A stretch of DNA of 64,000 bases from Elusimicrobium sp. GTDB taxonomy: Bacteria; Elusimicrobiota; Elusimicrobia; Elusimicrobiales; Elusimicrobiaceae. How positions within the stretch are numbered: the stretch's first letter is position 1; every line of letters starts with the position of its first letter. The stretch lies in NCBI GenBank assembly GCA_015062115.1, contig SUVG01000005.1, positions 62,001 through 126,000 on the forward strand. The letters are read 5' to 3'. Shown one piece after another: positions 1-64,000 of the stretch. Below the pieces are notes generated by a model, which did not search any database, had not been told where the DNA came from, and saw nothing but the letters and a program-made list of their open reading frames with translations. The translations under genes were made by a program, and so were the position numbers.

Positions 1-613
1 AGACCGCTTATACACTTTGGGTGCCTCTTCTCCGGCCCGCCGCAGTGCCCAAACGGTTTTGGCTGAAATTGCCGTAACGCTCTTGCAGTTGATGGCTCCC
101 GTGCTTTCCTTCACGGCTGAAGAAGCCTGGCAGGAACTTCGCAAAACTTCCCTGGGGCGTGATTTGCCGCAAAGCATTTTCCTTTCCAATATGCCGGTAA
201 ATGCGTCGCTTATTCCGCAAGTGAAATTGGAAGAAAAATGGAACCAAATTCGCCGCGTACGCGAAACCGTGCAGAAAACCTTGGAAGAAGCCCGTCAAAA
301 AGGTGTAATCGGCTCTTCCTTGGAAGCCAAAGTAATTTTCAAAACGGCCGATGCGAACATGAAAGCCTTTTTGGAAGAAACCAAAAATCTTTGGCCCGAA
401 ATTGCTATCGTCTCTGCGGTAGAGATTGCGGACGGCACGGATACCTTAACCGTAGAAGCCGTACATGCAAGCGGTGTAAAATGTGCCCGCTGCTGGCAAT
501 GGAGAGAAGATGTCGGCTCCGATGCTAAACATGGTGATATTTGTGCCCGCTGCGCCGAAGTATTGGCTAAAGAAGGCCTTGTGGTAGAAGAAGGAGAACC
601 CGTTGGTGCGTAA
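1..613 (+). CDS. ileS: Isoleucyl-tRNA synthetase, C-terminal part (5' end outside window)
   Basis: Only the last ~200 residues of this cytoplasmic class I synthetase, which charges tRNA-Ile, are present. The frame (from base 2) is open to the left edge. It reads through the end of the catalytic core (DRLYTLGASSPARRSAQTVL), the anticodon-binding helical domain, and a C-terminal zinc ribbon with two CxxC pairs (CARCWQW, then CARCAEV). That arrangement is diagnostic for bacterial IleS. The stop at 611-613 overlaps the start of lspA, so the two are translationally coupled. It is the first visible gene of an overlapping operon that runs to 5148. Confidence 0.95.
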   Translation, partial: DRLYTLGASSPARRSAQTVLAEIAVTLLQLMAPVLSFTAEEAWQELRKTSLGRDLPQSIFLSNMPVNASLIPQVKLEEKWNQIRRVRETVQKTLEEARQKGVIGSSLEAKVIFKTADANMKAFLEETKNLWPEIAIVSAVEIADGTDTLTVEAVHASGVKCARCWQWREDVGSDAKHGDICARCAEVLAKEGLVVEEGEPVGA

Positions 614-1097
614 CACTTGGAAAAAAGTGTGCAAGTGGTATTGGCAAAACTCCTATACAATAGGGGCCGTGGCGTTTGTGTTCCTGTTGGATCGTTTGAC
701 CAAAATGGCTGCACTCTTTTGGCTGAAAGAAGCCCCTGTGGAGTTGTTCCCTTTTTTCCATTTGCGTTATGTGGAAAATACCGGGGCTGCTTTTGGCATG
801 ATGCAAAACGGTAACTTGTGGCTTATTTTTATTATGCTGGGGATTGTGGCGTACCTGTTAAAAAGTTGGAAGGAACTCTGTTCTTACGGAGAAATAGTAA
901 AATGGGGTTGTATCTTTATTTTAGCGGGTGCGCTGGGCAATCTTTATGATAGAATAACCTTAGGGTTTGTTGTAGATTTTTTAGATTTTCGGATTTGGCC
1001 CGTATTTAATGTGGCCGATTCGTTTATTACGATAGGCGGTTGTTTGTTTGTAATTTCTTTATTCACCTGCAAAAAAGAGCAAGGAGAGAAAAAATGA
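603..1097 (+). CDS. lspA: Lipoprotein signal peptidase (signal peptidase II)
   Basis: An inner-membrane aspartyl protease of about 164 residues that removes the signal peptide from diacylglyceryl-modified prolipoproteins. Four hydrophobic segments are visible. The family blocks are YVENTGAAFGM (residues 56-66), GNLYDR (112-117), VVDFLDF with catalytic Asp125, and FNVADS with catalytic Asp139. The start is TTG at 603 or GTG at 606, both overlapping the ileS stop; GTG is equally plausible. The stop overlaps the next ATG (ATGA at 1094-1097). The ileS-lspA pairing is conserved in many bacteria, and the product of the next gene is a predicted lipoprotein substrate. Confidence 0.95.
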   Translation: MVRNTWKKVCKWYWQNSYTIGAVAFVFLLDRLTKMAALFWLKEAPVELFPFFHLRYVENTGAAFGMMQNGNLWLIFIMLGIVAYLLKSWKELCSYGEIVKWGCIFILAGALGNLYDRITLGFVVDFLDFRIWPVFNVADSFITIGGCLFVISLFTCKKEQGEKK

Positions 1098-2077
1098 AAA
1101 GAGTATTTTGCATTTTCGTGGCGGTTTTATTTTTAGCGGCCTGCAGTGGAGATAAAAAACTGTTCAAGGAGGCCCAATTCGAAACTTCTAAAGGCAATTA
1201 TAATAAGGCTATCCAACTTTATTCCCGTTTGATTAAGCAATCTCCCAAAGCCTTTGCCGCTTATGTAAACCGCGGTATTTTGTGGGAAAGCCTCCCGGCG
1301 AAAGACGTGAAAGAACGCCTTAAAAACCGCCGCTATGCCGAGTTGGATTACTTGCAGGCCATTAAACTCAGCCCCAATGTGCCCGAAACTTACAGCAACT
1401 TGGGTGCTTTGTACGTGGATCAAGGGCGCTACGCCGATGCCGTTTACCAATTAAATGAAGCCATTGCCCGCAATCCGCAGTATTTTGTTGCTCTGCTGAA
1501 CCGCGCCATTGCCTACTATAAACAAGGCCGCTTATCAGAATCTTTGTTAGATTTTAACCGTGCTTTTAAGATTAACTCCAAAGAACCTCTTTTGTTCTTA
1601 AACCGCGGTTTGGCTTATTTCGATATGGGCCAATATCAGTCCGCCCTGGACGATTTTTCGTATCTTATTTCGCTTAAACCTCAAGATGCCCGTGCTTATT
1701 TGGAACGCGCGCGTGCTTTTATTAAAGCCGGTTATCCTGCCGATGCCTATGAAGATTTGGAAATGGCCGTTTCCTTAAAACCCACCTATGCGTTAGCCTA
1801 CTACTACATGGGCGATTTGATGTTCCGCAAAGGGGAAACAGATTACGCCTTGGGCCTTTTGGTTCGCTCAAAAGAACTGGCCAGCCAATATGCTCCCACC
1901 TACGATTTGATGGGGGATATGTTAGCCGTGGAAGACCCGGTAGCGGCTACGGCAAACTATATGGCGGCCAGAAAATTGGATCCGGCCAATGTCCGCAAGT
2001 ATGAAGCCAAAATGCGCTTGATGCGTACGGAAGAAGGACGCGAACGGGTTCTTGCCAACCGCTTTTTCCCGCGTTAA
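1094..2077 (+). CDS. TPR-repeat lipoprotein
   Basis: The 327-residue protein begins with a lipoprotein signal peptide whose lipobox LAAC puts the lipidated Cys at residue 17. The remainder is an array of about eight tetratricopeptide repeats (motifs such as PETYSNLGALYVDQGRYADAV and PLLFLNRGLAYFDMGQYQSA). It is expected to sit on the periplasmic side of a membrane as a protein-protein scaffold; its partner is unknown. The start at 1094 is chosen because it overlaps the lspA stop, follows AAGGAG, and gives a proper signal peptide. An upstream in-frame ATG at 1040 lies inside lspA and would bury the signal. Confidence 0.85.
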   Translation: MKRVFCIFVAVLFLAACSGDKKLFKEAQFETSKGNYNKAIQLYSRLIKQSPKAFAAYVNRGILWESLPAKDVKERLKNRRYAELDYLQAIKLSPNVPETYSNLGALYVDQGRYADAVYQLNEAIARNPQYFVALLNRAIAYYKQGRLSESLLDFNRAFKINSKEPLLFLNRGLAYFDMGQYQSALDDFSYLISLKPQDARAYLERARAFIKAGYPADAYEDLEMAVSLKPTYALAYYYMGDLMFRKGETDYALGLLVRSKELASQYAPTYDLMGDMLAVEDPVAATANYMAARKLDPANVRKYEAKMRLMRTEEGRERVLANRFFPR

Positions 2078-2082
2078 TTTTT

Positions 2083-4032
2083 ATGGCTGAAAAAGTAAAT
2101 TCTTCTCGCCGGTTACCGGCGGTGCTTCAGTTGCCGTCTCGGGTATTTACCTACCGGTTTTTCCTGTCTGTTTGTCTGCTTATACTTATTTTGTTTTCCC
2201 TTACTTTCCAACACTCGAAAGTGGGAATCTTTGTATTGGCGTTAATCAATTTTCTTTTTTGTGCCGATGTATTTGCCCAATGTGCTTGGAAAGATTTGAC
2301 CGTCGGGCGGGTAGGCCTTCCCATGTGGGTGACAGTTTCTGTTTTCGGCGGTTTTTTGTATTCTTCTTTTAATACTTTTTTAACCCGTACGCTCTTTGGC
2401 CCTTCCGCGGAACTCTACTTATATGTTTCTCTTTTTATCACCATTTCTCTTTGGGTTTGCCGTCGTTTTGCTCAACAAAAAGAACTTTCCCGTGTTTTTA
2501 TTAAAAAACTGGACGATTTCCTTCCCAAGGCAGGACGCTTATGTGTGGGGCATCAATTCAGGAAAGTCTTTGCGCAGGAATTAAAACAAGGCGAAATTAT
2601 TTTTGTAAAAACCGGAGAACGCCTGCCTTGCGACGGAATCGTTCGCAAGGGGAAAACTTCCATCGATGAACAACTAATTACCGGCAATATGTTGCCTACT
2701 TCCAAAACGGTAGGAAGCCGTGTGTACGCCGGAACACTCAATAAATCGGCCGATGTATATGTAGAAGTAACTGAAACCCTTGAACAATCCGCCTTGATGA
2801 CTGTTATTTCCGCTATTAAAAAAGGGGAAACCCGCCGCGGAAATTTTAAGATTTCGTTGGATAAATGGTGTGCCGTATTTTTAGCAATCACGCTGTTGTG
2901 TGCAGTGGGGGGATATGCCTTTATGCTTTCCCGCCACGGGGCTGACCAATGGTTTTATTATTCGGGCATTTTGCTGGCGGGTTGTGCGTTGGGTTCGCCT
3001 TTGGCTCTTTTGTTTATTTCCATTTTTCCTTCCTTTTTTGCCCGTAGCGGTGCGCGTGGGGCTAAAATAAAAATACAAAATTTACAGGCCCTTGAAGATG
3101 TTGTGCAGGCCGATACTTTCTTTTTTGATAAAACCGGCACTCTTACTTACGGGGAACTGCGCGTATCGGGGGTGTATCCCGTGAAGCCTTCTTTGGAAAA
3201 GCAATTGTTGGAAGCCGTAGCCGCGGCCGAACAATTGGTGGACGGCCCGTTTGCCGATGCTGTTAACGGGTATGCCAAAAAGAAAGGTGTTAAAGTCCGT
3301 CGGGTGCTTTGTTTTGATGTGCTCCCCGGCTTGGGCGTACAGGCCATTTGCGGAGAAGATAAAATTCTGGCGGGTCGTTCCGCCTGGTTGGAAGAGCAAG
3401 GCGTTAAAACTTCCACCAAGGCCGACCACATGGCCGAAGCCGTCATTTGCGTGGCCAAAAACCGTAAATTCTTGGGGTATTTAACTTTGTCTGACGAATT
3501 GCGCCGCGGAGCCAACGAACTGGTTTCTTTCTTACATGAACAGAAAAAAGAGTTGGTTTTGGTATCGGGGGATAACGAATCTTCCGTTGCCTATATGGCC
3601 CAACAGGCAGGCATAGCCAAGGTAAACGCCAATGTTCTTCCCAAAACCAAGGCCGAGATTGTTTCCAACCTGCGCGCTATGGGAAAAAAAGTGGTAATGG
3701 TGGGAGACGGTTTTAACGACATTATTGCTTTGTTGCGTGCCGATGCGGGGGTGGTGTTTTCCTCCGGTAGAAATGTGTATAACAACTGGGTAGATGTTAT
3801 CATCAAACGGCGGGACTTGTATTCCCTGCTAGATTTATTTACAATAAATAAGAAATTGCGCCGTATTACTGCCGGTAATGCCTGTTTTGCTTTTGGGCTT
3901 AACGCCGCGTTGACGGGGTATTTGTTTTGGCGCGGGCCGGGTAATTCCGGCTGGCATTGGGCTGTGGGGGGAAGTTTGGCCATAGTCCTACTGATTTGGT
4001 TAAATTCTGCGAGGTTATTAAAAATAAAATGA
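2083..4032 (+). CDS. Degenerate P1B-type (heavy-metal-like) P-type ATPase
   Basis: A 649-residue membrane protein with the P-type ATPase layout: N-terminal membrane segments, an actuator domain (~150-240), two segments around residues 263-282 and 292-320, the P/N domains (~345-560), and two C-terminal segments ending LNSARLL as in P1B pumps. The phosphorylation loop DKTGT (Asp349), SGDN (~495-498) and GDGFND (541-546) are intact. Other hallmarks are altered. The actuator TGE reads TGN (200-202), the transmembrane CPC reads AGC (299-301), the nucleotide-domain HP reads GP (388-389), and there is no N-terminal heavy-metal domain. It may hydrolyse ATP atypically or be regulatory; substrate unknown. 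It lies 5 bp after the TPR lipoprotein gene and its stop overlaps queF (ATGA). Confidence 0.8.
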   Translation: MAEKVNSSRRLPAVLQLPSRVFTYRFFLSVCLLILILFSLTFQHSKVGIFVLALINFLFCADVFAQCAWKDLTVGRVGLPMWVTVSVFGGFLYSSFNTFLTRTLFGPSAELYLYVSLFITISLWVCRRFAQQKELSRVFIKKLDDFLPKAGRLCVGHQFRKVFAQELKQGEIIFVKTGERLPCDGIVRKGKTSIDEQLITGNMLPTSKTVGSRVYAGTLNKSADVYVEVTETLEQSALMTVISAIKKGETRRGNFKISLDKWCAVFLAITLLCAVGGYAFMLSRHGADQWFYYSGILLAGCALGSPLALLFISIFPSFFARSGARGAKIKIQNLQALEDVVQADTFFFDKTGTLTYGELRVSGVYPVKPSLEKQLLEAVAAAEQLVDGPFADAVNGYAKKKGVKVRRVLCFDVLPGLGVQAICGEDKILAGRSAWLEEQGVKTSTKADHMAEAVICVAKNRKFLGYLTLSDELRRGANELVSFLHEQKKELVLVSGDNESSVAYMAQQAGIAKVNANVLPKTKAEIVSNLRAMGKKVVMVGDGFNDIIALLRADAGVVFSSGRNVYNNWVDVIIKRRDLYSLLDLFTINKKLRRITAGNACFAFGLNAALTGYLFWRGPGNSGWHWAVGGSLAIVLLIWLNSARLLKIK

Positions 4033-4430
4033 GTACACACGATATTGACTTTGGTTACACGTCCGATCACGCCCGCAAAAATGCGGATGTGGTACTTCCG
4101 GAAATTCAATGCTGGCCCAACCAGTACAAACGGGATTACGATATCAAAATCGAACTCCCGGAATTTACTTCCGTCTGCCCGAAAACGGGCCTGCCCGATT
4201 TTGGCGTGATTACCATTGAGTATATCCCGGACGAATTGTGCCTGGAATTAAAATCTCTTAAATACTATTTGTTGGAATACCGCGATATGGGTATTTTTAT
4301 GGAAAACATTGCCAACAAAATCTTGGACGATGTTGTAAAGGCCTGTAAACCCAAAAAAGCCACCGTTACCGGGGTATTTACTCCGCGCGGCGGTTTGCGC
4401 TCGGTGATTACGGCCCGCTACGAAAAATAA
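4029..4430 (+). CDS. queF: NADPH-dependent 7-cyano-7-deazaguanine reductase
   Basis: QueF reduces preQ0 to preQ1 in queuosine biosynthesis, a cytoplasmic tRNA-modification pathway. This is the short, unimodular 133-residue type. The catalytic Cys50 lies in FTSVCPKTGLPDF with the proton-relay Asp57, and the QueF signature LELKSLKYYL follows. The start at 4029 overlaps the stop of the P-type ATPase; an in-frame upstream extension to 3957 would run inside that gene and is rejected. No other queuosine genes are in the window, so preQ0 synthesis must be encoded elsewhere or the precursor salvaged. Confidence 0.95.
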   Translation: MSTHDIDFGYTSDHARKNADVVLPEIQCWPNQYKRDYDIKIELPEFTSVCPKTGLPDFGVITIEYIPDELCLELKSLKYYLLEYRDMGIFMENIANKILDDVVKACKPKKATVTGVFTPRGGLRSVITARYEK

Positions 4431-4431
4431 A

Positions 4432-5148
4432 ATGAAAAAAAATATCTTTTTAGCGGTTTCTTTTATTTTGGTCTTTTTGGCCGGCACGGTTTCCGTTCGC
4501 GTTTGGGACGCGTACAAGACCGCTCTGGCGGAAGAACAAGCCTCCTCTGCACCTTTCCAGGTGAGCGATACGGACTCGCTCTTTATCGCAAACATGGACG
4601 GGGCCACTACTCCCGAAGGAGTAGAAGTGATAGAAGAACCCGCCGTGGTGGACGACTCTGCCATTCCTTCCCAATTAACTAAAATTAAATTGGAAGGCGT
4701 GGCTCAAGTGGTTTCCCGAACGGGTACAGTGGTAAAAAACAAAGAGGAAGAAAACGATAATCCGGTTCAACTTCCCGGGGACGATTTGGTTCCTTCCCAA
4801 ACAGGGACGCTCCAGCAGATTCCTGCTACGGAAAGTAAGATTTCCATGATAGAAGCCCCCGCCAAAGTAAAGCTGATTAAATCTTCGGCCGAATATAAGG
4901 CTTTTAAGCGGGTTGCCCGCGGAAGTTATCCGGCGGCTAATTTCAAAGAAGACTATATCGTGGTGTTGGAGTCTACCAGCAACCTGCCCGATAAAGTATT
5001 TGAAATTCAAGATGTGGTATTGCAAGACGGGAAAATGGTGGTCATCTACCGGGTAAATATTTTTGGCTTGGACGGAAAAACCAACACCCACACTGCCGTA
5101 CGCATTGCCAAGACGGATCTTCCCATCGAATTGAAGCAAGTATTATAG
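4432..5148 (+). CDS. Secreted or membrane-anchored hypothetical protein
   Basis: A 238-residue protein with an N-terminal hydrophobic signal/anchor (~residues 4-24), a long acidic low-complexity linker (~30-145), and a C-terminal ~80-residue beta-rich domain (SYPAANFKEDYIVVLES onwards). The end loosely resembles the PrcB-C fold, but the typical GGY motif is missing, so I leave the function open. It begins one base after the queF stop and is the last gene of the ileS operon, followed at once by a strong terminator. Confidence 0.7.
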   Translation: MKKNIFLAVSFILVFLAGTVSVRVWDAYKTALAEEQASSAPFQVSDTDSLFIANMDGATTPEGVEVIEEPAVVDDSAIPSQLTKIKLEGVAQVVSRTGTVVKNKEEENDNPVQLPGDDLVPSQTGTLQQIPATESKISMIEAPAKVKLIKSSAEYKAFKRVARGSYPAANFKEDYIVVLESTSNLPDKVFEIQDVVLQDGKMVVIYRVNIFGLDGKTNTHTAVRIAKTDLPIELKQVL

Positions 5149-5161
5149 TTTTATTTTTAAG

Positions 5162-5192
5162 AAAACCCCTGCCTATGGGCAGGGGTTTTTTT
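5162..5192. terminator. Bidirectional intrinsic terminator
   Basis: A perfect 8-bp stem (CCCCTGCC / GGCAGGGG, 5166-5173 and 5178-5185) with loop TATG, flanked by AAAA on the left and TTTTTTT on the right. It separates the convergent ileS operon (+) and the HU gene (-) and can serve both. Confidence 0.92.
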
Positions 5193-5454
5193 ATTTCTTC
5201 AAAACATTTTCGGAAGGCTTAAAGCGTACTTTTTGTTTGGCAGGGACTTGTACCTTTTCGCCTGTTTTGGGGTTATGGCGCATGACCGGGCGGGCTGTTT
5301 TTAAGTGGAAAGTACCAAAGTTGCTAATAACCACTTTGCCGTCCCGTTTCAAGCCGTGTTTAATAATTTCAAACACTTTATCTACCGACATTTTAGCCTG
5401 CTTTTTGTCGAGTACATGGCGGGTTAAATGGCGGATAACATCGTCTTTATTCAT
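5191..5454 (-). CDS. HU-family DNA-binding protein
   Basis: An 87-residue histone-like nucleoid protein that bends and compacts DNA as a dimer. The family pattern is clear: an N-terminal helical dimerisation half, the conserved ISNFGTF turn (~residues 43-49), and the beta-arm segment with RPVMRHNPKTGE (~55-66), which contains the Arg-Asn-Pro used for DNA intercalation. The C-terminus, VRFKPSENVLKK, matches the usual KVRFKPSKxLK ending. It is monocistronic: gpsA ends 20 bp upstream and a terminator follows. IHF subunits share this architecture, so the subtype is not certain. Confidence 0.93.
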   Translation of the reverse strand: MNKDDVIRHLTRHVLDKKQAKMSVDKVFEIIKHGLKRDGKVVISNFGTFHLKTARPVMRHNPKTGEKVQVPAKQKVRFKPSENVLKK

Positions 5455-5474
5455 ACCTTTAATATCCTTCTAAA

Positions 5475-6479
5475 TTATTTATTGCCCCGTTCGGTAAAAC
5501 CCATGGCATGCAACAATACATGGGGTTCCTGTCCTTGGCAAACCAGTTGCCAAATGGCATCTATAATGGGGGTTTTTAAGTTGTTTTTGCGGGCGATATC
5601 GTATACACTTTGCACGGAGTTTACGCCCTCGGCAATCGTACCCACGGCTTTTTTTGCTTCTTCCAAGGAAAGCCCGGCGCCCAGTTTTTCGCCTAAACGG
5701 CGGTTGCGCGAAATAGCGGACATACCCGTTAAAATAGCATCACCGAAACCGGCCAAACTGTAAACCGTGTTGGCTTGACCGCCTTGGCTGACGATAATAT
5801 CGTTCATTTCCTGCAAGGCTTGGGTAATAAGGGCCGATTTGGCGTTGGCCCCGTCGCCAATACCGTCAATGACACCGCAGCCGATGGCGAGCACATTTTT
5901 AATACCGCCGCCGTACTCCACCCCGCGTCTATCCGAGGCTGGCACCACAATAATGGGGTCGGCGTTCATAATGTCGCGGATTTCGTCCACAAGCACAGGA
6001 TCTTTACCCGCGAGCATAATTTTGGTCGGCACATTTTGGGCTACTTCCAAAGCAAAACTCGGGCCGCTGAAAGCGAGCACTTTGTCCTGCAAGTGGGGAA
6101 GTTCTTCTTCTACAATTTCGCAAATGGTTTTGAAAGTTTTTTCTTCTATCCCTTTAGATGCGCTGACAATCGGTACTACGCGGCCGTTCAATAAGGGTTT
6201 CAACTGCTCGCGGCAGAAAGCGCGAATCGCTTTGGAAGAAATAACAAAAACAATTAAATCTGTATCTTTTACGGCTTCTTCCACACTACCCGTAAGGCGG
6301 ATATTATCGTGAATCTTAAAATTAGGGATATTCGGGTGGCGGCCGATGGTTTTAAGGACATTTAACAACTGTTCGTTATATTCCCACAACGAAACCTGAT
6401 AGCCTTTTTTAGCCAAGTGTTGGGCAATAACGCTACCCCAAATGCCGGCACCGAATACGGTAATTTTATTTATTTTCAT
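5475..6479 (-). CDS. gpsA: Glycerol-3-phosphate dehydrogenase [NAD(P)+]
   Basis: A cytoplasmic enzyme of 334 residues that makes sn-glycerol-3-phosphate from dihydroxyacetone phosphate for phospholipid synthesis. The N-terminal Rossmann motif GAGIWG (residues 10-15), the substrate-domain block NVLAIGCGVIDG and the GxGD region GLSLEEA/AEGVNS are typical. The start at 6479 overlaps the last 14 bases of plsY; an in-frame upstream extension to 6584 lies wholly inside plsY and is rejected. The plsY-gpsA pair is a classical lipid operon: GpsA supplies the glycerol-3-phosphate that PlsY acylates. Confidence 0.95.
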   Translation of the reverse strand: MKINKITVFGAGIWGSVIAQHLAKKGYQVSLWEYNEQLLNVLKTIGRHPNIPNFKIHDNIRLTGSVEEAVKDTDLIVFVISSKAIRAFCREQLKPLLNGRVVPIVSASKGIEEKTFKTICEIVEEELPHLQDKVLAFSGPSFALEVAQNVPTKIMLAGKDPVLVDEIRDIMNADPIIVVPASDRRGVEYGGGIKNVLAIGCGVIDGIGDGANAKSALITQALQEMNDIIVSQGGQANTVYSLAGFGDAILTGMSAISRNRRLGEKLGAGLSLEEAKKAVGTIAEGVNSVQSVYDIARKNNLKTPIIDAIWQLVCQGQEPHVLLHAMGFTERGNK

Positions 6480-7095
6480 TTGCTTTTCTCTTTTTAGAGC
6501 CGTCTTCAAATTTAAGTTCTTTTTGTTGTAACAAGCGTTTGATATTGGGTACATGTTTGTAGATAACCAACGCACCCACCGCACTAACCATTAAGTTAAC
6601 GGATAAGGGGTGATTGCCGATGAGAAAACTGCAAACAGGCAAAACGATACAAGCGCAAATGGAACCGATAGAAATGCGTCCCCATAAGGCCACACACAAC
6701 ACAAAGGAAGCAAAAGCGATGGCAGTGGGAATCGGTACGATAGCGGCAAATACACCGGCAGAGGTGGCTACACCTTTACCGCCGCGGAATTTCAAATAAA
6801 TCGTCCACATGTGGCCCAAAATGGCGATAATACCGCACAAAATGGCAATCCAGTAATTATCCGGGCAGTAGTGGCGGGCCAAGCACACCGGAATAAAACC
6901 TTTCAGCCCGTCAATCAGGAAGGTGCTGACACCGGCCCATTTACCGACCGTGCGGTACACGTTGGCCGCACCGGGGTTGCCGGAGCCATGTTCTCTGATA
7001 TCAATGCCCATCACGCGTTTGGCGATGAGGTAACCGGTCGGGACAGACCCGAGCAAATAACTGAACAACACGAGTAGGGTGATAGTTATCATCAT
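6466..7095 (-). CDS. plsY: Acyl-phosphate:glycerol-3-phosphate acyltransferase
   Basis: An integral membrane enzyme of 209 residues that transfers an acyl group from acyl-phosphate to glycerol-3-phosphate, the first committed step of phospholipid synthesis. Family motifs are SVPTGYLIAK, the REHGSGNPGAANVYR block (glycerol-phosphate site), and FRGGKGVATSAG. There are five to six hydrophobic segments and a basic C-terminus. Two adjacent ATGs (7095, 7092) are possible starts. There is no Shine-Dalgarno sequence; a TATAAT ends 6 nt before the first ATG, which suggests a leaderless mRNA. Confidence 0.95.
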   Translation of the reverse strand: MMITITLLVLFSYLLGSVPTGYLIAKRVMGIDIREHGSGNPGAANVYRTVGKWAGVSTFLIDGLKGFIPVCLARHYCPDNYWIAILCGIIAILGHMWTIYLKFRGGKGVATSAGVFAAIVPIPTAIAFASFVLCVALWGRISIGSICACIVLPVCSFLIGNHPLSVNLMVSAVGALVIYKHVPNIKRLLQQKELKFEDGSKKRKANENK

Positions 7096-7107
7096 ATATC
7101 TATTATA
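7096..7107 (-). promoter_or_regulatory. -10 box abutting the plsY start (leaderless-type)
   Basis: On the minus strand TATAAT (7107-7102) is followed by six bases, AGATAT, and then the ATG. With a usual 6-8 nt distance from -10 to the transcript start, the mRNA would begin at or next to the start codon. A second, overlapping TATAAT lies 5 bp upstream. No Shine-Dalgarno sequence is present. Confidence 0.55.
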
Positions 7108-7185
7108 TTATATTTGAACCTTTGAAAATAGGTACTTTGGCAGAAAAGGTGGTTTTTTTGAAGTTTTTTATATAAACTTAAATAT

Positions 7186-8166
7186 ATGAAAAACATTTTA
7201 ATTTTAAGTTTATTTTTAAGTCTTTTCGTTTCCGCATACGCGCAGGAGAAAGAACCCGCGGTGCACGAAAATGCTTTTTTGGTACAAAAAGAAATTGCGA
7301 CTTGGGAAACTTCGCAAACCTATAATTCCAAGGCGCGGGTGTATTCTTGCCAAGCGGTGCGCGTGCATAAGAATTGGTTTATTACAGCGGCTCACTGCGT
7401 GTATGCTTCCTGCCGCGATTCCAAATCTTGCACGGTACAAATTACCTTAGCAGAAGCAGAATTGAAAGCGGATGTGCGCATTATGCATAGCACCGCTTCT
7501 CCGCGGGTGTTTATTTACAGCGGGTTTTTCCCGGGGCAAAACCGTATCAGCGGGGTAGATGCCGCGCTTATTTATTTCGATCCGGAAACCGCCCACTACC
7601 TGTTTGCCAATATGGAAACGGGGGAATCTTTGGAGTATGACCAATTTAAGAAACTGCTTCGTTTCTCTCCGGAAACAAAAGCACAGTACCAGGCCTACGG
7701 GGTGCGGTTAATTAACTCCGCCACGGCTCCTACCGCAAAGTTGAACCCTGTACTGGCGGTGCCGCGGGTGAGCAGAGGGGTGGTGTCTTACCGTTTATCC
7801 GCGACGGATAATTTCTTTGTAGAAAAACTGAAACACTTTATTTCGCCCGATTTTGGCGTTCGTCAAGGCAATAGCGGGGGCGGGGTGTTTACGGCCGACG
7901 GAGATTTAATCGGCATTGTTTCTTCCGGTCTTTTTACGGGAAAAGATTTGGCTTTTCACGATGAAGAAGGGAAAACCGTATTTACACTTAAAGATGCCAG
8001 CAGTTTCTTTTTCTTTACGGGGTTTAACGGCTCTACGATGGGTTTTATCCGCAATAAAGTTCCTTCCCTGCGTACTATTAGTTTAGTGCCCTTTTTTGCA
8101 GAACCCACTGAACAAGATTTCAACGATATTATCAAACAGGTAGAAGGAACTTCAATGGTTTTTTAG
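7186..8166 (+). CDS. Secreted trypsin-like (S1 family) serine protease
   Basis: A 326-residue protein with a clean signal peptide (cleavage after AYA, ~residue 19) and a chymotrypsin-fold domain. The catalytic triad is readable: His70 in ITAAHC, Asp125 in VDAALIYF, and Ser230 in QGNSGGGV. The Cys pair around the His (C55/C71) resembles the family disulfide. Substrate and location beyond export are unknown. It has no Shine-Dalgarno sequence; a TATAAA lies at 7171-7176. Its 3' end overlaps the convergent hflX by 15 bp with no terminator between them. Confidence 0.85.
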   Translation: MKNILILSLFLSLFVSAYAQEKEPAVHENAFLVQKEIATWETSQTYNSKARVYSCQAVRVHKNWFITAAHCVYASCRDSKSCTVQITLAEAELKADVRIMHSTASPRVFIYSGFFPGQNRISGVDAALIYFDPETAHYLFANMETGESLEYDQFKKLLRFSPETKAQYQAYGVRLINSATAPTAKLNPVLAVPRVSRGVVSYRLSATDNFFVEKLKHFISPDFGVRQGNSGGGVFTADGDLIGIVSSGLFTGKDLAFHDEEGKTVFTLKDASSFFFFTGFNGSTMGFIRNKVPSLRTISLVPFFAEPTEQDFNDIIKQVEGTSMVF

Positions 8167-9396
8167 CCGTTTTTGCAAACTCTTAAAATTCCCGTCCGTT
8201 GCCATTAAGGTTAATTCCAAGGCACCGGACGGTTTTTCTTTCCGGCCGGTTACGATGGCTTTTTCGTAGATAATTCCCAATAAATTAAGTTGGTGCGGTT
8301 GCAGTGTAAGGCGGCAGATTTTCCAGCGGTATGCGGCGGCCTCTTCCGCTTTTTCCAACAGTTCCGTCAGGCCCTTTTCTTGGGCGGCACTGATAAAAAT
8401 ACCGTCGGGGTATTGTTCTTTTAACAGTTTTTGTTGAGCGGGGGGGAGCAAATCTGTTTTATTAAACACATCTAATATGGGTGTTTGCTTGGAGCCCAAA
8501 TCGGCTATGATTTGGCGTACGGTGGCGGCTTGTTCTTCCCGCAGAGCGGAAGCGGCATCGTGTACTTGTAAAATAACATCGGCAAAGGTGGTTTCTTCCA
8601 AAGTGGCACGGAAGGAACTGACCAAACTGTGCGGTAATTTTTGGATAAATCCCACCGTATCAGTAAAAAGCATTTCTCCCCCGGCAGGCATTTTAACGCG
8701 GCGGGTGGTAGGGTCTAAAGTGGCGAAGAGTTTGTCGTCCGCATAGACGGCACTTTGGCGCGTAAGTGCATTTAATAAAGTGCTTTTGCCGGCATTAGTG
8801 TATCCCACAATGGCAATTTGAGGAAGCGGAATTTCTCCGCGGCGTTCTCTTCGTAAACTGCGTTCTTTTTTGACTTGTTCTATTTCTTTTTCCAATTTGC
8901 TGATACGCAGGCGAAGGCGGCGTTTGTCGTATTCCAGTTTTGTTTCCCCGGGGCCGCGAAGCCCGATACCGCCCTTTTGTTGCATCAGGGCTGTGCCTTG
9001 TCCGCCCAAGCGCGGTAAGAGGTATTTTAGTTGCGCCAATTCTACTTGTAACTTCCCTTCCTGCGTGCGTGCCCGTTGGGCGAAAATATCTAAAATAAGA
9101 CGGGTGCGGTCTATTACTTTGGCAGAGATTACTTTTTCTAAATTTTTTTGTTGGGCGGGGGTAATTTCATCGTCAAAAATGACCGTTTGGGCTTCTAACA
9201 GGCGGGTTTGCTCCGCAATTTCTTCCATTTTCCCGCTACCGATAAGGGTTGCCGGGTGGAACGCGTTTACACGCACGCGGAAAACGCCTGCTATTTCTCC
9301 GCCTGCCGTATGGGCCAAGCGGTGCAGTTCTTCCAGCGAGGAAGTATTTTGGATATCTGTTTTAAGGGTAACGCCTACTAAAATTACCTTTTCCAT
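8152..9396 (-). CDS. hflX: Ribosome-associated GTPase HflX
   Basis: A 414-residue TRAFAC GTPase that binds the 50S subunit and splits stalled or heat-damaged ribosomes. The N-terminal HflX domain includes the GxGK-type nucleotide turn LIGSGK (~51-56) and the ~130-180 linker with GIGLRGPGETKLE and a charged coiled coil. The G domain has P-loop GYTNAGKST (198-206), G3 DTVGF and G4 NKTD. There is no Shine-Dalgarno sequence; TAAAAT ends 7 nt before the ATG. It is a single-gene unit, convergent and overlapping with the upstream protease gene, divergent from the ankyrin gene. Confidence 0.95.
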   Translation of the reverse strand: MEKVILVGVTLKTDIQNTSSLEELHRLAHTAGGEIAGVFRVRVNAFHPATLIGSGKMEEIAEQTRLLEAQTVIFDDEITPAQQKNLEKVISAKVIDRTRLILDIFAQRARTQEGKLQVELAQLKYLLPRLGGQGTALMQQKGGIGLRGPGETKLEYDKRRLRLRISKLEKEIEQVKKERSLRRERRGEIPLPQIAIVGYTNAGKSTLLNALTRQSAVYADDKLFATLDPTTRRVKMPAGGEMLFTDTVGFIQKLPHSLVSSFRATLEETTFADVILQVHDAASALREEQAATVRQIIADLGSKQTPILDVFNKTDLLPPAQQKLLKEQYPDGIFISAAQEKGLTELLEKAEEAAAYRWKICRLTLQPHQLNLLGIIYEKAIVTGRKEKPSGALELTLMATDGNFKSLQKRLKNH

Positions 9397-9409
9397 ATCT
9401 CATATTTTA
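9397..9409 (-). promoter_or_regulatory. -10 box abutting the hflX start (leaderless-type)
   Basis: On the minus strand TAAAAT (9409-9404) lies seven bases (ATGAGAT) before the hflX ATG, with no Shine-Dalgarno sequence. A TATAAA overlaps it two bases upstream. Confidence 0.5.
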
Positions 9410-9433
9410 TAAAATAAAAACAAGGAGAAAGAT

Positions 9434-9832
9434 ATGGCTTTCGGTGAAAAAGAAAAACAACTGCTAAGTGCGATTCGTCATTACCGCACGCAAGAGGCGC
9501 TGGCGCTCTTGGACGAAGAAATAGATTTAGACGCTCCCGGCTTTGTTCCTTTTGACACACCGCTTTTTTTGGCAATAGAAAAAGGTAATAAACTCGTTAT
9601 CCGCAAACTGGTGGAAAAGGGGGCCGATGTAAATTATTTGGCGCATTGGTACGAACCGGCCAACGAAAAAATGATTGAATTAAGCGAGGCTCACAGCGGG
9701 CAAGAAATAAACGAATACAGATGTCCGCTTTCTTTGGCGCTGGAGTACGAAGCAAAGCATGGTTTGGCGGAAGAGGTGGCTTTGCTTAAAGAATACGGAG
9801 CCAAAGACTTGGAAGAATTGAAAAAGAAATAA
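9434..9832 (+). CDS. Small ankyrin-repeat-type protein
   Basis: A 132-residue cytoplasmic protein with no signal peptide. The region from ~residue 35 carries ankyrin-like repeats: a DTPLFLAIEKGNKLVIRKLV helix pair followed by KGADVN, then PLSLALEYEA...EVALLKEYGAK. It is expected to be a protein-binding module; no partner is evident. The start is fixed by an AAGGAG Shine-Dalgarno at 9422-9427. It is divergent from hflX and convergent with miaA, one base apart at the stops. Confidence 0.75.
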   Translation: MAFGEKEKQLLSAIRHYRTQEALALLDEEIDLDAPGFVPFDTPLFLAIEKGNKLVIRKLVEKGADVNYLAHWYEPANEKMIELSEAHSGQEINEYRCPLSLALEYEAKHGLAEEVALLKEYGAKDLEELKKK

Positions 9833-9833
9833 T

Positions 9834-10769
9834 TTACTTGGCGCGGGAGAGAATTTCCCGCGCTAATTTTTGGGTGTCAAAGTCCTGCGGGTTTTGTAAG
9901 GAAATTCGCAGGGCATTTTTATAGCGGTTAAACCAAGTGCGTTGGCGTTTGGCATATTGGCGTGTCAGCGTGGCAACCCGTTCCACCGCCTGTGCGCGGG
10001 AGAGTTCCCCTTTCAAAAAGGAAATAGCCTGCGGATACCCCAAACTTTTCAGTGCGGGGGTATCTTCCGCGTAGCCTTCGGCTAATAATTGGCGGGCTTC
10101 TTCGGTCATACCGTCAAAGATTTGTTCGGTTCGGCGGTTGATGCGGTCGTTTTGAGCGTCTTTATCCCAATCTAAATATACCCAAAGAGATTTGGTTTCA
10201 TCGGGGAGTTGAAAAAAAGTTCCGCTTTTCAGTTCGCTGGCAGGTTTTCCCGTCAGCAGGTATAGTTCCAAGGCGCGCATGGTGCGTTGCACATTCCCTA
10301 TCGGGATATTTGCCGCGGAGACGGGGTCTTTTTCCGCCAGGGCTTTGTGTAAACCTTCTTTTCCTTGTGCTTTTAGTAAACTTGTAAGATACTCGCGCGT
10401 GTGTGCAGTTCCGGCGGGGAGTTCGTCCATTCCTACAAAATAAGCATGTAAATACATACCCGTGCCACCGGCAAAAATAAGAGGGGTGTTGGGGAATTGT
10501 GCGCGTATTTTATCTACTTGCGTGCGAAAGGCCCCTGCGTTGAAGCCGTCCGTTACTTCTAAAAAATCTACCAGTAAGTAGGGGATTTTGTCTACCGTGT
10601 AGGAACCGTTTTGATAGGTTCCCAGCGGTTTGGCCGTACCGATAGTAAGGCGTTTGTAAACTTGGCGGGAGTCGGCGGAAACCACAATGCCCCCTGCCTG
10701 GCGTGCCAGTTCAAGTGCCAGTTCTGTTTTACCGGAAGCGGTCGGGCCGCAGAGAACAATGGGTTTCAT
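9834..10769 (-). CDS. miaA: tRNA dimethylallyltransferase
   Basis: A cytoplasmic enzyme of 311 residues that adds dimethylallyl to N6 of A37 in tRNAs reading UNN codons. Visible blocks are P-loop GPTASGKT (8-15), DSRQVYKRLTIGTAKP (33-48), the FAGGTGMY motif (~98-105), and the C-terminal RQYAKRQRTWF motif. MiaB, which performs the next step, is encoded ~1.2 kb away on the same strand, so both enzymes of ms2i6A formation are in this window. There is no Shine-Dalgarno sequence; TACAAT lies 6 nt before the ATG. Confidence 0.96.
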   Translation of the reverse strand: MKPIVLCGPTASGKTELALELARQAGGIVVSADSRQVYKRLTIGTAKPLGTYQNGSYTVDKIPYLLVDFLEVTDGFNAGAFRTQVDKIRAQFPNTPLIFAGGTGMYLHAYFVGMDELPAGTAHTREYLTSLLKAQGKEGLHKALAEKDPVSAANIPIGNVQRTMRALELYLLTGKPASELKSGTFFQLPDETKSLWVYLDWDKDAQNDRINRRTEQIFDGMTEEARQLLAEGYAEDTPALKSLGYPQAISFLKGELSRAQAVERVATLTRQYAKRQRTWFNRYKNALRISLQNPQDFDTQKLAREILSRAK

Positions 10770-10781
10770 ACTTATATTGTA
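10770..10781 (-). promoter_or_regulatory. -10 box abutting the miaA start (leaderless-type)
   Basis: On the minus strand TACAAT (10781-10776) is followed by ATAAGT and the ATG at 10769. No Shine-Dalgarno sequence and no convincing -35 are seen. Confidence 0.45.
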
Positions 10782-10849
10782 CTTTTTCTTGGGGAGAGAG
10801 TGGTTCTACTTCCTTTAAAAACGAAAGAGGCGGTTGATAAGGATAACTT

Positions 10850-10877
10850 TTGAGAGTAATTTTTTATTTGCTATAAT
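10850..10877 (+). promoter_or_regulatory. Promoter of pilin gene 1
   Basis: TTGAGA (10850-10855), 16 bp, TATAAT (10872-10877), preceded by TTGC so close to an extended -10. The ATG is 22 bp further on with an AGAGGG Shine-Dalgarno sequence. This is a conventional sigma-70 promoter with a short leader. Confidence 0.65.
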
Positions 10878-10898
10878 TGCTGCTAAGAGGGTATCTGT

Positions 10899-11399
10899 AT
10901 GAAAAAAGGTTTTACTTTGATAGAGTTGTTAGTAGTGGTACTTATTATTGGTATCTTATCTGCGGTGGCACTTCCTCAATATACAAAATCAGTTGAAAAG
11001 GCACGCATGACTGAGGCCGTTATGGCCGTAGAGGCTATTGCCCGAGCAAATCAATTGTATTATTTGGCCAACGGCACTTATACTCGCAATATCAATGATT
11101 TAGATATTGATTATAATATTACCGAAACGGAATATGGTTCTACTTCCGGGGAAGAAACAGCCCAATCCGCACGCATGAGTAAAAATTTTATTTTCTCGGC
11201 CAGTAATTCTTATGGTGCCCAATCGGGGATTGCTGTGGCAGCTCGGCGCGAAAATGATACAGATGTAAGCGGGGGCAGAGTATATTCGCTGATGATTTAT
11301 AATACAGGAAGAAAAATTTGTTATCTGTATGGTAAAGCAACAGACTATCAAAAGCAGTTATGCCGTGCTTGGGCTGATGCGACCAGTGAGTATTATTAA
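10899..11399 (+). CDS. Type IV pilin-like (prepilin) protein, paralogue 1
   Basis: A 166-residue class III signal protein. The cleavage site MKKG|FTLIE with Glu at mature position 5 and the following hydrophobic helix are typical of type IV pilins and pseudopilins. Two Cys near the C-terminus (KICYLYG, KQLCRAW) could form the pilin D-loop disulfide. Residues 1-35 are almost identical to the pilin at 34127, while the globular parts diverge. It has its own promoter and terminator and no pilus-assembly genes around it. Assembly must depend on PilB/C/D homologues elsewhere. It could be a major pilin, minor pilin or secretion pseudopilin. Confidence 0.85.
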   Translation: MKKGFTLIELLVVVLIIGILSAVALPQYTKSVEKARMTEAVMAVEAIARANQLYYLANGTYTRNINDLDIDYNITETEYGSTSGEETAQSARMSKNFIFSASNSYGAQSGIAVAARRENDTDVSGGRVYSLMIYNTGRKICYLYGKATDYQKQLCRAWADATSEYY

Positions 11400-11412
11400 A
11401 GTTTTTTCGTAC

Positions 11413-11443
11413 AAAAAACCCTCTCGTATGAGAGGGTTTTTTT
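11413..11443. terminator. Bidirectional intrinsic terminator after pilin 1
   Basis: Stem CCCTCTC / GAGAGGG (11419-11425, 11430-11436), loop GTAT, A6 on the left and T7 on the right. It ends the pilin transcript (+) and can also end the miaB-PilZ transcript (-). Confidence 0.92.
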
Positions 11444-11471
11444 ATAAACATTACTTGCGAAGGAGCAGGGG

Positions 11472-11939
11472 TTATTTCCCTTCAAAAAAACTTTCGTCTT
11501 TTTGAATTTTGTTGCAGATTTTGTTGCATTTGCAACCGGCTACACACACTTCGGGCAGTTTAAGCAAAATGCGGGTGTCGCAATCGTTAAAGTCGTCAGC
11601 CATTTCGCTGATAAGTTTAGCGTCTTTTTCTGCCATTTTAATAAATTCAATACCAATGGTATATACATTTTCGCGTTGCTTTACCCAGGCGAGTCTGGCT
11701 TCTACTTCCATTTTGCCGGTACCGGGTAACTGCAGGCTGATAGAAAATTTGTCAGCAAGCGGCGCACCCAAAAAACTGATCATACGCATACCGGAGGCGG
11801 ACAAGTCGGCCAAAATGGCTACCAAGGAAGTTTCCTTTCCGTCTTCGGTTTTGTAATGTAAGTTGACCGGTTCAATTAAATTGCTGATAACCGGCATACG
11901 CGGGTGGCGGCGTTTTTCAGAAAAGTTCTTTTTAGTCAT
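11472..11939 (-). CDS. PilZ-domain protein with Cys-rich C-terminal tail
   Basis: A 155-residue cytoplasmic protein. Residues ~8-105 form a PilZ domain with both c-di-GMP signatures: RRxxR-type KRRHPR (9-14) and DLSASG (45-50). The C-terminal 35 residues contain five Cys (120, 132, 136, 138, 142; spacing C-x11-C-x3-C-x-C-x3-C), which looks like a metal- or cluster-binding site not found in ordinary PilZ proteins. The start at 11939 is preferred; an upstream in-frame start at 11957 lies inside miaB. It follows miaB by 4 bp, so the two are probably co-transcribed. Confidence 0.8.
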   Translation of the reverse strand: MTKKNFSEKRRHPRMPVISNLIEPVNLHYKTEDGKETSLVAILADLSASGMRMISFLGAPLADKFSISLQLPGTGKMEVEARLAWVKQRENVYTIGIEFIKMAEKDAKLISEMADDFNDCDTRILLKLPEVCVAGCKCNKICNKIQKDESFFEGK

Positions 11940-11943
11940 AAAT

Positions 11944-13173
11944 TTAATCCCTCGCAAATAATAATGTTCCGTCTGCTCGTTCTATTTCGGCTTTTACGAC
12001 GGTGCCGATGGGGTAGTTCTTATTTAGTTTTACCCAATAACTGCCCGACGAGCGACCCTTGTTTTCGGACTCTAAAAGCACTTCTTGCACGGTGCCTACT
12101 TGGGCTTTGTATGCGGCTTCGGCAAGTCCTCTTACTTTATTTAACAAAATATCAAGCCTTTGTTCCAGTATCTTTTCGGGCAAAAGCGTCATTTGTGCGG
12201 CTACGGTACCTTGGCGGGGCGAGTATTTGTAGCAATAGGCCGTGCTAAAGCCGGCTTCTTCCACCAGGGTCAATGTTTGTTGGAAATCTTCTTCGGTTTC
12301 CGTGGGAAATCCTACAATTAAATCGGTAGATATGTGAAACCCGCACGATTTTAATTCTTTGATTTTTTCCAATAAAATTTCACGCGTGTAACCGCGTTTC
12401 ATTTCACCCAAAACTTTTGTAGAACCGCTTTGCGCGGGTAAATGTAAGTGACGGGCGATTTTCGGGTTATCTTTTACCGCTTGCCAAAAAGCCGGGGTGA
12501 AGTAAATGGGGTGCGGGCTTGTAAAGCGTACGCGCTCCACTCCGGGAATTTCGGTGGTGCGGTTGAGTAAATCGGCAAAAGTGGTGTTGCCGTTCTGATA
12601 GGCATTTACCGTTTGGCCCAGGAGCATAATTTCTTTGGCGCCTTGGGCTACTTTTTGACGGACGGAGTTTAATATATCCTCTTGAGCCAAGCATTTAATC
12701 GGGCCGCGCACCGTGGGTACAATGCAGTAGGTACATGCAAAGTTACACCCGCGCATAATGGTAACATAACCCGTCAGCCCCGGTTTAAGGATTTCGCCTC
12801 CATCGGTAGTGGGGGGGAACAAACCGCTGTTGTCCAAGGTATCCGAAAAGTTTTCAATATCTTTTGCCCCGGATAATACATCTAAAAACGGGAAGTGGCG
12901 GCGCAGTTGTCTGCCCAACCGTTGGGCGGCGCAACCTGCAAAAATAATGGCTCTGCCCGGTTTTTCTTTTTTCCAGGTGCCGAGTCTGCCGAGGAAGGAA
13001 ACCGCACGGTGTTCCGCGTGGTCTCGTACGGTGCAGGTATTGATAAGCACCACATCGGCTTCGTCTAAATTATCGGTGGTTACCATGCCGCGCGCGGCCA
13101 AGTGGGAGAACATTTCCTCCGAATCGGCAATATTCATTTGGCAACCGTAGGTTTGAATAAAAACTTTTTTCAT
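11944..13173 (-). CDS. miaB: tRNA-2-methylthio-N6-dimethylallyladenosine synthase
   Basis: A 409-residue radical-SAM methylthiotransferase that converts i6A37 to ms2i6A37. The N-terminal UPF0004 domain has three cluster Cys (11, 47, 81). The radical-SAM triad is CNFACTYC (142, 146, 149), preceded by TIMRG. A C-terminal TRAM domain (~345-409) binds tRNA. The product of miaA in this window is its substrate. It heads an operon with the PilZ gene. Confidence 0.96.
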   Translation of the reverse strand: MKKVFIQTYGCQMNIADSEEMFSHLAARGMVTTDNLDEADVVLINTCTVRDHAEHRAVSFLGRLGTWKKEKPGRAIIFAGCAAQRLGRQLRRHFPFLDVLSGAKDIENFSDTLDNSGLFPPTTDGGEILKPGLTGYVTIMRGCNFACTYCIVPTVRGPIKCLAQEDILNSVRQKVAQGAKEIMLLGQTVNAYQNGNTTFADLLNRTTEIPGVERVRFTSPHPIYFTPAFWQAVKDNPKIARHLHLPAQSGSTKVLGEMKRGYTREILLEKIKELKSCGFHISTDLIVGFPTETEEDFQQTLTLVEEAGFSTAYCYKYSPRQGTVAAQMTLLPEKILEQRLDILLNKVRGLAEAAYKAQVGTVQEVLLESENKGRSSGSYWVKLNKNYPIGTVVKAEIERADGTLLFARD

Positions 13174-13225
13174 GGATATAAAAAATGCAGGCGGCCCGAT
13201 ATAACAGACCGCCTGCCAACTTAAG

Positions 13226-14890
13226 TTAGAATAAGTCGCTGATTTTTTTGATGCTTTCCGTAAGCGGCTGGGTGAGGTGAATCTTAATCACGCGGCGGCC
13301 TTTGGATTCAAGCGCTTGGAAATCTCCCAACGCTTGGGCGTTGCAGAGTTGTCCAAAGGTGTATTGTTGACCGGGAATTTTAATATCGGCGGCCGGTTCG
13401 GCGGAAAGGAGCAAGAATACCCCGTTGTTGCCGTCACCTTTGTGCAATTGACCCGTGGAGTGTAGGTAGCGCGGCCCGTAGCCAAACAATACGGCGCGTT
13501 TGGTGCGGGTCATGATTTTATCACGCAAACCGAGCAAGGCTTGATCTACTTCTTCGGAAGGATAGACATAGGGCAAGATAGCCACATAGTCGTTGCTTTC
13601 CAACAAGGAATACAAATCTTGGGACAAGGTTTCCAGTTTCACTTCACCGGCAATGTCTTTGGAAACCAACAAGGGGGCGGAAACTTCCGCAGGAATATCG
13701 CCCGCTTCCAACTTAGCCAAGATGTTTTTGGTCATGGTTTTGGCTTCTTGTACGTTGGGTTGGTCAAAGGGATCAATGGCCAAAATAGCACCCGCGGCGG
13801 CGGTGGCAATTTCCCACAACAGGAACATAGCACCCAATTGGTATTTGTTTTCCAAGACGATGGTCAAAATCGGGTAACCGCGTTCGGCCAAATCTTTAAC
13901 GATGGCGGAAACGCGTTTGTCGTCATCGCTGCCGGTGGAAAGGTAGACAAAGTAGCGATCGTCACGGTAGTCGAAGTTTTTGGTCAAGCTTTCGCCGGCC
14001 ACCGGCACAATGCCTTTACCTTCTTTACCGGTAGATTCGGCTACTAATTGTTCAGCCCAAAGACCGAAAGTAGCAAAATCGCAAGGAGTTAAGAGAGTCA
14101 TTTTATCGCGGCCGTGGTTGACATTGCACGCACCCATAAAAGCCCCCAATTTAACCGCGGCGTTATCTTTTACCGGGGCTTCGGCGCTGAAGGTGGCGGC
14201 TTGTTCTTTGGCTACGGTTAAAAGTTTGGTTACATCTACCCCCATGATGGCGGCGGGAACGATACCGAACATGGAAAGGGCAGAAAATCTACCGCCGATA
14301 TCGGCCGGGTTGAGGAAGGTTTTGCGGAAGTTGTGTTTTTTGGCTAACGCTTCCAAACCGGTGCCGGGATCGGTGATAGCGGCGAAGTTTTTACCGGGTT
14401 CTTTTACGCCGGCTTTTTTTACTTCGTCAAAGAAATAAGCAAATTGAGAAGAAGGTTCCACCGTTCCGCCGGATTTGCTGGCAAAAATGAAAAGAGTTTC
14501 CGCCGGGTTGATGCGGGCACGGGCCGCGCCTACCCAATCGGGGTTGGTGGTATCGAGTACGATAAGTTCCGGCCAGCCGTTTTGCTTGCCAAATACGGTG
14601 CGGAATACTTCGGGGGCCAAAGAAGAACCGCCCATACCCATGATTACACAATGTTTGAAATTTTGTTTAACATCGTTAGCAAAAGTGGTTACATCTTCAA
14701 TGCGTTCCAAGGTCCAGTCATATACCTTTTGCCAGCCTAAGAATTTAACGATAAACTCCATGTGTTCTTTGTCTTGTTTCCAAAGGGTAGGGTCTTTCGC
14801 CCAGAACTTGGTGTTAAATTCAAGTCCTTCCAGTTTAATTTCGCCTTCCCGGATAATTCCTTCGGCTATGGGGGTTGCTTGTGTATTCAT
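13226..14890 (-). CDS. pgi: Glucose-6-phosphate isomerase (Tal-Pgi-like type)
   Basis: A 554-residue cytoplasmic enzyme of glycolysis interconverting glucose-6-P and fructose-6-P. Two SIS domains are seen, with GMGGSSLAPEV (~85-95), FASKSGGTVEPSSQ (sugar-phosphate loop) and DIGGRFSALSMFG (catalytic region). The sequence resembles the isomerase half found fused to transaldolase in some bacteria rather than the classical PGI, but no transaldolase domain is attached. It is followed upstream by rpiB and a SIS sugar isomerase gene on the same strand, so a small sugar-phosphate cluster is formed. Fructose-6-P from the GlcNAc operon would enter here. Confidence 0.92.
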   Translation of the reverse strand: MNTQATPIAEGIIREGEIKLEGLEFNTKFWAKDPTLWKQDKEHMEFIVKFLGWQKVYDWTLERIEDVTTFANDVKQNFKHCVIMGMGGSSLAPEVFRTVFGKQNGWPELIVLDTTNPDWVGAARARINPAETLFIFASKSGGTVEPSSQFAYFFDEVKKAGVKEPGKNFAAITDPGTGLEALAKKHNFRKTFLNPADIGGRFSALSMFGIVPAAIMGVDVTKLLTVAKEQAATFSAEAPVKDNAAVKLGAFMGACNVNHGRDKMTLLTPCDFATFGLWAEQLVAESTGKEGKGIVPVAGESLTKNFDYRDDRYFVYLSTGSDDDKRVSAIVKDLAERGYPILTIVLENKYQLGAMFLLWEIATAAAGAILAIDPFDQPNVQEAKTMTKNILAKLEAGDIPAEVSAPLLVSKDIAGEVKLETLSQDLYSLLESNDYVAILPYVYPSEEVDQALLGLRDKIMTRTKRAVLFGYGPRYLHSTGQLHKGDGNNGVFLLLSAEPAADIKIPGQQYTFGQLCNAQALGDFQALESKGRRVIKIHLTQPLTESIKKISDLF

Positions 14891-14928
14891 ACTATTTCTT
14901 CATCCTTTTTTATAAAGACCTGTCGGCC

Positions 14929-15381
14929 TTATTTAAAATTTGCGTTTTCAATCGCTTTTACTTTATTTAAGCGTCCTTCATGACGGGAACCCGTTAAGAA
15001 AGAGGCCATTAAAAATTGTTCGGTTAAGTTTTCGGCAACGGCCGTACCGATGATGCGCGCTCCCAAGCACAATACATTTAAGGCATCGTGTTCCACGGCT
15101 TGGCGGGCAGAGTAAGCATCGTGGCAAACGCAGGCGCGAATCCCTTTGGTTTTGTTGGCCGCCACACAAACCCCAACTCCGCTGCCGCAAATTAAAATTC
15201 CGCGTTCAGCCCGGCCGGAGGCCACTTGTTGGGCAACTTTGTCGGCATAATCGGGATAGTCGGCCCTCTCGCAAGAGAAGGTGCCGCAATCTTCTACTTC
15301 ATGCCCCAAGCGGCGCACAACAGCCGCTACGGTTTCTTTCAGCGGGAATCCCGCGTGATCGCATCCAATGGCAATTTTCAT
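14929..15381 (-). CDS. rpiB: Ribose-5-phosphate isomerase B
   Basis: A 150-residue RpiB/LacAB-family enzyme that interconverts ribose-5-P and ribulose-5-P in the non-oxidative pentose phosphate pathway. Diagnostic motifs are GCDHAGFPLKE at the N-terminus, DCGTFS, YPDYADKVAQ, and the catalytic CGSGVGVCVAANK block. It sits 3 bp after the SIS isomerase gene and upstream of pgi on the same strand. Ribulose-phosphate epimerase (rpe) is in the same window at 54.3 kb. Confidence 0.94.
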   Translation of the reverse strand: MKIAIGCDHAGFPLKETVAAVVRRLGHEVEDCGTFSCERADYPDYADKVAQQVASGRAERGILICGSGVGVCVAANKTKGIRACVCHDAYSARQAVEHDALNVLCLGARIIGTAVAENLTEQFLMASFLTGSRHEGRLNKVKAIENANFK

Positions 15382-15384
15382 AAA

Positions 15385-15942
15385 TTAGTAGGCTTGGTCT
15401 ACCAAGTCGCACATACAATGCGCCATAAAAATATGGCAGGCTTGAATATGCGGAGTATCTTTTACGGCTACCGTGAGGGGTAAGTCGCAAATATCTTTAA
15501 TGGTGCCGCCGTCTTTACCTAAAAAGGCAGCGGTGTAACAACCCTTGCGTTTGGCAAGGCCTAAAGCCAAATATACATTTTTGCTGTTGCCGGAGGTGGA
15601 AATACCGATGACCACATCTCCTTCTTTGGCAAATCCGTCAATTTGACGGGAAAAAACAACATCATAAGAGTAATCGTTTCCGATAGCGGTTAAAGTAGAG
15701 GTATTGGTGTTGAGTGCCAAAGCAGGAAGAGAGGGGCGTTCTTTTTTGAAGCGGCCCACAAATTCCGCGGCGATATGTTGGGCATCAGCCGCACTTCCGC
15801 CGTTTCCCATCAAAATAACTTTGTTTCCTTTTTTGAAGGCTTCAATTACTTTCTCGGCCAATAATTCCACTTTATCGGCTAAGTTTTCTTTTACATAAGT
15901 TACGGCTTGAATTAAGGTGTCGGCTTCGTTTTTTACAAACAT
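15385..15942 (-). CDS. gmhA: SIS-domain sugar-phosphate isomerase, GmhA-like
   Basis: A 185-residue single SIS-domain protein resembling phosphoheptose isomerase (sedoheptulose-7-P to heptose-7-P, LPS core heptose synthesis). Motifs: NGGSAADAQHIAAEFVGRF (with the zinc/substrate-binding residues of GmhA), SGNSKNV, and the C-terminal HIFMAHCMCDLVD. The ATG at 15942 has a GAGG 9 nt upstream; a GTG at 15957 is an alternative. No other heptose genes are nearby, so a DiaA-like role cannot be excluded. Confidence 0.82.
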   Translation of the reverse strand: MFVKNEADTLIQAVTYVKENLADKVELLAEKVIEAFKKGNKVILMGNGGSAADAQHIAAEFVGRFKKERPSLPALALNTNTSTLTAIGNDYSYDVVFSRQIDGFAKEGDVVIGISTSGNSKNVYLALGLAKRKGCYTAAFLGKDGGTIKDICDLPLTVAVKDTPHIQACHIFMAHCMCDLVDQAY

Positions 15943-15961
15943 ATCAAAATACCTCACTAAA

Positions 15962-16684
15962 TTAAATCTTTTCCACGGCGTTTTGTTCTACCCATCCTTT
16001 GATTCCTTGGGATTTTACAACAACTTCATACCACGAATCTTTGGCATCTTGTACCGTTACCAAGTGCCCTTGGGCTACGCTGGCACTGGCGGGGAAGTTA
16101 GTACCCGGGCCACTGCGTATTTCCGCAATAGGATAGGCGATTACGGCTAAATGGGCGTTTTGTTCTTGATGTCTTAAATAAAGCCACCCGCTACAAACAG
16201 TCAATATAACCGCACAAATGAGGGTTAATCGGCCCGCTTTTCCTTTGAAGAGCCAGAAACTTCCTACTGCACAAAACAACCAAAATATTAAAAAAACAAG
16301 TCCTTTTAGTTCCGGATAAGAGAACCAATAAAAAGCGCGATGCAAAATAACCGGAATTCCGGACGGAACTAATTTTTCCCCACCCGATTCTAAAGTAAGG
16401 GAAAGATTTTGGCGGATATCGCCGTCTCGCGGGGCCAAGCGGAACGCACGGTAATAGTTGGCGGCGGCCAGCCCTTTGCTACCCATCTTAAAATAGCAAT
16501 TACCTATATTGTAGTAAACAAACGGGTCGTTTGGGTGAGATTTTAATTCATCTTCGTAAATACCCAAAGCCGCAGAGTACTTCCCTTGGCGGTAAAAGTC
16601 CTCGGCTTTTTGTAAAGAATCTTGAGCCGTAAGGAATAGATGACAGGTAAAAACGAGCAGGAGAGCCAGTATTATTTTTTTCAT
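15962..16684 (-). CDS. batE: BatE-like TPR and SH3-domain protein
   Basis: A 240-residue protein: signal peptide (1-20), two to three TPRs (~22-105), two central membrane segments (~125-175), and a C-terminal bacterial SH3 domain (~185-240; AEIRSGPGTNFP ... WYEVV ... GIKGWV). This architecture is that of BatE of the Bacteroides aerotolerance locus. The start at 16684 overlaps the batD stop (ATGA). It is the last gene of the moxR-bat operon. Confidence 0.82.
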   Translation of the reverse strand: MKKIILALLLVFTCHLFLTAQDSLQKAEDFYRQGKYSAALGIYEDELKSHPNDPFVYYNIGNCYFKMGSKGLAAANYYRAFRLAPRDGDIRQNLSLTLESGGEKLVPSGIPVILHRAFYWFSYPELKGLVFLIFWLFCAVGSFWLFKGKAGRLTLICAVILTVCSGWLYLRHQEQNAHLAVIAYPIAEIRSGPGTNFPASASVAQGHLVTVQDAKDSWYEVVVKSQGIKGWVEQNAVEKI

Positions 16685-18489
16685 TTGGTTTCCTCCTCCA
16701 TTAAGGTAAGTACATCGAGTGCCTGGGCGGCCAAATTGCGCGTGTTTTGCGCGTCTTTTTCTGTTGGAGCAAAGCGGGCCGCATCCAATCGTTGCCACAA
16801 GAGGGAAAATGCTTCTGCCGTGGCAGGGGTAACCCCTTTTTTGCCCAACATATTTACAATAGATTTAAGAGGCAAACTGCCGGTGCTTATTTTGAATTTT
16901 TGTTGTAAATAGCCGGCTACCGCATCGGCTACGGCTTCTTCGTTCGGGGAGGCTTTTAATAAGGCTTTTGCTTGGGAATAAGCGCGTTTTTGGGCTAAAG
17001 TCTTTCTGCCAAACAGGGCAAAAAGTACGGAGACAAAAAGTAACGCACCTGCCAGCCAATTTATCCAAGCCAAAGCGGATACTTTGGTCAAGAAACCGGC
17101 TTCGGGCGCGAGGGTGCTTTTTAAGTAGGCAATATCGCTTCCCAAGGTATGGAACCCGCTGGGGCCGGAGCCTTGCGCGCCAAAATCAAACCCGGCTTCC
17201 GTTTTGGAGGAGGGAGATACTTGTATTTGAATCGGCTGGGTACGCAAGGTTTTATAGGAAGAAGTATTCGGGTTGAAATAAGACCATTTGATTTCCGGAA
17301 TCGTATAAATGCCGGAGGCGGACGGTACGAGAACCGCCTTAAAGATTTTGTAACTGCGTGCTTGACCGTTAGCCGGTAGCGAACCGGAAGTGGCCGCCGT
17401 GTTATACATCTTAAATCCGTCCAAGACAGGGAAAACCAAGTCCGTCGTCGGTTTCAGGTTCCCGGGCCCTTTTACCGTAACGGTCAAATTAACGGCTTCC
17501 CCGGCTTCTACGCGGGTCGGGTCGGCCTGGGCTTGCAATACAAAACCTTCGCCCACCGCCCCGTAGAAAGATTTGGGTTTTCCGTCTTGTGGGAACGCTC
17601 GTACCTGAAGGGTAATAGGGTCGCTGGCAACGGTTTGCGTTTCGCTGACAGCTGCCCCGCCGAAAAGACGGTCGAAAGCCGTAAAGGGGGAAGACCCCGT
17701 TTGAAAACGAATCGAGGCCGGGCCGATGGTGGCTTTGCCGGGTGCCGCGGCCGTTAAGTGATAGCGTTGTTCTTCGTAACGGTACAACACACCGTTAATG
17801 CTTTGGGTGCCTTGCGCCGAACCGGCACTTTCCATAAAAATATTGGTGACGCTCGGCTTTTGGTAGGGGGCATCGTAAAAACTGTTGGAATAGTAAAAGC
17901 GAACCGCGAGCGTGATGGTTTGGTTTACATAAGGGGTTTTGTCACTGACGGCTGCTACCATAAAGAAGGCATCTTCCGCATGAGCGTAGGCTAAGTTAGC
18001 CAGGGAAGATTCCAATGGCGGAAGGTTAGGATCCACCTTGGGAACTTTGGCAAAGGCAGAGTCGTAATTCCCGGCGGAGTTGCGGCGCGCACCGGAGGAC
18101 GCGCCCCCCGCGTTGGTTACCCCTTGTGCGTGGCGGAAAATAGTGACGGAGATAGGTTCCGTTTTATAGGTTTTGCCGTCATAAGTGAAGGAAACTTCCC
18201 CAATGGAGGTTTTCCCTACAAAACGAGGTAACATTACATAACGAAAAACAGTGGTGGTATGGCCGTTTACGGTAGATTGTTCCACTTCGCGCGAATAAAC
18301 ATTAAAAGCCGGCAAACTGGGAAGTTGGGGCATAATCATATTGCCGGAGGCCCCGCGAATTTCCACCGTTAAAGTAATTTCGTCATCAAGCGCAAGGGCT
18401 GTTTTGTTTACGCTGGCCGTCAGTGAGACTTGGGCCATGGCCGAAACGAAACAAAAACAGAAAAATAAAGCGAGTAAAAGTTTTTTCAT
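16681..18489 (-). CDS. batD: BatD-like protein
   Basis: A 602-residue exported, membrane-anchored protein. It has a signal peptide (1-19, cleaved after AMA), a large periplasmic part of repeated beta-sandwich domains rich in 'LTVTVKGPGNLKP'-type segments, one transmembrane helix (~475-495), and a cytoplasmic C-terminal helical tail. This matches BatD ('oxygen tolerance') proteins. The gene starts 4 bp after batC and its stop overlaps batE. Bat proteins are thought to form a periplasmic/membrane complex acting with MoxR; the biochemical role is not established. Confidence 0.85.
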   Translation of the reverse strand: MKKLLLALFFCFCFVSAMAQVSLTASVNKTALALDDEITLTVEIRGASGNMIMPQLPSLPAFNVYSREVEQSTVNGHTTTVFRYVMLPRFVGKTSIGEVSFTYDGKTYKTEPISVTIFRHAQGVTNAGGASSGARRNSAGNYDSAFAKVPKVDPNLPPLESSLANLAYAHAEDAFFMVAAVSDKTPYVNQTITLAVRFYYSNSFYDAPYQKPSVTNIFMESAGSAQGTQSINGVLYRYEEQRYHLTAAAPGKATIGPASIRFQTGSSPFTAFDRLFGGAAVSETQTVASDPITLQVRAFPQDGKPKSFYGAVGEGFVLQAQADPTRVEAGEAVNLTVTVKGPGNLKPTTDLVFPVLDGFKMYNTAATSGSLPANGQARSYKIFKAVLVPSASGIYTIPEIKWSYFNPNTSSYKTLRTQPIQIQVSPSSKTEAGFDFGAQGSGPSGFHTLGSDIAYLKSTLAPEAGFLTKVSALAWINWLAGALLFVSVLFALFGRKTLAQKRAYSQAKALLKASPNEEAVADAVAGYLQQKFKISTGSLPLKSIVNMLGKKGVTPATAEAFSLLWQRLDAARFAPTEKDAQNTRNLAAQALDVLTLMEEETK

Positions 18490-18493
18490 AAAT

Positions 18494-19144
18494 TTACCAA
18501 TCTTTTTCTACCGTATGATTTTGGGCCGGAGCAGAAGCCGTAGGTTTCTTATATTCGCTTTCGCGAGCCATTTGCATCACACGTTCGGCGGCATCTTTTT
18601 GTTGTTGGCTTTGCGAATCGTTTTGGTTATTTTGTTCGTTGTTTTGTTGTGCAGCATCCGCACCCGAATTATTTTGATTATCGGCACTGTTGTTTTGATT
18701 GTTTTGCCGGTCTTTGTTATTTTGGTTTTTCTGTTCCTGCAAAATAAGTTGCAAATTGTGTACGGCCTCTTTATCTTTCGGGTTTTTTACAATGGCCTGG
18801 CGATAACTTTGCTTGGCCTTTTCCATATTTCCGGCCCGATAGTAAGTGTTACCTAAATTGAAAAGAGCATCTTGCTGAAGGTCGCCTTCTTTTTCGGCTG
18901 CTTGAGTGAAGGCGGCTTGAGCCGAGGAGTAATCTTTCAAGCGATAGGCGGCCGCTCCTGCCCCGAATACGGCCTCTTCGTTTTGAGGTTCGTTTTTCAA
19001 AATATTGTTGTAAGTGCTGAGGGCTTGACCGTATTTTTTGTCTTCGTACAAATTGCCGCCTTTACGCAATTCTCCGCGCACTCCCGCCTGGAGCGGAAGA
19101 GAGAGTAAAAGCACAAATAAAATCAGCGGACTTTTCATACTCAT
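18494..19144 (-). CDS. batC: BatC-like TPR protein with Gln/Asn-rich tail
   Basis: A 216-residue exported protein: signal peptide (cleaved after LQA, ~residue 20), three to four TPRs (~25-135), then a low-complexity stretch of Asn, Gln, Asp and Ser (~138-180) and a short C-terminal tail. TPR plus a low-complexity polar tail is characteristic of BatC. It lies between batB and batD with 3-4 bp gaps. The Asn/Gln stretch is probably a disordered linker. Confidence 0.82.
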   Translation of the reverse strand: MSMKSPLILFVLLLSLPLQAGVRGELRKGGNLYEDKKYGQALSTYNNILKNEPQNEEAVFGAGAAAYRLKDYSSAQAAFTQAAEKEGDLQQDALFNLGNTYYRAGNMEKAKQSYRQAIVKNPKDKEAVHNLQLILQEQKNQNNKDRQNNQNNSADNQNNSGADAAQQNNEQNNQNDSQSQQQKDAAERVMQMARESEYKKPTASAPAQNHTVEKDW

Positions 19145-19147
19145 ATT

Positions 19148-20191
19148 TTACCTTTTTTGAGGCTCTTTTTCCTCGTTCGTTCTTTTGCGGGTGCCTCTGG
19201 GCCACAACAAATAACCTGCCAAACACAAAAAGGCAAGTGCAAGCGGGAAACGATAGCGGTTTTTATAGGTTACCCAGCGGGAAGTGTTGGATACGGTTTT
19301 GTCCAACCCGCGTACGGCATCTTCTACTTTAGCCGCTACTTGCGCAGGGGTGGTGTAAGCAATATATACGCCGCCGGTGGCCTGGGCTAATTCCAGTAGG
19401 GTGTTTTCGTCCAATTTAGACACAACGGTATTACCTTGACGGTCTTTTTTATACTCTAAAATTTTTCCGCTGGCCGGTTCCACGCGCGCCGGGATAAGGG
19501 TGCCTTCTTTGCTGCCGATACCGATAGCGATAATACGGATTCCGTTTTTAGCGGCAATTTCTTTGGCGGCTTTCAGTTCTTCGGGGGAGTGATCTTCTCC
19601 GTCCGTCAATAGAATAAGGGCTTTTTTGCCGGGATATTTGGCTAACATTTTGGCGGCTAAAGAAACAGGCGCCGCAAGGGAAGTGCCCGGCACGGGGAGC
19701 ATATCGGGTTTTAAGGCGGTGATAAAGTATTTAAGTGCATCTTCGTCCGTTGTGATGGGGCATTGCACATAGGCCTGGGAGGTAAAGGCCAAAATGCCGA
19801 CGCGTTCTTCCTTGAGGTGGCTGATAAGCATACGCAACATGGTTTTGGCGTTGTCCAAACGGTCGGGCCGAAGGTCGCGTGCTTTCATGGAAGAGGATAC
19901 ATCTACCGCAATAACGGTTTGGGCAAAAGAGCCTTGGGCTTGCGTAATTTCCGTTCCCCATTGAGGGCCGGCCAACGCCACAAACAGAAAAACCAAACTG
20001 CCTAAAAGCAGAACATTTCTCCAGGCGCTTTGCGGGCGCAAGTGGGCCACCAGTTTGTGATAAGCCTGGGTGCCGAACAAGGCGTGAATAATGCTGTTTT
20101 TTCGTTTTTTCCCCAAGGCAAGCACGCCGCCCGCTACCAAGAGGGCTCCCAACAAATAAAGCAGGAAAACAGGTTTAGCGAATAATTCCAT
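19148..20191 (-). CDS. batB: BatB-like von Willebrand A domain membrane protein
   Basis: A 347-residue protein with two N-terminal membrane helices (~9-27 and ~59-75), a VWA domain (~88-290) and a C-terminal helix (~312-332). The MIDAS metal site is intact: DVSSSM (DxSxS, ~95-100), a conserved Thr, and LLTDGEDHS. VWA domains of this family face the periplasm and bind partner proteins through Mg2+. It is paired with the homologous batA immediately upstream. Confidence 0.87.
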   Translation of the reverse strand: MELFAKPVFLLYLLGALLVAGGVLALGKKRKNSIIHALFGTQAYHKLVAHLRPQSAWRNVLLLGSLVFLFVALAGPQWGTEITQAQGSFAQTVIAVDVSSSMKARDLRPDRLDNAKTMLRMLISHLKEERVGILAFTSQAYVQCPITTDEDALKYFITALKPDMLPVPGTSLAAPVSLAAKMLAKYPGKKALILLTDGEDHSPEELKAAKEIAAKNGIRIIAIGIGSKEGTLIPARVEPASGKILEYKKDRQGNTVVSKLDENTLLELAQATGGVYIAYTTPAQVAAKVEDAVRGLDKTVSNTSRWVTYKNRYRFPLALAFLCLAGYLLWPRGTRKRTNEEKEPQKR

Positions 20192-20192
20192 A

Positions 20193-21320
20193 TTATGGCA
20201 CCTTGATAAAAAGAATTTTTTCCGCTATCAGCCCGGCAAACAACATAACCACCGCCAGTAAAAGGAGCGGTTGGTAAAAGTCCGTACGACTGATAATGGA
20301 ACTGGGCGAAAATTCCGTCTTTTCCAGTTGGTTAATCGTGTTATAAATTTGCTCCAGTTCCGTTTCGTTTTTTGCGCGATAAAATTTTCCGCCCGTTTCT
20401 TGGGCAATTTCCAGCATCAGGCCTTCATTGATTTCATCTTCTTGGCTGGAATAGGGGTTTTCTCCGGGGGCACTGGCCGTGCCGATGGTGTAAACGCGGA
20501 TTCCGTACGCGGCTGCCGCTTTGGCCGCCATGCTGGGGTCAATGGCGCCGGCGTTGGAATCTCCGTCCGTCAGTAAAATGATGATTTTGCTTTTGGCTTT
20601 GCTGTTTTTTAAGTGATTGGCCGCCACGCCCAAAGCATCGCCTATGGCAGTATTGTTGGCATCGATAATGCCTAAGTACAGGGTGGAAATATATTCCTGC
20701 AAGGCTTCGTGATCCAAAGTTAAAGGCGCATGAAGCATGGCCTCTTTGGCAAAGGCCACCAGACCCATGCGATCCGTGGGGCGTTTGGCGATAAAACGGG
20801 AAGCCGTATTCTGGGCCGCTACAAAGCGGTTGGGGTAAAAGTCCTGCTTTTGCATGGAGGCGGAAACATCTAACAGTAAGATAATATCAATCCCTTCGGT
20901 GGGGGGGAGGAGAGTTCGGTCTATTTTTACGGGACGGGCTAAGGCCAAAATCATCAAGGAAAGAGCTGCTAAATAGCAGAACATAGGAACCCAACGGGTA
21001 AAAAGTACCCGCAAGGAAGCTTGGTGAATAATCAAGTGCGAAAAAGGATAATTTATCTGTCTGGAAAATGATTTTTTGAAAAGGGTTTGCCCCAAAAAGA
21101 CCGCCAATACCACCAGCAGAAGAACAAAAGCCCACGGGTGCATAAACTCTATGCGTCCGCCAAAAAACCGGGTAAACAAGAGCCCCAGCAAAGCAAAAGC
21201 ACTCACGGCTCCCAACACACTGAGTACGGCGGCTTGCATACGGGGGGCTTTTTTAACGAATAGAGAAACCACCAGACTCAGCAGTAACAACCCCAACGAG
21301 ATTAAGAAAAAGTAAATCAT
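20193..21320 (-). CDS. batA: BatA-like von Willebrand A domain membrane protein
   Basis: A 375-residue paralogue of BatB: N-terminal helices (~2-22, 28-50, 60-77 and ~110-127), VWA domain (~140-320) with MIDAS DVSASM and LLTDGDSNAG, and a C-terminal helix (~347-365). BatA and BatB are thought to interact and to recruit BatC-E. The gene is one base from batB and overlaps the preceding gene by 4 bp (ATGA). Confidence 0.87.
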   Translation of the reverse strand: MIYFFLISLGLLLLSLVVSLFVKKAPRMQAAVLSVLGAVSAFALLGLLFTRFFGGRIEFMHPWAFVLLLVVLAVFLGQTLFKKSFSRQINYPFSHLIIHQASLRVLFTRWVPMFCYLAALSLMILALARPVKIDRTLLPPTEGIDIILLLDVSASMQKQDFYPNRFVAAQNTASRFIAKRPTDRMGLVAFAKEAMLHAPLTLDHEALQEYISTLYLGIIDANNTAIGDALGVAANHLKNSKAKSKIIILLTDGDSNAGAIDPSMAAKAAAAYGIRVYTIGTASAPGENPYSSQEDEINEGLMLEIAQETGGKFYRAKNETELEQIYNTINQLEKTEFSPSSIISRTDFYQPLLLLAVVMLFAGLIAEKILFIKVP

Positions 21321-22222
21321 AAGGGCTCCTCCTCTTGGGCGGGGATAATTTCTTTGGGGGCGGTTTCCGTGATTAGTTCCCGCAAGATTTGAACATCTTT
21401 GTTGCGAATTTGTTCGTTGGGAACGGCTTGGGCGAATTTAACCAAATCGCCCGAACTTAAGAAATCCCGTAACTGATAAAGCAGCGGTGCCATTTGCGGC
21501 ATATTTTTTACACGGCGCAACAGTTCGGCGGAAGTATCGGCCGAAGCATCTATTTGAAATTGACGCCACAGGTATTCCCTCAAAATATCGGACAAAGTAA
21601 TATAGAACAACTTATATTCCGCTTTTTCCCAAAGCCCGCTATCCAGGAGAGCATCGATTTTGGATAACGCAATTACATGGCCGGGGCGGGAATCTTCCTG
21701 CCGGGTAATTTGCAGTTTTTCTTCCGTCACTTTTTTGCGCCACAGGTGAAGCACCCAAATAAGGGCCGCAGCCGCCAAAAAAGCCAACAGCCAGGTCAGC
21801 CAACCGTCCGGCACTTTCGGCCCGCGGATTTCGCGCAGGTCTTCTCCGGGGAAAGTTTTGGCGGGGGTAATTTCTACATAAACGGGTTCTTGCGCTTGAG
21901 CGATGGTTTTACCTTCTTGGGTAAGATTGAAGGTAACCGTAAAAGTAGATTTTCCCAAAGAAAACGGAATAACGGTAAAATCGTATGTTTGAGTGGCGGG
22001 GGAATTTTTGACAACCGAGGTTTGGGTAATTTCAAATTCAGCCGGCAGGGAATCTTCGTCCACTGCCACTTGGTAATCGGGAGAGTGGGAAAGGGCATAT
22101 TGTACGGCAAACGGCTGAGCGAAAGGCACGGAAGCGGCCGCTTGCTTTTGGGTAATGCTGATTTCCTGCGCCATTACACCGAAAGAAAAGAAAAATAAGG
22201 AAAACAGTAACAGTTTTTTCAT
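21317..22222 (-). CDS. Bat-operon membrane protein (DUF4381-like)
   Basis: A 301-residue exported protein: signal peptide (1-18), a periplasmic beta-rich domain (~20-135) resembling the BatD repeats, one transmembrane helix (~140-160), and a cytoplasmic helical domain (~165-290). The gene is positioned between the DUF58 and batA genes, where many MoxR operons carry a DUF4381-type gene. Its predicted topology links the cytoplasmic MoxR/DUF58 components with the periplasmic Bat proteins; this is inference from position and topology. Confidence 0.7.
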   Translation of the reverse strand: MKKLLLFSLFFFSFGVMAQEISITQKQAAASVPFAQPFAVQYALSHSPDYQVAVDEDSLPAEFEITQTSVVKNSPATQTYDFTVIPFSLGKSTFTVTFNLTQEGKTIAQAQEPVYVEITPAKTFPGEDLREIRGPKVPDGWLTWLLAFLAAAALIWVLHLWRKKVTEEKLQITRQEDSRPGHVIALSKIDALLDSGLWEKAEYKLFYITLSDILREYLWRQFQIDASADTSAELLRRVKNMPQMAPLLYQLRDFLSSGDLVKFAQAVPNEQIRNKDVQILRELITETAPKEIIPAQEEEPL

Positions 22223-22225
22223 GGC

Positions 22226-23116
22226 CTATCTCCGCAGTTTCTTGGCGCGTTGCTTAAAAAACGAAATCACAGGTTCAAACGGGGAGTGCGCCGTATCCAC
22301 CACAATGGGTTCAATCTTAAAAGGGTTGAAAAGACTTTTCAGTTGTTCGTCTTGTTTTTGGCGGTATTGGTTTAGTTGGGCATTTAGTTCGCTACCGGAA
22401 AGAGAAATTAAATCTTCTGCGCCCGTTTCGGGATCCACTACATCGATGCAAACCCCCAAAGAGGGAACTTTTTCTTCTAGTTTATCTTTAACGATAACAG
22501 GTATTAAATCAAATTTTTTAGCCGCCAACTTAAAAGGTTTTGCGAAATTTTCAAACGGTTCCAAAAAATCGGAAATGAGAATTAAAATTCCTTGGCGTTT
22601 GATTACTTTATTTAAGGTTTCCAGGCAGAGCCCCAAATTAGTACCTTTGCGTTTGGGTTCAAAAGCAATCATTTCGCGAATCAGGCGTAACACATGTTTT
22701 TTGCCTTTTCGGGGGGGGACAAACAATTCCACCTGGTCCGAAAATAACAAGAGGCCTACCTTGTCGCTGTTTTTAAGGGCAGACATGGCAAAAAGTGCAG
22801 CCAGTTCAGCGGCGGCCTCCAATTTTAATTTATCGGTAGAGCCGAATTGCTCGCTGGCGGAAACATCGCACGCAATCATCAGTGTCAGTTCGCGTTCTTC
22901 GTTGTATTTTTTAATGTAGGGAACACCCGTTCGGGCCGTTACGTTCCAATCAATAGAACGGATATCGTCCCCCGGGGTATATTCGCGCACTTCGGCAAAT
23001 TCAATCCCTTGGCCTTTGAACGTGCTGAGGTATTCCCCGGCAAAAGTTTCGGAGACCAATTTGTTGGTTTGAATTTCTATCTGGCGTACTTTTTTAAGAA
23101 TTTCCGAAGTATCCAC
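22226..23116 (-). CDS. DUF58 protein (MoxR-associated)
   Basis: A 296-residue cytoplasmic protein of the DUF58 family. The family hallmark DDIRSIDWNVTARTG (~49-63) and a VWA-like fold with DVSASEQFGS (~90-99) are seen. DUF58 proteins nearly always lie next to MoxR and are thought to act as MoxR adaptors or targets. The gene is 21 bp downstream of moxR and 3 bp upstream of the next gene. It is longer at the N-terminal end than a bare VWA, but lacks the membrane helices seen in some DUF58 proteins. Confidence 0.87.
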   Translation of the reverse strand: MDTSEILKKVRQIEIQTNKLVSETFAGEYLSTFKGQGIEFAEVREYTPGDDIRSIDWNVTARTGVPYIKKYNEERELTLMIACDVSASEQFGSTDKLKLEAAAELAALFAMSALKNSDKVGLLLFSDQVELFVPPRKGKKHVLRLIREMIAFEPKRKGTNLGLCLETLNKVIKRQGILILISDFLEPFENFAKPFKLAAKKFDLIPVIVKDKLEEKVPSLGVCIDVVDPETGAEDLISLSGSELNAQLNQYRQKQDEQLKSLFNPFKIEPIVVDTAHSPFEPVISFFKQRAKKLRR

Positions 23117-23137
23117 GGTTTACCCCCAGGGTTCGGT

Positions 23138-24121
23138 TTACGGCACATCTACGGCATCAAAGATTTGTCTAACGATTTGGTCGGAAGTGACATTTTCCGC
23201 CTCGGCTTCGTAGGACAAAAGCACCCGGTGGCGCAACACATCTAACCCGACGGCTTTGATATCTTCCGGCGTTACATAGCCGCGCCCGTTCAGGAAGGAA
23301 TAGGCTTTAGCGGCTTGGGTAAGGAAGATGGTGGCGCGCGGACTGGCCCCGTATTGGATATAGGAGGCTAATTTTTCCAACCCGGCGGCTTTCGGGTCGC
23401 GCGTGGCAAATACCAAATCTACAATATAGTTTTTGATTTTTTCGTCCACATAAATGGAATCGGTTACTCGGCGTGCCTTCAAAATCATTTCCGGGGTGAC
23501 TTGCGTGTTGAGTTCAATTTTTTGGTGGCTGGCCATGCGTTCCAAAATGATTTTTTCTTCTTCTTTGGAAGGATAAGTAACCATTACTTTAAGCATAAAG
23601 CGGTCTACCTGCGCTTCCGGAAGCGGATAAGTACCTTCCTGTTCCACCGGGTTTTGGGTGGCCATTACCATGAAAGGTTCCGGCAGTTTGTAGGTTTGTT
23701 CGCCGATGGTTACCTGGCGTTCTTGCATGGCTTCCAACAGGGCGCTTTGCACTTTTGCGGGAGAACGGTTGATTTCGTCGGCTAATACAAAGTTGGAAAA
23801 AACCGGCCCGCGTTTAGGGTAGAAAAGGCCGTCTTTCGGGTTAAAAATAAGCGTACCCGTAATATCGGCGGGGAGCAAGTCCGGCGTGAATTGAATGCGT
23901 TGGAATTGAGCGTGAATCGCTTGGGCCAAGGTTTTTACGGCGAGGGTTTTGGCTAACCCGGGCACGCCTTCAATCAAAATATGCCCGTCGGCCAAAAGGG
24001 CTACCAACATTTTTTCTACCAGGCCTTCCTGCCCGACAATAACCTTGCTCACTTCGCGTTTTAAGTCTTGTAAAAAAAGGCTTTCTTGCTGAACTTGTTT
24101 GTTTAAGGTGGTGATATCCAT
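23138..24121 (-). CDS. moxR: MoxR-family AAA+ ATPase
   Basis: A 327-residue cytoplasmic AAA+ chaperone. Walker A is GVPGLAKT (~54-61), Walker B is VLADEINRSPAK (~108-119), sensor 1 lies in MATQNPVEQEGTYPLPEAQ, and a lid domain follows, ending with ASPRATI (sensor 2 Arg). MoxR proteins help cofactor insertion or complex assembly with VWA partners. It is the first gene of the moxR-bat operon, with a GGAGGGG Shine-Dalgarno sequence and a visible promoter. Confidence 0.93.
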   Translation of the reverse strand: MDITTLNKQVQQESLFLQDLKREVSKVIVGQEGLVEKMLVALLADGHILIEGVPGLAKTLAVKTLAQAIHAQFQRIQFTPDLLPADITGTLIFNPKDGLFYPKRGPVFSNFVLADEINRSPAKVQSALLEAMQERQVTIGEQTYKLPEPFMVMATQNPVEQEGTYPLPEAQVDRFMLKVMVTYPSKEEEKIILERMASHQKIELNTQVTPEMILKARRVTDSIYVDEKIKNYIVDLVFATRDPKAAGLEKLASYIQYGASPRATIFLTQAAKAYSFLNGRGYVTPEDIKAVGLDVLRHRVLLSYEAEAENVTSDQIVRQIFDAVDVP

Positions 24122-24139
24122 ATTTACCCCTCCGTGTAA

Positions 24140-24197
24140 AGGCCCGTGTTCGGGCGAATATTACCTATATTATAGAAAACAGGCCCTTTCTTGGAAA
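24140..24197 (-). promoter_or_regulatory. Promoter and leader hairpin of the moxR-bat operon
   Basis: On the minus strand TTTCCA (24197-24192), 17 bp, TATAAT (24174-24169). The leader contains a hairpin GCCCG-aaca-CGGGC (24155-24142) about 15 nt before the Shine-Dalgarno sequence. The -35 box falls inside the hairpin at 24184-24200. Confidence 0.55.
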
Positions 24198-24206
24198 GGG
24201 TTTTTT
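24184..24206. terminator. Hairpin between membrane-protein gene and moxR
   Basis: CCCTTTC-ttg-GAAAGGG (24184-24190, 24194-24200) with T6 on the plus side and a weaker T4 on the minus side (CCTGTTTTC). The flanking genes are both on the minus strand, so it probably ends transcription of the ankyrin/membrane-protein pair although its better T-tract points the other way. Confidence 0.5.
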
Positions 24207-24227
24207 AGGGGTTAGTTTCCAGAAAAA

Positions 24228-25142
24228 TTATTTTCCATTTGGGGGATGCGTTTTCACTTTTAAGGCTTTTAAGCGCTTTGCAACAAAAAAATCTTTAATC
24301 GGTTGGGCCAAGTAATAAATACCGGGCAGCGCAAACAACGCGGGGAGAGCATAGAAAACGGTAAATCGGAGGTCTTTATCCGCGGTTCCCAATTTGAGAT
24401 AGGTATATAACAGAAGTCCCGCTATGCCTAGGAAGAAGAAAGCCGACAGATAAAGACTGAAATGAGTATCGGGTGAGTATTTGATAAAAAGGCCATGGTT
24501 AAAAAAGTTATCCATTTGTTCGGTAGCGAATTTGGACAGTTTTTGTTGAACGACGGAATCTGCTTTTTCCGTTACGGTTTTATAAGAGAAAGAGCGGAAT
24601 TTTTTGGCTTTGTTCGCTATTTGGTAGAAAAACGGTAATGCACCGAAATGTTTGATGATAATTTTTGTTCCGTTTGCTTGCGTAAAAAGCATTTGAATAC
24701 CCTTAATGCAGGGAATAGGCATGTGGTGCTTATTTAATTTTTCCGAAACCTCCAAAGTAAAATCAAAATCGGTTTCTTCAAAAGGGAGAAAAACATTTTT
24801 CTTGGGCATATATTTTTTAACTAATATCAGCCCGGTGGGGGTAAAGTGAAGGTGGGTAAATTTGTTTTTTCCGTTTTTTGGGGAATTAAATACTTCCACA
24901 AAAGTGAGGATACACGCCACGGGAACCGCTACCATCAAAAAAAGAATCGATATCCAAGTTACGAAACTTTCTGCCTTCAGGTAGGTAAGAAAATCTTTTA
25001 ACATGCTCCACACAAATTCAAAAAGCCCGTCCATACACAAAAAAACAACCGCGGCTATCAACACAACACTTGTGATAATAACGGATCGATGGAAATAGTG
25101 GGAAAGGAGGGCATCTTCCGGCGATTTTATTTGTATCTTCAT
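24228..25142 (-). CDS. Membrane protein of unknown function
   Basis: A 304-residue protein with hydrophobic segments at about residues 20-50, 60-85, 230-250 and 258-280, and a ~140-residue soluble middle part. No catalytic motif or known family is recognised. The arrangement (two helices, soluble domain, two helices) suggests a cytoplasmic domain between membrane hairpins. It starts 4 bp after the ankyrin gene at 25147, so the two are co-transcribed and may act together. Confidence 0.7.
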   Translation of the reverse strand: MKIQIKSPEDALLSHYFHRSVIITSVVLIAAVVFLCMDGLFEFVWSMLKDFLTYLKAESFVTWISILFLMVAVPVACILTFVEVFNSPKNGKNKFTHLHFTPTGLILVKKYMPKKNVFLPFEETDFDFTLEVSEKLNKHHMPIPCIKGIQMLFTQANGTKIIIKHFGALPFFYQIANKAKKFRSFSYKTVTEKADSVVQQKLSKFATEQMDNFFNHGLFIKYSPDTHFSLYLSAFFFLGIAGLLLYTYLKLGTADKDLRFTVFYALPALFALPGIYYLAQPIKDFFVAKRLKALKVKTHPPNGK

Positions 25143-25146
25143 GGGT

Positions 25147-25851
25147 TTATTCTTTAGCCCCGTGTTCTTTTAGATAGGCACGAATTTCCGGAGTTTTGGC
25201 GAGAGTTAAAGGCGTTTCCGGAACCGAAACGGTAATAAGTTCTATGGGAAAACCTCTTTTGGTATTATCCCCGGGAGAGTTTTTTCCCCCCGTTTGTTTG
25301 GAATCGTTTTTCTGCCGTGCGGAGGCCGCGTTCACATCGGCTCCGTGCGCCACCAATAATTTTACGATGGAAGAATAGCCTTTATGGGAGGCAAGCATTA
25401 AAGGAGTAAAACCCAGTTCGGTTTCTCGATTTTCCAGTTCTACCCCATGGGCCAACAAGAATTTTACGATATCGTTTAGTACCCGCTCGGGGCCTTCAAA
25501 CAGTTGGAGTGCGTAAGAAAGCACCGTGTCGTTCGATTCGTTTTTAAGGGTTACATCTGCGCCGTTATTGAGTAGCCAATTTACCATAGAAATGTGGCCT
25601 TGTGCCGCCGCTAACATAAGCGTGCTTGTTCCGCGCGCGGTAACCTCGTTTACATTTACCCCGTTTTCTACCAAAAAAGCCAATGCTTCCACCTGCCCCA
25701 AACCCGCGGCCACCAAACAAGGGGAAAACCCCGTTTCCTTTTGGCGGATATCCAGCGGTACACCTTGTGCGGCGAGCTTTTTTAGCGCAGCAACATTACC
25801 TGTTTTGGCGGCGGTGAATAATTGGTCTAACAGTTTTGATTGTTTATTCAT
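25147..25851 (-). CDS. Ankyrin-repeat protein
   Basis: A 234-residue protein without a signal peptide. At least five ankyrin repeats are visible: AKTGNVAALKKLAAQGVPLD, FSPCLVAAGLGQVEALAFLV, TSTLMLAAAQGHISMVNWLL, DTVLSYALQLF..., and FTPLMLASHKGYSSIVKLLV, each followed by a G-ADV-type turn. A short basic, low-complexity insert (~182-205) precedes the last partial repeat. It is probably a cytoplasmic binding module for its neighbour at 24228. A Shine-Dalgarno AGGGA precedes the ATG. Confidence 0.85.
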   Translation of the reverse strand: MNKQSKLLDQLFTAAKTGNVAALKKLAAQGVPLDIRQKETGFSPCLVAAGLGQVEALAFLVENGVNVNEVTARGTSTLMLAAAQGHISMVNWLLNNGADVTLKNESNDTVLSYALQLFEGPERVLNDIVKFLLAHGVELENRETELGFTPLMLASHKGYSSIVKLLVAHGADVNAASARQKNDSKQTGGKNSPGDNTKRGFPIELITVSVPETPLTLAKTPEIRAYLKEHGAKE

Positions 25852-25983
25852 GGGGAATCCCTTTTTCTTAACTAAATTATAACAAAATGTTTGTGTGCAA
25901 ATGGGAAAGAGAAAGCATTTTATTGTGCCGGCGAATAAATTGTAAAATAATAGCGTACTTACTTAACAAAGGCAAGGCCGTAT

Positions 25984-27228
25984 ATGAACTTACCTCAAGC
26001 ATTTACCGAATATACATCTTCTCTTTTTGGTGCGGAACGCTGGCAGCGTTTTGTAGATTCTTTTACACAAGAACCGGTGGTAAGCGTTCGTTATAATCCC
26101 TGGAAACAAAGGAAAGAGGATATCCCGCCCGAGGCTACACCCGTGCCTTGGTGTCAACATGGTTTTTGGTTGAAAGAGCGGCCTAACTTTACTGCAGATC
26201 CGCTTTTTCATGCCGGGGTGTATTATGTGCAGGAAGCGGGCTCTATGTTTTTGGATCATGTACTGCGCCAACTTGTTACCGGCCCTGTAAGCGCGCTTGA
26301 TTTGTGTGCCGCTCCCGGCGGAAAATCTACCTTGATGCGTGCCGCGTTGCCGGAAGGTTCGGTGATGATCAGTAACGAAACTGACCGCCGCCGCTCCAAT
26401 ATCTTGTTGGAAAATATGCTTAAACAAGGGCACCCGGGCGTGTTGGTTACCCATAATACCGCGCAAGAATTTTCTAAAACCAATTTATCGTTTGATGTTA
26501 TCTTGGCGGATGTTCCGTGTTCGGGGGAAGGACTTTTCCGGCGAGACCCCGAAACGGTGCGGGAGTGGAGTTTGCCAAATGTGCATTTTTGCCAGGAACG
26601 CCAACGGCAGATTTTAAGCGGTATTTGGCCGTGTCTGCGCAGCGGGGGGATTCTCATTTATAGTACTTGTACTTTTAATTTGCACGAAAACGAAGAAAAT
26701 GTGCGTTGGATACAAGAAGAACTGGGGGCCGATTTGATTTCCGTTCCCCTTCAGGCGCAGTGGAACGTAACGGGAAGTTTGCTTGCGGGTTGGAACGAGC
26801 CCGTGTACCGTTTTATTCCCGGCACAACGCCCAGTGAAGGCTTGTTTATGGCGGTGCTTCGTAAACGGAACGGTTCAAACGAATTTGGTACTTTGCCGTC
26901 CTCTCTGCGGGAGCAGATAAAAAAATACCGCTTGATACATGTGTTGTCTAACGGGATTCCCGCCCCCGAATTAAAAGGCAAGGAACTTATCCCTTCCGTA
27001 GAACAGGCGCTTTCTTTGTCGCCTCTTGCGCAAGAGTTCCCGAAAGCGGAACTTCCGTTGGAGTCGGCTTTGCGTTACCTACACCGCGAAACTTTTGCCT
27101 TGCCTGCGGGGACTCCGCGCGGGTTTGTGCTCGTTACCTATCAAGGTCGTGCGCTTGGGTTTATGAAAAACCTGGGAGACCGGGCCAATAACCTTTATCC
27201 CAAACCTTGGGCAATCCGCAAACTATAA
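25984..27228 (+). CDS. RsmF/RsmB-type 16S rRNA m5C methyltransferase
   Basis: A 414-residue NOL1/NOP2/Sun-family enzyme that methylates C5 of cytidine in rRNA using SAM. The SAM motif is LDLCAAPGGKST (~100-111). The two functional Cys are in ADVPCSGEGLF (motif IV) and STCTF (motif VI). The long C-terminal extension (~300-414), with a GRALGFMKNLGDRANNLYP ending, is the RsmF-type PUA-like domain, so RsmF-like (C1407) is favoured over RsmB. It is a single gene with its own terminator. Confidence 0.88.
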   Translation: MNLPQAFTEYTSSLFGAERWQRFVDSFTQEPVVSVRYNPWKQRKEDIPPEATPVPWCQHGFWLKERPNFTADPLFHAGVYYVQEAGSMFLDHVLRQLVTGPVSALDLCAAPGGKSTLMRAALPEGSVMISNETDRRRSNILLENMLKQGHPGVLVTHNTAQEFSKTNLSFDVILADVPCSGEGLFRRDPETVREWSLPNVHFCQERQRQILSGIWPCLRSGGILIYSTCTFNLHENEENVRWIQEELGADLISVPLQAQWNVTGSLLAGWNEPVYRFIPGTTPSEGLFMAVLRKRNGSNEFGTLPSSLREQIKKYRLIHVLSNGIPAPELKGKELIPSVEQALSLSPLAQEFPKAELPLESALRYLHRETFALPAGTPRGFVLVTYQGRALGFMKNLGDRANNLYPKPWAIRKL

Positions 27229-27273
27229 AAAACTCTGTAGATAAGGAATAACCCTTTTTCCACAGAGTTTTTG
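27228..27273. terminator. Bidirectional intrinsic terminator
   Basis: Stem AAACTCTGT / ACAGAGTTT (27230-27238, 27262-27270) with an internal GG-T5 region; runs of T on the plus side and T6 on the minus side. It serves the rRNA methyltransferase gene (+) and the acetyltransferase ending the GlcNAc operon (-). Confidence 0.8.
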
Positions 27274-27292
27274 CAAAAAAGTTTTAATAGAG

Positions 27293-27919
27293 TTACATTT
27301 TTCTAATCTTTTTCAATTCTTCTATACATCGGCGGATATCATTAAATGGAAGTGTTGCGATAATTTTATCGTCTAATTCCCACCATTTTAACTCCAGTAA
27401 ATCTTTTATGATGTCGTCGGAAAATCTTTTTCTAATCAACTTGGCGGGTACTCCTGCGTATATGCCGTAGGGTTCCGTATCGCGCGTAAGCACGGCATTT
27501 GAGGCAATGATACAACCATTGGCTACGGTAATGCCGTCTTTGATAACAGCGTTGTTTCCAATCCAAACATCGTTTTCTACAACTGTTGGAGGATAGGAAT
27601 AAGATAGGATAGGCTGATCTTCCGTGAGTTTTTTGTATTCAACATATTGAAATGGGGCGGTGGATAGCCAATCTATCGGGTGTTGAGAAGGCCCTATCGC
27701 TACATTTTTACCGATAGAACAAAAACTTCCCACAGTGCTTTGTTCGTGCATTCTGGTAAAATTTGAGCCGAAATAAGTATGTCTTCCGCACCAAGTATGT
27801 TGGGACGAGGGCGAATTCGGGTCGGGCAAGAGCAAAATTTCTCTTACCTCATGCCTTTTTTGCTTATTTACGATAAAAGCAGAATATATTTTTACGAATA
27901 ATTTTTTGAAATCAGGCAT
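27293..27919 (-). CDS. CatB/VatD-like hexapeptide-repeat acetyltransferase
   Basis: A 208-residue left-handed beta-helix acetyltransferase. Hexapeptide turns are visible (GSFCSIGKNVAIG, VVENDVWIGNNAVIKDGITVANGCIIASNAVLTRD), followed by GIYAGVPAKLIRKRF, the typical ending of the xenobiotic/sugar O-acetyltransferase group. Catalytic His is probably the one in GPSQHPIDW. It follows nagA by 4 bp, so an amino-sugar or cell-wall acceptor is possible, but resistance-type acetylation cannot be excluded. The gene looks more A+T-rich than the nag genes, a hint of separate acquisition. Confidence 0.82.
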   Translation of the reverse strand: MPDFKKLFVKIYSAFIVNKQKRHEVREILLLPDPNSPSSQHTWCGRHTYFGSNFTRMHEQSTVGSFCSIGKNVAIGPSQHPIDWLSTAPFQYVEYKKLTEDQPILSYSYPPTVVENDVWIGNNAVIKDGITVANGCIIASNAVLTRDTEPYGIYAGVPAKLIRKRFSDDIIKDLLELKWWELDDKIIATLPFNDIRRCIEELKKIRKM

Positions 27920-27923
27920 ATTT

Positions 27924-29075
27924 TTAGATTTCTTTTCCTTGAATAAATGTTTTTAGCGGGGTAAAATCACTTCCCAGTAAAACAATATCTGCGGAGTATC
28001 CGGCTTCCAATCTGCCTGTATGGGAAAGACCCAAAAGGCGGGCCGGATTTGCACACGCACAAAGAGATGCTTGCGGCAAAGTATAGCCGAAATCTACCAG
28101 GTTTTTCACTCCGCGAGCCATGGTCAGGGCAGAGCCGGCAATCACATTATCTGCTTTTCTTTTCCATACGCCGCCGCTAAGAACCACTTCTTCCCCATTG
28201 GCCAGGAAGGGCCCTTTTTCTTGGCCGGTAGGTCTTAATGCATCTGTTACCAAAATGATATTTTCCACCGGTTTTACGGTACGCAGAAACCCTACGATAT
28301 CAGGGTGAACATGCACGCCGTCGGCGATAATTTCGCACGAAATGCCCGGATTCATCAGTACCGCACCCGAAGCCCCCGGAGCGCGTTGGGTAAACGGGCT
28401 CATGGCATTAAACAAATGCGTGGCATGGGTAACCCCGCGGGCCGCGCCCAGGGCAAATTCTTCATAGGTGGCATTGGTGTGCCCCGCTTGGAGTAAAATA
28501 CCGTGCGAACGGCAAAACTCTATAATGGGTTCTATGCCGGGTAATTCCGGAGCCAGCGTCATGGAAACAATTTTACCGTTTGATGCTTCATAGAGGTTTT
28601 TTAACACTTCCAAATTGGCGGGGGCAATATCCTGTGGTTTCATAACGCCCGGTTTTGCAGGCGAAATAAAAGGGCCTTCCAAATGGAAACCTAAAATTTT
28701 CGCACCCGTCTCCTTCCCCAACGCAGGGGAAAGCAGGCGCAGTAAACGCGCCATGTCTTCCGGTTGCCCGCAGTAGAGGGTGGGGGTAAAGGCCGTTACG
28801 CCGTGTTTGCCCAGTTCGGCCGACATGGCAAGCAAATCTTGCGCATTGCCGGTTTCTACCCCAAACCCGGCAAAACCGTGGATATGTAAATCAATAAAAC
28901 CCGGCAAAGCAAATGTATTTTTGCCGTCAATTTTCGGCAAAGCATTTGCGGTGGAGGGCAGTTCGCTTTTTTCGCATACCTGTTTAATACGCCCGTCTTC
29001 CACCCAAATAACGGCCTTCTCCAATGTTTTTTCGGGAGTGACTGCGCAAATGTTGGTAATTAAAAAAGCGTTCAT
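27924..29075 (-). CDS. nagA: N-acetylglucosamine-6-phosphate deacetylase
   Basis: A 383-residue amidohydrolase-superfamily enzyme that converts GlcNAc-6-P to GlcN-6-P and acetate. Metal ligands and active-site motifs are visible: FIDLHIHGFAGFG near the N-terminus, FHLEGPFISPAKPGVM, the His of GHTNATY, HLFNAM, and the catalytic Asp of VTDALRPTG. The start at 29075 lies directly after the nagB stop; an in-frame extension to 29183 lies within nagB and is rejected. It works between NagE (uptake) and NagB. Confidence 0.95.
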   Translation of the reverse strand: MNAFLITNICAVTPEKTLEKAVIWVEDGRIKQVCEKSELPSTANALPKIDGKNTFALPGFIDLHIHGFAGFGVETGNAQDLLAMSAELGKHGVTAFTPTLYCGQPEDMARLLRLLSPALGKETGAKILGFHLEGPFISPAKPGVMKPQDIAPANLEVLKNLYEASNGKIVSMTLAPELPGIEPIIEFCRSHGILLQAGHTNATYEEFALGAARGVTHATHLFNAMSPFTQRAPGASGAVLMNPGISCEIIADGVHVHPDIVGFLRTVKPVENIILVTDALRPTGQEKGPFLANGEEVVLSGGVWKRKADNVIAGSALTMARGVKNLVDFGYTLPQASLCACANPARLLGLSHTGRLEAGYSADIVLLGSDFTPLKTFIQGKEI

Positions 29076-29076
29076 A

Positions 29077-29895
29077 TTATTCCTCGATTTCCAAACACCA
29101 TTGTTTGGCTTGCGGTTCGGCGGTCTGCAAGGCTTGTAAGCGGGCGCGGGATTTCTCGTCCAGCAAAGAGCAAGCGTCTTCATCTACCAAAAGCGTGGCG
29201 CTGGGGTGGAGTTTAAGGGCGGTAATCGGGCAATTTATATCCGTACCGGGTTGCATTACGCGCGCCACGGCAGCGGCTTTTTTGTCCCCGATAGCAAGAC
29301 AAAGCACTTCTTTGGCATCGGTAATGGTGGCAATGCCTACCGTAAGGGCCTGTTTGGGGACGAGGGTGGTATCGTTTTGAAAAAAGCGCGCATTGGCCTG
29401 AATTGTATTCTCCGTTAAATCTACTAAGCGCGTGCGGCTTTCAAAGGAGGAACCGGGCTCGTTAAATGCTAAGTGTCCGTTTTGCCCCACTCCGCCGAGG
29501 AACAAATCAATTCCGCCCGCTTGGTTAATGGCTTGTTCATAGGCTTCGCACTCGGCCTGTAAATCTTCGGCTTCACCGTTTAGGATATGCACATTTTCGG
29601 GGCGGATATTGATGCCGCCAAATAAATTTTGGTGCATAAAACTGTGGTAACTTTCCGGGTGGCTTTTGGCAAGCCCTACATATTCGTCCATATTAAAAGT
29701 GATAACAGGTTGAAAATCAAGAGTGCCTTCTTGGTGTAAGCGGCGTAAATGTGCGTACATATCTACGGCTGTTCCCCCGGTGGGAAGCCCCATCTTAAAC
29801 GGTTTTTCTTGCGTCGGGGCGGCGGAGTTGATTTTCCCTTGAATATATTCGGCGGCCCATTGGCCTAAGTTCATATGAGTTACTACTAAACGCAT
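29077..29895 (-). CDS. nagB: Glucosamine-6-phosphate deaminase
   Basis: A 272-residue enzyme that isomerises and deaminates GlcN-6-P to fructose-6-P and ammonia. Motifs: GLPTGGTAVDMY (phosphate loop), NMDEYVGL (catalytic Asp), and GGVGQNGHLAFNEPGSSF with the catalytic His and Glu. The length is close to that of NagB of E. coli. It is the third gene of the GlcNAc operon; fructose-6-P feeds glycolysis through the neighbouring central-metabolism genes. Confidence 0.95.
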   Translation of the reverse strand: MRLVVTHMNLGQWAAEYIQGKINSAAPTQEKPFKMGLPTGGTAVDMYAHLRRLHQEGTLDFQPVITFNMDEYVGLAKSHPESYHSFMHQNLFGGINIRPENVHILNGEAEDLQAECEAYEQAINQAGGIDLFLGGVGQNGHLAFNEPGSSFESRTRLVDLTENTIQANARFFQNDTTLVPKQALTVGIATITDAKEVLCLAIGDKKAAAVARVMQPGTDINCPITALKLHPSATLLVDEDACSLLDEKSRARLQALQTAEPQAKQWCLEIEE

Positions 29896-29910
29896 AATTT
29901 AATATCCTTG

Positions 29911-31413
29911 TTAAATAATTTCTTTAATTTCCGTGGAAATCAGGTCTGCTTCCGGGCCGATAACCACCTGCACACTGTTCGCGCCGACTCTTACTACCCC
30001 GCGCGCCCCCAACTGTTTGAGGGTTGCATCTTGCACGAGGGCCGGGTCGTTTACTTCCAAGCGAAGGCGTGTGGCACAGGCATCGACCACTCTTAGATTT
30101 TCTTTTCCGCCTAAAGCCGCTACATATTTGGCCGCGCGGGAGTCAGCCGCTTTGGGGGTTTCTGCTGCGGGGGCAGGGGCCGGTTCTTCCTTTTTTTCGG
30201 GTTCAACGGCCTGTTTTTCTGCGGGTTTTTCAACCGCATTTTGCTCGGCGGGAGCAGAAACGGGCTCTTGCGTTTCTTCTTCGCGGCCGGGTGTTTTTAA
30301 GTTCCATTTTACAATAGCAAAACGGAACACAAAATAGTAAATTACTCCGTAAGCCAAGCCGACGGGCAACAACAGCCAGGCATTTGTTCCCAATCCGTAA
30401 CTTAACAAATAGTCAAAAAGACCGGCGGAGAAGGTGAAGCCCAATTTTACATGCAAAATATGCATAAGCGCCATGGAAATACCCGTCAGGAAGGCATGCA
30501 CCACATAAAGCGGGAAAGCGAGGAACATAAAGGCAAATTCCACGGGTTCGGTGATACCGGTTAAGAAAGAAGTAAACGCCATGGAAAGTAAAATACCGGC
30601 GGTGGCTTTTTTGCGCTTGGTGTCGGCGGTGTGAATCATGGCTAAACAGGCAGCCGGCAAGCCGAACATCATAATGGGGAAGAACCCCGCCATAAACGCC
30701 CCGGCGGTAGGGTCACCCGCGAAAAAGCGGTGTAAGTCGCCATGAACAACGGTTTCCACACCGTTTTGCAGGGTGGCAAAATCGCCGAATTGGAACCATA
30801 CCAAGTTATTAAGCACATGGTGCAGGCCGAGCGGAATTAACAAGCGGTTGGCGAGCCCGTAGAAGAAAAGCCCCACACTGCCGGAGGAAATCGTCCAATT
30901 CCCGAAGGCGGAAATGGCTTTACCGATTGGTGGCCAAATAAAATACGCGGCTACCGCAATCACTAGACAGCTGGCCCCTGTAATAATGGGTACGAATCTT
31001 CTTCCGCCAAAGAAAGCCAAATAGGAGGGGAGTTTGATGTTGTGAAAACGGTTGTAAAGAAGGCCTGCCGTTACACCCACGATAATACCGCCCAACACGC
31101 CCATATTGATAGTTTTGTCCAGCGTAGCCAGGGCCGCGCTCATAATTAAATAGCCGATAAAGGAGGCCAACGCCGCCGCCCCGTGGTTTTCTTTAGCAAA
31201 GCCGATAGCCACACCGACCGCAAAAATGACGGGTAAATTGTTAAATACTGCCCCGCCCGCATCGGAAATGAAGGCAATATTTAAGAGATCCGGCTGGCCT
31301 AAGCGCAGGAGTAACCCTGCGATAGGGAGTACGGCAATGGGTAGCATGAGGGCTTTGCCCAGTTGCACAAGCCCGTTTCCTACAGCGGAAAAAAACTTTT
31401 TAAGTGTTTGCAT
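29911..31413 (-). CDS. nagE: GlcNAc-specific PTS permease, IICB (no IIA)
   Basis: A 500-residue membrane permease. Residues 1-~355 form the IIC domain of the Glc/GlcNAc family (PIAVLPIAGLLLRLG, GITEPVEFAFMFLA signature). A Pro/Ala/Glu-rich linker follows (~370-420), then a IIB domain with the phosphocysteine Cys446 in VDACATRLRLEV. The usual IIA domain is absent here but is supplied by the fused protein encoded 9 bp upstream. It imports GlcNAc and phosphorylates it to GlcNAc-6-P. Confidence 0.93.
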   Translation of the reverse strand: MQTLKKFFSAVGNGLVQLGKALMLPIAVLPIAGLLLRLGQPDLLNIAFISDAGGAVFNNLPVIFAVGVAIGFAKENHGAAALASFIGYLIMSAALATLDKTINMGVLGGIIVGVTAGLLYNRFHNIKLPSYLAFFGGRRFVPIITGASCLVIAVAAYFIWPPIGKAISAFGNWTISSGSVGLFFYGLANRLLIPLGLHHVLNNLVWFQFGDFATLQNGVETVVHGDLHRFFAGDPTAGAFMAGFFPIMMFGLPAACLAMIHTADTKRKKATAGILLSMAFTSFLTGITEPVEFAFMFLAFPLYVVHAFLTGISMALMHILHVKLGFTFSAGLFDYLLSYGLGTNAWLLLPVGLAYGVIYYFVFRFAIVKWNLKTPGREEETQEPVSAPAEQNAVEKPAEKQAVEPEKKEEPAPAPAAETPKAADSRAAKYVAALGGKENLRVVDACATRLRLEVNDPALVQDATLKQLGARGVVRVGANSVQVVIGPEADLISTEIKEII

Positions 31414-31422
31414 TTTTGCTCC

Positions 31423-33927
31423 TTATTCCATCGAAAATTTTTCTTTTACCAACTTGCGTACGCTTTCGGCGTCCGGGAGGGTTAAGGCTTGTCGGGCAAC
31501 GGCTTGGCAGTCGGCCAGGTTCAACTTGCGCACCAAGGCTTTGATACGCGCCACCGTGCCGGCTCCTACAGCCAGTTCCGTTACACCCAATCCAATCAGT
31601 ATCGGTACCGCCAGTTTATCGCCTGCCATGGCCCCGCATAAAGCAACGGGGCGTTGGTATGCGGCGGCTCCGCGGCAAGTAGAGGCAATCAGTTGCAACA
31701 CGGCGGGGTGTAGCGAGTCCGACTGGGCACTTAACACCGGGTGGCTGCGGTCTATTGCCAAAGTGTATTGGGTTAAATCGTTCGTCCCGAGGGAGAAGAA
31801 ATCGGCCTGTTTGGCCAGTTGCTCGGCGGTCAGGGCGGCAGAAGGAACTTCTATCATCGTGCCTACCTGCACGGATTCGGTAATGCCCAGAGCGGTTTTT
31901 TCTTCTTCGATAATTTGTTTGAAATGTGCCAATTCCTCAGTAAAAGTAACCATGGGCAACATGATGCGTACACGGTTGAGCGGTTTTACTTGCAAGAGGG
32001 CACGCAGTTGGGTGCGGAAAAAGCCCTCGTTCTTTTCAAACGCGCGGATTCCGCGCACGCCCACAATGGGGTTGGCTTCCGGGGCAATGTTGACAAACGG
32101 GAGAGGTTTGTCGCCCCCGGCATCTAACAGGCGGAAAGTGACGGTGGTGTCTTTGGCGGCGTCCAACACGGCTTGATAAGCGGTTGTTTGTTCGGCTTCC
32201 GCCGGAGCAATGGCGCGCCCTTGGAACAAAAATTCCGTACGCACAAGGCCCATGCCTTCGGCCCCGTTTTCGCAGGCTTTGGCTGTTTCGGCCGCGCCTG
32301 CCACATTTCCTTCTATAAAAATTCGTTTGCCGTCCAGCGTTACGGCCGGAGTGTTGGCCGCGGCCTGGGCTTCTTTGGTTTCCGCTTGTAAGCGTTCGCG
32401 GCGGACGGTAAATTCTTTTACTTGGTCTTCACTCGGGTTGATAACCGCTTTGGCGTGGTCGGCATCTAAGAGAAGGGACGTATCGTTTACGATTTCGTGT
32501 ACGGTAGTGCCCGCGCGTACAACGGACGGAATCCCACGGTTTCGCAGTAAAATACCGGCGTGTGCGGTGGGGGAACCTTGGGCGAGCAGTACACCTGCAA
32601 TGTTGGTCGGCAGAGCGGTAACATCGGAAGGCAACAATTCTTCTGCCACCAAAATACTGCCGTCGGGTACTTGCAGGGTTTTCTTTTTATCCCCGGTTAA
32701 AAGGGCCAATACTTCCAAGCGCAAATCTTTTAAGTCGGCGATGCGTTCCATTAAAAACGGATTCTTGGTTTTTTTCAGTACATCTACGCTTTGGCGGATA
32801 GCCGTATTGAAGGCAAATTCGGCCGTTTTCCCTTTGGCTACCGTTTCTTTGGCTACTTCAAAAAGAAGCGGGTCTTGGGCGAGCAGTAAATGTGCCGTCA
32901 AAATATCGCGTGCCACTTCGTTTTTTTCCGCGGCGATTTTTTGTTCCAATTCTTGGCGAAGTACCTGCAAAGCGCGTTCCAATTCGGCTTCTTCGGTAAC
33001 GGGGTCTTTGGCAAATTCTTCAAAAGTGATTTGTTGCGTTTGAAAACGAAACGCCTTGCCGACTGCCAACCCGCCACACGCCGTTAAGCCCGTAAGGGTT
33101 GTAGTGGCAGAGGGGGGCAAGGTTTGTTTTTCTTGTGTTTCGGTCGGCTTTGCTACGGGAGTGACCGTTTCGCCAAGGCCTGTTTCAAAGGCTTCCTGCA
33201 GTTTGGCAATCATCGTGCGGGCTTCGGCTTCCGGGCCGGCTACACGCAGGACGATGCTGTCCTGGTGCGACAGCGCAAGCCCCATAATGGCTACCACACT
33301 TTTAGCGTTGGCGGAGCGTTCCTTAAAAACGAGTTCTACGGAATAGGGGTGTTGGGCCGCCAAGTGTGCCAGCACGGCCGCGGGGCGGGCATGGATACCG
33401 TTGGCATTGGCAATGGTAATGGGGTTAGATTGCCAAAAAGTTTCGGCCGCTTCCGTTTGCGAGGAAGCACACGCCACCGGAATAGAAAAAAGAGCCGTGC
33501 CCTGTTTTACGGGGCCATAGACAGGAGCGGAAATTTTGATGTCCGCCGGGGCGGTAACCACCACCATCACAAGCGGCGAGGCCAGGCCTGTGAGGAGTGT
33601 TTCCAAATCAAAAGTTAAAATCGGTTGGCCTGCTTTTACGGTGTCGCCTTCTTTGGCAAGAGCGGTAAAGCCTTTTCCTTTCAAAGAAACGGTGTCCAAG
33701 CCTACATGTACTAATACTTCAATGCCGTTTTGGCTGACTACAAAGGCGTGGCGGGCTTTGTTGAAATTGATGATTTTTCCGTCGATAGGGGAATATACAG
33801 CCCCGCTGGCGGGGTGAATGGCGGTGCCGTCTCCCAGCATGCGTTCGCTAAATACAGGGTCGGGCACTTGATCTAAAGAAACAGAATTTCCGTCTAGGGG
33901 ACAAAAGACCGTCAATGAATCGGGCAT
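31423..33927 (-). CDS. nagF: Fused PTS protein IIA(Glc-type)-HPr-Enzyme I
   Basis: An 834-residue cytoplasmic phosphotransfer protein. Residues 1-~150 are IIA of the glucose family (His60 in ARHAFVV, catalytic His74 in VLVHVGLDT). Residues ~168-255 are HPr (His179 in ANGIHARPA; Ser210 in AKSVVAIMG). Residues ~275-834 are Enzyme I (His456 in GSPTAHAGIL; GTNDLTQYTLA; active-site Cys in ALCGAMAGD). Together with NagE it completes the chain PEP-EI-HPr-IIA-IIB-GlcNAc. This is the NagF arrangement described for some Proteobacteria. Shine-Dalgarno AAAGGAG. First gene of the operon. Confidence 0.93.
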   Translation of the reverse strand: MPDSLTVFCPLDGNSVSLDQVPDPVFSERMLGDGTAIHPASGAVYSPIDGKIINFNKARHAFVVSQNGIEVLVHVGLDTVSLKGKGFTALAKEGDTVKAGQPILTFDLETLLTGLASPLVMVVVTAPADIKISAPVYGPVKQGTALFSIPVACASSQTEAAETFWQSNPITIANANGIHARPAAVLAHLAAQHPYSVELVFKERSANAKSVVAIMGLALSHQDSIVLRVAGPEAEARTMIAKLQEAFETGLGETVTPVAKPTETQEKQTLPPSATTTLTGLTACGGLAVGKAFRFQTQQITFEEFAKDPVTEEAELERALQVLRQELEQKIAAEKNEVARDILTAHLLLAQDPLLFEVAKETVAKGKTAEFAFNTAIRQSVDVLKKTKNPFLMERIADLKDLRLEVLALLTGDKKKTLQVPDGSILVAEELLPSDVTALPTNIAGVLLAQGSPTAHAGILLRNRGIPSVVRAGTTVHEIVNDTSLLLDADHAKAVINPSEDQVKEFTVRRERLQAETKEAQAAANTPAVTLDGKRIFIEGNVAGAAETAKACENGAEGMGLVRTEFLFQGRAIAPAEAEQTTAYQAVLDAAKDTTVTFRLLDAGGDKPLPFVNIAPEANPIVGVRGIRAFEKNEGFFRTQLRALLQVKPLNRVRIMLPMVTFTEELAHFKQIIEEEKTALGITESVQVGTMIEVPSAALTAEQLAKQADFFSLGTNDLTQYTLAIDRSHPVLSAQSDSLHPAVLQLIASTCRGAAAYQRPVALCGAMAGDKLAVPILIGLGVTELAVGAGTVARIKALVRKLNLADCQAVARQALTLPDAESVRKLVKEKFSME

Positions 33928-33956
33928 AAAAGTTCTCCTTTAGGATTGTTTCCCTC

Positions 33957-34000
33957 ATTATAGTATATTTTTTGCCGTCCGTACGCGTGCGCTATGCGTA
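33957..34000 (-). promoter_or_regulatory. Promoter region of the GlcNAc operon with candidate operator
   Basis: On the minus strand a TATAAT (33962-33957) lies about 30 bp before the nagF ATG. Just upstream is an interrupted inverted repeat TACGC-N9-GCGTA (33982-33986, 33996-34000), placed where the -35 box would be; no good -35 is seen. A regulator bound here could control the promoter; the regulator is not encoded in the window. Confidence 0.4.
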
Positions 34001-34041
34001 GGAAGATAAATTTTATTTGCGGAAGTTTGAAAAAATAGTTC

Positions 34042-34070
34042 TTGCTCTGCTTTCCTTTTTTTCTTACAAT
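34042..34070 (+). promoter_or_regulatory. Promoter of pilin gene 2
   Basis: TTGCTC (34042-34047), 17 bp, TACAAT (34065-34070). The ATG follows after a ~50-nt leader with an AAAGGGAG Shine-Dalgarno sequence. Confidence 0.55.
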
Positions 34071-34126
34071 ACATGCAACGGATAAGGTGCTAACATGGCC
34101 GTAAGATTACATAAAGGGAGTGTTAT

Positions 34127-34612
34127 ATGAAAAAAGGTTTCACTTTGATAGAACTTTTGGTAGTTGTATTGATTATTGGTATTTTGTCTTCGGTGGCTCT
34201 TCCGCAATATACCAAATCGGTTGAAAAGGCGCGTATGAGTGAAGCGGTTAGTTTGCTGAGTTCTTTGCAAAAAGCGGTAGATGTATATATTTTGGCGAAC
34301 GGCCAGACTTCCGGTTCTTCCGTGGGAGACATTTTGCCGGATTTGGATATTGATGTTACCCACCTTACTCCAACAGGCTCAGGGGAATATTACTGTTCTA
34401 AAAATTTTTGTTATTCTGCCGAAAGTTCCGGTAGTGTTTCCGCAATCAGATGGACAGACGCCCACCCGTATTCCCAAGGGGCTCCCGAATATGGACTTAG
34501 AATGCAATTAATTGACGGAGAGTGGAAGAAATTTTATCATGTCTGCAATTGGTCGGGCGGGGATATTTTCAGCCAATTAAGAAGCACCGGTTTTGTAGTT
34601 GAAAATTGCTAG
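34127..34612 (+). CDS. Type IV pilin-like (prepilin) protein, paralogue 2
   Basis: A 161-residue prepilin with the MKKG|FTLIE cleavage site and Glu5. It differs from the pilin at 10899 at only two or three positions over the first 38 residues, but the globular region is different. Four Cys (YYCSKNFCYS, HVCNW, VENC) are present, with C-terminal Cys as in D-loop pilins. It is monocistronic with its own promoter and terminator and no assembly genes nearby. Role as pilus subunit or pseudopilin is undetermined. Confidence 0.85.
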   Translation: MKKGFTLIELLVVVLIIGILSSVALPQYTKSVEKARMSEAVSLLSSLQKAVDVYILANGQTSGSSVGDILPDLDIDVTHLTPTGSGEYYCSKNFCYSAESSGSVSAIRWTDAHPYSQGAPEYGLRMQLIDGEWKKFYHVCNWSGGDIFSQLRSTGFVVENC

Positions 34613-34625
34613 TTTCTTTTCCGCA

Positions 34626-34660
34626 TAAAAAACCCCCGGTTAAATGCCGGGGGTTTTTTA
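34626..34660. terminator. Bidirectional intrinsic terminator after pilin 2
   Basis: Stem CCCCCGG / CCGGGGG (34633-34639, 34647-34653), A6 to the left and T6 to the right. It lies between the pilin gene (+) and the alpha-2-macroglobulin gene (-). Confidence 0.92.
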
Positions 34661-34665
34661 TTGAT

Positions 34666-37600
34666 TTATTTGGCTATTTTGAAAAGCGTACTGGCGGAGT
34701 GCGCGCCAAATTCAGGCGCGTACATGGACTGTACCTGCGCGGCAGGAGCGCGGAATCGGCCGTCCTGCGTGGGGCGCAAGCCATAGCGCAGGGTTACTTC
34801 TCCCGCGGGTAGCCAATTTATAAAGAAGTTCGTTCCGCCGTCGCGAATTTCTTTGTAGAAGGAAATGGGGTTCCAATCCCAACCGCTTAAAAGTTCTTCG
34901 TTTTCAAAGCCGGCCGGGCGAGGATCCTGCAGGAGTACATATTCAAAAGCACTGTCCGTGCGCAAGGTTAAATGCACTTCCACTTCGTCGTCTGCTTTGA
35001 TTTCGTCTAAATCTTCCACGGGGCGGAGTTTGGTTTCGCCGTCTTGTTTTAAGCGCACAAAGTATTGGCGCGTTAGGTTGATGACGCCTTCGGCAGAGGG
35101 TTTTGCATTGTCCGTTTGATAAATGGCACTGAGCGAAGCAAAATCGGTCAGTACGCCTTGTTTGGTAATGGTAGCGGAATACGCCGCAGGCGTAATGGCC
35201 GTTCCCGTTTTGACAAATTGCAAATCTTCCGTCCAATCCATGGGCTCAAAAGAGAGTTTCTTTTGTTCGCCTGCCCAGTTGATTTGATAACTCGTCGGTA
35301 GCGAAAGGGCCCCTTTGTGTTTCATCACCGCTAGCACTGTAAACACGGCTTGCGCGGATACTTTGGCATTATCCCAACTGTTCACTTGGCGGTTGAACAA
35401 AAGCCATTGGAGCATGGGGTCAATGTATTGGCTTTGAGGGCGTATTTCCAGCAGTGTGCGCAGGGTGACCGTTTGGGTGGAAAGCGTGTCGTTATACCAC
35501 ACCCAACTTTGCGCTTCGGGGGCAAAATAGGCCCCGGCGAGTTCGTCCGTTTTGATACGTGCCAAGAGTAAATCTAAGTACCGATTGGCCTTTTCTTTAT
35601 CGCCTAAACGATGATAAACGGCCGCCGCATAGATTTGGCCCAGCGGGGTCATGTAGCGGGCGTGCGCATCGGCATAATCGGCCCATTTTTGAATATACGG
35701 TTTGGCTTTTTCCGCTTCAGGCCAATCGGCGGGGAAAGCGGAAAGCGTATAGGCCGCGTAAAGCGCGTATGATACGGAAAGCACGGAGCCTTCTTCGGCC
35801 TCTTTCAGGCGTTTTTCAATGCGGGGATAAATGTAGGCAAAGGCTTTTTGTGCGGAGGCTTGCGGAACTTGGGCCCCGTAAGAAAGAGCCTGTGCAAACG
35901 ATTCAAGCGCGTAAAGCGTTAAGTATTCGTCGTCCTGTCCGCCTGCAATCCAGGCAAAAGCACCGCCGGGGTTTTGAAATTTGGCGATGGCGGCGGTTTC
36001 CTTTTCCAGCACTTGGGCGACCGTTTTATCATTAAACAAATCAATGATATCGGCCTGAATTTGTGTGTTACCCTGGGCTTGGCGGAGCCACGGCGTTTGT
36101 TCCAACAGCATCAAGCGCAAGGGGTCTTTTTCGTCCCAAGCGGGGGTAAGCGTGGTGCGTTTGGGCAGTTTTGCCACGGCTTCTTTAAGTTGCGGGTAAG
36201 TGGTGTAGAACTGATGCACCACACTTAACGGTACAAAGCGGTTAAGCGCGGAGACGAGGTCGCTGCGTTTGTTGGCAATTAAACCCGGCATGGAATTAAG
36301 GACGGATAACGCCAAACTGGGGTTAAGCGTAAGCACCAAGGTTTCCACCTGTTTGGAAGGAACTTCTTTTAATTCCGTAAGGGACAAGGTTTGCGTACCC
36401 TTTTTAAGTGCGATGTTTTGGGTAGCCAACAAGCGTTGTTTGGAAGGCAAAATCGGCAGGCTGCGTTGCTCGGCATCGCTGTCTTTGCCGCTACGGGCCA
36501 CGGCCGTGATTTGGTACACTTCCGGCGTGTTCGGGGCTGTGATTTCCCAAGACACAAATTCCGTGCTGTTGGGTTTTACCGTTACGCGTTTGGGTGTTTT
36601 ATCCAAGCCGAAAAGGTGCTGGACATTTTTGTCATTTTGGGTAACGGTAAGGCTTACTTCCGCCGTTATTTTTTTGTCGGTTACATTGGTTACCGCCGCT
36701 TGCAGGGAGCCTTTATCCCCTTCGCGGTAGAAGCGCGGCAAAGTAAGGCGAACCATAAAGTCCTTGCGGGTAACGGTTTGGGCGGTAAATGCGCCGAAAT
36801 CGGCATTTCGGGTAAGCACAAAGCCCAAAATGTTCCAGGTAGTTAAACTTTGCGGCATGGTAACATGCGCAGATGTTTTCCCGTTTCTGACAGGCAAAAG
36901 GGCATTGAAGTAGGCCGTTTCCGAAAAATCGGTACGGGGCGAAACGGAAGGTGTTTCGGCGGAGGTTTCTTCTTCCACGCCAAAGGTTTCCATAACGGCT
37001 CCGTCAAAACTGCTTTCTACGCTGTCAAAGGCAACATTGTTGGCTCCTTTGGCCATCGTGGGAGCGGCACGCATAGAGGAGCGGGTGACCATCATACGGT
37101 ACGAGCCAAAAAACGGCACCAAATCAAGCGTGGGTAACTGTAGGGGCGTTCCATTTAACAGCGTTGATTCTTCCGGCGGGTAAGAAGTTGTTGCGCGTGA
37201 CGAATTTTGACTGTAGGAAGAATTGCCTACCCCCGTGCGTTGCGGATAGAGCGTATCCAACGAGAAAGGGTTTTTCTTTTGGGCATAATAATCGAGAGAT
37301 TTGTCGTACACTGTTAAACTGGCTAAACCGTTAACGGGTTGGCCTTCTTTGGTTTTGGCGGATAATTCCCACGATACTTTTTCTCCCGGGGAGAGTGTTT
37401 CGGGCGCATTTAAGGTTACGTGGAGGGCTTTTTGATCAAACGGAACTTCCACGCGGGTTTGGGCTTCGTAGAATTTATAATTACTGGCCCCGAACCAACG
37501 CAACGAAACTCCGCCGCGGGAAGATTCCGTTATCGGGAAGGTGTAAATCTGCACCCCGCCTTTTTGTAAATCTTTTTGGGTTAAAAAGGCTCCTTGCTCG

Positions 37601-40600
37601 TAGAGTTCAATGCGTTTGGAACCTTCCAATTTTGAGGCCCCCAACAATACGCGCGCTTGCGTGCCCGGGTAGTAACGGGTGTGTTGCGGCAAGGCAATTT
37701 GCGGCAATTGCAGAGACGAATTTTCTTCCGCGACAATAAAAATGAGTTCTTGCTTGTCGGCTTTTTCCGAAGACAGCACCAAACGGTATACCCCTTCGGG
37801 CAAGGCGGGCAATTGCACTTTTTGCGCACCGGGCGTTTTGAAGGAAAGCGTTTCCTTAAAGGCGGTTTTTTCTTTGGCTACTTCTTTATAGGCGTTTTCC
37901 AAGGAAAATGCGCAACTGTCCGTGTAACAGGGAGTTTCGGGTTGCGAGGGCGGAAGTACATTTTTGAGGCGTTCGGCCACCAGCGTGATTTTTCCTGTTT
38001 GGCCTACACCTTCGCCGTCTGTTAAATTGATTTCGGCCAAAGTAGCCGTTTGGTTGGCATCGTAAAAACCTTGCGCAAAAGTTACTTGGAACAAGTGCGG
38101 TTGGGTGCTTACTTTGTAGGTGCGGGTGGTTTCTATCATGCGGCCGCTGTCGTCGGCAATTTCCGCTTTTACCGTAAATTGGGCAAAGGAGTCTTCTTCA
38201 TTGGCTTTGGAGGGAGTAAAGACGATATTAAATTGTCCGTTTTCATCGGTACGGGTAGAGCCTTCCGCGATAAGGGCGGACGATTGTTCTTCCCAGAAAA
38301 AGTTTCTCCACCAATAGAAGGGCGGCCAGTAGGGTTTTCTTTCCACGGTGTATTTTACCACCGCGTTTTGTAACGGGGCTCCCGTATAATAATCGGCCTT
38401 TCCGTTAATGTGGGCCGGCATGGAAAACGCCAAGGCGGTTTCCGGCTCGTTTAAGGAAATTTCGTAATCGGGGCGTTTGAATTCTTCCACCCGGAAAGAG
38501 TGATTCGTACGATAAGTATGGCCTTCTTCCTCAAGCGTAAGTTGCAGGTTATATAGCCCCAACGGCGCGTTTTGCGGCAAGGTAAATTCCGTTTGGGCAC
38601 TGCCCAGTTCGTTTAAGGTGTGCTCAGCGGAAAAAAGCGTTTTCCAGTTGGTGTCGCGCAAGAGCATTTTGATGCGCTTTCCGCCCAAAGTTTTTAGGCC
38701 GCGCGGTAAAATTTCAAATACATTGGCGGAAAATTGCACCCGTTGCCCGGGGCGATAAACGGCGCGATCGGTTTGGGCAAAAAGTTTGACGGGTTCCCTG
38801 TTGTAAAAACGGAAATAAAGGGAATTGGGCATATAAGCCATGCTGTCGCCTTTGCGTGCTAAGGCATTTAACAGGTAAGATTCGTTATGATCGTTACGGG
38901 TGGATACCGTTACCGTGCGTTGCAGGGAGGCTTCTCCGCGGGAGTCGGTTTGTTTCTGTTCGCGGGTACCGTTCCAATGGGTAAACATATCCAAGGTTGT
39001 ATTTTCTTCCGGTTGGCCCGTTTTTAAGTTGACGGTATAGAGGTGGAAAACGGAAGGACGGTAGGTTTTTGCCGGGGCGCCCAAAACGGCGGTGTATTGG
39101 GCAGGGTCTCCTTCCAGGGCGGAAGTAACGAATAGGGCCAAATCCGTAGCGTTTAATACCAAGGCCGAAATGGGGGTTTTTTCTTTGGAGAAAGATTCTT
39201 CCAACGAAAAGAAAACTACATAAAAACCCGGTTCCAATTCGGGAAGTTGAAAAGTGGTTTCTTGGTTTTGGTAAACTTCCTTAAAAGGAACGGCCAGTTC
39301 CAAACTGCTGAAAGGGGTTTTGGTTAAAAAGGCATTAAAATGGCTCGTATCCAGGCGGTCTAAAAAATCCCAATCGTTTAGCGTGGAACGGTGACTTTGT
39401 TTGTAAAGGGAAGTCAGTTCTTCCAGGGTGGTTTTGTATAGACGCAGATAAACATGTTTCAGGTTGTGCCCTTTTATTTGTATTTGGGGCATGTGGCGGT
39501 TGAAGTGGGGGGGAAGAGATACTCGTAATTCCTGGGCAGTAATGGTTTTAGCCAGTTGGCGGCATTGAGTTGTAAAAGAATTTTCGGGCAATTTTTCTGC
39601 GGCATAATTGCAAATGTCCAAGGCTTGAGGGGCTTTTTCATTTTCAAATAACAATTGAGCCGTATGAAAGGCGGCGTAGGATTGAGCATAGCGGGTTTGT
39701 TCGGTAGCGGCCACATAGGCTTTTACTTTCTTCCAAAAACTTTGTTTTTCGGTAGAATACCCGCTTAAAAGGTTCAGTTGGATAAGGGCTGTTTTGAGGG
39801 CTTTATCTTTATCTTCTATTTTGAAATCACTTGTATAGTTAAATGGCAAAAGGATGTAGTCCGTTTTCCAAAATATTTTGGCATTTTGGCGGTTTGTGCC
39901 GTCGAGCAGATAGGCTGTTCTTAACAGATAAGCCAGTTGGATAAAACGGTCTTTTCCTTCGTTTTCAAGCAGGCGGGCCGAACCTTCCAAAAAAGGCTCG
40001 GTCTCGTTTTTTTCGGTAAGGGTAACGACAGATTGAGAATTTTGAAGATATTGCTTCCAGTTTTCTACCACATAATCAAATAAAGTAGGGATACGCAAGG
40101 TGTCCGTATCTTTTAAGCGGAAAATCAATTTTTCTTTTTCTATGGGTGCGTTAATAAGAGAAGCACGCAAGGCCCAAAGGGTTTGGTAATCTTCGTTTAT
40201 CTGCCGGTTCCATTGTTTGCTTGTCCATTTGGAAAAGTCCTTTTCAGCCTCGGCGGATAAAATTTCGTTATCGTTTTGTAAGCGGCGGCTGATTTCGGCG
40301 GCCGATTTGGCTATCTCAATGCGATAAAGCAAAAAGCGCGCTTTCCAGATATCTTCGCTCGGGAGCGGAAAGTCGAAAATTGTTTGGGCGGAAGTGATGT
40401 ATTGCCCTTGGTGAAATTGACAAGCGGCCAAACGAAGGCGTGCTTGCAGAAAATCGTTTCCGGTAGCGGAAGAGAGGAGTTTTTCGTACTGTTTTTCGGC
40501 GGCGGCAAAATTGTTTTCCGCAAATAACTTTTCCGCTTCTTGCAGCGTTTGTGCGTTTGCAAGGAAAGGAAAATGGATAAGAGCCGTGAGTAAAATAAAG

Positions 40601-40611
40601 TATTTTTTCAT
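34666..40611 (-). CDS. Alpha-2-macroglobulin-like protein without thioester motif
   Basis: A 1981-residue exported protein. Signal peptide (1-21), an N-terminal TPR-like helical segment (~22-130), then a series of MG beta-sandwich domains including the strongly conserved RAVYRPGQRVQF (MG2-type) and the central A2M block FSETAYFNALLPVRNGKTSA ... SLTTWNILGF. A C-terminal helical terpenoid-cyclase-like region (GGAFAWIAGGQDDEYLTLYALESF) and a receptor-binding-like end follow. The position where thioester members have CxEQ (~residue 1445) reads ANKRSDLV, so no covalent trap is expected. In Gram-negatives these act in the periplasm against proteases. Shine-Dalgarno GGGGAG. Confidence 0.88.
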   Translation of the reverse strand: MKKYFILLTALIHFPFLANAQTLQEAEKLFAENNFAAAEKQYEKLLSSATGNDFLQARLRLAACQFHQGQYITSAQTIFDFPLPSEDIWKARFLLYRIEIAKSAAEISRRLQNDNEILSAEAEKDFSKWTSKQWNRQINEDYQTLWALRASLINAPIEKEKLIFRLKDTDTLRIPTLFDYVVENWKQYLQNSQSVVTLTEKNETEPFLEGSARLLENEGKDRFIQLAYLLRTAYLLDGTNRQNAKIFWKTDYILLPFNYTSDFKIEDKDKALKTALIQLNLLSGYSTEKQSFWKKVKAYVAATEQTRYAQSYAAFHTAQLLFENEKAPQALDICNYAAEKLPENSFTTQCRQLAKTITAQELRVSLPPHFNRHMPQIQIKGHNLKHVYLRLYKTTLEELTSLYKQSHRSTLNDWDFLDRLDTSHFNAFLTKTPFSSLELAVPFKEVYQNQETTFQLPELEPGFYVVFFSLEESFSKEKTPISALVLNATDLALFVTSALEGDPAQYTAVLGAPAKTYRPSVFHLYTVNLKTGQPEENTTLDMFTHWNGTREQKQTDSRGEASLQRTVTVSTRNDHNESYLLNALARKGDSMAYMPNSLYFRFYNREPVKLFAQTDRAVYRPGQRVQFSANVFEILPRGLKTLGGKRIKMLLRDTNWKTLFSAEHTLNELGSAQTEFTLPQNAPLGLYNLQLTLEEEGHTYRTNHSFRVEEFKRPDYEISLNEPETALAFSMPAHINGKADYYTGAPLQNAVVKYTVERKPYWPPFYWWRNFFWEEQSSALIAEGSTRTDENGQFNIVFTPSKANEEDSFAQFTVKAEIADDSGRMIETTRTYKVSTQPHLFQVTFAQGFYDANQTATLAEINLTDGEGVGQTGKITLVAERLKNVLPPSQPETPCYTDSCAFSLENAYKEVAKEKTAFKETLSFKTPGAQKVQLPALPEGVYRLVLSSEKADKQELIFIVAEENSSLQLPQIALPQHTRYYPGTQARVLLGASKLEGSKRIELYEQGAFLTQKDLQKGGVQIYTFPITESSRGGVSLRWFGASNYKFYEAQTRVEVPFDQKALHVTLNAPETLSPGEKVSWELSAKTKEGQPVNGLASLTVYDKSLDYYAQKKNPFSLDTLYPQRTGVGNSSYSQNSSRATTSYPPEESTLLNGTPLQLPTLDLVPFFGSYRMMVTRSSMRAAPTMAKGANNVAFDSVESSFDGAVMETFGVEEETSAETPSVSPRTDFSETAYFNALLPVRNGKTSAHVTMPQSLTTWNILGFVLTRNADFGAFTAQTVTRKDFMVRLTLPRFYREGDKGSLQAAVTNVTDKKITAEVSLTVTQNDKNVQHLFGLDKTPKRVTVKPNSTEFVSWEITAPNTPEVYQITAVARSGKDSDAEQRSLPILPSKQRLLATQNIALKKGTQTLSLTELKEVPSKQVETLVLTLNPSLALSVLNSMPGLIANKRSDLVSALNRFVPLSVVHQFYTTYPQLKEAVAKLPKRTTLTPAWDEKDPLRLMLLEQTPWLRQAQGNTQIQADIIDLFNDKTVAQVLEKETAAIAKFQNPGGAFAWIAGGQDDEYLTLYALESFAQALSYGAQVPQASAQKAFAYIYPRIEKRLKEAEEGSVLSVSYALYAAYTLSAFPADWPEAEKAKPYIQKWADYADAHARYMTPLGQIYAAAVYHRLGDKEKANRYLDLLLARIKTDELAGAYFAPEAQSWVWYNDTLSTQTVTLRTLLEIRPQSQYIDPMLQWLLFNRQVNSWDNAKVSAQAVFTVLAVMKHKGALSLPTSYQINWAGEQKKLSFEPMDWTEDLQFVKTGTAITPAAYSATITKQGVLTDFASLSAIYQTDNAKPSAEGVINLTRQYFVRLKQDGETKLRPVEDLDEIKADDEVEVHLTLRTDSAFEYVLLQDPRPAGFENEELLSGWDWNPISFYKEIRDGGTNFFINWLPAGEVTLRYGLRPTQDGRFRAPAAQVQSMYAPEFGAHSASTLFKIAK

Positions 40612-40636
40612 AAAAACTCCCCAATATATATTTGTA

Positions 40637-40684
40637 GAATAAAAATCTCTGTCCGCCCGATGTGGGGGAAAGAGATTTTTATTC
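40637..40684 (-). terminator. Long-stem terminator after argS
   Basis: A perfect 14-bp inverted repeat GAATAAAAATCTCT / AGAGATTTTTATTC (40637-40650, 40671-40684) enclosing a G/C-rich loop, 24 bp beyond the argS stop. The T-rich arm provides the T-tract on either strand. Confidence 0.72.
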
Positions 40685-40707
40685 TCACTAATGTTTCAAA
40701 AAAAGCG

Positions 40708-42300
40708 TTACATGGCTTCCGGTGCGCTGACACCGATAAACTCTAAACCTTTTTTGATGCGTTCCGCTACGCGTTGGCAGATGAACAAGCGGGAACGGGT
40801 CAGTTCCGGGTTGGTTTCATCTACTACGCGGCAAGTGTCGTAGAACGCATGGAAAAGCCCCGCCAACTCAATTAAATAAGTGGTCAAGTGGTGAGGACTC
40901 AAGTCCGCCACGCAGTTGCGCAACACTTGCTTAAACCAAATCAGTTTAAGCATTAAAGCGCGTTCCTGTTGGCTGAGCGGCGTGGTGATACTGTTAAAAT
41001 CGGTAAAGCCTTTTTCGGCAGCGGCTTTGAAGATGGAATAAATGCGTGCGTGAACATACTGTACATAGAATACAGGGTTTTCGTTCGTGCGTTTTTTGGC
41101 TAAGTCCAAATCAAAAAGCATATGCGCATTGGGCGTACGGCTGGCAAAGAAGAAACGGCATACATCTGTTCCCACTTCGTCCATCAATTCTTTTAGTGTG
41201 ATAAAGCGTCCGGCCCGTTTGGACATTTTCACCTGTTCGCCGTGCTCGGTTAAGTGAACAAGTTGGTGAATAATCGGAATAAAGGTTTTTTCTTCGTGGC
41301 CCAAAGCACGCACGGCGGCTTTCATGCGCGGTACATAACCGTGGTGATCGGCACCCAACACATCGATAAGTTCGGTGTATCCGCGATCGTATTTATTTTT
41401 GTGATAAGCAATATCGGCTAAGAAATAGGTCGGTCTGCCATCTTTGCGGACGAGTACGCGGTCTTTATCGTCTTGGGCTTCGGTATCTTGCGTGGAACCG
41501 AACCATACGGCGCCTTCTTTTTCGTAAGTATAACCCTTTTCACCCAAGGCTTCCAAGGCTTTTTTGGGGGCTTCTTCTTTGTGAAGATCCGATTCGCGGA
41601 ACCAACGGGTAAAGTCCACATGGAAATCCCGCATATCCTGTTGTTGCGTTTTAATCAGTTCTTCCATGGCCCAGCGTCCGTATTGTTCTTCGGGTAAATC
41701 TTCCGGAATACGCTTGGCTAAATCGATAAGATAGGAACCGTGATAGCCATTTTCCGGCGGTTCTTTGCCTTCCTTGCGGGCTTTGACGGATACGGCCAAA
41801 AGTTCCGCTTGGTTACCGGCATCGTTGACATAGTATTCGCTGTCGCACGAGTAGCCGAGCGCACGGTGAATTTTTACCAAACTGTCGCCCAAACTGGCCC
41901 CGCGGCCACTGGCCACATGTAAGGGACCTGTGGGGTTAGCGGATACGAATTCGATTAAAATGTTGTGCTTGGTTACTTCGCCTTGTTGGTCTTTGATGCG
42001 GCGGTCGGAAGCGGTGGTGATGATAAATTTTTCTTCTAAGGTAAGGTTAATAAACCCCGGCGCAACGGCCACGGCATCTGCCACGGCGGTTACTTCGCGC
42101 AAGACTTTGCACGCTTCTTTGGCAATTTCCATGGGGTTTTTGCGCAGTTTTTTGGCTGCGGCCATGGCCCAGTTTAAGGATACATCAGCCCCGGTGTGGG
42201 CAGGCGCGGGGGAAAATTCCACGGCGGGAAGTTCCGCCCCTTGGAAATACTCGGCGCTGGAAAGTTTTACAGTAATATCTTGTTTCAGTTTTTCTAACAT
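40708..42300 (-). CDS. argS: Arginyl-tRNA synthetase
   Basis: A 530-residue class I synthetase. Order: N-terminal Add1 domain (1-~80), catalytic domain with NPTGPLHVASGRG (122-134), KMSKRAG, and the C-terminal anticodon-binding DALR domain (NPVFYVQYVHARI ... ~400-530). The HIGH signature is HVAS (128-131), so the usual Gly-His pair is replaced, whereas KMSK is intact. It is the last gene of the nadD-yqeK/LytR_C/rsfS/argS cluster and is followed by a terminator. Confidence 0.95.
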   Translation of the reverse strand: MLEKLKQDITVKLSSAEYFQGAELPAVEFSPAPAHTGADVSLNWAMAAAKKLRKNPMEIAKEACKVLREVTAVADAVAVAPGFINLTLEEKFIITTASDRRIKDQQGEVTKHNILIEFVSANPTGPLHVASGRGASLGDSLVKIHRALGYSCDSEYYVNDAGNQAELLAVSVKARKEGKEPPENGYHGSYLIDLAKRIPEDLPEEQYGRWAMEELIKTQQQDMRDFHVDFTRWFRESDLHKEEAPKKALEALGEKGYTYEKEGAVWFGSTQDTEAQDDKDRVLVRKDGRPTYFLADIAYHKNKYDRGYTELIDVLGADHHGYVPRMKAAVRALGHEEKTFIPIIHQLVHLTEHGEQVKMSKRAGRFITLKELMDEVGTDVCRFFFASRTPNAHMLFDLDLAKKRTNENPVFYVQYVHARIYSIFKAAAEKGFTDFNSITTPLSQQERALMLKLIWFKQVLRNCVADLSPHHLTTYLIELAGLFHAFYDTCRVVDETNPELTRSRLFICQRVAERIKKGLEFIGVSAPEAM

Positions 42301-42306
42301 GGTAGG

Positions 42307-42825
42307 TTACTTCTTTTTAGTAGTTTTTTTAACCGTAGTCTTTTTAGCGGCCGTTTTTTTGACCGTAGCTTTTTTGGTAGAGGTCTTTTTTGTGGCGGTT
42401 TTTTTCACTGCGGTTTTTTTCGTAGTTGTTTTTTTGGCGGCCGTCTTTTTGGCGGCGGCTTTTTTTACCGTTTTCTTGACGGGTTTTTTGAAATCGATTT
42501 CTTTGCCGAAACTGAAAATTTTGTCCAAGGCATAAAAGTCGCGCGCTTCTTGGGTCATTACATGTGCCAAAAAGCCGCCGTAATCGCTTACGCGCCAGAG
42601 GTTGCTGTCTCCGCCGTCGCGGTTGGATTTGTAGTAGCCTTGTTCTTTGAGTTTTTTGCTGATTTCTTCTTCTACGGCATCTAAATGAGGTTTAGAAGTG
42701 GCTGTGGCGATTAAAATATAGTCGCATAAGGAGGAAAGCCCGCACAAATCGATTACTTTAATGTTTTCCGCTTTTTTGTCATCTGCCAAGCGGGCCGCCA
42801 GGCAAACCAGTTCTTTTGTATTCAT
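42307..42825 (-). CDS. rsfS: Ribosomal silencing factor RsfS with histone-H1-like tail
   Basis: A 172-residue protein. Residues 1-~112 form the RsfS (Iojap) domain that binds ribosomal protein L14 and blocks subunit joining: DLCGLSSLCDYILIATATS, WRVSDYGGFLAHVM, FYALDKIF. Residues 113-172 are an extra tail made of Lys, Thr, Ala and Val in KKTxxKK units, similar to H1-like bacterial histones; standard RsfS proteins lack it. The start at 42825 is supported by GAGAGG. Neighbours (nadD upstream) match the common nadD-yqeK-lytR-rsfS order. Confidence 0.92.
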   Translation of the reverse strand: MNTKELVCLAARLADDKKAENIKVIDLCGLSSLCDYILIATATSKPHLDAVEEEISKKLKEQGYYKSNRDGGDSNLWRVSDYGGFLAHVMTQEARDFYALDKIFSFGKEIDFKKPVKKTVKKAAAKKTAAKKTTTKKTAVKKTATKKTSTKKATVKKTAAKKTTVKKTTKKK

Positions 42826-42910
42826 AAAAATTGACCTCTCATTAAACGATAAATAGCAATACAATTAGTTTAGCATTTTTTGTATGGTATTGCGATATAT
42901 GCCACCCGCT

Positions 42911-43819
42911 TTAGAGCGGCATTTTGAAATCTTTTCCCAGCACAATGCGCGTATCGCAAATGGCTCCGCCGGGCGCCCCGGCTTTTATTTCGGTGTGGAT
43001 ACCCAATGCTTGGCTGATTTGTTTTACCTGTACCAGCCTGCCGCTGTAATCTTCCAACCAGGAAGTTTCCTGCACGGAGGGGTAATTGTCGTACTGCAAT
43101 ACATCTACGCGCAGTTGTCCTTTTGCGTTTTGTTCGCGCAGGTATTGGGTCAGTTCGGAGGCAAGGCCCCTCTTGCCGGAGGCGTTCATGATTTCCACCA
43201 CAATCGGGCGGTCTTTGGCCGACACGGTGGCCACATCTTGCATGGGATATGCACGCATATCGGTTTGCGAGTTTTTGCGGCGTTTTTTGGTGCGGGATAA
43301 AGATTTAACGGTAAAATCGTTGGCTTCCAGTTGGGAAAGTCTCATAGACAAAAGGATAAACTCCGCCGGCGTAATGTTGGTGCGGCGGTTGTGGCGGGCG
43401 TCCAGGTATTCCCAAGCCAGGCGGGCCGCCAATAAGGGATTATAACGCCAAGCGGCCAAGCGGTATTTGAAATGTTCCCAGAAAAACTCCTGGTCGGTTA
43501 ACTTGGGAATAAAATAGCGCAGGTTTTGAGTGGGCAATTTTTCGCTTTCCAGCAGTTTTTTTACGCGGGTAACCGGGTCTTTTTGATTTCGTTTTTCACT
43601 TAAAATTTGTACGAGAGCTTTGTTGGTTTTCGGATTATAGGATACAAACATTGCCGGAGTGGTTAACACGGTCAGTTTTACTTCCCCTTGCGAAGCCCCG
43701 CTTAGAATCTGGGCATACGGGGAGGAAAACTGGGCATAGGCCGCCCACGCCGTGAGTGCGATTAACAACCACAGTAGCAGTTTGCCTACTATTTTTCGCG
43801 TTTTATTAAGTGATTCCAT
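42911..43819 (-). CDS. LytR_C-domain membrane protein
   Basis: A 302-residue protein with an N-terminal membrane anchor (~13-30), a middle helical region, and a C-terminal LytR_C domain (~205-302): VEIMNASGKRGLASELTQYL, DVLQYDNYP, and DTRIVLGKDF. It lacks the LytR-CpsA-Psr phosphotransferase domain that often precedes LytR_C. Its start overlaps the end of the nadD-yqeK gene by 31 bp. The position corresponds to the lytR gene of nadD-yqeK-lytR-rsfS clusters, suggesting an envelope role. Confidence 0.8.
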   Translation of the reverse strand: MESLNKTRKIVGKLLLWLLIALTAWAAYAQFSSPYAQILSGASQGEVKLTVLTTPAMFVSYNPKTNKALVQILSEKRNQKDPVTRVKKLLESEKLPTQNLRYFIPKLTDQEFFWEHFKYRLAAWRYNPLLAARLAWEYLDARHNRRTNITPAEFILLSMRLSQLEANDFTVKSLSRTKKRRKNSQTDMRAYPMQDVATVSAKDRPIVVEIMNASGKRGLASELTQYLREQNAKGQLRVDVLQYDNYPSVQETSWLEDYSGRLVQVKQISQALGIHTEIKAGAPGGAICDTRIVLGKDFKMPL

Positions 43820-44919
43820 AAATCAATACCGAGCGGACAGAGCCATTTTTGCGAATCAATGGTAAACAAAAGTTTTCGGTTGGCCGCATAGACGAGGGCC
43901 TTATCCAAATCTTGCAAAGCCAAATTGCGGATAACAAACGCATCTTTGTACTTGCGGTCTTTAGAAGAAATATCGGCCACAAATAAAATTTTGGAAAGGG
44001 TACTCATCTTTAGGCTGCCCAATGTATGTTCGGCAATGGCATTGAGCACATCTTTATCTTTTACATCAAAAACATGTTTGGCTATCCACGCGGAAACATA
44101 ACTGTGCAGTAAACTGGGTTCTTGCCCGCAAATATCTTCAAAAAAGGGCACTTTTATTTTGTGCTTTTTAGAAAATTCAATCAGTTCTTCGCCGGAAAAA
44201 CCTTTTGCGGCGTCGTGCAAAATGCCGGAACGGACGGCCGATTCCACATTTACATCGTAAATATCGCTTAGTGCGGCAGCCATTTCGGCTACATTTTTGG
44301 AGTGCAGGTAGCGGTTGGTTTTTAAGTGGTCTTTTAACCAATCGTGAACATCTAAGCCGTATAATTTGTTTTCTTTGATTGTTTTTACGATAGAGGAAGG
44401 TACTGTGTCGGGCACATCTCCGCAAGCCAAAATGTGCGCGCGCACGCGGCTGGAAGAAAGTTTAGGGAAGAATCCCGGCAAAAATACATGACGAAAATCG
44501 GCCGGGTTTTCATCGTAGCCTTTTCGTTTTCCGGCTACTACTATGGCATTATCAAAAATGTATTTGGGGTTTTTCCAGTTATGTAAATCGTTTAAGCAGT
44601 CCGTCCCCACCAGTAAATAAATTTCCGGGTTTTTGTATTTCTTTTTGAGGTATTGTACCAACTGATAGGTATAGGTTTTGCCGCCTTGTTTCAGTTCGTA
44701 ATCGTCGAAAATAACATTTTTCCCCATGCCCGCAAAGGCTTGTTTAAGCATTTTCATGCGCAAGCGGAACGGTGTGGGCGATTTAGCCTTGAAGGGGGAG
44801 TGATAAGCAGGCACAATATGGGCTACATCGGGCGCGAGCATTTTTAACGCGCGACGGAAAAGCGAAACATGGCCTTTATGTACAGGGTCAAAACTACCCC
44901 CAAAAACTAGGACTTTCAT
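43789..44919 (-). CDS. nadD: NadD-YqeK fusion: nicotinate-nucleotide adenylyltransferase plus HD hydrolase
   Basis: A 376-residue two-domain protein. Residues 1-~190 are NadD, which makes deamido-NAD from NaMN and ATP: GGSFDPVHKGH (7-17), LLVGTDCLNDLHNWK, and SSSRVRAHI. Residues ~192-376 form an HD phosphohydrolase domain of the YqeK family (His206; HD pair 235-236 in GILHDAAKG; HS/H pattern LLHSY; AEHTLGS; ADISSKDR), known in other bacteria to cleave diadenosine tetraphosphate. In many genomes nadD and yqeK are adjacent separate genes; here they are one reading frame. A GAGG precedes the start. Confidence 0.93.
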   Translation of the reverse strand: MKVLVFGGSFDPVHKGHVSLFRRALKMLAPDVAHIVPAYHSPFKAKSPTPFRLRMKMLKQAFAGMGKNVIFDDYELKQGGKTYTYQLVQYLKKKYKNPEIYLLVGTDCLNDLHNWKNPKYIFDNAIVVAGKRKGYDENPADFRHVFLPGFFPKLSSSRVRAHILACGDVPDTVPSSIVKTIKENKLYGLDVHDWLKDHLKTNRYLHSKNVAEMAAALSDIYDVNVESAVRSGILHDAAKGFSGEELIEFSKKHKIKVPFFEDICGQEPSLLHSYVSAWIAKHVFDVKDKDVLNAIAEHTLGSLKMSTLSKILFVADISSKDRKYKDAFVIRNLALQDLDKALVYAANRKLLFTIDSQKWLCPLGIDLWNHLIKREK

Positions 44920-44928
44920 AACACCTCA

Positions 44929-46203
44929 TTATACAAGTTTTTCAGCGATTTCCAATCCTTGCAAAAGGGATTTTTCCATAAAGGAATATTCCCATTTTCC
45001 GTAACGCCCCGCCAACAGACAACCCCGTTTAAGAAGGGCCTTTTCGGCCGCGTAAACGGTTTTGGCGCGGCGGGAATTATAAACGGCGTAAGCGTAGGGT
45101 AAAAATTGCCAAAAGGAAAACAGTTTTTCGTCGGACTTATTTATTATACCTTTTTGGATAAGGCTGTTCCAAATCTGTTTTTCCGTCTTTGCCGTGGGGG
45201 GTGTATCCCCCGGAAGTTCCACATAAAAAGAACGGGTGAAAGACGGCGCGTTTTGCGGCGAAAAAGAACTTTGCATACCCACGCGGTAACAAGGGTCGGT
45301 TTCGTCCGGCAGGTATATCCAACTGAAGGGTTTTTTGCGGCTTTTTATTGCTAAATTATATACCCGAACGGACGTGTGGGATAGATCGTCCGCCAAGGCC
45401 GAAAGGGTGGGTTCTCCTTCTAAACTGCGTAGTAATTCGGGTAACGGAATCGTGCTGATAAGAAACTCAAACGATACGGTTTCTTCCCCGATTCGGGCCG
45501 TTTTCTTTTTTAGGTTAATGCTGGTGGCAGGGGCCCGCAGCCGTAAATTTTTGACATGTTTGCAAAGGGCCTCTACCAACGCTTGGCAGCCGCCTTTTCG
45601 GGGATAATAAAATTCTCCGTTGTATCCGTATGATTTTTTAGGCTTTTGTCGGCTACTTTTTTGAATTTCTTGTGCGTTCGGGCAGGGTACAAACGGCCCG
45701 CACCAATCACAGGTTAACTCTCGGGGAGAGCAACCCCATAATTTAGTGTTATAGGGGCGCATAAACTGTTCATATACTCCCTTGCCGAAGGAGTGCAGGC
45801 ACCAGTCCTCAAAATTTTTCGGTTCTTTTTTGGGGGCCGTTAAGGCTTCCGCTAATCCCGCTACACATGCGTTTCTTTGACGGGCGGGAAGCGCAAATAA
45901 ATTGGCTTGAAAAGGGAAAGGAATTCGTGATTTGTTTGTATAAATCGATGCCTTTCGTTTTTGGCGGAGCAGGTTGGTTTTCAATAATTTTTTTACCAGT
46001 TTTTTCCCGTAGGGGGTATGCAGGTGTAAAAGGTGGCCCGCGTAATCAAAGGTAAAACCGTTTTTTTGTATGCTTCCGCACAAACCTCCGGGCGCACTTT
46101 CCCGCTCGGCTACCAAGTAATCGGTTTGGCCGAATTTTTCCAAATGATAAGCAATGCTTAGCCCGGTCAGGCCGCCGCCTAAAATAAGAATTTTAGTGTG
46201 CAT
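44929..46203 (-). CDS. FAD-dependent oxidoreductase, UDP-galactopyranose-mutase-like
   Basis: A 424-residue flavoprotein of the amine-oxidase/UGM superfamily. The FAD-binding motif GGGLTGLSIAYHLE (~9-22) and the following Glu-rich turn (ERESAPGGLCGS) are clear. The block FMRPYNTKLWGCSP and YPRKGGCQAL occur in UGM-like and protoporphyrinogen-oxidase-like enzymes of polysaccharide clusters. A sugar-nucleotide substrate is suggested by the adjacent polyprenyl-phosphate sugar transferase (11-bp overlap); the exact reaction is unknown. Two Cys-containing turns (CDWCGPF, CPN) are unusual. Confidence 0.75.
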   Translation of the reverse strand: MHTKILILGGGLTGLSIAYHLEKFGQTDYLVAERESAPGGLCGSIQKNGFTFDYAGHLLHLHTPYGKKLVKKLLKTNLLRQKRKASIYTNKSRIPFPFQANLFALPARQRNACVAGLAEALTAPKKEPKNFEDWCLHSFGKGVYEQFMRPYNTKLWGCSPRELTCDWCGPFVPCPNAQEIQKSSRQKPKKSYGYNGEFYYPRKGGCQALVEALCKHVKNLRLRAPATSINLKKKTARIGEETVSFEFLISTIPLPELLRSLEGEPTLSALADDLSHTSVRVYNLAIKSRKKPFSWIYLPDETDPCYRVGMQSSFSPQNAPSFTRSFYVELPGDTPPTAKTEKQIWNSLIQKGIINKSDEKLFSFWQFLPYAYAVYNSRRAKTVYAAEKALLKRGCLLAGRYGKWEYSFMEKSLLQGLEIAEKLV

Positions 46204-47218
46204 GTTCTTTCAGTAAATACAGGGTAGTGTCTATCATTACCCAAGCGGTAATTCCCAGCAACAAAAGGGCGGTTTTCCAACTGCTGTAAATCAGGAAAAA
46301 CGCGAAAGTATTGGCAGTAATTCCCGCCGCCATAAATAAAATTAAAATATGGCTTTTTTTGACACCTTGCTTTTGCAAGCGCAGGGCGGCGTGGTCGTCG
46401 CTTCCCTTGAGGGGATTTTTGCCCTTTAACACGCGGGCCAGGCAGACAAAGGCCGTATCAAATAAGGGTACCGCCAAGATAAGTAACGGAGCCAGCACCC
46501 CCCAATCGGTATGGCGGGAGTATTCCGTCCCCATGGAAAGCGCGGCTAAGGTAAAACCCAGGAAATTAGATCCGCTGTCTCCCAGAAAAATCTTTTTTTT
46601 CTTGGCATGGTTATAAGGCCAAAAGGCAAGAGCGGCCCCCAAAAGGGAAAGTGCGGCAAAATTTACATAAATCTGTTCGTTGGGCAAGGCTACCACGGTC
46701 AGCCCCAGAGTACAAATAATTACTTGGCTGATGCACAACCCGTCTTGAATATCAAGCAAGTTAAATGCGTTGGTGAGGCCCATGACCCACAAAAAAGTAA
46801 GGGGGTAGGAAAGCCAGGGCGACTCAAAAATATGGATAGATACATCGTAGTAAATGAGGGCAGCGGTGGCCGTAGCCTGAAGGAGCAGTTTAAGGGAAAT
46901 ACTTAGTCCGCGCGGTTTTCTTAAATCGTCCAGTAACCCCATTATAAAAATGAGGAGCCCGCCGATAAACAGACCTCTTAAATTATGCAGTGTCCCGCTG
47001 GGAAAAGCGGTGATAAAGCGAATCAGTACCAAACTGCCCAATACCCCGATAAAAATGCCGCTTCCGCCCAACACGGGCACGGCCCGGGCGTGTGTTTTAA
47101 GCCCGCCGGGAGCATCTAAAAAGAATTTTTTTAAGTATCGGTACATAAGCGGCAAGGATAGGGCCGTCAGCAGAAAGGAAGTTCCCGCACTTATGAGATA
47201 AAGGACAAAAGTATTCAT
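46193..47218 (-). CDS. Polyprenyl-phosphate sugar-1-phosphate transferase (WecA/MraY family)
   Basis: A 341-residue integral membrane glycosyltransferase of family GT4, with about ten hydrophobic segments. It loads a sugar-1-P onto undecaprenyl phosphate to start O-antigen or other glycan synthesis. Motifs: LLDDLRKPRG (Asp97-Asp98), NAFNLLDIQDGL (150-161; canonical NxxNxxDGxDGL with Gly157 changed to Ile), FLGDSGSNFLGF, and the C-terminal SDDHAALRL where a His cluster is usual. The start at 47218 is chosen because longer versions would overlap the divergent lipoprotein gene. A TGATATTAT lies 7 nt upstream and there is no Shine-Dalgarno sequence. Confidence 0.88.
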   Translation of the reverse strand: MNTFVLYLISAGTSFLLTALSLPLMYRYLKKFFLDAPGGLKTHARAVPVLGGSGIFIGVLGSLVLIRFITAFPSGTLHNLRGLFIGGLLIFIMGLLDDLRKPRGLSISLKLLLQATATAALIYYDVSIHIFESPWLSYPLTFLWVMGLTNAFNLLDIQDGLCISQVIICTLGLTVVALPNEQIYVNFAALSLLGAALAFWPYNHAKKKKIFLGDSGSNFLGFTLAALSMGTEYSRHTDWGVLAPLLILAVPLFDTAFVCLARVLKGKNPLKGSDDHAALRLQKQGVKKSHILILFMAAGITANTFAFFLIYSSWKTALLLLGITAWVMIDTTLYLLKEHAH

Positions 47219-47234
47219 AATATCTATAATATCA
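47219..47234 (-). promoter_or_regulatory. Extended -10 abutting the sugar transferase start (leaderless-type)
   Basis: On the minus strand TGA-TATTAT (47234-47226) is followed by seven bases (AGATATT) and the ATG. On the opposite strand the same bases hold a TATAAT (47225-47230) for the divergent lipoprotein gene, so the two promoters overlap. Confidence 0.5.
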
Positions 47235-47245
47235 TAATAAGGAGG
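47225..47245 (+). promoter_or_regulatory. -10 box and Shine-Dalgarno of the lipoprotein gene
   Basis: TATAAT at 47225-47230 and TAAGGAGG at 47238-47245 precede the ATG at 47252. No convincing -35 is seen because upstream DNA is coding for the divergent gene. Confidence 0.5.
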
Positions 47246-47251
47246 AAGTTT

Positions 47252-47881
47252 ATGCTTAAAAAATTTGTAATTTTTTCTACGGCATTTTTGCTTTGTGCGT
47301 GTGCGGGCGGGCAAATCAAACAAGGGGGGGGAACCAGCCGTCCTCTTAAAAAAGTAAATTATTTTGAACAAGGGCACACCCAAGCGGCTTTTAAGGTAAT
47401 AGGGCAGATGAACGAAGATTATTTGGAAGGCGTTTTGCGGATAAAAAAGATAGGGGAAGAAGATTATGATGTGATGGTGATGACGGGCGCGGCATACCGC
47501 CTGTTGCATGCTGTCGTGAGCCCGGAAGGGATTGCCTTTCGCTATCTTTTCAAAGAGGCCGACACGGCCCCCGTGCGTGCCCGTATCGAGCAACTCTTGC
47601 ATTTGTTGGTGTCCGACCCCGGCACTTACAAAAACCGCCGAAATAAAAGAGGCCAAACGGTGGCTACTTACGAAGGAAACGGCCTTAAAACCCGTTTGAT
47701 TTATAACGAAGGGAACGACTACCCCGCGCAAGCCCAGTCCGTAACCCTTCTTAATACGGCTAACTTGTTTTATGAGGAGTATGCCCCGTCCAATGCTGAG
47801 GGTGATGCCCAAATCCCGCATGCTCTTACTTACAAGGACGGTAACATTACCTTGGATATGCGCCTGATTAGTTTGAGATAG
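47252..47881 (+). CDS. Lipoprotein of unknown function
   Basis: A 209-residue protein with a lipoprotein signal (MLKKFVIFSTAFLLCACAGG; lipidated Cys17 or the preceding Cys15). The mature part is predicted to be beta-rich: an N-terminal strand set around FKVIGQMNEDYLEGVLRI, a helix with RARIEQLLHLLV, and C-terminal strands. It vaguely recalls outer-membrane LolB/DUF3261-type folds, but no diagnostic motif is seen, so function is left open. It is divergent from the polysaccharide genes and ends at a strong terminator. Confidence 0.72.
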   Translation: MLKKFVIFSTAFLLCACAGGQIKQGGGTSRPLKKVNYFEQGHTQAAFKVIGQMNEDYLEGVLRIKKIGEEDYDVMVMTGAAYRLLHAVVSPEGIAFRYLFKEADTAPVRARIEQLLHLLVSDPGTYKNRRNKRGQTVATYEGNGLKTRLIYNEGNDYPAQAQSVTLLNTANLFYEEYAPSNAEGDAQIPHALTYKDGNITLDMRLISLR

Positions 47882-47892
47882 AAAGCAAATAA

Positions 47893-47924
47893 AAAAAAGG
47901 GCCCCTGCAAAGGGGCCTTTTTTA
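47893..47924. terminator. Intrinsic terminator after the lipoprotein gene
   Basis: Stem GGGCCCCT / AGGGGCCT (one G-T pair) with loop GCAA (47899-47906, 47911-47918), A8 to the left and T6 to the right. Serves the lipoprotein gene (+) and probably the flippase gene (-). Confidence 0.88.
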
Positions 47925-47932
47925 TGGATAAA

Positions 47933-49366
47933 TTATTTATTCTTCGTTTTAAGGATAAACCACATGCACAGGGGATAAAGCGTTAAGAGGGTACATTTGG
48001 CGTGCAGAGAATAAGCAGGATAATGTTTGCCTGCGTAGTAACTAAGGACGGCCGTTGCCACACAAACAAAAGCGATAGAGGCCAATTTTTTGTACTCATA
48101 CGCAATCGGGTACACCTTGTGAGTGAAAATAAACAACGCCGCCGCCATAGAGGCGTAACTCAGCGCTACGGCCCAGCCGGCCCCCACAATACCCATTTTC
48201 GGCACCAGCGCGAGGTTGGTGGAGATGCTGACCGCGGCTCCCAAAAGCGTTATCCACATAAGTACGCGTGTTTTTTTGGTAAGCACGGGGCCCACCATAA
48301 AGTTGATATAAAGCCCGTAGAAAAAATACCCCGTAAGCACCAACGGAATAACGGATAACCCGCCCCAGTAATCGGGGGAAATAAGATGAAAATTTCCAAA
48401 TAGGTTGCTTTGGATAATAATGGGCATCAAGAGCGAAAGCCCCAACAAAAACCAACTGGCAAGTGCCGAAAAATAAGAGAGCACTTTGGAAAAAGTATCT
48501 TGTGCGTCTGCATCTTTGGCATGGGCCAGGAAAAACGGCCGCCAGGCTTGGTCAAACATGGACACAAGCAACATCATAAATACGCCTATTTTGAAGTTGG
48601 CCTGATAAATACCCACCTGTTCCGTACCCACCAGGTGTACCAAAATCGGTTTGTCGATTACACTGACGAGTAAACTGGCCAAACCCGAAGGCACAAACGG
48701 CCAAGCAAATGCGAATAATTCTTTTTCCAGTTTCAGGTCAAAGCGGAAGCAAAAGCCTTGTTTTAGTTCTTGCCAAAGTACGGGTGAGAGTAAAATTAAA
48801 GAAGCAAGAGAAGCAAAAATGTTCGCCCACAAAATAGAGGCCGGCCCTTTTTTTAGTACCGCAATAAATAAAATGTTTCCCAATACATTGACTACAATAG
48901 AGGCCGTCCGCACCCCGGCAAAATACCAGGCACGCCGTTCCAAACGCAGTTTGGTAAAGGGGATCATATTCAGTACATCTAAAAACAAGATAGCGGCGGC
49001 CAAGCGGATAAGCCCATAGGACTCTTGCGGCAGGCCGATAAGGGCTGTTACGGGTTTGCTGCAGAAATAGAGGAGTCCTCCCAAGAGAAGTCCGTTTAAT
49101 AAGACCCCGTAAAAACATTGGCGAAAGACTTTGTTTTTATCCTGCGCCTCGCTTGCAAAACGCAGGTAACTTTGGTCCATGCCGAAAAGAAACACGACAC
49201 TTAACAGCGCAATCGCCGCGAAAACAGTTGCAATTTCGCCGTATTGGCCGGGGAGCAGATAGTAAGTATAAAACGGAACTAAACAAAAATTGAGCAACCT
49301 TGCCAGTACGGTAGAGGTGCCATAAATAAGGGTTTCTTTGCCAAGCCGTTTAATATCTTTTGCCAT
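47933..49366 (-). CDS. Polysaccharide flippase (Wzx/MurJ-like, MOP superfamily)
   Basis: A 477-residue integral membrane protein with about 12-14 hydrophobic segments and the oligosaccharide flippase N-terminus (LGKETLIYGTSTVLARLLNFCLVPFYT...GQYGEIATVFA). This class moves lipid-linked sugar repeat units across the inner membrane. The DQxWRPFF-like motif (FDQAWRPFFLAHAKD) is typical of the family. A glycan initiated by the transferase at 46193 could be its cargo. No Shine-Dalgarno sequence precedes it; the gene lies just below the terminator of the purine nucleoside phosphorylase gene. Confidence 0.88.
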   Translation of the reverse strand: MAKDIKRLGKETLIYGTSTVLARLLNFCLVPFYTYYLLPGQYGEIATVFAAIALLSVVFLFGMDQSYLRFASEAQDKNKVFRQCFYGVLLNGLLLGGLLYFCSKPVTALIGLPQESYGLIRLAAAILFLDVLNMIPFTKLRLERRAWYFAGVRTASIVVNVLGNILFIAVLKKGPASILWANIFASLASLILLSPVLWQELKQGFCFRFDLKLEKELFAFAWPFVPSGLASLLVSVIDKPILVHLVGTEQVGIYQANFKIGVFMMLLVSMFDQAWRPFFLAHAKDADAQDTFSKVLSYFSALASWFLLGLSLLMPIIIQSNLFGNFHLISPDYWGGLSVIPLVLTGYFFYGLYINFMVGPVLTKKTRVLMWITLLGAAVSISTNLALVPKMGIVGAGWAVALSYASMAAALFIFTHKVYPIAYEYKKLASIAFVCVATAVLSYYAGKHYPAYSLHAKCTLLTLYPLCMWFILKTKNK

Positions 49367-49372
49367 AAAACG

Positions 49373-49406
49373 AAAAAAGCCCCGCGCGGTTTTATTCCCG
49401 CGCGGG
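49373..49406 (-). terminator. Terminator after the purine nucleoside phosphorylase gene
   Basis: On the minus strand CCCGCGCGG / CCGCGCGGG (49406-49398 and 49389-49381) is followed by GCTTTTTTCG. It lies 12 bp after the stop of the PNP gene and just before the flippase gene. Confidence 0.88.
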
Positions 49407-49417
49407 ACATATTATTT

Positions 49418-50239
49418 TTAGATTTTTACAAACAAGGTTTCCAGCATCTTTTTGAATTTGCCTTCAATCTTTTTGCTTTCGCGCACGGTTTGTTCGTGAG
49501 AAAGCGGTTCTTTGGCAATGCCGCAACCCATGTTGGTTACCCAGGCAAGGCCCAAAACCAAAATGCCGCAATGGCGGGCTACCAGCACTTCCGGTACGAC
49601 GGACATACCTACTACCGTGGCACCCCATTTTTTGAACATTTTAATTTCGGCCGGGGTTTCGAAGTTCGGGCCGGTGGTGGCCAAATAAACCCCTTCGCCC
49701 GCTACGGCACCGGCTTTTTTAGCCGCAGCCAAAGCGTATTTGCGCATGGTTTTATCGTACGCTTCGGACAAATCGTAGAACATGGGGCCGAAGGCCGGTT
49801 CGTGGTTGCCGATTAACGGGTTGGAACCCAGGAAGTTAATGTGGTCTTTTAATACACACACGGAGCCGGGTTTTAATTTCATATCCAAGGAACCGACGGC
49901 GGCGGAAACAATCAGTTTTTCTACGCCCAAAAGTTTTAAGGTGCGGATAGAAATGGCCAAATCTTTCATCGGGTGGCCTTCGTAATAGTGAAAGCGGCCT
50001 TGCATCACAACAATGTTGCGGCCTTTGTAAACCCCAAAGATTAAGTTGCCGGTATGCCCGGGGACAGTGCTTTGCAAGAAACCGGGAATAGAACTATAGG
50101 GAATTTTGATTTCTTTTTCCAGGGGAGGAATAGAGCCCGCCAAACCGGAGCCTGTGATGAGGGCAATTTCGGGTTTGAAATTTTTAGTCTTTTTAAGGAT
50201 ATATGCGGCGGCTTTTTTTACTTGTTGCAGTTGGGTCAT
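49418..50239 (-). CDS. Purine nucleoside phosphorylase (trimeric, PunA type)
   Basis: A 273-residue cytoplasmic enzyme that phosphorolyses inosine and guanosine to the base and ribose-1-P for purine salvage. It belongs to the trimeric PNP/MTAP family: GSGLAG (phosphate-binding loop, ~30-35), VPGHTGNL, QGRFHYYEGH, GPNFETPAEI (base site) and VGMSVVPE. The purine-site region ends WVTNMGCGI. It is a monocistronic unit (Shine-Dalgarno GGAGAA, own terminator). Confidence 0.93.
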   Translation of the reverse strand: MTQLQQVKKAAAYILKKTKNFKPEIALITGSGLAGSIPPLEKEIKIPYSSIPGFLQSTVPGHTGNLIFGVYKGRNIVVMQGRFHYYEGHPMKDLAISIRTLKLLGVEKLIVSAAVGSLDMKLKPGSVCVLKDHINFLGSNPLIGNHEPAFGPMFYDLSEAYDKTMRKYALAAAKKAGAVAGEGVYLATTGPNFETPAEIKMFKKWGATVVGMSVVPEVLVARHCGILVLGLAWVTNMGCGIAKEPLSHEQTVRESKKIEGKFKKMLETLFVKI

Positions 50240-50263
50240 AACTTTTCTCCATGGGTTTTTAAG

Positions 50264-50623
50264 TTACAAAGTCGTCCGTTGCGGTACGAAAGCATTTACG
50301 ATGTGTTCCGTTTTTCCGGGCAGGACGCATACAACATCAAATCTTATACTATCAAATTTAGAGCCGCTTGCTTTGACATATTGCACCGCGGCGCGCATGA
50401 TACGCTTTTGTTTGGCGGGGGTAACAGCCGCCAAAGGGCCTCCAAACGCCTCGTAAGCGCGGGCTTTTACTTCCACAAACACAAGCGTTTGTTTATCTTG
50501 GCAAATTAAATCGATTTCCCCTTCGGGAGTGGAAAAGTTGCGTGCACGGAGCGTGTATCCTTTTTGGGATAAATAAGCGGCGGCTTGAGTTTCGGCTTCT
50601 CGGCCGATTTGGGTTGTTTTCAT
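50264..50623 (-). CDS. yraN: YraN/UPF0102 family protein
   Basis: A 119-residue protein of the YraN family, which has a restriction-endonuclease-like fold. The conserved nuclease-like residues are seen: GREAETQAAAYLSQKGY, the EGEIDLICQD motif (Glu-x-Asp) and FVEVKAR (Glu-x-Lys). Its cellular role is not settled. The start at 50623 overlaps the rnhB stop (ATGA), and a rnhB-yraN pair downstream of rplS is common in bacteria. A longer in-frame version lies inside rnhB and is rejected. Confidence 0.9.
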   Translation of the reverse strand: MKTTQIGREAETQAAAYLSQKGYTLRARNFSTPEGEIDLICQDKQTLVFVEVKARAYEAFGGPLAAVTPAKQKRIMRAAVQYVKASGSKFDSIRFDVVCVLPGKTEHIVNAFVPQRTTL

Positions 50624-51261
50624 GGTAAAAATAAAGGAGTCAGTAAGCGCGCCACCGGGCCGAAAGAACGGCGGTGTTCTTGACAGGGGCCCAATTCCGT
50701 TAATGCTTTTAAGTGTTTGGCGGTGCCGTATCCTTTGTGTCCGGCAAATCCATAACCGGGGTACAGGGAATCTAAGAGGTTCATATAACGGTCGCGCGTT
50801 ACTTTGGCAATAATGCTGGCGGCGGCAATAGAAAGGGATTTGGCATCTCCGTCCACAACGGGACATTGTTTTAGGGTAAGGCCGGCGGCGGGGTGCGGCC
50901 CGTCAATCAAGGCCACTGCTCCGGGCATATTCAAAAATTTGTAAGCCGCTCGGCGCATTGCCAAAAAAGTGGCCTGCAAGATATTTAAGCGGTCAATTTC
51001 TGCCGCAGAAGCAAAGCCGATTCCGTACAGAATACCCGAATTGGTGAGGCGTTCAAAAAGGGCTTCGCGTTTTTTTTCGGTTAATTTTTTGCTGTCATTT
51101 ACATCTTCAAAAAGGGTTGCTAAAGACGGGGGAATAAAGCATGCTGCCGCCACCACCGGGCCCGCCAGCGGCCCGCGCCCGGCTTCATCTATTCCCAGCA
51201 AAAAACTGGTTTCCAAGCGCAGGGCTTCTTTTTTATCAAACTGTATAAGTTCGTTCTTCAT
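50620..51261 (-). CDS. rnhB: Ribonuclease HII
   Basis: A 213-residue cytoplasmic nuclease that cleaves RNA in RNA-DNA hybrids and removes misincorporated ribonucleotides. Motif I is LLGIDEAGRGPLAGPV with Asp25-Glu26; the NDSKKLTEKKR block and ALIDGP (Asp) motif follow, then GDAKSLSIAAASIIAKVTRD. The gene starts its own transcription unit: on the minus strand an extended -10 (TGGTATAAT) lies 8 nt before the ATG, and there is no Shine-Dalgarno sequence. Confidence 0.96.
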   Translation of the reverse strand: MKNELIQFDKKEALRLETSFLLGIDEAGRGPLAGPVVAAACFIPPSLATLFEDVNDSKKLTEKKREALFERLTNSGILYGIGFASAAEIDRLNILQATFLAMRRAAYKFLNMPGAVALIDGPHPAAGLTLKQCPVVDGDAKSLSIAAASIIAKVTRDRYMNLLDSLYPGYGFAGHKGYGTAKHLKALTELGPCQEHRRSFGPVARLLTPLFLP

Positions 51262-51278
51262 GATAATTTATTATACCA
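51262..51278 (-). promoter_or_regulatory. Extended -10 abutting the rnhB start (leaderless-type)
   Basis: On the minus strand TGG-TATAAT (51278-51270), then AAATTATC and the ATG at 51261. A full-consensus extended -10 with no Shine-Dalgarno sequence. Confidence 0.6.
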
Positions 51279-51309
51279 ATAATTTCAGTCGGCAAACAGC
51301 CTTAAACCG

Positions 51310-52527
51310 TTAGAAAATGGAACGGTACAAAATGGTGACATGGTCGTCCCCCTGGAAGTGTTTTACCGGGTGTTCCAAAAATTTATGATAGAGCCACTTT
51401 TTTTGATCCTCTTCTGAAAGTTGGTAAGGAAAATCTTGCGGTAGTTCCATGGGAATAGACAGGTTGAAATGCACCGTTTCTTCCGCTTCTAAGCCCATAA
51501 TGGTGGTAATGGTAGCGGTGCGGGTTTCGTTGAGGTGAATATGCAGTTTTTCCAAATTGGAATATTCGTGTGCGGTTACACGCAACCAAATGGAGCGGTC
51601 TTGATTGTATATAGCAAGTGCTCCCAATTTGTCGTCAAAAACCATCAGTAAGGGAGAGCGTAATTTCTTTCCGTTTAACAGGTAGCGGTATAAGTTGGGC
51701 AACAAATCGGCCGGCCCGTCATAGCGATATACGGGGTAGGTCTTTTGCCCGGCCGGGAATTGGCTCTGTACATTTACATGGCGGATAACAGCATTTTCTG
51801 CTTGGCCCGGGTCCATTTTTCGTTCAAAGGAAAAAACCAAATCGTTGGGGGAAAAGTTGTCCGGCGCTAAGTATTTCACATCGCGCAGGTAACGCATTCT
51901 CATGCCTACCTTGGGGATATTGGGGGCAAACACGGCACGGAAATTATCGCGGTTCATGGAAAGAAAACGCATACGCTTGATGAGGGCATATTCCAAATCG
52001 CGGTTGTTGGCCTTGGATACGGTTTCGAATAATTGGCGTAAGTGAGGGGTAAGAACTCTAAAATGTTGATGATAATAGGCCAAGGCAAAAATTTCAAAAA
52101 AGTCGTGGCGGCCGTATTGGTCTTGCAAGTTCCATACTTTTTTAAGAGCCCCCAGCACATCATGTTCATCTTCTAAGATAGATTGGATTTTTTCGTATTT
52201 GTTAAAAGTAATACGCAGTTTTTTATTTTTGGCTTTTTTAACACGGGCAAAAGTTTCTTGGTATTGAGGCGTTTGCGGTAAGGAAACCGGTTTTAAGTTG
52301 GTTTGCGGCAAAGTTATGGGGGCTGTTATAGCGGCGGTTCCTAACAAAGCAACGGAAGGCGGAACCAAAACTTGTATTTGAGATATTTTAGGAATTCGGG
52401 CGGCTTTGGAGGCTTTTTTAAGAAAATGTCTGCCTTTGGGCAACTTGCCGGCTACGGCTTGTACAGGCTGGAGCACCGCCGAGGTAAAAAGAATCACACC
52501 ACACAGGAAGAAAACCAGTTTTCTCAT
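51310..52527 (-). CDS. Exported hypothetical protein
   Basis: A 405-residue protein with a signal peptide (1-~24, cleavage near VQA). The mature protein has a basic N-terminal stretch, a helical middle region (~105-200) and a mixed C-terminal half containing SPLLMVFDDKLGALAIYNQD and EETVHFNLSIPMELP. No family is recognised. It is inserted between rplS and rnhB, genes that are usually adjacent. There is no Shine-Dalgarno sequence; the nearest -10-like sequence (TATGCT) is 6 nt before the ATG. Confidence 0.7.
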   Translation of the reverse strand: MRKLVFFLCGVILFTSAVLQPVQAVAGKLPKGRHFLKKASKAARIPKISQIQVLVPPSVALLGTAAITAPITLPQTNLKPVSLPQTPQYQETFARVKKAKNKKLRITFNKYEKIQSILEDEHDVLGALKKVWNLQDQYGRHDFFEIFALAYYHQHFRVLTPHLRQLFETVSKANNRDLEYALIKRMRFLSMNRDNFRAVFAPNIPKVGMRMRYLRDVKYLAPDNFSPNDLVFSFERKMDPGQAENAVIRHVNVQSQFPAGQKTYPVYRYDGPADLLPNLYRYLLNGKKLRSPLLMVFDDKLGALAIYNQDRSIWLRVTAHEYSNLEKLHIHLNETRTATITTIMGLEAEETVHFNLSIPMELPQDFPYQLSEEDQKKWLYHKFLEHPVKHFQGDDHVTILYRSIF

Positions 52528-52605
52528 ATAGTTAGCATACTAATAATGGAGGCAGAAAAACAAGGGACAAAAGACCTAGGCCCTGTTTGGGCCCCTCAAA
52601 AGGGT

Positions 52606-52643
52606 AAAACAAAACCCCGCGGGACTAGTAACCGCGGGGTTTT
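52606..52643 (-). terminator. Terminator of the fmt-rplS gene cluster
   Basis: On the minus strand CCCCGCGG / CCGCGGGG (52639-52632 and 52622-52615) with a 9-nt loop containing CTAG, followed by TTTTGTTTT. It lies 28 bp after the rplS stop. A smaller GGGCC hairpin follows at ~52578-52593. Confidence 0.85.
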
Positions 52644-52670
52644 GAATCGGAGTTCGTTATCAAATGATAA

Positions 52671-53060
52671 CTATTTCGCCTCTTCCACAGCCGGGGCCGC
52701 GGTTTCAGCGGTTTTGGCTACGGGTTTTTTGATTTCCTGCAAGCGGGCGGCTTTACCGGAGAGTTTGGTTAAGTAGTTGAGTTTGGCTCTTCTTACTTTG
52801 CCGATCTTGAGGACTTCAATGCTGTCCACGCGGGGGGAGTGGAGCGGGAAAATGCGTTCCACACCGACGCCGAACGAAATTTTGCGAACGGTGAACGTTT
52901 CGCTGATGCCGGAACCTCTGCGGGCGATTACTACGCCGTCAAAGGCTTGGATTCTTTCGTTGTCACCTTCGACAACTTTTACTTTTACTCTTACCGTATC
53001 ACCGGCTTTGAAAGTCGGGATATTGGTTTTGAGATTGTGTTTAATATCGTTGATATTCAT
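52671..53060 (-). CDS. rplS: 50S ribosomal protein L19
   Basis: A 129-residue L19 with the family core: [35 protein letters not shown] (~18-52), [37 protein letters not shown]. The last ~20 residues ([16 protein letters not shown]) are an extra Ala/Glu-rich tail. L19 sits at the subunit interface. It follows trmD by 5 bp, with the Shine-Dalgarno GGAGG inside the end of trmD. Confidence 0.96.
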
Positions 53061-53065
53061 AAAAC

Positions 53066-53782
53066 TTACTTCCTCCGAATCGTTTTCTTTTGGACCTTTT
53101 TTGGCTTTAGAGAGGCGGTTTCAAGCAAATCGGGTCTTAACTGTTTGGTTAATTGTAAAGATTGTTCGCGTTTCCACGCTTCTATTTCTTTGTGGTTTCC
53201 GTTGAGTAGCACCTGCGGAACCCTGCGGCCGCGCCATACTTCCGGGCGTGTATATTGCGGGGCTTCCAGCAAATTATCCTCAAACGACTCCGAACTCGTT
53301 ACGCCTTCTTTCTTAAAAGTTCCTTTTTGAAGTCTGGTAATGGCATCTATCATAGTGCAAGCGGCGAGTTCTCCGCCTGTTAAAATGAAGTTGCCTAAAG
53401 AAACTTCCAAATCCACCTCGGGATAAATCCGTGCGTCAATTCCTTCATAATGCCCGCACACAAAAATGAGGTGGCGCTTTTTGGCTAACTTTTTTGCCAG
53501 TTCCTGGTTAAAAGTCTGCCCGCGCGGGCTGGTTAAAATGACGAACGAAGTTTTTTTGCGTAACTTGTTAATCGCCTGGTACAGCGGCTCGGCTTTCATT
53601 AACATTCCGGGCCCGCCGCCGTAAGGGCGGTCGTCGATGGTTTTGTGCTTATCCTCGGTAAACTGCCGAGGGCTCAGCGTTGCCAACTTAATTATCCCCG
53701 CTTTGCGCGCGCGCCCGACAATGCTGTGGGAAAGCGTGCTTTCAACCATTTCTTCAAACGCGGTGATAACGTCTATTTTCAT
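53066..53782 (-). CDS. trmD: tRNA (guanine-N1)-methyltransferase
   Basis: A 238-residue SPOUT-class enzyme that forms m1G37 in tRNAs with G36, preventing +1 frameshifting. Motifs: [18 protein letters not shown], the trefoil-knot [26 protein letters not shown] (SAM knot), and [12 protein letters not shown]. The start at 53782 overlaps the khpA stop by one base (TAATG); a 28-codon in-frame extension into khpA is rejected. RimM, normally encoded just upstream of trmD, is missing here. Confidence 0.96.
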
Positions 53783-54012
53783 TAGTCTTCCAACTTTAGG
53801 GTAACTTTTTTGTCTTGCTTGGCGGCGGCTGCATTTAACACCGTGCGAACTGCCTTGATGATGCATCCGTCTTTGCCAATGATTTTACCTTTATCAGCGG
53901 TGTCCACTTTGGTGGACAGGTAAACTTTGTTCTGCTCAATCCTTTCTTCCACAACCACATTATCCGGGGTAGAAGAAAGCGATTTCAAAAGCAGCGTTGC
54001 AAGTTCTTTCAT
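53782..54012 (-). CDS. khpA: KH-domain RNA-binding protein KhpA
   Basis: A 76-residue single KH domain. The GxxG RNA-binding loop is GKIIGKDG (~42-49), followed by the expected helix IIKAVRTVLNAAA. KhpA (YlqC) usually lies between rpsP and rimM and can pair with KhpB. It is the standard operon partner of S16. It overlaps trmD by one base and follows rpsP by 17 bp. Confidence 0.92.
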   Translation of the reverse strand: MKELATLLLKSLSSTPDNVVVEERIEQNKVYLSTKVDTADKGKIIGKDGCIIKAVRTVLNAAAAKQDKKVTLKLED

Positions 54013-54029
54013 AACGTGCCTTGCCGCGT

Positions 54030-54278
54030 TTATTTAGCGCTGGCTTTTTTGATCAAACTGGCTACGGTTTCAGAGGGTTTGGCACCCACTTTCATCCAAT
54101 ATTCCACTCTGGGCATGTCGAGTTTAACTTGTTCGGCGGCATTGGGGTTGCAGGGGTGATAGATACCCAAAACTTCTTTGGCTGCGTTGCCTACCGCGCA
54201 AGATTTTTCAATCGCTACAACTCTGTACTGCGGAAGGCTTTTTTTGCCGACTCTCTGTAATCTGATAACTACTGCCAT
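54030..54278 (-). CDS. rpsP: 30S ribosomal protein S16
   Basis: An 82-residue S16: MAVVIRLQRVGKKSLPQYRVVAIEK is the near-invariant N-terminus (positions 1-25), followed by EVLGIYHP and VEYWMKVGAKPSETVASLIKKA. Needed for 30S assembly. The Shine-Dalgarno AAGGAG is 8 nt before the ATG. It heads the rpsP-khpA-trmD-rplS cluster, 47 bp after rpe. Confidence 0.97.
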   Translation of the reverse strand: MAVVIRLQRVGKKSLPQYRVVAIEKSCAVGNAAKEVLGIYHPCNPNAAEQVKLDMPRVEYWMKVGAKPSETVASLIKKASAK

Positions 54279-54325
54279 TTATGACTCTCCTTATTATGCT
54301 TTTGCTTGTTGCAAAAGACTGATAA

Positions 54326-55021
54326 TTAAATGTCCGGGGCCGCCTGTCTGATTTGCTTGAGGGCCAATACAGGGTCCGCGGCTTTGAAAATTGCATTTCC
54401 GGCGACTAACGCATCTGCTCCCGCGCCAATGGCTAACGGAGCCGTTTGGGCGTTAATGCCGCCGTCCACTTCCAGCCAAATTGCTTTGCCGGAACGGTTT
54501 ATAATTTCGCGTACCCGGCGGATTTGTTCGGGGGATGAAGGCAAAAAGGCCTGTCCGCCAAATCCGGGATATACGCTCATCACAAGTATTAAATCTAACT
54601 TACCCAACCACGGGGTAATCAGTTCCGGGTCGGTATCGGGTTTAATGGAAAGACCCGCTTTTACACCTAAACTTTTAATTTTCTTAAAAGATTCGGCCAA
54701 ATCGTCTTTTGCTTCTATGTGTACGGTTAATAAATCCGCACCCGCTTTGGCAAAAGGCTCAATAAAAAGAAGCGGTTTTTCCACCATTAAGTGTACATCT
54801 AAAGGTAAACTTGTTTTTCCGTTCAAAGAACTTACTAACGACGGGCCGAAACTTAAATTCGGTACAAAATGCCCGTCCATAATGTCCACATGCAACCAAT
54901 CTGCACCCGCGTCTTCCACACGCTTTACTTCTTCACCTAAACGGAACAAGTCCGCAGACAATATGGAAGGCGCAATAGATATTTTACCATTTACAGGGGG
55001 CATTTTGGAAGGGGGTATCAC
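54326..55021 (-). CDS. rpe: Ribulose-phosphate 3-epimerase
   Basis: A 231-residue TIM-barrel enzyme interconverting ribulose-5-P and xylulose-5-P. Motifs: APSILSADLFRLGEEV, WLHVDIMDGHFVPNLSFGP (metal ligands His and Asp), DVHLMVE, MSVYPGFGGQAFLP and VDGGINAQT. The start is GTG at 55021, overlapping the PASTA gene stop (GTGA), with GGGAGG 4 nt upstream; an ATG 18 bases later lacks a Shine-Dalgarno sequence. Works with rpiB at 14929. Confidence 0.95.
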   Translation of the reverse strand: MIPPSKMPPVNGKISIAPSILSADLFRLGEEVKRVEDAGADWLHVDIMDGHFVPNLSFGPSLVSSLNGKTSLPLDVHLMVEKPLLFIEPFAKAGADLLTVHIEAKDDLAESFKKIKSLGVKAGLSIKPDTDPELITPWLGKLDLILVMSVYPGFGGQAFLPSSPEQIRRVREIINRSGKAIWLEVDGGINAQTAPLAIGAGADALVAGNAIFKAADPVLALKQIRQAAPDI

Positions 55022-56019
55022 AAAACCTCCCGCTCGCGGACTAAAATACCGTCTGTAAACACACGCACCGTGGCTTTGCCGGAATAAGGAATTTCCAGGT
55101 CAATTTTGGAGCCGGGTTGCTTGGTTTCGTTCAAAATTTCATTTTCACCGGTTTCATCTTCCAGCACTACGCGCACGCGGCTGGCGTTTTTGCCTTGGGG
55201 CATTTCGTAGTGCAAATGATAGGTTTTTTCGTTATCGGCAACTTCGCGGCGGCTGACAATCACTTCCACATTGGTTCCGGGGGCGATTTGTGTATCGGCC
55301 GCAGGGCGTTGTTCGGCAATAGTGCCGTTGGGGAAGACGGAATCTTTATCTTCCCGAATAATTAAATTGATATTTTGGGAACTGGCCCACAAGGTGGCAA
55401 CTGCTAATTTTTTGCTCTTAAAGTTAGGTACCAATACTACACTGGACGGCGGGGCCCCGTTGGAAAGAGTTAAAGATACTTTTTCTCCCTTTTGAACCAT
55501 GCTGTCGGCTTTGGGGGTTTGCGCCACGATTAAGCCTTTTTCGTAAGTAAGGGAATAGGCATTTTCTACTTTGTCCACGAGAAGACCCGCTTGGCGAACG
55601 GCCAACTGCGCGGCGCGCAAATCGGTACCTACCGTGTTGGGAACAAATACCATTTCGTCCCCTTGGCTGATCCACACGCGAATTACGCGTCCTTCGCGCA
55701 CGGTGGAACCGGCGGAAGGAATTTGGCGAAGTACGGAACCGGGGGGAACATCTTGGGCGTATTCGATACCTGCTTGTTTAAGGGCCAAGTTTTGGGCGGC
55801 CAACATATCCAAGGCTTGGGTAATGGGTTTTTTGGTAATGTCGGGGACGGTAACTTCTTTGCGGGTATGTACGAGCGCACCGAACACCCAATCAATGGAC
55901 ACAAAAATAAGAGCCGCAAAAAAAGCCGCAATCACCCCGGCAACAATCCATTTGGTGCGGCCGGATTTTTTGGGCTTGTTTAAGAAATCATCAAAATTTT
56001 GTTGGTTATCAGTAGGCAT
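55018..56019 (-). CDS. PASTA-domain membrane protein lacking a kinase domain
   Basis: A 333-residue protein with a short cytoplasmic N-terminus (~1-22), one transmembrane helix (~23-50), three PASTA repeats (~56-117, ~122-188, ~195-262; e.g. VTVPDITKKPITQALDMLA, VFVPNTVGTDLRAAQLAVRQAGL) and a C-terminal beta-rich domain (~265-333). PASTA repeats bind muropeptides. No protein kinase or penicillin-binding domain is present. It overlaps fmt by one base (TAATG) and rpe by four. In Firmicutes the fmt-...-prkC-rsgA-rpe order places a PASTA kinase here. Confidence 0.9.
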   Translation of the reverse strand: MPTDNQQNFDDFLNKPKKSGRTKWIVAGVIAAFFAALIFVSIDWVFGALVHTRKEVTVPDITKKPITQALDMLAAQNLALKQAGIEYAQDVPPGSVLRQIPSAGSTVREGRVIRVWISQGDEMVFVPNTVGTDLRAAQLAVRQAGLLVDKVENAYSLTYEKGLIVAQTPKADSMVQKGEKVSLTLSNGAPPSSVVLVPNFKSKKLAVATLWASSQNINLIIREDKDSVFPNGTIAEQRPAADTQIAPGTNVEVIVSRREVADNEKTYHLHYEMPQGKNASRVRVVLEDETGENEILNETKQPGSKIDLEIPYSGKATVRVFTDGILVREREVL

Positions 56020-56975
56020 TATTCTACGAATGCTCCGTCGTTAGATTTCACTCCGTACCCGTTTGCAAAGGCTTCTGCAGGCATGGGCTTTTTGCCTGCG
56101 GGCTGTACTTCTTTTAACCACAGGCTTCCTTCTTTACATTTTACTAAAATTCCATTTCCGCGTTCAATGTTAAGCACCGTTCCGGGCAAAGCCGAAGAGG
56201 CGGTGTTTCCCGCAGAGAGTTGGGTGGAAATTAACTGTAACAAATCGTTTTTTCCGTTTTTGGTAAACGGAATTTTCGGTTTAGGGCCGCAGGCAAGGCC
56301 GCGCACTTTATTGTGCAGTTGCGTAGCGGTTAATTCCGCCGGGCGCAAAACGGCCTCCTCCTTGGATATCATCGGCGCTAAAGTGGGTTCGCCTGTTTGG
56401 GGAACACGCGGTAAATCGCCGTTTTCGGCGCGGGTAATGGTTTCGCGTAAGGCATCAACTCCCAAAGGAATTAACTTTTCAAAAAGGGTTTTGGCATTAT
56501 CTTGCGGTTCAATGGCGGTTTCTTTTTGCAAGAACAACGGGCCGTCGTCCATGCCTTCACAAATCCAAAAAGTAGAAACCCCCGTTTGGGTATAACCTTG
56601 GATAAGAGCCTGCTGCACGGGGGCGGCGCCGCGCAAATGCGGTAACAACGAAAAGTGCACATTGATTAGTCCCAATTTAGGAAGAGCCAAAAAGTTAGGG
56701 CGGAAAATTTTTCCGTAAGCCACCACAATTCCTAAATCAAAAGGAACGGCGGAAATTTGGTCAAAACTGTCTTTTAATTTTTCGGGAGACAAAACAGAAA
56801 GGCCCAATTCCAACGCACGTTTTTTAACGGGGCAGGGGGATATTTCCATGCCGCGTCCGCGCGGTTTATCGGCCTGGGTAACCACCAATTGGATATCGGT
56901 TAATTGGTGGGTAAGTTCTAAATAGGGAACGGAAATATCGGGGGTTCCAAAAAAAATTGTTTTAAGTTTTGCCAT
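56019..56975 (-). CDS. fmt: Methionyl-tRNA formyltransferase
   Basis: A 318-residue enzyme that formylates initiator Met-tRNA using N10-formyl-THF. Motifs: FFGTPDISVPYLE at the N-terminus, INVHFSLLPHLRGAAPVQQAL (catalytic Asn, His and the SLLP loop), and the C-terminal OB-like domain beginning about residue 205. Formylation fits the leaderless-start pattern only indirectly. There is no Shine-Dalgarno sequence; an extended -10 (TGC-TAAAAT) ends 7 nt before the ATG. It heads the run fmt-PASTA-rpe. Confidence 0.96.
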   Translation of the reverse strand: MAKLKTIFFGTPDISVPYLELTHQLTDIQLVVTQADKPRGRGMEISPCPVKKRALELGLSVLSPEKLKDSFDQISAVPFDLGIVVAYGKIFRPNFLALPKLGLINVHFSLLPHLRGAAPVQQALIQGYTQTGVSTFWICEGMDDGPLFLQKETAIEPQDNAKTLFEKLIPLGVDALRETITRAENGDLPRVPQTGEPTLAPMISKEEAVLRPAELTATQLHNKVRGLACGPKPKIPFTKNGKNDLLQLISTQLSAGNTASSALPGTVLNIERGNGILVKCKEGSLWLKEVQPAGKKPMPAEAFANGYGVKSNDGAFVE

Positions 56976-56991
56976 TATTTATATTTTAGCA
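56976..56991 (-). promoter_or_regulatory. Extended -10 abutting the fmt start (leaderless-type)
   Basis: On the minus strand TGC-TAAAAT (56991-56983), then ATAAATA and the ATG at 56975. No Shine-Dalgarno sequence. Confidence 0.55.
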
Positions 56992-57043
56992 AATTGTAAA
57001 AAATAGTATGATAATGAAAGAATACCGAGAGGGACATAAAGAC

Positions 57044-57958
57044 ATGGACGAATTAAAAAATCAATTTGAAAAAGACTACCAAGATTTCAAAACCCATATC
57101 CACACCACCCTACAGCCGGAGATGAAAAAAATATATCAGCCGCTAGATTGGAATATGATTTGTATTCTCCTCTTTATCATCATGGGGTTGGGGTGGGTGA
57201 GTTTTGCTTTTTTTGATGGAAAAGAATTGTTAAAGAATGTAGGGCTTCCTTGTGTTTTTGTAATAGTCTTTTTACTTTTTAAGTCGTCCAAAATGGGGAA
57301 GGATATAACCGATTTTTCTTGGCAAAAAATTACCGAGTATTTGGGCCTTCAACTGGTTAAAGATGATATTCATTTCCCGGAAGGAATGCACCTGGCGTGG
57401 CGGGTAGGGTTATGCGAGGTTTCCAATCATCAATCCTATCGTATGATAGGAAAACAAAACGGTGTAACGGTGCAAATTGTTCGTTTTTTTGTCCCTTTGC
57501 AGAATAGCGAGAAGTCACCTAAAGAAAAAGCGGGTTTCTTGGTAATGATGGATATGGAAAAAAACTATCCGGGCACCACGCTGTTGGTTTCGGATTCTCT
57601 ATCCGCTAAGTGGAAGGGAAGTTTCGCCGGTTTGCAACGCGTGAAATTGGAATGGTTGGCCTTTGAAGAGAAATTTGATTTATTTTGCGACCAAGAGCGT
57701 GCGGTACGCAAAATTTTTACGCCGGATGTGATGACCGCTATTTATGATTTTGCTGAGAAGTTTGCCCCGGTGTCGGATTCGTTTTTTGCCTTTTCGGAAG
57801 GGAAAATATGTTTTTGTTGTGAAACATTAAGTTCTTCTTTAAGCATTTTTGAAAATACAGCCGAAAAAGAATGGGAAGAGTTGTTTGTCAGCCTGTGGTT
57901 TTTAAGCCACTTACCGGCGTTTTTGCACTACAAGTTAGTAGCCAAAGAACAAAAGTAA
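57044..57958 (+). CDS. DUF3137-like membrane protein
   Basis: A ~304-residue protein with two close membrane helices (~35-57, 63-82 from this start) and a cytoplasmic domain whose core (VKLEWLAFEEKFDLFCDQERAVRKIFTPDVMTAIYD) matches the DUF3137 family pattern 'VKLE...F...F...S.D...A...LTP'. Function unknown. The start at 57044 is chosen because AGAGGG lies 10 nt upstream and the family N-terminus fits; ATGs at 57008 and 57014 are in frame and possible. Divergent from fmt. Confidence 0.75.
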   Translation: MDELKNQFEKDYQDFKTHIHTTLQPEMKKIYQPLDWNMICILLFIIMGLGWVSFAFFDGKELLKNVGLPCVFVIVFLLFKSSKMGKDITDFSWQKITEYLGLQLVKDDIHFPEGMHLAWRVGLCEVSNHQSYRMIGKQNGVTVQIVRFFVPLQNSEKSPKEKAGFLVMMDMEKNYPGTTLLVSDSLSAKWKGSFAGLQRVKLEWLAFEEKFDLFCDQERAVRKIFTPDVMTAIYDFAEKFAPVSDSFFAFSEGKICFCCETLSSSLSIFENTAEKEWEELFVSLWFLSHLPAFLHYKLVAKEQK

Positions 57959-57960
57959 AA

Positions 57961-57986
57961 TTAAAAACCCCGCTGTAAGCGGGGTT
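57961..57986 (-). terminator. Terminator-like hairpin beside the structured repeat
   Basis: AACCCCGC-tgtaa-GCGGGGTT (57966-57973, 57979-57986). On the minus strand it is followed by TTTTTAATTTT; on the plus strand it follows the DUF3137 stop by 7 bp with only a weak T-tract. Its orientation fits a minus-strand transcript passing through the repeat at 57993-58152. Confidence 0.65.
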
Positions 57987-58012
57987 AAATTCAACGGAGA
58001 GGGAGGGATTTG
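57985..58012 (-). repeat. Copy of the tRNA-Ser 3' end (28-bp direct repeat)
   Basis: These 28 bp are identical to 58182-58209, which cover the 3' end of tRNA-Ser(CGA) (half of the T-arm and the acceptor strand) plus downstream bases. The rest of a tRNA is missing at this copy. Two exact copies of a tRNA 3' end in the same orientation, 197 bp apart, are what an integrase attachment duplication leaves. Confidence 0.85.
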
Positions 58013-58152
58013 CCTTCCGGTAAAATTCCTGACGGAATTTTCCTGCAGGCCGGGCTCGCGGTACTCGCCTTTGCCTAACGGCAAAACTCGTACAACGCTC
58101 CGCCTTTCAAATCCCTACGCCACACAAAGCAGTTTGTATGGCTCCAACCGTT
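57993..58152. repeat. Structured multi-hairpin element next to tRNA-Ser
   Basis: A ~160-bp non-coding element. Outer inverted ends AACGG / CCGTT (57993-57997, 58148-58152) and inner 9-bp inverted ends AGGGATTTG / CAAATCCCT (58004-58012, 58108-58116) enclose several hairpins: AAAATTCC-tgac-GGAATTTT (58022-58041), TTGCC-taac-GGCAA (58071-58084), and ACAAA-gcag-TTTGT (58124-58137). There is also a CCTGCAGG palindrome. No reading frame or transposase is present. It could be a small non-autonomous mobile or tRNA-associated repeat, or a structured RNA. Confidence 0.65.
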
Positions 58153-58183
58153 AAAATAAAAAGGCCCCCTCGCGGGAGCCTTT
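58151..58183 (-). terminator. Terminator of the tRNA-Ser gene
   Basis: AAAGGC ... GCCTTT stem (58160-58165, 58178-58183) extended by C/G pairs around CGC; on the minus strand it is followed by TTATTTTAA. It begins 9 bp after the tRNA 3' end. Confidence 0.78.
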
Positions 58184-58191
58184 AAATTCAA

Positions 58192-58276
58192 CGGAGAGGG
58201 AGGGATTTGAACCCTCGAAACCTTGCGGTTTACAGGTTTTCGAGACCTGCTGTTTCAACCACTCACACACCTCTCC
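58192..58276 (-). tRNA. tRNA-Ser (anticodon CGA)
   Basis: An 85-nt class II tRNA on the minus strand. The acceptor stem GGAGAGG / CCTCTCC and discriminator G (58192), the D-arm with AGTGGTTGAAACAGC, and the anticodon stem CAGGT-CTCGAAA-ACCTG give anticodon CGA, reading UCG. A long variable arm (AAACC-gcaa-GGTTT) and T-arm GAGGG-TTCAAAT-CCCTC complete it. CCA is not encoded. A terminator follows. Confidence 0.95.
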
Positions 58277-58358
58277 AAATTGCGCTCGGGCCGAGTGGCG
58301 AACCACTAAACGCCTATACATATTATATCAAACTTTTTTGCTTGCTGTCGCAGGATGG

Positions 58359-59234
58359 TCAGGCGGGGTTTTGTGTTTGCGGTTGCGTTTCCTGCGGCGT
58401 ATTTAAGGACTCGATAAAAATATGAGCCGAGGGGATAAGCCAATCAAAACTGTGGTGCACACCCGTAAGCGACATAAACTTTGCCGTTCCCAAAGGGGCT
58501 TTGGCGGCTAAATCGCGACTCATAGTCCAAGGAATAGTGGCATCTTGTTGGGAATAGCCTACCAAAATAGGTGCGCGTACTTTTTGGATTAAACTTACAT
58601 TGTCAAAAGTTTTGTTCCAAAGCAACGGTTTGAGAAAGAGAACGATAATCTTACGGCCGGGGGAATTGTGGTCGTGCTTACGGGCCAATACGTAGTAACC
58701 CATTTCCGTCATGTTGGTAAACGGACTTTGCAAGATAAGCGATTTGATGGGAAGTTTGGAAAATTGCGCGGCTACATGTAAGGCTGGGGTAGCCCCTAAC
58801 GAAAACCCCCACAGGACAATTTGTTTCGGTAAAAGTTTTAAGTCCGTCATCATATAAGAAAACGAAGCCGCGGCATCGTCTTTCATATTTTTTTCGCTGG
58901 GTCTTCCTTTACTTTTACCAAAACCGCGGTAATCGGGCATTAAAACCCCATAGCCTTCTTTGTTTAAGTCCAGTGCGAAGTCCTGAAAATCATAGGCGTT
59001 GTGTTTTTGGCCGTGAAGAAACAGCACCGTCGGTTTGTTTTCTTTAGCGGACAGGTACAGGGCATAGAGTTTTTCGCCGTTACGGGCCGGAAAAGAAATT
59101 TCCTGAAAAGACGGTTTCAAATTATAAACTTGGCGGTTCGGCTGAAAAATAAAAAAGTCACTGGCGTGGTCTAAAAACAAAGCCCAACCGATCAGTAACA
59201 GCACAAGCACTAAAGTGGGAATATATTTTCGCAT
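58359..59234 (-). CDS. Membrane-anchored alpha/beta hydrolase
   Basis: A 291-residue protein with an N-terminal signal anchor (~4-22) and an alpha/beta-hydrolase fold of the BEM46/'abhydrolase' type. The nucleophile elbow is GFSLGA (Ser145), the acid Asp231 lies in SQQDATIP, and the His is 260 or 261 in GVHHSFDW. The oxyanion loop is FLHGQKHN. It probably faces the periplasm; substrate unknown (esterase or thioesterase-like). A Shine-Dalgarno AGAGG precedes the ATG. Its C-terminus ends in a Pro/Gln/Thr-rich tail. Confidence 0.83.
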   Translation of the reverse strand: MRKYIPTLVLVLLLIGWALFLDHASDFFIFQPNRQVYNLKPSFQEISFPARNGEKLYALYLSAKENKPTVLFLHGQKHNAYDFQDFALDLNKEGYGVLMPDYRGFGKSKGRPSEKNMKDDAAASFSYMMTDLKLLPKQIVLWGFSLGATPALHVAAQFSKLPIKSLILQSPFTNMTEMGYYVLARKHDHNSPGRKIIVLFLKPLLWNKTFDNVSLIQKVRAPILVGYSQQDATIPWTMSRDLAAKAPLGTAKFMSLTGVHHSFDWLIPSAHIFIESLNTPQETQPQTQNPA

Positions 59235-59340
59235 AAGAACCTCTTGCGATATAGTAGCAAAAAAGATGATTTTACGAAAGAGTTTTGTAAAAGAATTTTT
59301 TGAGGCGGCCCTTATGAGTGATAAGGCGCGGAATAGATTT

Positions 59341-59356
59341 TGGTATAATCGGGTAT
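59341..59356 (+). promoter_or_regulatory. Extended -10 abutting the DUF2157 gene start (leaderless-type)
   Basis: TGG-TATAAT (59341-59349), seven bases, ATG at 59357. A full-consensus extended -10; no Shine-Dalgarno sequence and no -35. Confidence 0.6.
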
Positions 59357-60256
59357 ATGATAAACAAAAAAGTATTGGATAATTTTTTAGAGCATGGTTT
59401 TATAAGTAAACCCGATTACGAACGCGCTTTGTCTGTTCTTCCGCGGGAAAATCCAAAGGATTGGGCCCTTCGCCGCCTGTTAGGGGTGGGAAGCGGCCTC
59501 TTTTTAGCGGGGATCGTTTGTTTTTTTGCATACAACTGGAAAGAGATAGGGGTGTCCCTGAGGTTGGGTCTTCCGTTATTGGGAATGTTTCTCTGTGCAT
59601 TAGGGGGGTGGAAGTTTCGCCCCGAGACCCCCGTAGGGGCGGCTTTTTGTGTGGCAACCGGGGTATTTGCCGGTACCTTTATGGCGGGATACGGACAAGA
59701 GTTCCAAACAGGTGCTTTTGTTTATGAACTTTTTTCTTCTTGGACAATTATTTTAGCGGTGTTGGCTCTTATCAGCCAAGTACGCTGGTTGTGGCTGATG
59801 GCGTTTTATGCTTTCGCTGTTTATTTGGAAACAAAATATTCGCTGGCGGCTGAATTTTACGGCATGGTAGGGTGTGGTTTGGCTGCGTGGGCCGTTTGCG
59901 AAATGATGATATACAAAAAGGTGTGGCCCGCCTCTTTTAGAAATTGGTTTTTTATTCCCTTCTTTGCTTATTTATTAATTCATTCTTTCCTTCTGTTTGA
60001 GGCGTATAATACGATTAAATTTTGGGTAATGCCGCTACTGGCTTTACTTGGGATTGTTCTTTCGCTTAAAATGCTTAAGTCTGCTTCTCTTTTATGTACC
60101 AGTGTACTTGTGTTAACGATATTTTTGAATGTGGAATTGTTCAAAAAAATGACCTTTGACCACATTTTATCTTACGGATATGCCTCGGCTTTTATCTTTG
60201 CTTGGGCCGGATTGGCAGCTTGGAGAGGGGTACAATATATTAGGGGGAAGAAATGA
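59357..60256 (+). CDS. DUF2157-type multi-pass membrane protein
   Basis: A 299-residue protein: a short cytoplasmic N-terminus (VLDNFLEHGFISKPDYERAL...), then about ten hydrophobic segments from residue ~45 to the end. The N-terminal block and the first helix (GVGSGLFLAGIVCFFAYNWKEI) match the DUF2157 family. Function is unknown. The start at 59357 is preferred over an upstream in-frame start at 59318 because the extended -10 lies between them. Its stop overlaps the next start (ATGA). Confidence 0.82.
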   Translation: MINKKVLDNFLEHGFISKPDYERALSVLPRENPKDWALRRLLGVGSGLFLAGIVCFFAYNWKEIGVSLRLGLPLLGMFLCALGGWKFRPETPVGAAFCVATGVFAGTFMAGYGQEFQTGAFVYELFSSWTIILAVLALISQVRWLWLMAFYAFAVYLETKYSLAAEFYGMVGCGLAAWAVCEMMIYKKVWPASFRNWFFIPFFAYLLIHSFLLFEAYNTIKFWVMPLLALLGIVLSLKMLKSASLLCTSVLVLTIFLNVELFKKMTFDHILSYGYASAFIFAWAGLAAWRGVQYIRGKK

Positions 60257-61227
60257 CCGAACAAGAATTATTAAACCAAGTTCCCGCCGAAAAGAAAGAA
60301 GAGGCAAAGGCCCTTCTGCACAGTCGTTCGTTAAGTGTACATATCGGGATACAAATTATTTTGTTTGTAGGGGCTTTTTTATCTTCAGCTGTATGTGTGT
60401 TGGGAACCTGGCTGATAGGGGGAATGGATTCTATGTTGCTATGGGGCCTCTGTTGGACGGGTTTTGGTTACTGGTTGTTGAGGTTGGGGAAACAACATGG
60501 CGATATCGCCTATGTATTTGTGGAGTATTTGGGACTGATTTTAAGCATAGGCGGTCGTGCGGTTATACTGATATTGTTGACGGAAAATATATCCAATCCG
60601 GTTGTCGAGGCTTTGTGTGTAACGGCTGTAGCGGCAATCAGTTATCCTTTCTTTACCCATAAATTGGACCGCTTTATTTTTTCGGCCATATCGTTGTTTG
60701 TTTGGACAGAAGTTTTGCATGAAGAACGGCTTGTGTCCAACTCTTACTTTGGGTTTATTTCGTTGGTTTTGGTGTCGGCGTCCGGTTGGTTTTTTGCTAC
60801 CCGTAAAGTTGTTTTGCGTCCCTTGGCGTATGCTTTATTGGGGATAGGTTTGAGTAATTGTATTCCGGGAATGCCCGGCGAAATATGGCACGGCCTTGTA
60901 CGGGTGTTGGCGGCCGGAAGTGTGGCTTTTGGCATTTCCCGTTTGCCTGTTAAATTTGTGGAAAAACTATTGCTTTGTCTTTTGACGGCGGTATTGGCTT
61001 GTTGTCTAAACGCCCTTTCTTTCTTGGGAATTGTTGTTTGCGTGGCGGGGTATTTATTGCGTGAAAAAATTGCGGAATGGTTGGGAATGGCTGCGTTTTG
61101 CGCAGGTCTTTGGTTTTTGTATTTTAGTCTATCCGGAACACTGCTGTATAAGTCGGGTTGTTTAGTCGGGAGCGGGTTGGTGGTGTTGGCCCTTTATGCT
61201 TATATGCGGAGGAAATATGCGCGGTAA
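60253..61227 (+). CDS. DUF4401-like multi-pass membrane protein
   Basis: A 324-residue protein with a charged N-terminal ~30 residues and about ten to eleven hydrophobic segments. Order and neighbours match the DUF4401 protein that accompanies DUF2157 and GDYXXLXY proteins in other bacteria. Its function is unknown. It overlaps the preceding gene by 4 bp and the following one by 11 bp, so the three are a single operon. Confidence 0.75.
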   Translation: MTEQELLNQVPAEKKEEAKALLHSRSLSVHIGIQIILFVGAFLSSAVCVLGTWLIGGMDSMLLWGLCWTGFGYWLLRLGKQHGDIAYVFVEYLGLILSIGGRAVILILLTENISNPVVEALCVTAVAAISYPFFTHKLDRFIFSAISLFVWTEVLHEERLVSNSYFGFISLVLVSASGWFFATRKVVLRPLAYALLGIGLSNCIPGMPGEIWHGLVRVLAAGSVAFGISRLPVKFVEKLLLCLLTAVLACCLNALSFLGIVVCVAGYLLREKIAEWLGMAAFCAGLWFLYFSLSGTLLYKSGCLVGSGLVVLALYAYMRRKYAR

Positions 61228-61645
61228 AATTTTCTTTTTTGTAACGCTATGTATGATAGCCCTTTTGGCGGGACAAGCGTATCATACTTTTTGGGTAAGA
61301 GAAAAATCTCCCATGGTGTATGCGGAAATGGCGCCTGTTGATCCTCGTGCGCTTCTGTTTGGCGACTATATGGAAGTGGGGTATGCTTTTGAAGGGCCAA
61401 GTGATAAAAAAGACGCGGTTCTCTATTTGAACGAAAGAAATATTTTGCAACAAAAAGAAACTGCCGGCGAAAAGTTTTTAGTAAAATTTGAACAAGGGCG
61501 TTATCGTATTCCGCACCAATACTTTTTTCAGGAAGGACACGCACAAAAGTACGAAAATGCCCGTTATGCCGCTCTAAAGAAAATAGGAAAAAATACTTTT
61601 TCTTTAGTGGGTCTTACCGATGAAAATTTGAATTTAATAGATTAG
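61217..61645 (+). CDS. GDYXXLXY-family protein
   Basis: A 142-residue protein with an N-terminal membrane anchor (~4-22) and a periplasmic part containing FGDYMEVGYAF (~48-58), a version of the GDYxxLxY motif with Val for Leu, and a second conserved segment RIPHQYFFQEGHAQKYENARYA. The family is known only from association with DUF2157/DUF4401 membrane proteins. The start at 61217 has GGAGG 5 nt upstream inside the previous gene. Confidence 0.85.
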   Translation: MRGKIFFFVTLCMIALLAGQAYHTFWVREKSPMVYAEMAPVDPRALLFGDYMEVGYAFEGPSDKKDAVLYLNERNILQQKETAGEKFLVKFEQGRYRIPHQYFFQEGHAQKYENARYAALKKIGKNTFSLVGLTDENLNLID

Positions 61646-61658
61646 GAGTTTTATTTTT

Positions 61659-62498
61659 ATGAGCGAAAATTGTTCCCATGATTGCAGTTCTTGCAGTGCC
61701 AATTGTTCCAGCCGTAAACCGGGAGAAATGCCCAAAGACAAACCGCATTTGTTAAGCCGTATTAAACATGTAATCGGTGTAGTAAGCGGGAAAGGGGGCG
61801 TCGGTAAAAGTTTGGTGACGGGCCTTTTGGCCAGCGAAATGACCCGCCGCGGTTTTTCCTGCGGGGTATTAGATGCCGATATCACAGGCCCTTCCGTTCC
61901 CAAAATGTTTGGTATCCGCGAACGGGCCGGCGGCGACCAGGACGGTATTTACCCTGTTTCCAGTCAGCAAGGCGTGCAAGTAATGTCGCTTAATCTGCTG
62001 TTAGAAAATGAAACGGACCCCGTCATTTGGCGCGGAGCGTTAATCACGGGAACGGTCAAACAGTTTTGGACAGATGTTATTTGGAAAGATGTAGATTATT
62101 TGTTTATTGATATGCCCCCCGGTACGGGTGATGTTACATTGACGGTCTTTCAATCGTTACCCATTGACGGGATTGTAATTGTTTCCACCCCGCAAGATTT
62201 GGTGCAAATGATTGTAGGTAAAGCCGTCAAAATGGCTCAAATGATGAATGTGCCCGTTTTGGGGCTTGTGGAAAACATGAGTTACCTTAAATGCACGGAG
62301 TGCGGGAAGGAACTGCCTTTATTCGGTAAAAGCAAAGCCGAAGAAATGGGCAAGAATTTTAACCTTTCCCCGGTGGTGCGTTTGCCGCTTAATCCGTCCG
62401 TAGCCGCCGCGGTGGACGACGGGCGCATTGAGTTCGTGCGCGAAGAAGCCCTCTACCCGCTTGCCGATAAACTGGCCGGTTTGGAAAAAGATAATTAA
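61659..62498 (+). CDS. Mrp/NBP35-family Fe-S cluster carrier ATPase
   Basis: A 279-residue P-loop ATPase (ApbC/Mrp). The N-terminal Cys-rich segment (CSHDCSSCSANC, residues 5-16) is like the NBP35 ferredoxin-like cluster site. Walker A is VVSGKGGVGKS (~43-53), followed by DADITGPSVPK, the IDMPPGTGDVTL block, and a C-terminal CxxC (CTECGK) cluster site that bridges dimers. It assembles and transfers Fe-S clusters, relevant to radical-SAM MiaB. A GGAG precedes the ATG. Confidence 0.92.
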   Translation: MSENCSHDCSSCSANCSSRKPGEMPKDKPHLLSRIKHVIGVVSGKGGVGKSLVTGLLASEMTRRGFSCGVLDADITGPSVPKMFGIRERAGGDQDGIYPVSSQQGVQVMSLNLLLENETDPVIWRGALITGTVKQFWTDVIWKDVDYLFIDMPPGTGDVTLTVFQSLPIDGIVIVSTPQDLVQMIVGKAVKMAQMMNVPVLGLVENMSYLKCTECGKELPLFGKSKAEEMGKNFNLSPVVRLPLNPSVAAAVDDGRIEFVREEALYPLADKLAGLEKDN

Positions 62499-62592
62499 CA
62501 AATAGGCCCATTGGCACCTTGATAAGTAGGCCCAAAGGCCCTTGTTAAAAAAGGAGAATTATTAAATAATAAAAGGAAGGAGTTTTGTGTCT
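62499..62592 (+). other. Short gap between mrp and the secreted-protein gene
   Basis: These 94 bp contain a weak GGCC-cccaaa-type hairpin (62533-62542) followed by TTGTTAAAAAAGG, and two Shine-Dalgarno-like runs. No clear promoter is seen, so the two genes may be partly co-transcribed. Confidence 0.35.
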
Positions 62593-64000
62593 ATGAATAA
62601 AAATTTTCTTTTCTTTTTATTGTTGTTGTCGGTAGTACTTCCGGCGCAGGCCCAACCCATTAAAGGGGCTGGGCAGGTGGTTAAAGGCCTGACGGGGGAA
62701 GGCTTGGAAAAAGCCTTAAGTTCTTACATGCATGCTCCCGGCATGGCAGGGAAAGTGGCCCAAACGCAAGTTGCCCAACTGCACCAGCGTGTGTTGGCGG
62801 CTTCCAAAGCGGCTTTTGCCACTCCGTTTTCTCCGGCGGAAATTCGGCGTTTAACGGCCATAAAGGCCGGTTCTCCGCGTTTGGTTGCTTCTATTTTTTC
62901 GGCTCCTTCCAACGAAATGGTTTCGTTGCTTCGCCATGAATTTTTAACACTGACCGGGGTACAAAAGGTATCGGTTTCCGTAGAACAAAGCCAACTGGCC
63001 TTGCATTTGTTCCGCCGCGGGTTAATCATTAACACCAATGCTTTTTCACACCTTGTTTCTTATACTTCCGTTGCTGAATTGGAACAAGCCATCAAGACGG
63101 GGAAAGAATTGTATGGGCCGTCTGCTTTGCAAGCCTTTGCCGATGTGAGTGCTTTGGGGGCTTTTGGCAACGCGCAAGATGTGAATCTCCTTTTGTCTTT
63201 TTACAAGGCAGCCGCCCAAACGGTATTGGAGCCGGTGGCTTTTCAATCGGTGCATCGGGCGCTGTTGGCCATAGGCGAAAACAAAGCGGCCGGGGAATTA
63301 GCGGCCCGCGCGGGAAAAGTAAACCCGGGCGATGAAGAAATTTTTGCTTCTTTGCTTGCTAACACCAGCCCCATGACGGCAATTCACGCTCAATTTACGC
63401 CCGAAGCGACGGAAACTTATTTGAACTATGTAAAACAAGCCCGCGCCTCGGTAGTAGCGGCGGTGGTTGCCGAAAAGCCTGCCGAGGTATCTGCTACCCA
63501 GAAAGGTGCTATCCCCGACGAAGTAAACCCCTTTAGCGGGCTTACCTTAGATTTGCCTTCTATCGATTTGTCCTTAAAACCCCAAGAAGGATTAGTGGAA
63601 AGAAAAGCCCCTGCCGTGGAAGAAACCCCGGTAGTGGAAGGCGATTATTCCCCGGTGGTACCCGTGTTGGAACGCAAACCTTCCCGCGGGGCGGTTTCGC
63701 ATCGTTATCCTTCCGGTTTACAGGACGAAGAATACATCATCAGCAACTGGTTGGAATACTTCAAAAACGGCTACTTCCGCCCGCGCGACCAAATCGAAGC
63801 CATCAGCGGTATGAGTGCGGCTAAAGCCAATAACTTGATGGAATACCTCTATTATATGCCGTTGGAAGAAGCCGAGCGCTTGATTTTGGAACCGCTTAAA
63901 ACTCAAGGCCGCCTGCCGGACTTTATGTACGATGCGCGCTTGATTGAAGGAACGGTTCGTTTGCCTGCCGGATATTACAAAAACAAATTTAACGAAAATG
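62593..64000 (+). CDS. Large exported hypothetical protein (3' end outside window)
   Basis: The reading frame is open from ATG 62593 to the right edge (469 codons). It starts with a signal peptide (MNKNFLFFLLLLSVVLPAQAQ). The first ~225 mature residues form helical repeats with a HEAT-like look (ALQAFADVSALGAFGNAQDV, FQSVHRALLAIGENKAAGEL). A Pro/Glu/Val-rich linker follows (~290-370), then a domain with NWLEYFKNGYFRPRDQIEAISG. Function is not recognised. Shine-Dalgarno AAGGAAGGAG at 62573-62582; a GTG at 62587 is an alternative start. Confidence 0.7.
   Translation, partial: MNKNFLFFLLLLSVVLPAQAQPIKGAGQVVKGLTGEGLEKALSSYMHAPGMAGKVAQTQVAQLHQRVLAASKAAFATPFSPAEIRRLTAIKAGSPRLVASIFSAPSNEMVSLLRHEFLTLTGVQKVSVSVEQSQLALHLFRRGLIINTNAFSHLVSYTSVAELEQAIKTGKELYGPSALQAFADVSALGAFGNAQDVNLLLSFYKAAAQTVLEPVAFQSVHRALLAIGENKAAGELAARAGKVNPGDEEIFASLLANTSPMTAIHAQFTPEATETYLNYVKQARASVVAAVVAEKPAEVSATQKGAIPDEVNPFSGLTLDLPSIDLSLKPQEGLVERKAPAVEETPVVEGDYSPVVPVLERKPSRGAVSHRYPSGLQDEEYIISNWLEYFKNGYFRPRDQIEAISGMSAAKANNLMEYLYYMPLEEAERLILEPLKTQGRLPDFMYDARLIEGTVRLPAGYYKNKFNEN

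What the first reader, a model, noticed from the sequence alone, without database searches (positions are those of the whole stretch)
57961..58276. Structured 160-bp element bounded by a duplicated tRNA-Ser 3' end
A 28-bp exact copy of the tRNA-Ser(CGA) 3' end and trailer (57985-58012) lies 197 bp from the true one (58182-58209). Between them is a non-coding block with nested inverted ends (AACGG/CCGTT and AGGGATTTG/CAAATCCCT) and at least three perfect hairpins. Each tRNA-end copy is followed, on the minus strand, by its own terminator-like hairpin. This looks like an attachment-site duplication around a tiny remnant or a tRNA-associated non-autonomous repeat, and it could also be transcribed as a structured RNA.
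Basis: partly seen in the sequence, partly recalled or inferred. Interest (0 to 1): 0.62.

Follow-up and report, generated by a model that had tools for sequence, protein, structure and literature searches.

The report
Hairpin element copied onto tRNA ends
A roughly 200-base, gene-free, hairpin-rich DNA element sits directly behind this tRNA gene and behind many other tRNA genes in two distant groups of bacteria, and each copy carries segments that match the particular tRNA it sits behind, so it looks like an undescribed mobile element that is refitted to each tRNA it lands on.

Summary
In detail: the 28-bp repeat is exact and starts at nucleotide C56 of the tRNA T-loop. The block is not a single remnant. 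It is one copy of a dispersed family: 10 covariance-model matches in this genome, 3-27 in nine relatives, more in another family of the order (Elusimicrobiota) and in Patescibacteria. Nearly all lie on the tRNA's strand a few tens of bases behind a tRNA gene; tRNAs for at least 18 amino acids are hit. Unit: tRNA 3' end, trailer (often a terminator), acceptor complement, hairpin HP1, T-arm complement, hairpins HP2 and HP3, second tRNA 3' end from C56. The T-arm complement fits its own tRNA better than other isotypes in 109 of 109 copies. In one Patescibacteria genome, copies behind tRNA-Phe, -Pro and -Leu share 104-nt cores that are 99-100% identical, while the tRNA-derived parts are switched to the local tRNA. 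Presence varies at an orthologous locus. This supports a small palindromic mobile element addressed to tRNA T-loops. The mobilising enzyme is unknown: Y1 transposase is absent from own and nine counted genus genomes, reverse transcriptase from all but one. RNA function is untested.

The parts
58191..58277 (-). tRNA-Ser(CGA), the host tRNA gene
   Evidence: ARAGORN; Rfam tRNA 56.9 bits
58182..58209 (-). D1: tRNA 3' part from C56 (58209) through acceptor and trailer; the copy that belongs to the true tRNA
   Evidence: 28-bp exact repeat
58152..58184 (-). terminator-like hairpin + T run behind the tRNA
   Evidence: sequence
58142..58152 (-). acceptor complement (AACGGTTGGAG), left end of the element
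   Evidence: sequence; pairs with D2 in the ssDNA fold; matches own tRNA better than other isotypes in 92/109 copies
58120..58141 (-). HP1: palindrome with conserved centre AACTGCTT
58106..58117 (-). T-arm complement (TAGGGATTTGAA), tRNA-specific
   Evidence: own tRNA favoured in 109/109 copies
58053..58104 (-). HP2, conserved two-part hairpin (GGAGCG..GTAC..GGC..GAGTACCGCGAG)
   Evidence: covariation
58019..58043 (-). HP3, palindrome with GTCA/GTTA loop
   Evidence: covariation
58003..58141 (-). whole covariance-model match R1 (152.2 bits)
   Evidence: the window copy is one of the 35 training sequences
57985..58012 (-). D2: second copy of tRNA 3' end from C56 (58012), right end of the unit
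   Evidence: start position 18-21 nt before the tRNA end in most of 136 copies
57963..57986 (-). second terminator-like hairpin + T run
   Evidence: sequence

Best explanation
The block is one copy of a non-coding, palindrome-rich mobile element (unit about 150-200 bp) whose landing site is the 3' part of tRNA genes. SHOWN: it lies behind tRNA genes on the tRNA strand; its right end abuts C56 of a duplicated tRNA 3' end; HP1-HP2-HP3 form the shared module; the acceptor complement, T-arm complement and terminal tRNA copy are specific to the local tRNA; near-identical cores occur at different tRNAs within one genome; presence varies at an orthologous locus. INFERRED: a copy moves to another tRNA by an exchange at the conserved T-loop (U55/C56) that leaves a duplicated tRNA 3' end, so the real tRNA stays intact; the folded single strand is the form recognised; the arms are then matched to the new tRNA by copying from it (hairpin template switching during replication). 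The mover acts in trans and is unidentified; in the genus it is not a resident Y1 transposase and, in nearly all genomes tested, not a resident reverse transcriptase. A host-wide factor such as a Xer-type recombinase, or replication and repair enzymes, is possible.
For: Copies: own genome 10 model matches, nine relatives 3-27 each, family f2 of the order, Patescibacteria. Position: 8 of 10 own-genome matches follow an intact tRNA, one follows a displaced tRNA-Val 3' half, one is at a contig end (45 tRNAs in all); 105 of 129 database matches have an intact tRNA within 130 nt upstream. Own-tRNA specificity: T-arm complement 109/109, D2 99/109, acceptor complement 92/109. Copying: G065 tRNA-Phe/Pro/Leu share 104-nt cores at 99-100% with switched tRNA parts; Asp and Ser-GGA cores 98% in G011, Cys and Ser-TGA 98% in G015. 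Core tree labels follow neither genome nor tRNA. Present/absent at the tRNA-Ser(CGA) locus. Structure: 691 cells changed on both sides, shuffled mean 219, 0/500. HP1 stems: 5 G-T and 2 A-C of 955 cells despite several pair types per position.
Against: No transposition was seen; the genomes are draft or metagenome assemblies. No enzyme was identified: Y1 is absent from 13 of 14 genus genomes tested, own included, RT from 11 of 12, and tyrosine recombinases are mostly Xer-length or island integrases. G-T scarcity can also arise from template switching, so it does not prove a DNA function. The acceptor complement usually stops at the acceptor stem (N73 complemented in 29 of 82, about 20 expected) and is not clearly closer to the 3' than to the 5' strand (33 against 20, 131 ties), so a tRNA-like RNA fold stays possible. 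Core conservation across two phyla could mean a host function.
Confidence: 0.7

Rival explanations
1. A transcribed tRNA-like RNA: acceptor complement + HP1 (D-arm-like) + opened T-arm carrying the HP2/HP3 domain, ending in a real tRNA 3' end; made with or after the tRNA, processed by RNase P and tRNA 3' enzymes, and serving a host or selfish RNA function.
For: In several f2 copies the left end reads like acceptor 5' strand + two bases + GC hairpin start; N73 usually left unpaired; strongly conserved unpaired bases in the core; in many f2 and Patescibacteria copies the unit follows the tRNA within about 5-50 nt.
Against: In the window and many genus copies a strong terminator precedes the unit; HP1 has almost no G-U; presence at an orthologous locus is not conserved; no Rfam family matches at its gathering score except the tRNA.
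Confidence: 0.2
2. Folded recombination site of a cassette system: the unit is an attC-like site, the tRNA end is the platform, and gene cassettes are captured between units.
For: L054: tRNA-Ser(TGA)-unit-Sel1-repeat ORF-unit-Fic ORF-unit; tandem units in L057, L060, L061, L065.
Against: Only one gene-bearing array was seen; the AACGG/CCGTT ends follow the local tRNA and are not a fixed core site; no dedicated integrase found.
Confidence: 0.12
3. Attachment-site scar left by ordinary tRNA-integrating islands or phages.
For: A direct repeat of a tRNA 3' end starting in the T-loop is a classic att signature (own knowledge); islands sit at tRNA-Val(GAC) next to units (L070; L140).
Against: The same structured core recurs at tRNAs for at least 18 amino acids and in tandem; those islands joined at the anticodon loop and displaced or carried an existing unit; no phage or plasmid match.
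Confidence: 0.04
4. Old host element fixed at each tRNA and inherited vertically, its arms slowly co-evolving with the tRNA.
For: Some orthologous groups cluster (tRNA-Leu(GAG) of G034, G028, G021).
Against: Cores do not follow tRNA identity; arms switched with 0-1 core changes in G065; absent from some orthologous tRNA-Ser(CGA) loci.
Confidence: 0.04

Closest known systems
REP / REPIN sequences and RAYT-type Y1 transposases (PMC3733652, PMC3116915)
   Same: Small, non-coding, dispersed, hairpin-forming units, thought to be moved by an enzyme supplied in trans; CGTC-tagged REPs are also reported to lack a dedicated transposase (PMC3733652).
   Different: Here the site is fixed (tRNA T-loop/3' end), and the unit has three distinct conserved hairpins plus arms that change with the tRNA; no Y1 transposase in the carrier genus genomes counted by model.
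Rickettsia palindromic elements and other MITE-like repeats
   Same: Short palindromic genomic parasites (own knowledge; PMC3733652 equates RPE-4 and RPE-6 with CGTC REPs).
   Different: No tRNA addressing or target-matched arms known to me.
Integron attC sites
   Same: Folded single-strand site, arrays, variable stems with conserved structure (own knowledge).
   Different: No fixed RYYYAAC/GTTRRRY ends and no integrase gene linked.
tRNA-targeting integrative elements using the T-loop
   Same: Junction in the T-loop and a rebuilt tRNA 3' end.
   Different: No genes, about 200 bp, many tRNAs in one genome, shared folded core.
Dictyostelium TRE retrotransposons targeted to tRNA genes (PMC5391098, PMC9012585)
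   Same: Use tRNA surroundings as a landing place in a dense genome.
   Different: Eukaryotic retrotransposons at a distance from the gene; here no RT in most carriers tested in the genus and an exact junction.

Membership tests
REP/REPIN (RAYT-mobilised) | Short palindromic repeat in many copies, non-coding | tested here: met
REP/REPIN (RAYT-mobilised) | GTAG (or CGTC) tag at the hairpin foot | tested here: inconclusive
   Read by eye: bases before HP1 vary (GGAG, GAAG, GTAG, TAAG, CAAG); after HP1 often CGTC or CGTA, but these run into the tRNA-specific T-stem complement
REP/REPIN (RAYT-mobilised) | Y1 (RAYT) transposase gene in the genome | tested here: not met
   PF01797 absent from own genome and from all nine E-carrying genus genomes counted by model
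Integron attC | Fixed RYYYAAC...GTTRRRY core ends | tested here: not met
   Read by eye: unit ends follow the local tRNA and differ between copies
Integron attC | Linked integron integrase | tested here: inconclusive
   Tyrosine recombinases found were Xer-length or island integrases; no IntI-specific model was run
tRNA-targeting integrative element | Direct repeat of tRNA 3' end flanking the insert | tested here: met
tRNA-targeting integrative element | Integrase gene inside the element | tested here: not met
   no ORF of 80 aa or more in the window block
Group II intron / retroelement | Reverse transcriptase in the genome | tested here: not met
   PF00078 absent from own genome and from eight of the nine other E-carrying genus genomes counted by model
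Known RNA family | Rfam match at gathering score | tested here: not met
   only the tRNA itself
Casposon / Cas1-type integration | Cas1 integrase and fixed-length target duplication | not tested
   Cas1 not searched; D1/D2 likeness extends a variable length past the tRNA (median 26 nt)

The most novel reading that the evidence does not exclude
A class of selfish DNA that addresses the universally conserved T-loop of tRNA genes and rewrites its own arms from each new target, so one folded core can occupy nearly any tRNA in a genome and has spread across at least two bacterial phyla, moved by a still unknown (possibly host-encoded) enzyme acting on folded single strands.
Probability: 0.4. Interest if true: 0.88.

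Novelty: new variant of a known kind. Interest (0 to 1): 0.74.

Why it matters
If right, bacterial tRNA genes are the home of a miniature mobile element that can sit behind almost any tRNA without breaking it, because it comes with a second tRNA end and arms fitted to the target. It gives a concrete test case for how non-coding palindromic elements move without a resident transposase, is a likely cause of assembly breaks (units at contig ends) in Elusimicrobiota and Patescibacteria, and could help trace DNA exchange between these lineages.

Tried and rejected
Chance repeat: rejected (28 bp exact, a family). Decayed second tRNA: rejected (shared non-tRNA core across phyla). Island att scar: rejected as the general explanation. 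Phage or plasmid origin: IMG/VR hits to a loose pattern showed no model match, a more specific pattern gave none, and blastn found nothing in phage or plasmid records. Y1 transposase and reverse transcriptase as resident movers in the genus: not supported. Xer dif-likeness of HP1 (CATAA..TTATG) considered and dropped: the arms vary and the centre is constant, the reverse of a recombinase site. tRNA-like left end: tested twice, undecided. The first core tree used cores cut short in some rows; it was repeated with better ends. The model R1 was built from 35 copies found by blastn, so covariation counts lean towards it, though the slid and shuffled controls are far below. Two region fetches failed on a length limit and were repeated.

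Full report
OBSERVATION. The 28-bp exact repeat (57985-58012 and 58182-58209) and the tRNA-Ser(CGA) at 58191-58277 minus are as described. Read on the tRNA strand, the repeat is CAAATCCCTCCCTCTCCGTTGAATTTAA, so it begins at C56 of the T-loop. The block between holds no ORF of 80 aa or more. As single-stranded DNA the tRNA strand folds at z = -4.6, the opposite strand at z = -3.15.

A FAMILY. blastn of the block against its own genome and 60 relatives found matches in 50 of 61 genomes, including all 37 of the genus. A covariance model (R1, 35 copies, 40 pairs) finds 10 matches in this genome and 3-27 in nine relatives. In this genome 8 of 10 follow an intact tRNA gene, one follows a displaced tRNA-Val 3' half beside an integrase island, and one is at a contig start; the genome has 45 tRNA genes, so chance placement is excluded. 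The same layout is found in the other family of the order and, through one scan of GTDB genomes that stopped at 120 rows (80 titles shown), in Elusimicrobiota and in Patescibacteria (Niyogibacteria, Yanofskybacteria, Giovannonibacteria, Moraniibacteriota, Parcubacteria). Of 129 pattern matches there, 105 have an intact tRNA less than 130 nt upstream; several of the rest are second tandem units or lie near contig ends.

ANATOMY. In tRNA orientation: tRNA end (D1), trailer and often a terminator, acceptor complement, HP1 (variable palindrome around AACTGCTT), T-arm complement, HP2, HP3, second tRNA end (D2), often a second terminator. Most D2 copies start 18-19 nt before the tRNA 3' end, or 21 nt, which fits C56 without and with an encoded CCA. 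D1/D2 likeness runs a median 26 nt past the tRNA; 38 of 136 run into a second, often truncated, unit. Covariation is strong: 691 cells changed on both sides (shuffled mean 219, 0/500; slid versions at most 167) on 91 distinct rows. In HP1 of 191 copies, pairs 3-7 hold 5 G-T and 2 A-C cells of 955 although positions vary between several pair types. Template switching between inverted repeats is a published cause of such perfect stems (PMC8794818; PMC7202029 for quasipalindrome mutations in E. coli; abstracts read only).

TARGET MATCHING. In 109 copies chosen by tRNA adjacency, HP1 and the core motif (not by arm match), the T-arm complement scores higher on its own tRNA than on the mean of other isotypes in 109/109, D2 in 99/109, the acceptor complement in 92/109.

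MOBILITY. In Patescibacteria genome G065 the copies behind tRNA-Phe, -Pro and -Leu share 104-nt cores at 99-100% and an identical HP1. What differs is the acceptor complement, the T-stem complement (Phe against the other two) and D2, each fitting its own tRNA. Similar pairs: Asp/Ser-GGA in G011 and Cys/Ser-TGA in G015, 98%. On the core tree neither genome nor tRNA label clusters beyond shuffles. At the conserved hydrolase-tRNA-Ser(CGA)-fmt locus, units are present in G021, G024 and G034, cut short in G028, reduced to a remnant in G030 (fmt side seen), and absent in G005 and, on the fmt side, G006; other genus genomes have a tRNA-Ser(CGA) without a unit (G007, G008, G010, G016), with the hydrolase seen in the fetched stretch.

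MOVER. Y1 transposase (PF01797): none in own genome nor in any of the nine other genus genomes counted with the model, all of which carry units; one match in G033, which was not counted with the model but has blast matches. Reverse transcriptase (PF00078): none in own genome and in eight of those nine; G007 has three. Tyrosine recombinases: 2-6 per genus genome, mainly Xer-length proteins and island integrases, and 0-2 matches in the Patescibacteria genomes. So the mover is unknown; a widely present recombinase or the replication machinery fits but is inference.

RIVALS. A tRNA-like transcribed RNA remains open: some f2 left ends resemble a tRNA 5' end, yet tests of the acceptor complement were undecided. 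A cassette system is suggested by one array with Sel1-repeat and Fic genes between units. Vertical inheritance alone is contradicted by G065.

KNOWN RELATIVES. REP and REPIN elements (PMC3733652, PMC3116915) are the nearest kind in behaviour; membership fails on the transposase, and the tag is inconclusive. The literature searches here covered open PubMed Central papers only and found no description of tRNA-addressed, target-matched palindromic elements; subscription papers and preprints were not searchable.

LIMITS. R1 was trained on copies from these genomes, including the window's.

Noticed in passing
L054 1-2642 (G003:C27): Array tRNA-Ser(TGA)-unit-ORF with Sel1 repeat-unit-Fic ORF-unit, ending at the contig edge: genes lie between units.
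   Followed up: partly
L070 6545-10969 (G000:C3) and L140 2865-16678 (G011:C34): Islands at tRNA-Val(GAC), apparently joined in the anticodon loop, with a tyrosine integrase; one displaced a unit, the other has units at both ends.
   Followed up: partly
L058 6885-7412, L139 4110-4756, L143, L151, L152: Longer version of the unit with an extra arm (GGTTGGCAAGGTGTTCTG...AGARCACCTTGCCAACC) before HP2.
   Followed up: no
L208 about 3475-3900 (G023:C8): tRNA-Ala(CGC) followed by tandem repeats of its own 3' end and terminator without the unit: another tRNA-end repeat.
   Followed up: no
G000:C2 end (L088) and G000:C5 start (L087): Two contigs of the window's genome end inside units: the element breaks assemblies, and the two contigs may join there.
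   Followed up: no
L055/L131 9830-10127, L120 4045-4183, L124 4134-4282: A second subfamily (GAGGCGGGGTCGCGAGCGCCGC...CTTGTGACC in place of the usual HP3 region), close to the form seen in the other family of the order and in Patescibacteria.
   Followed up: partly
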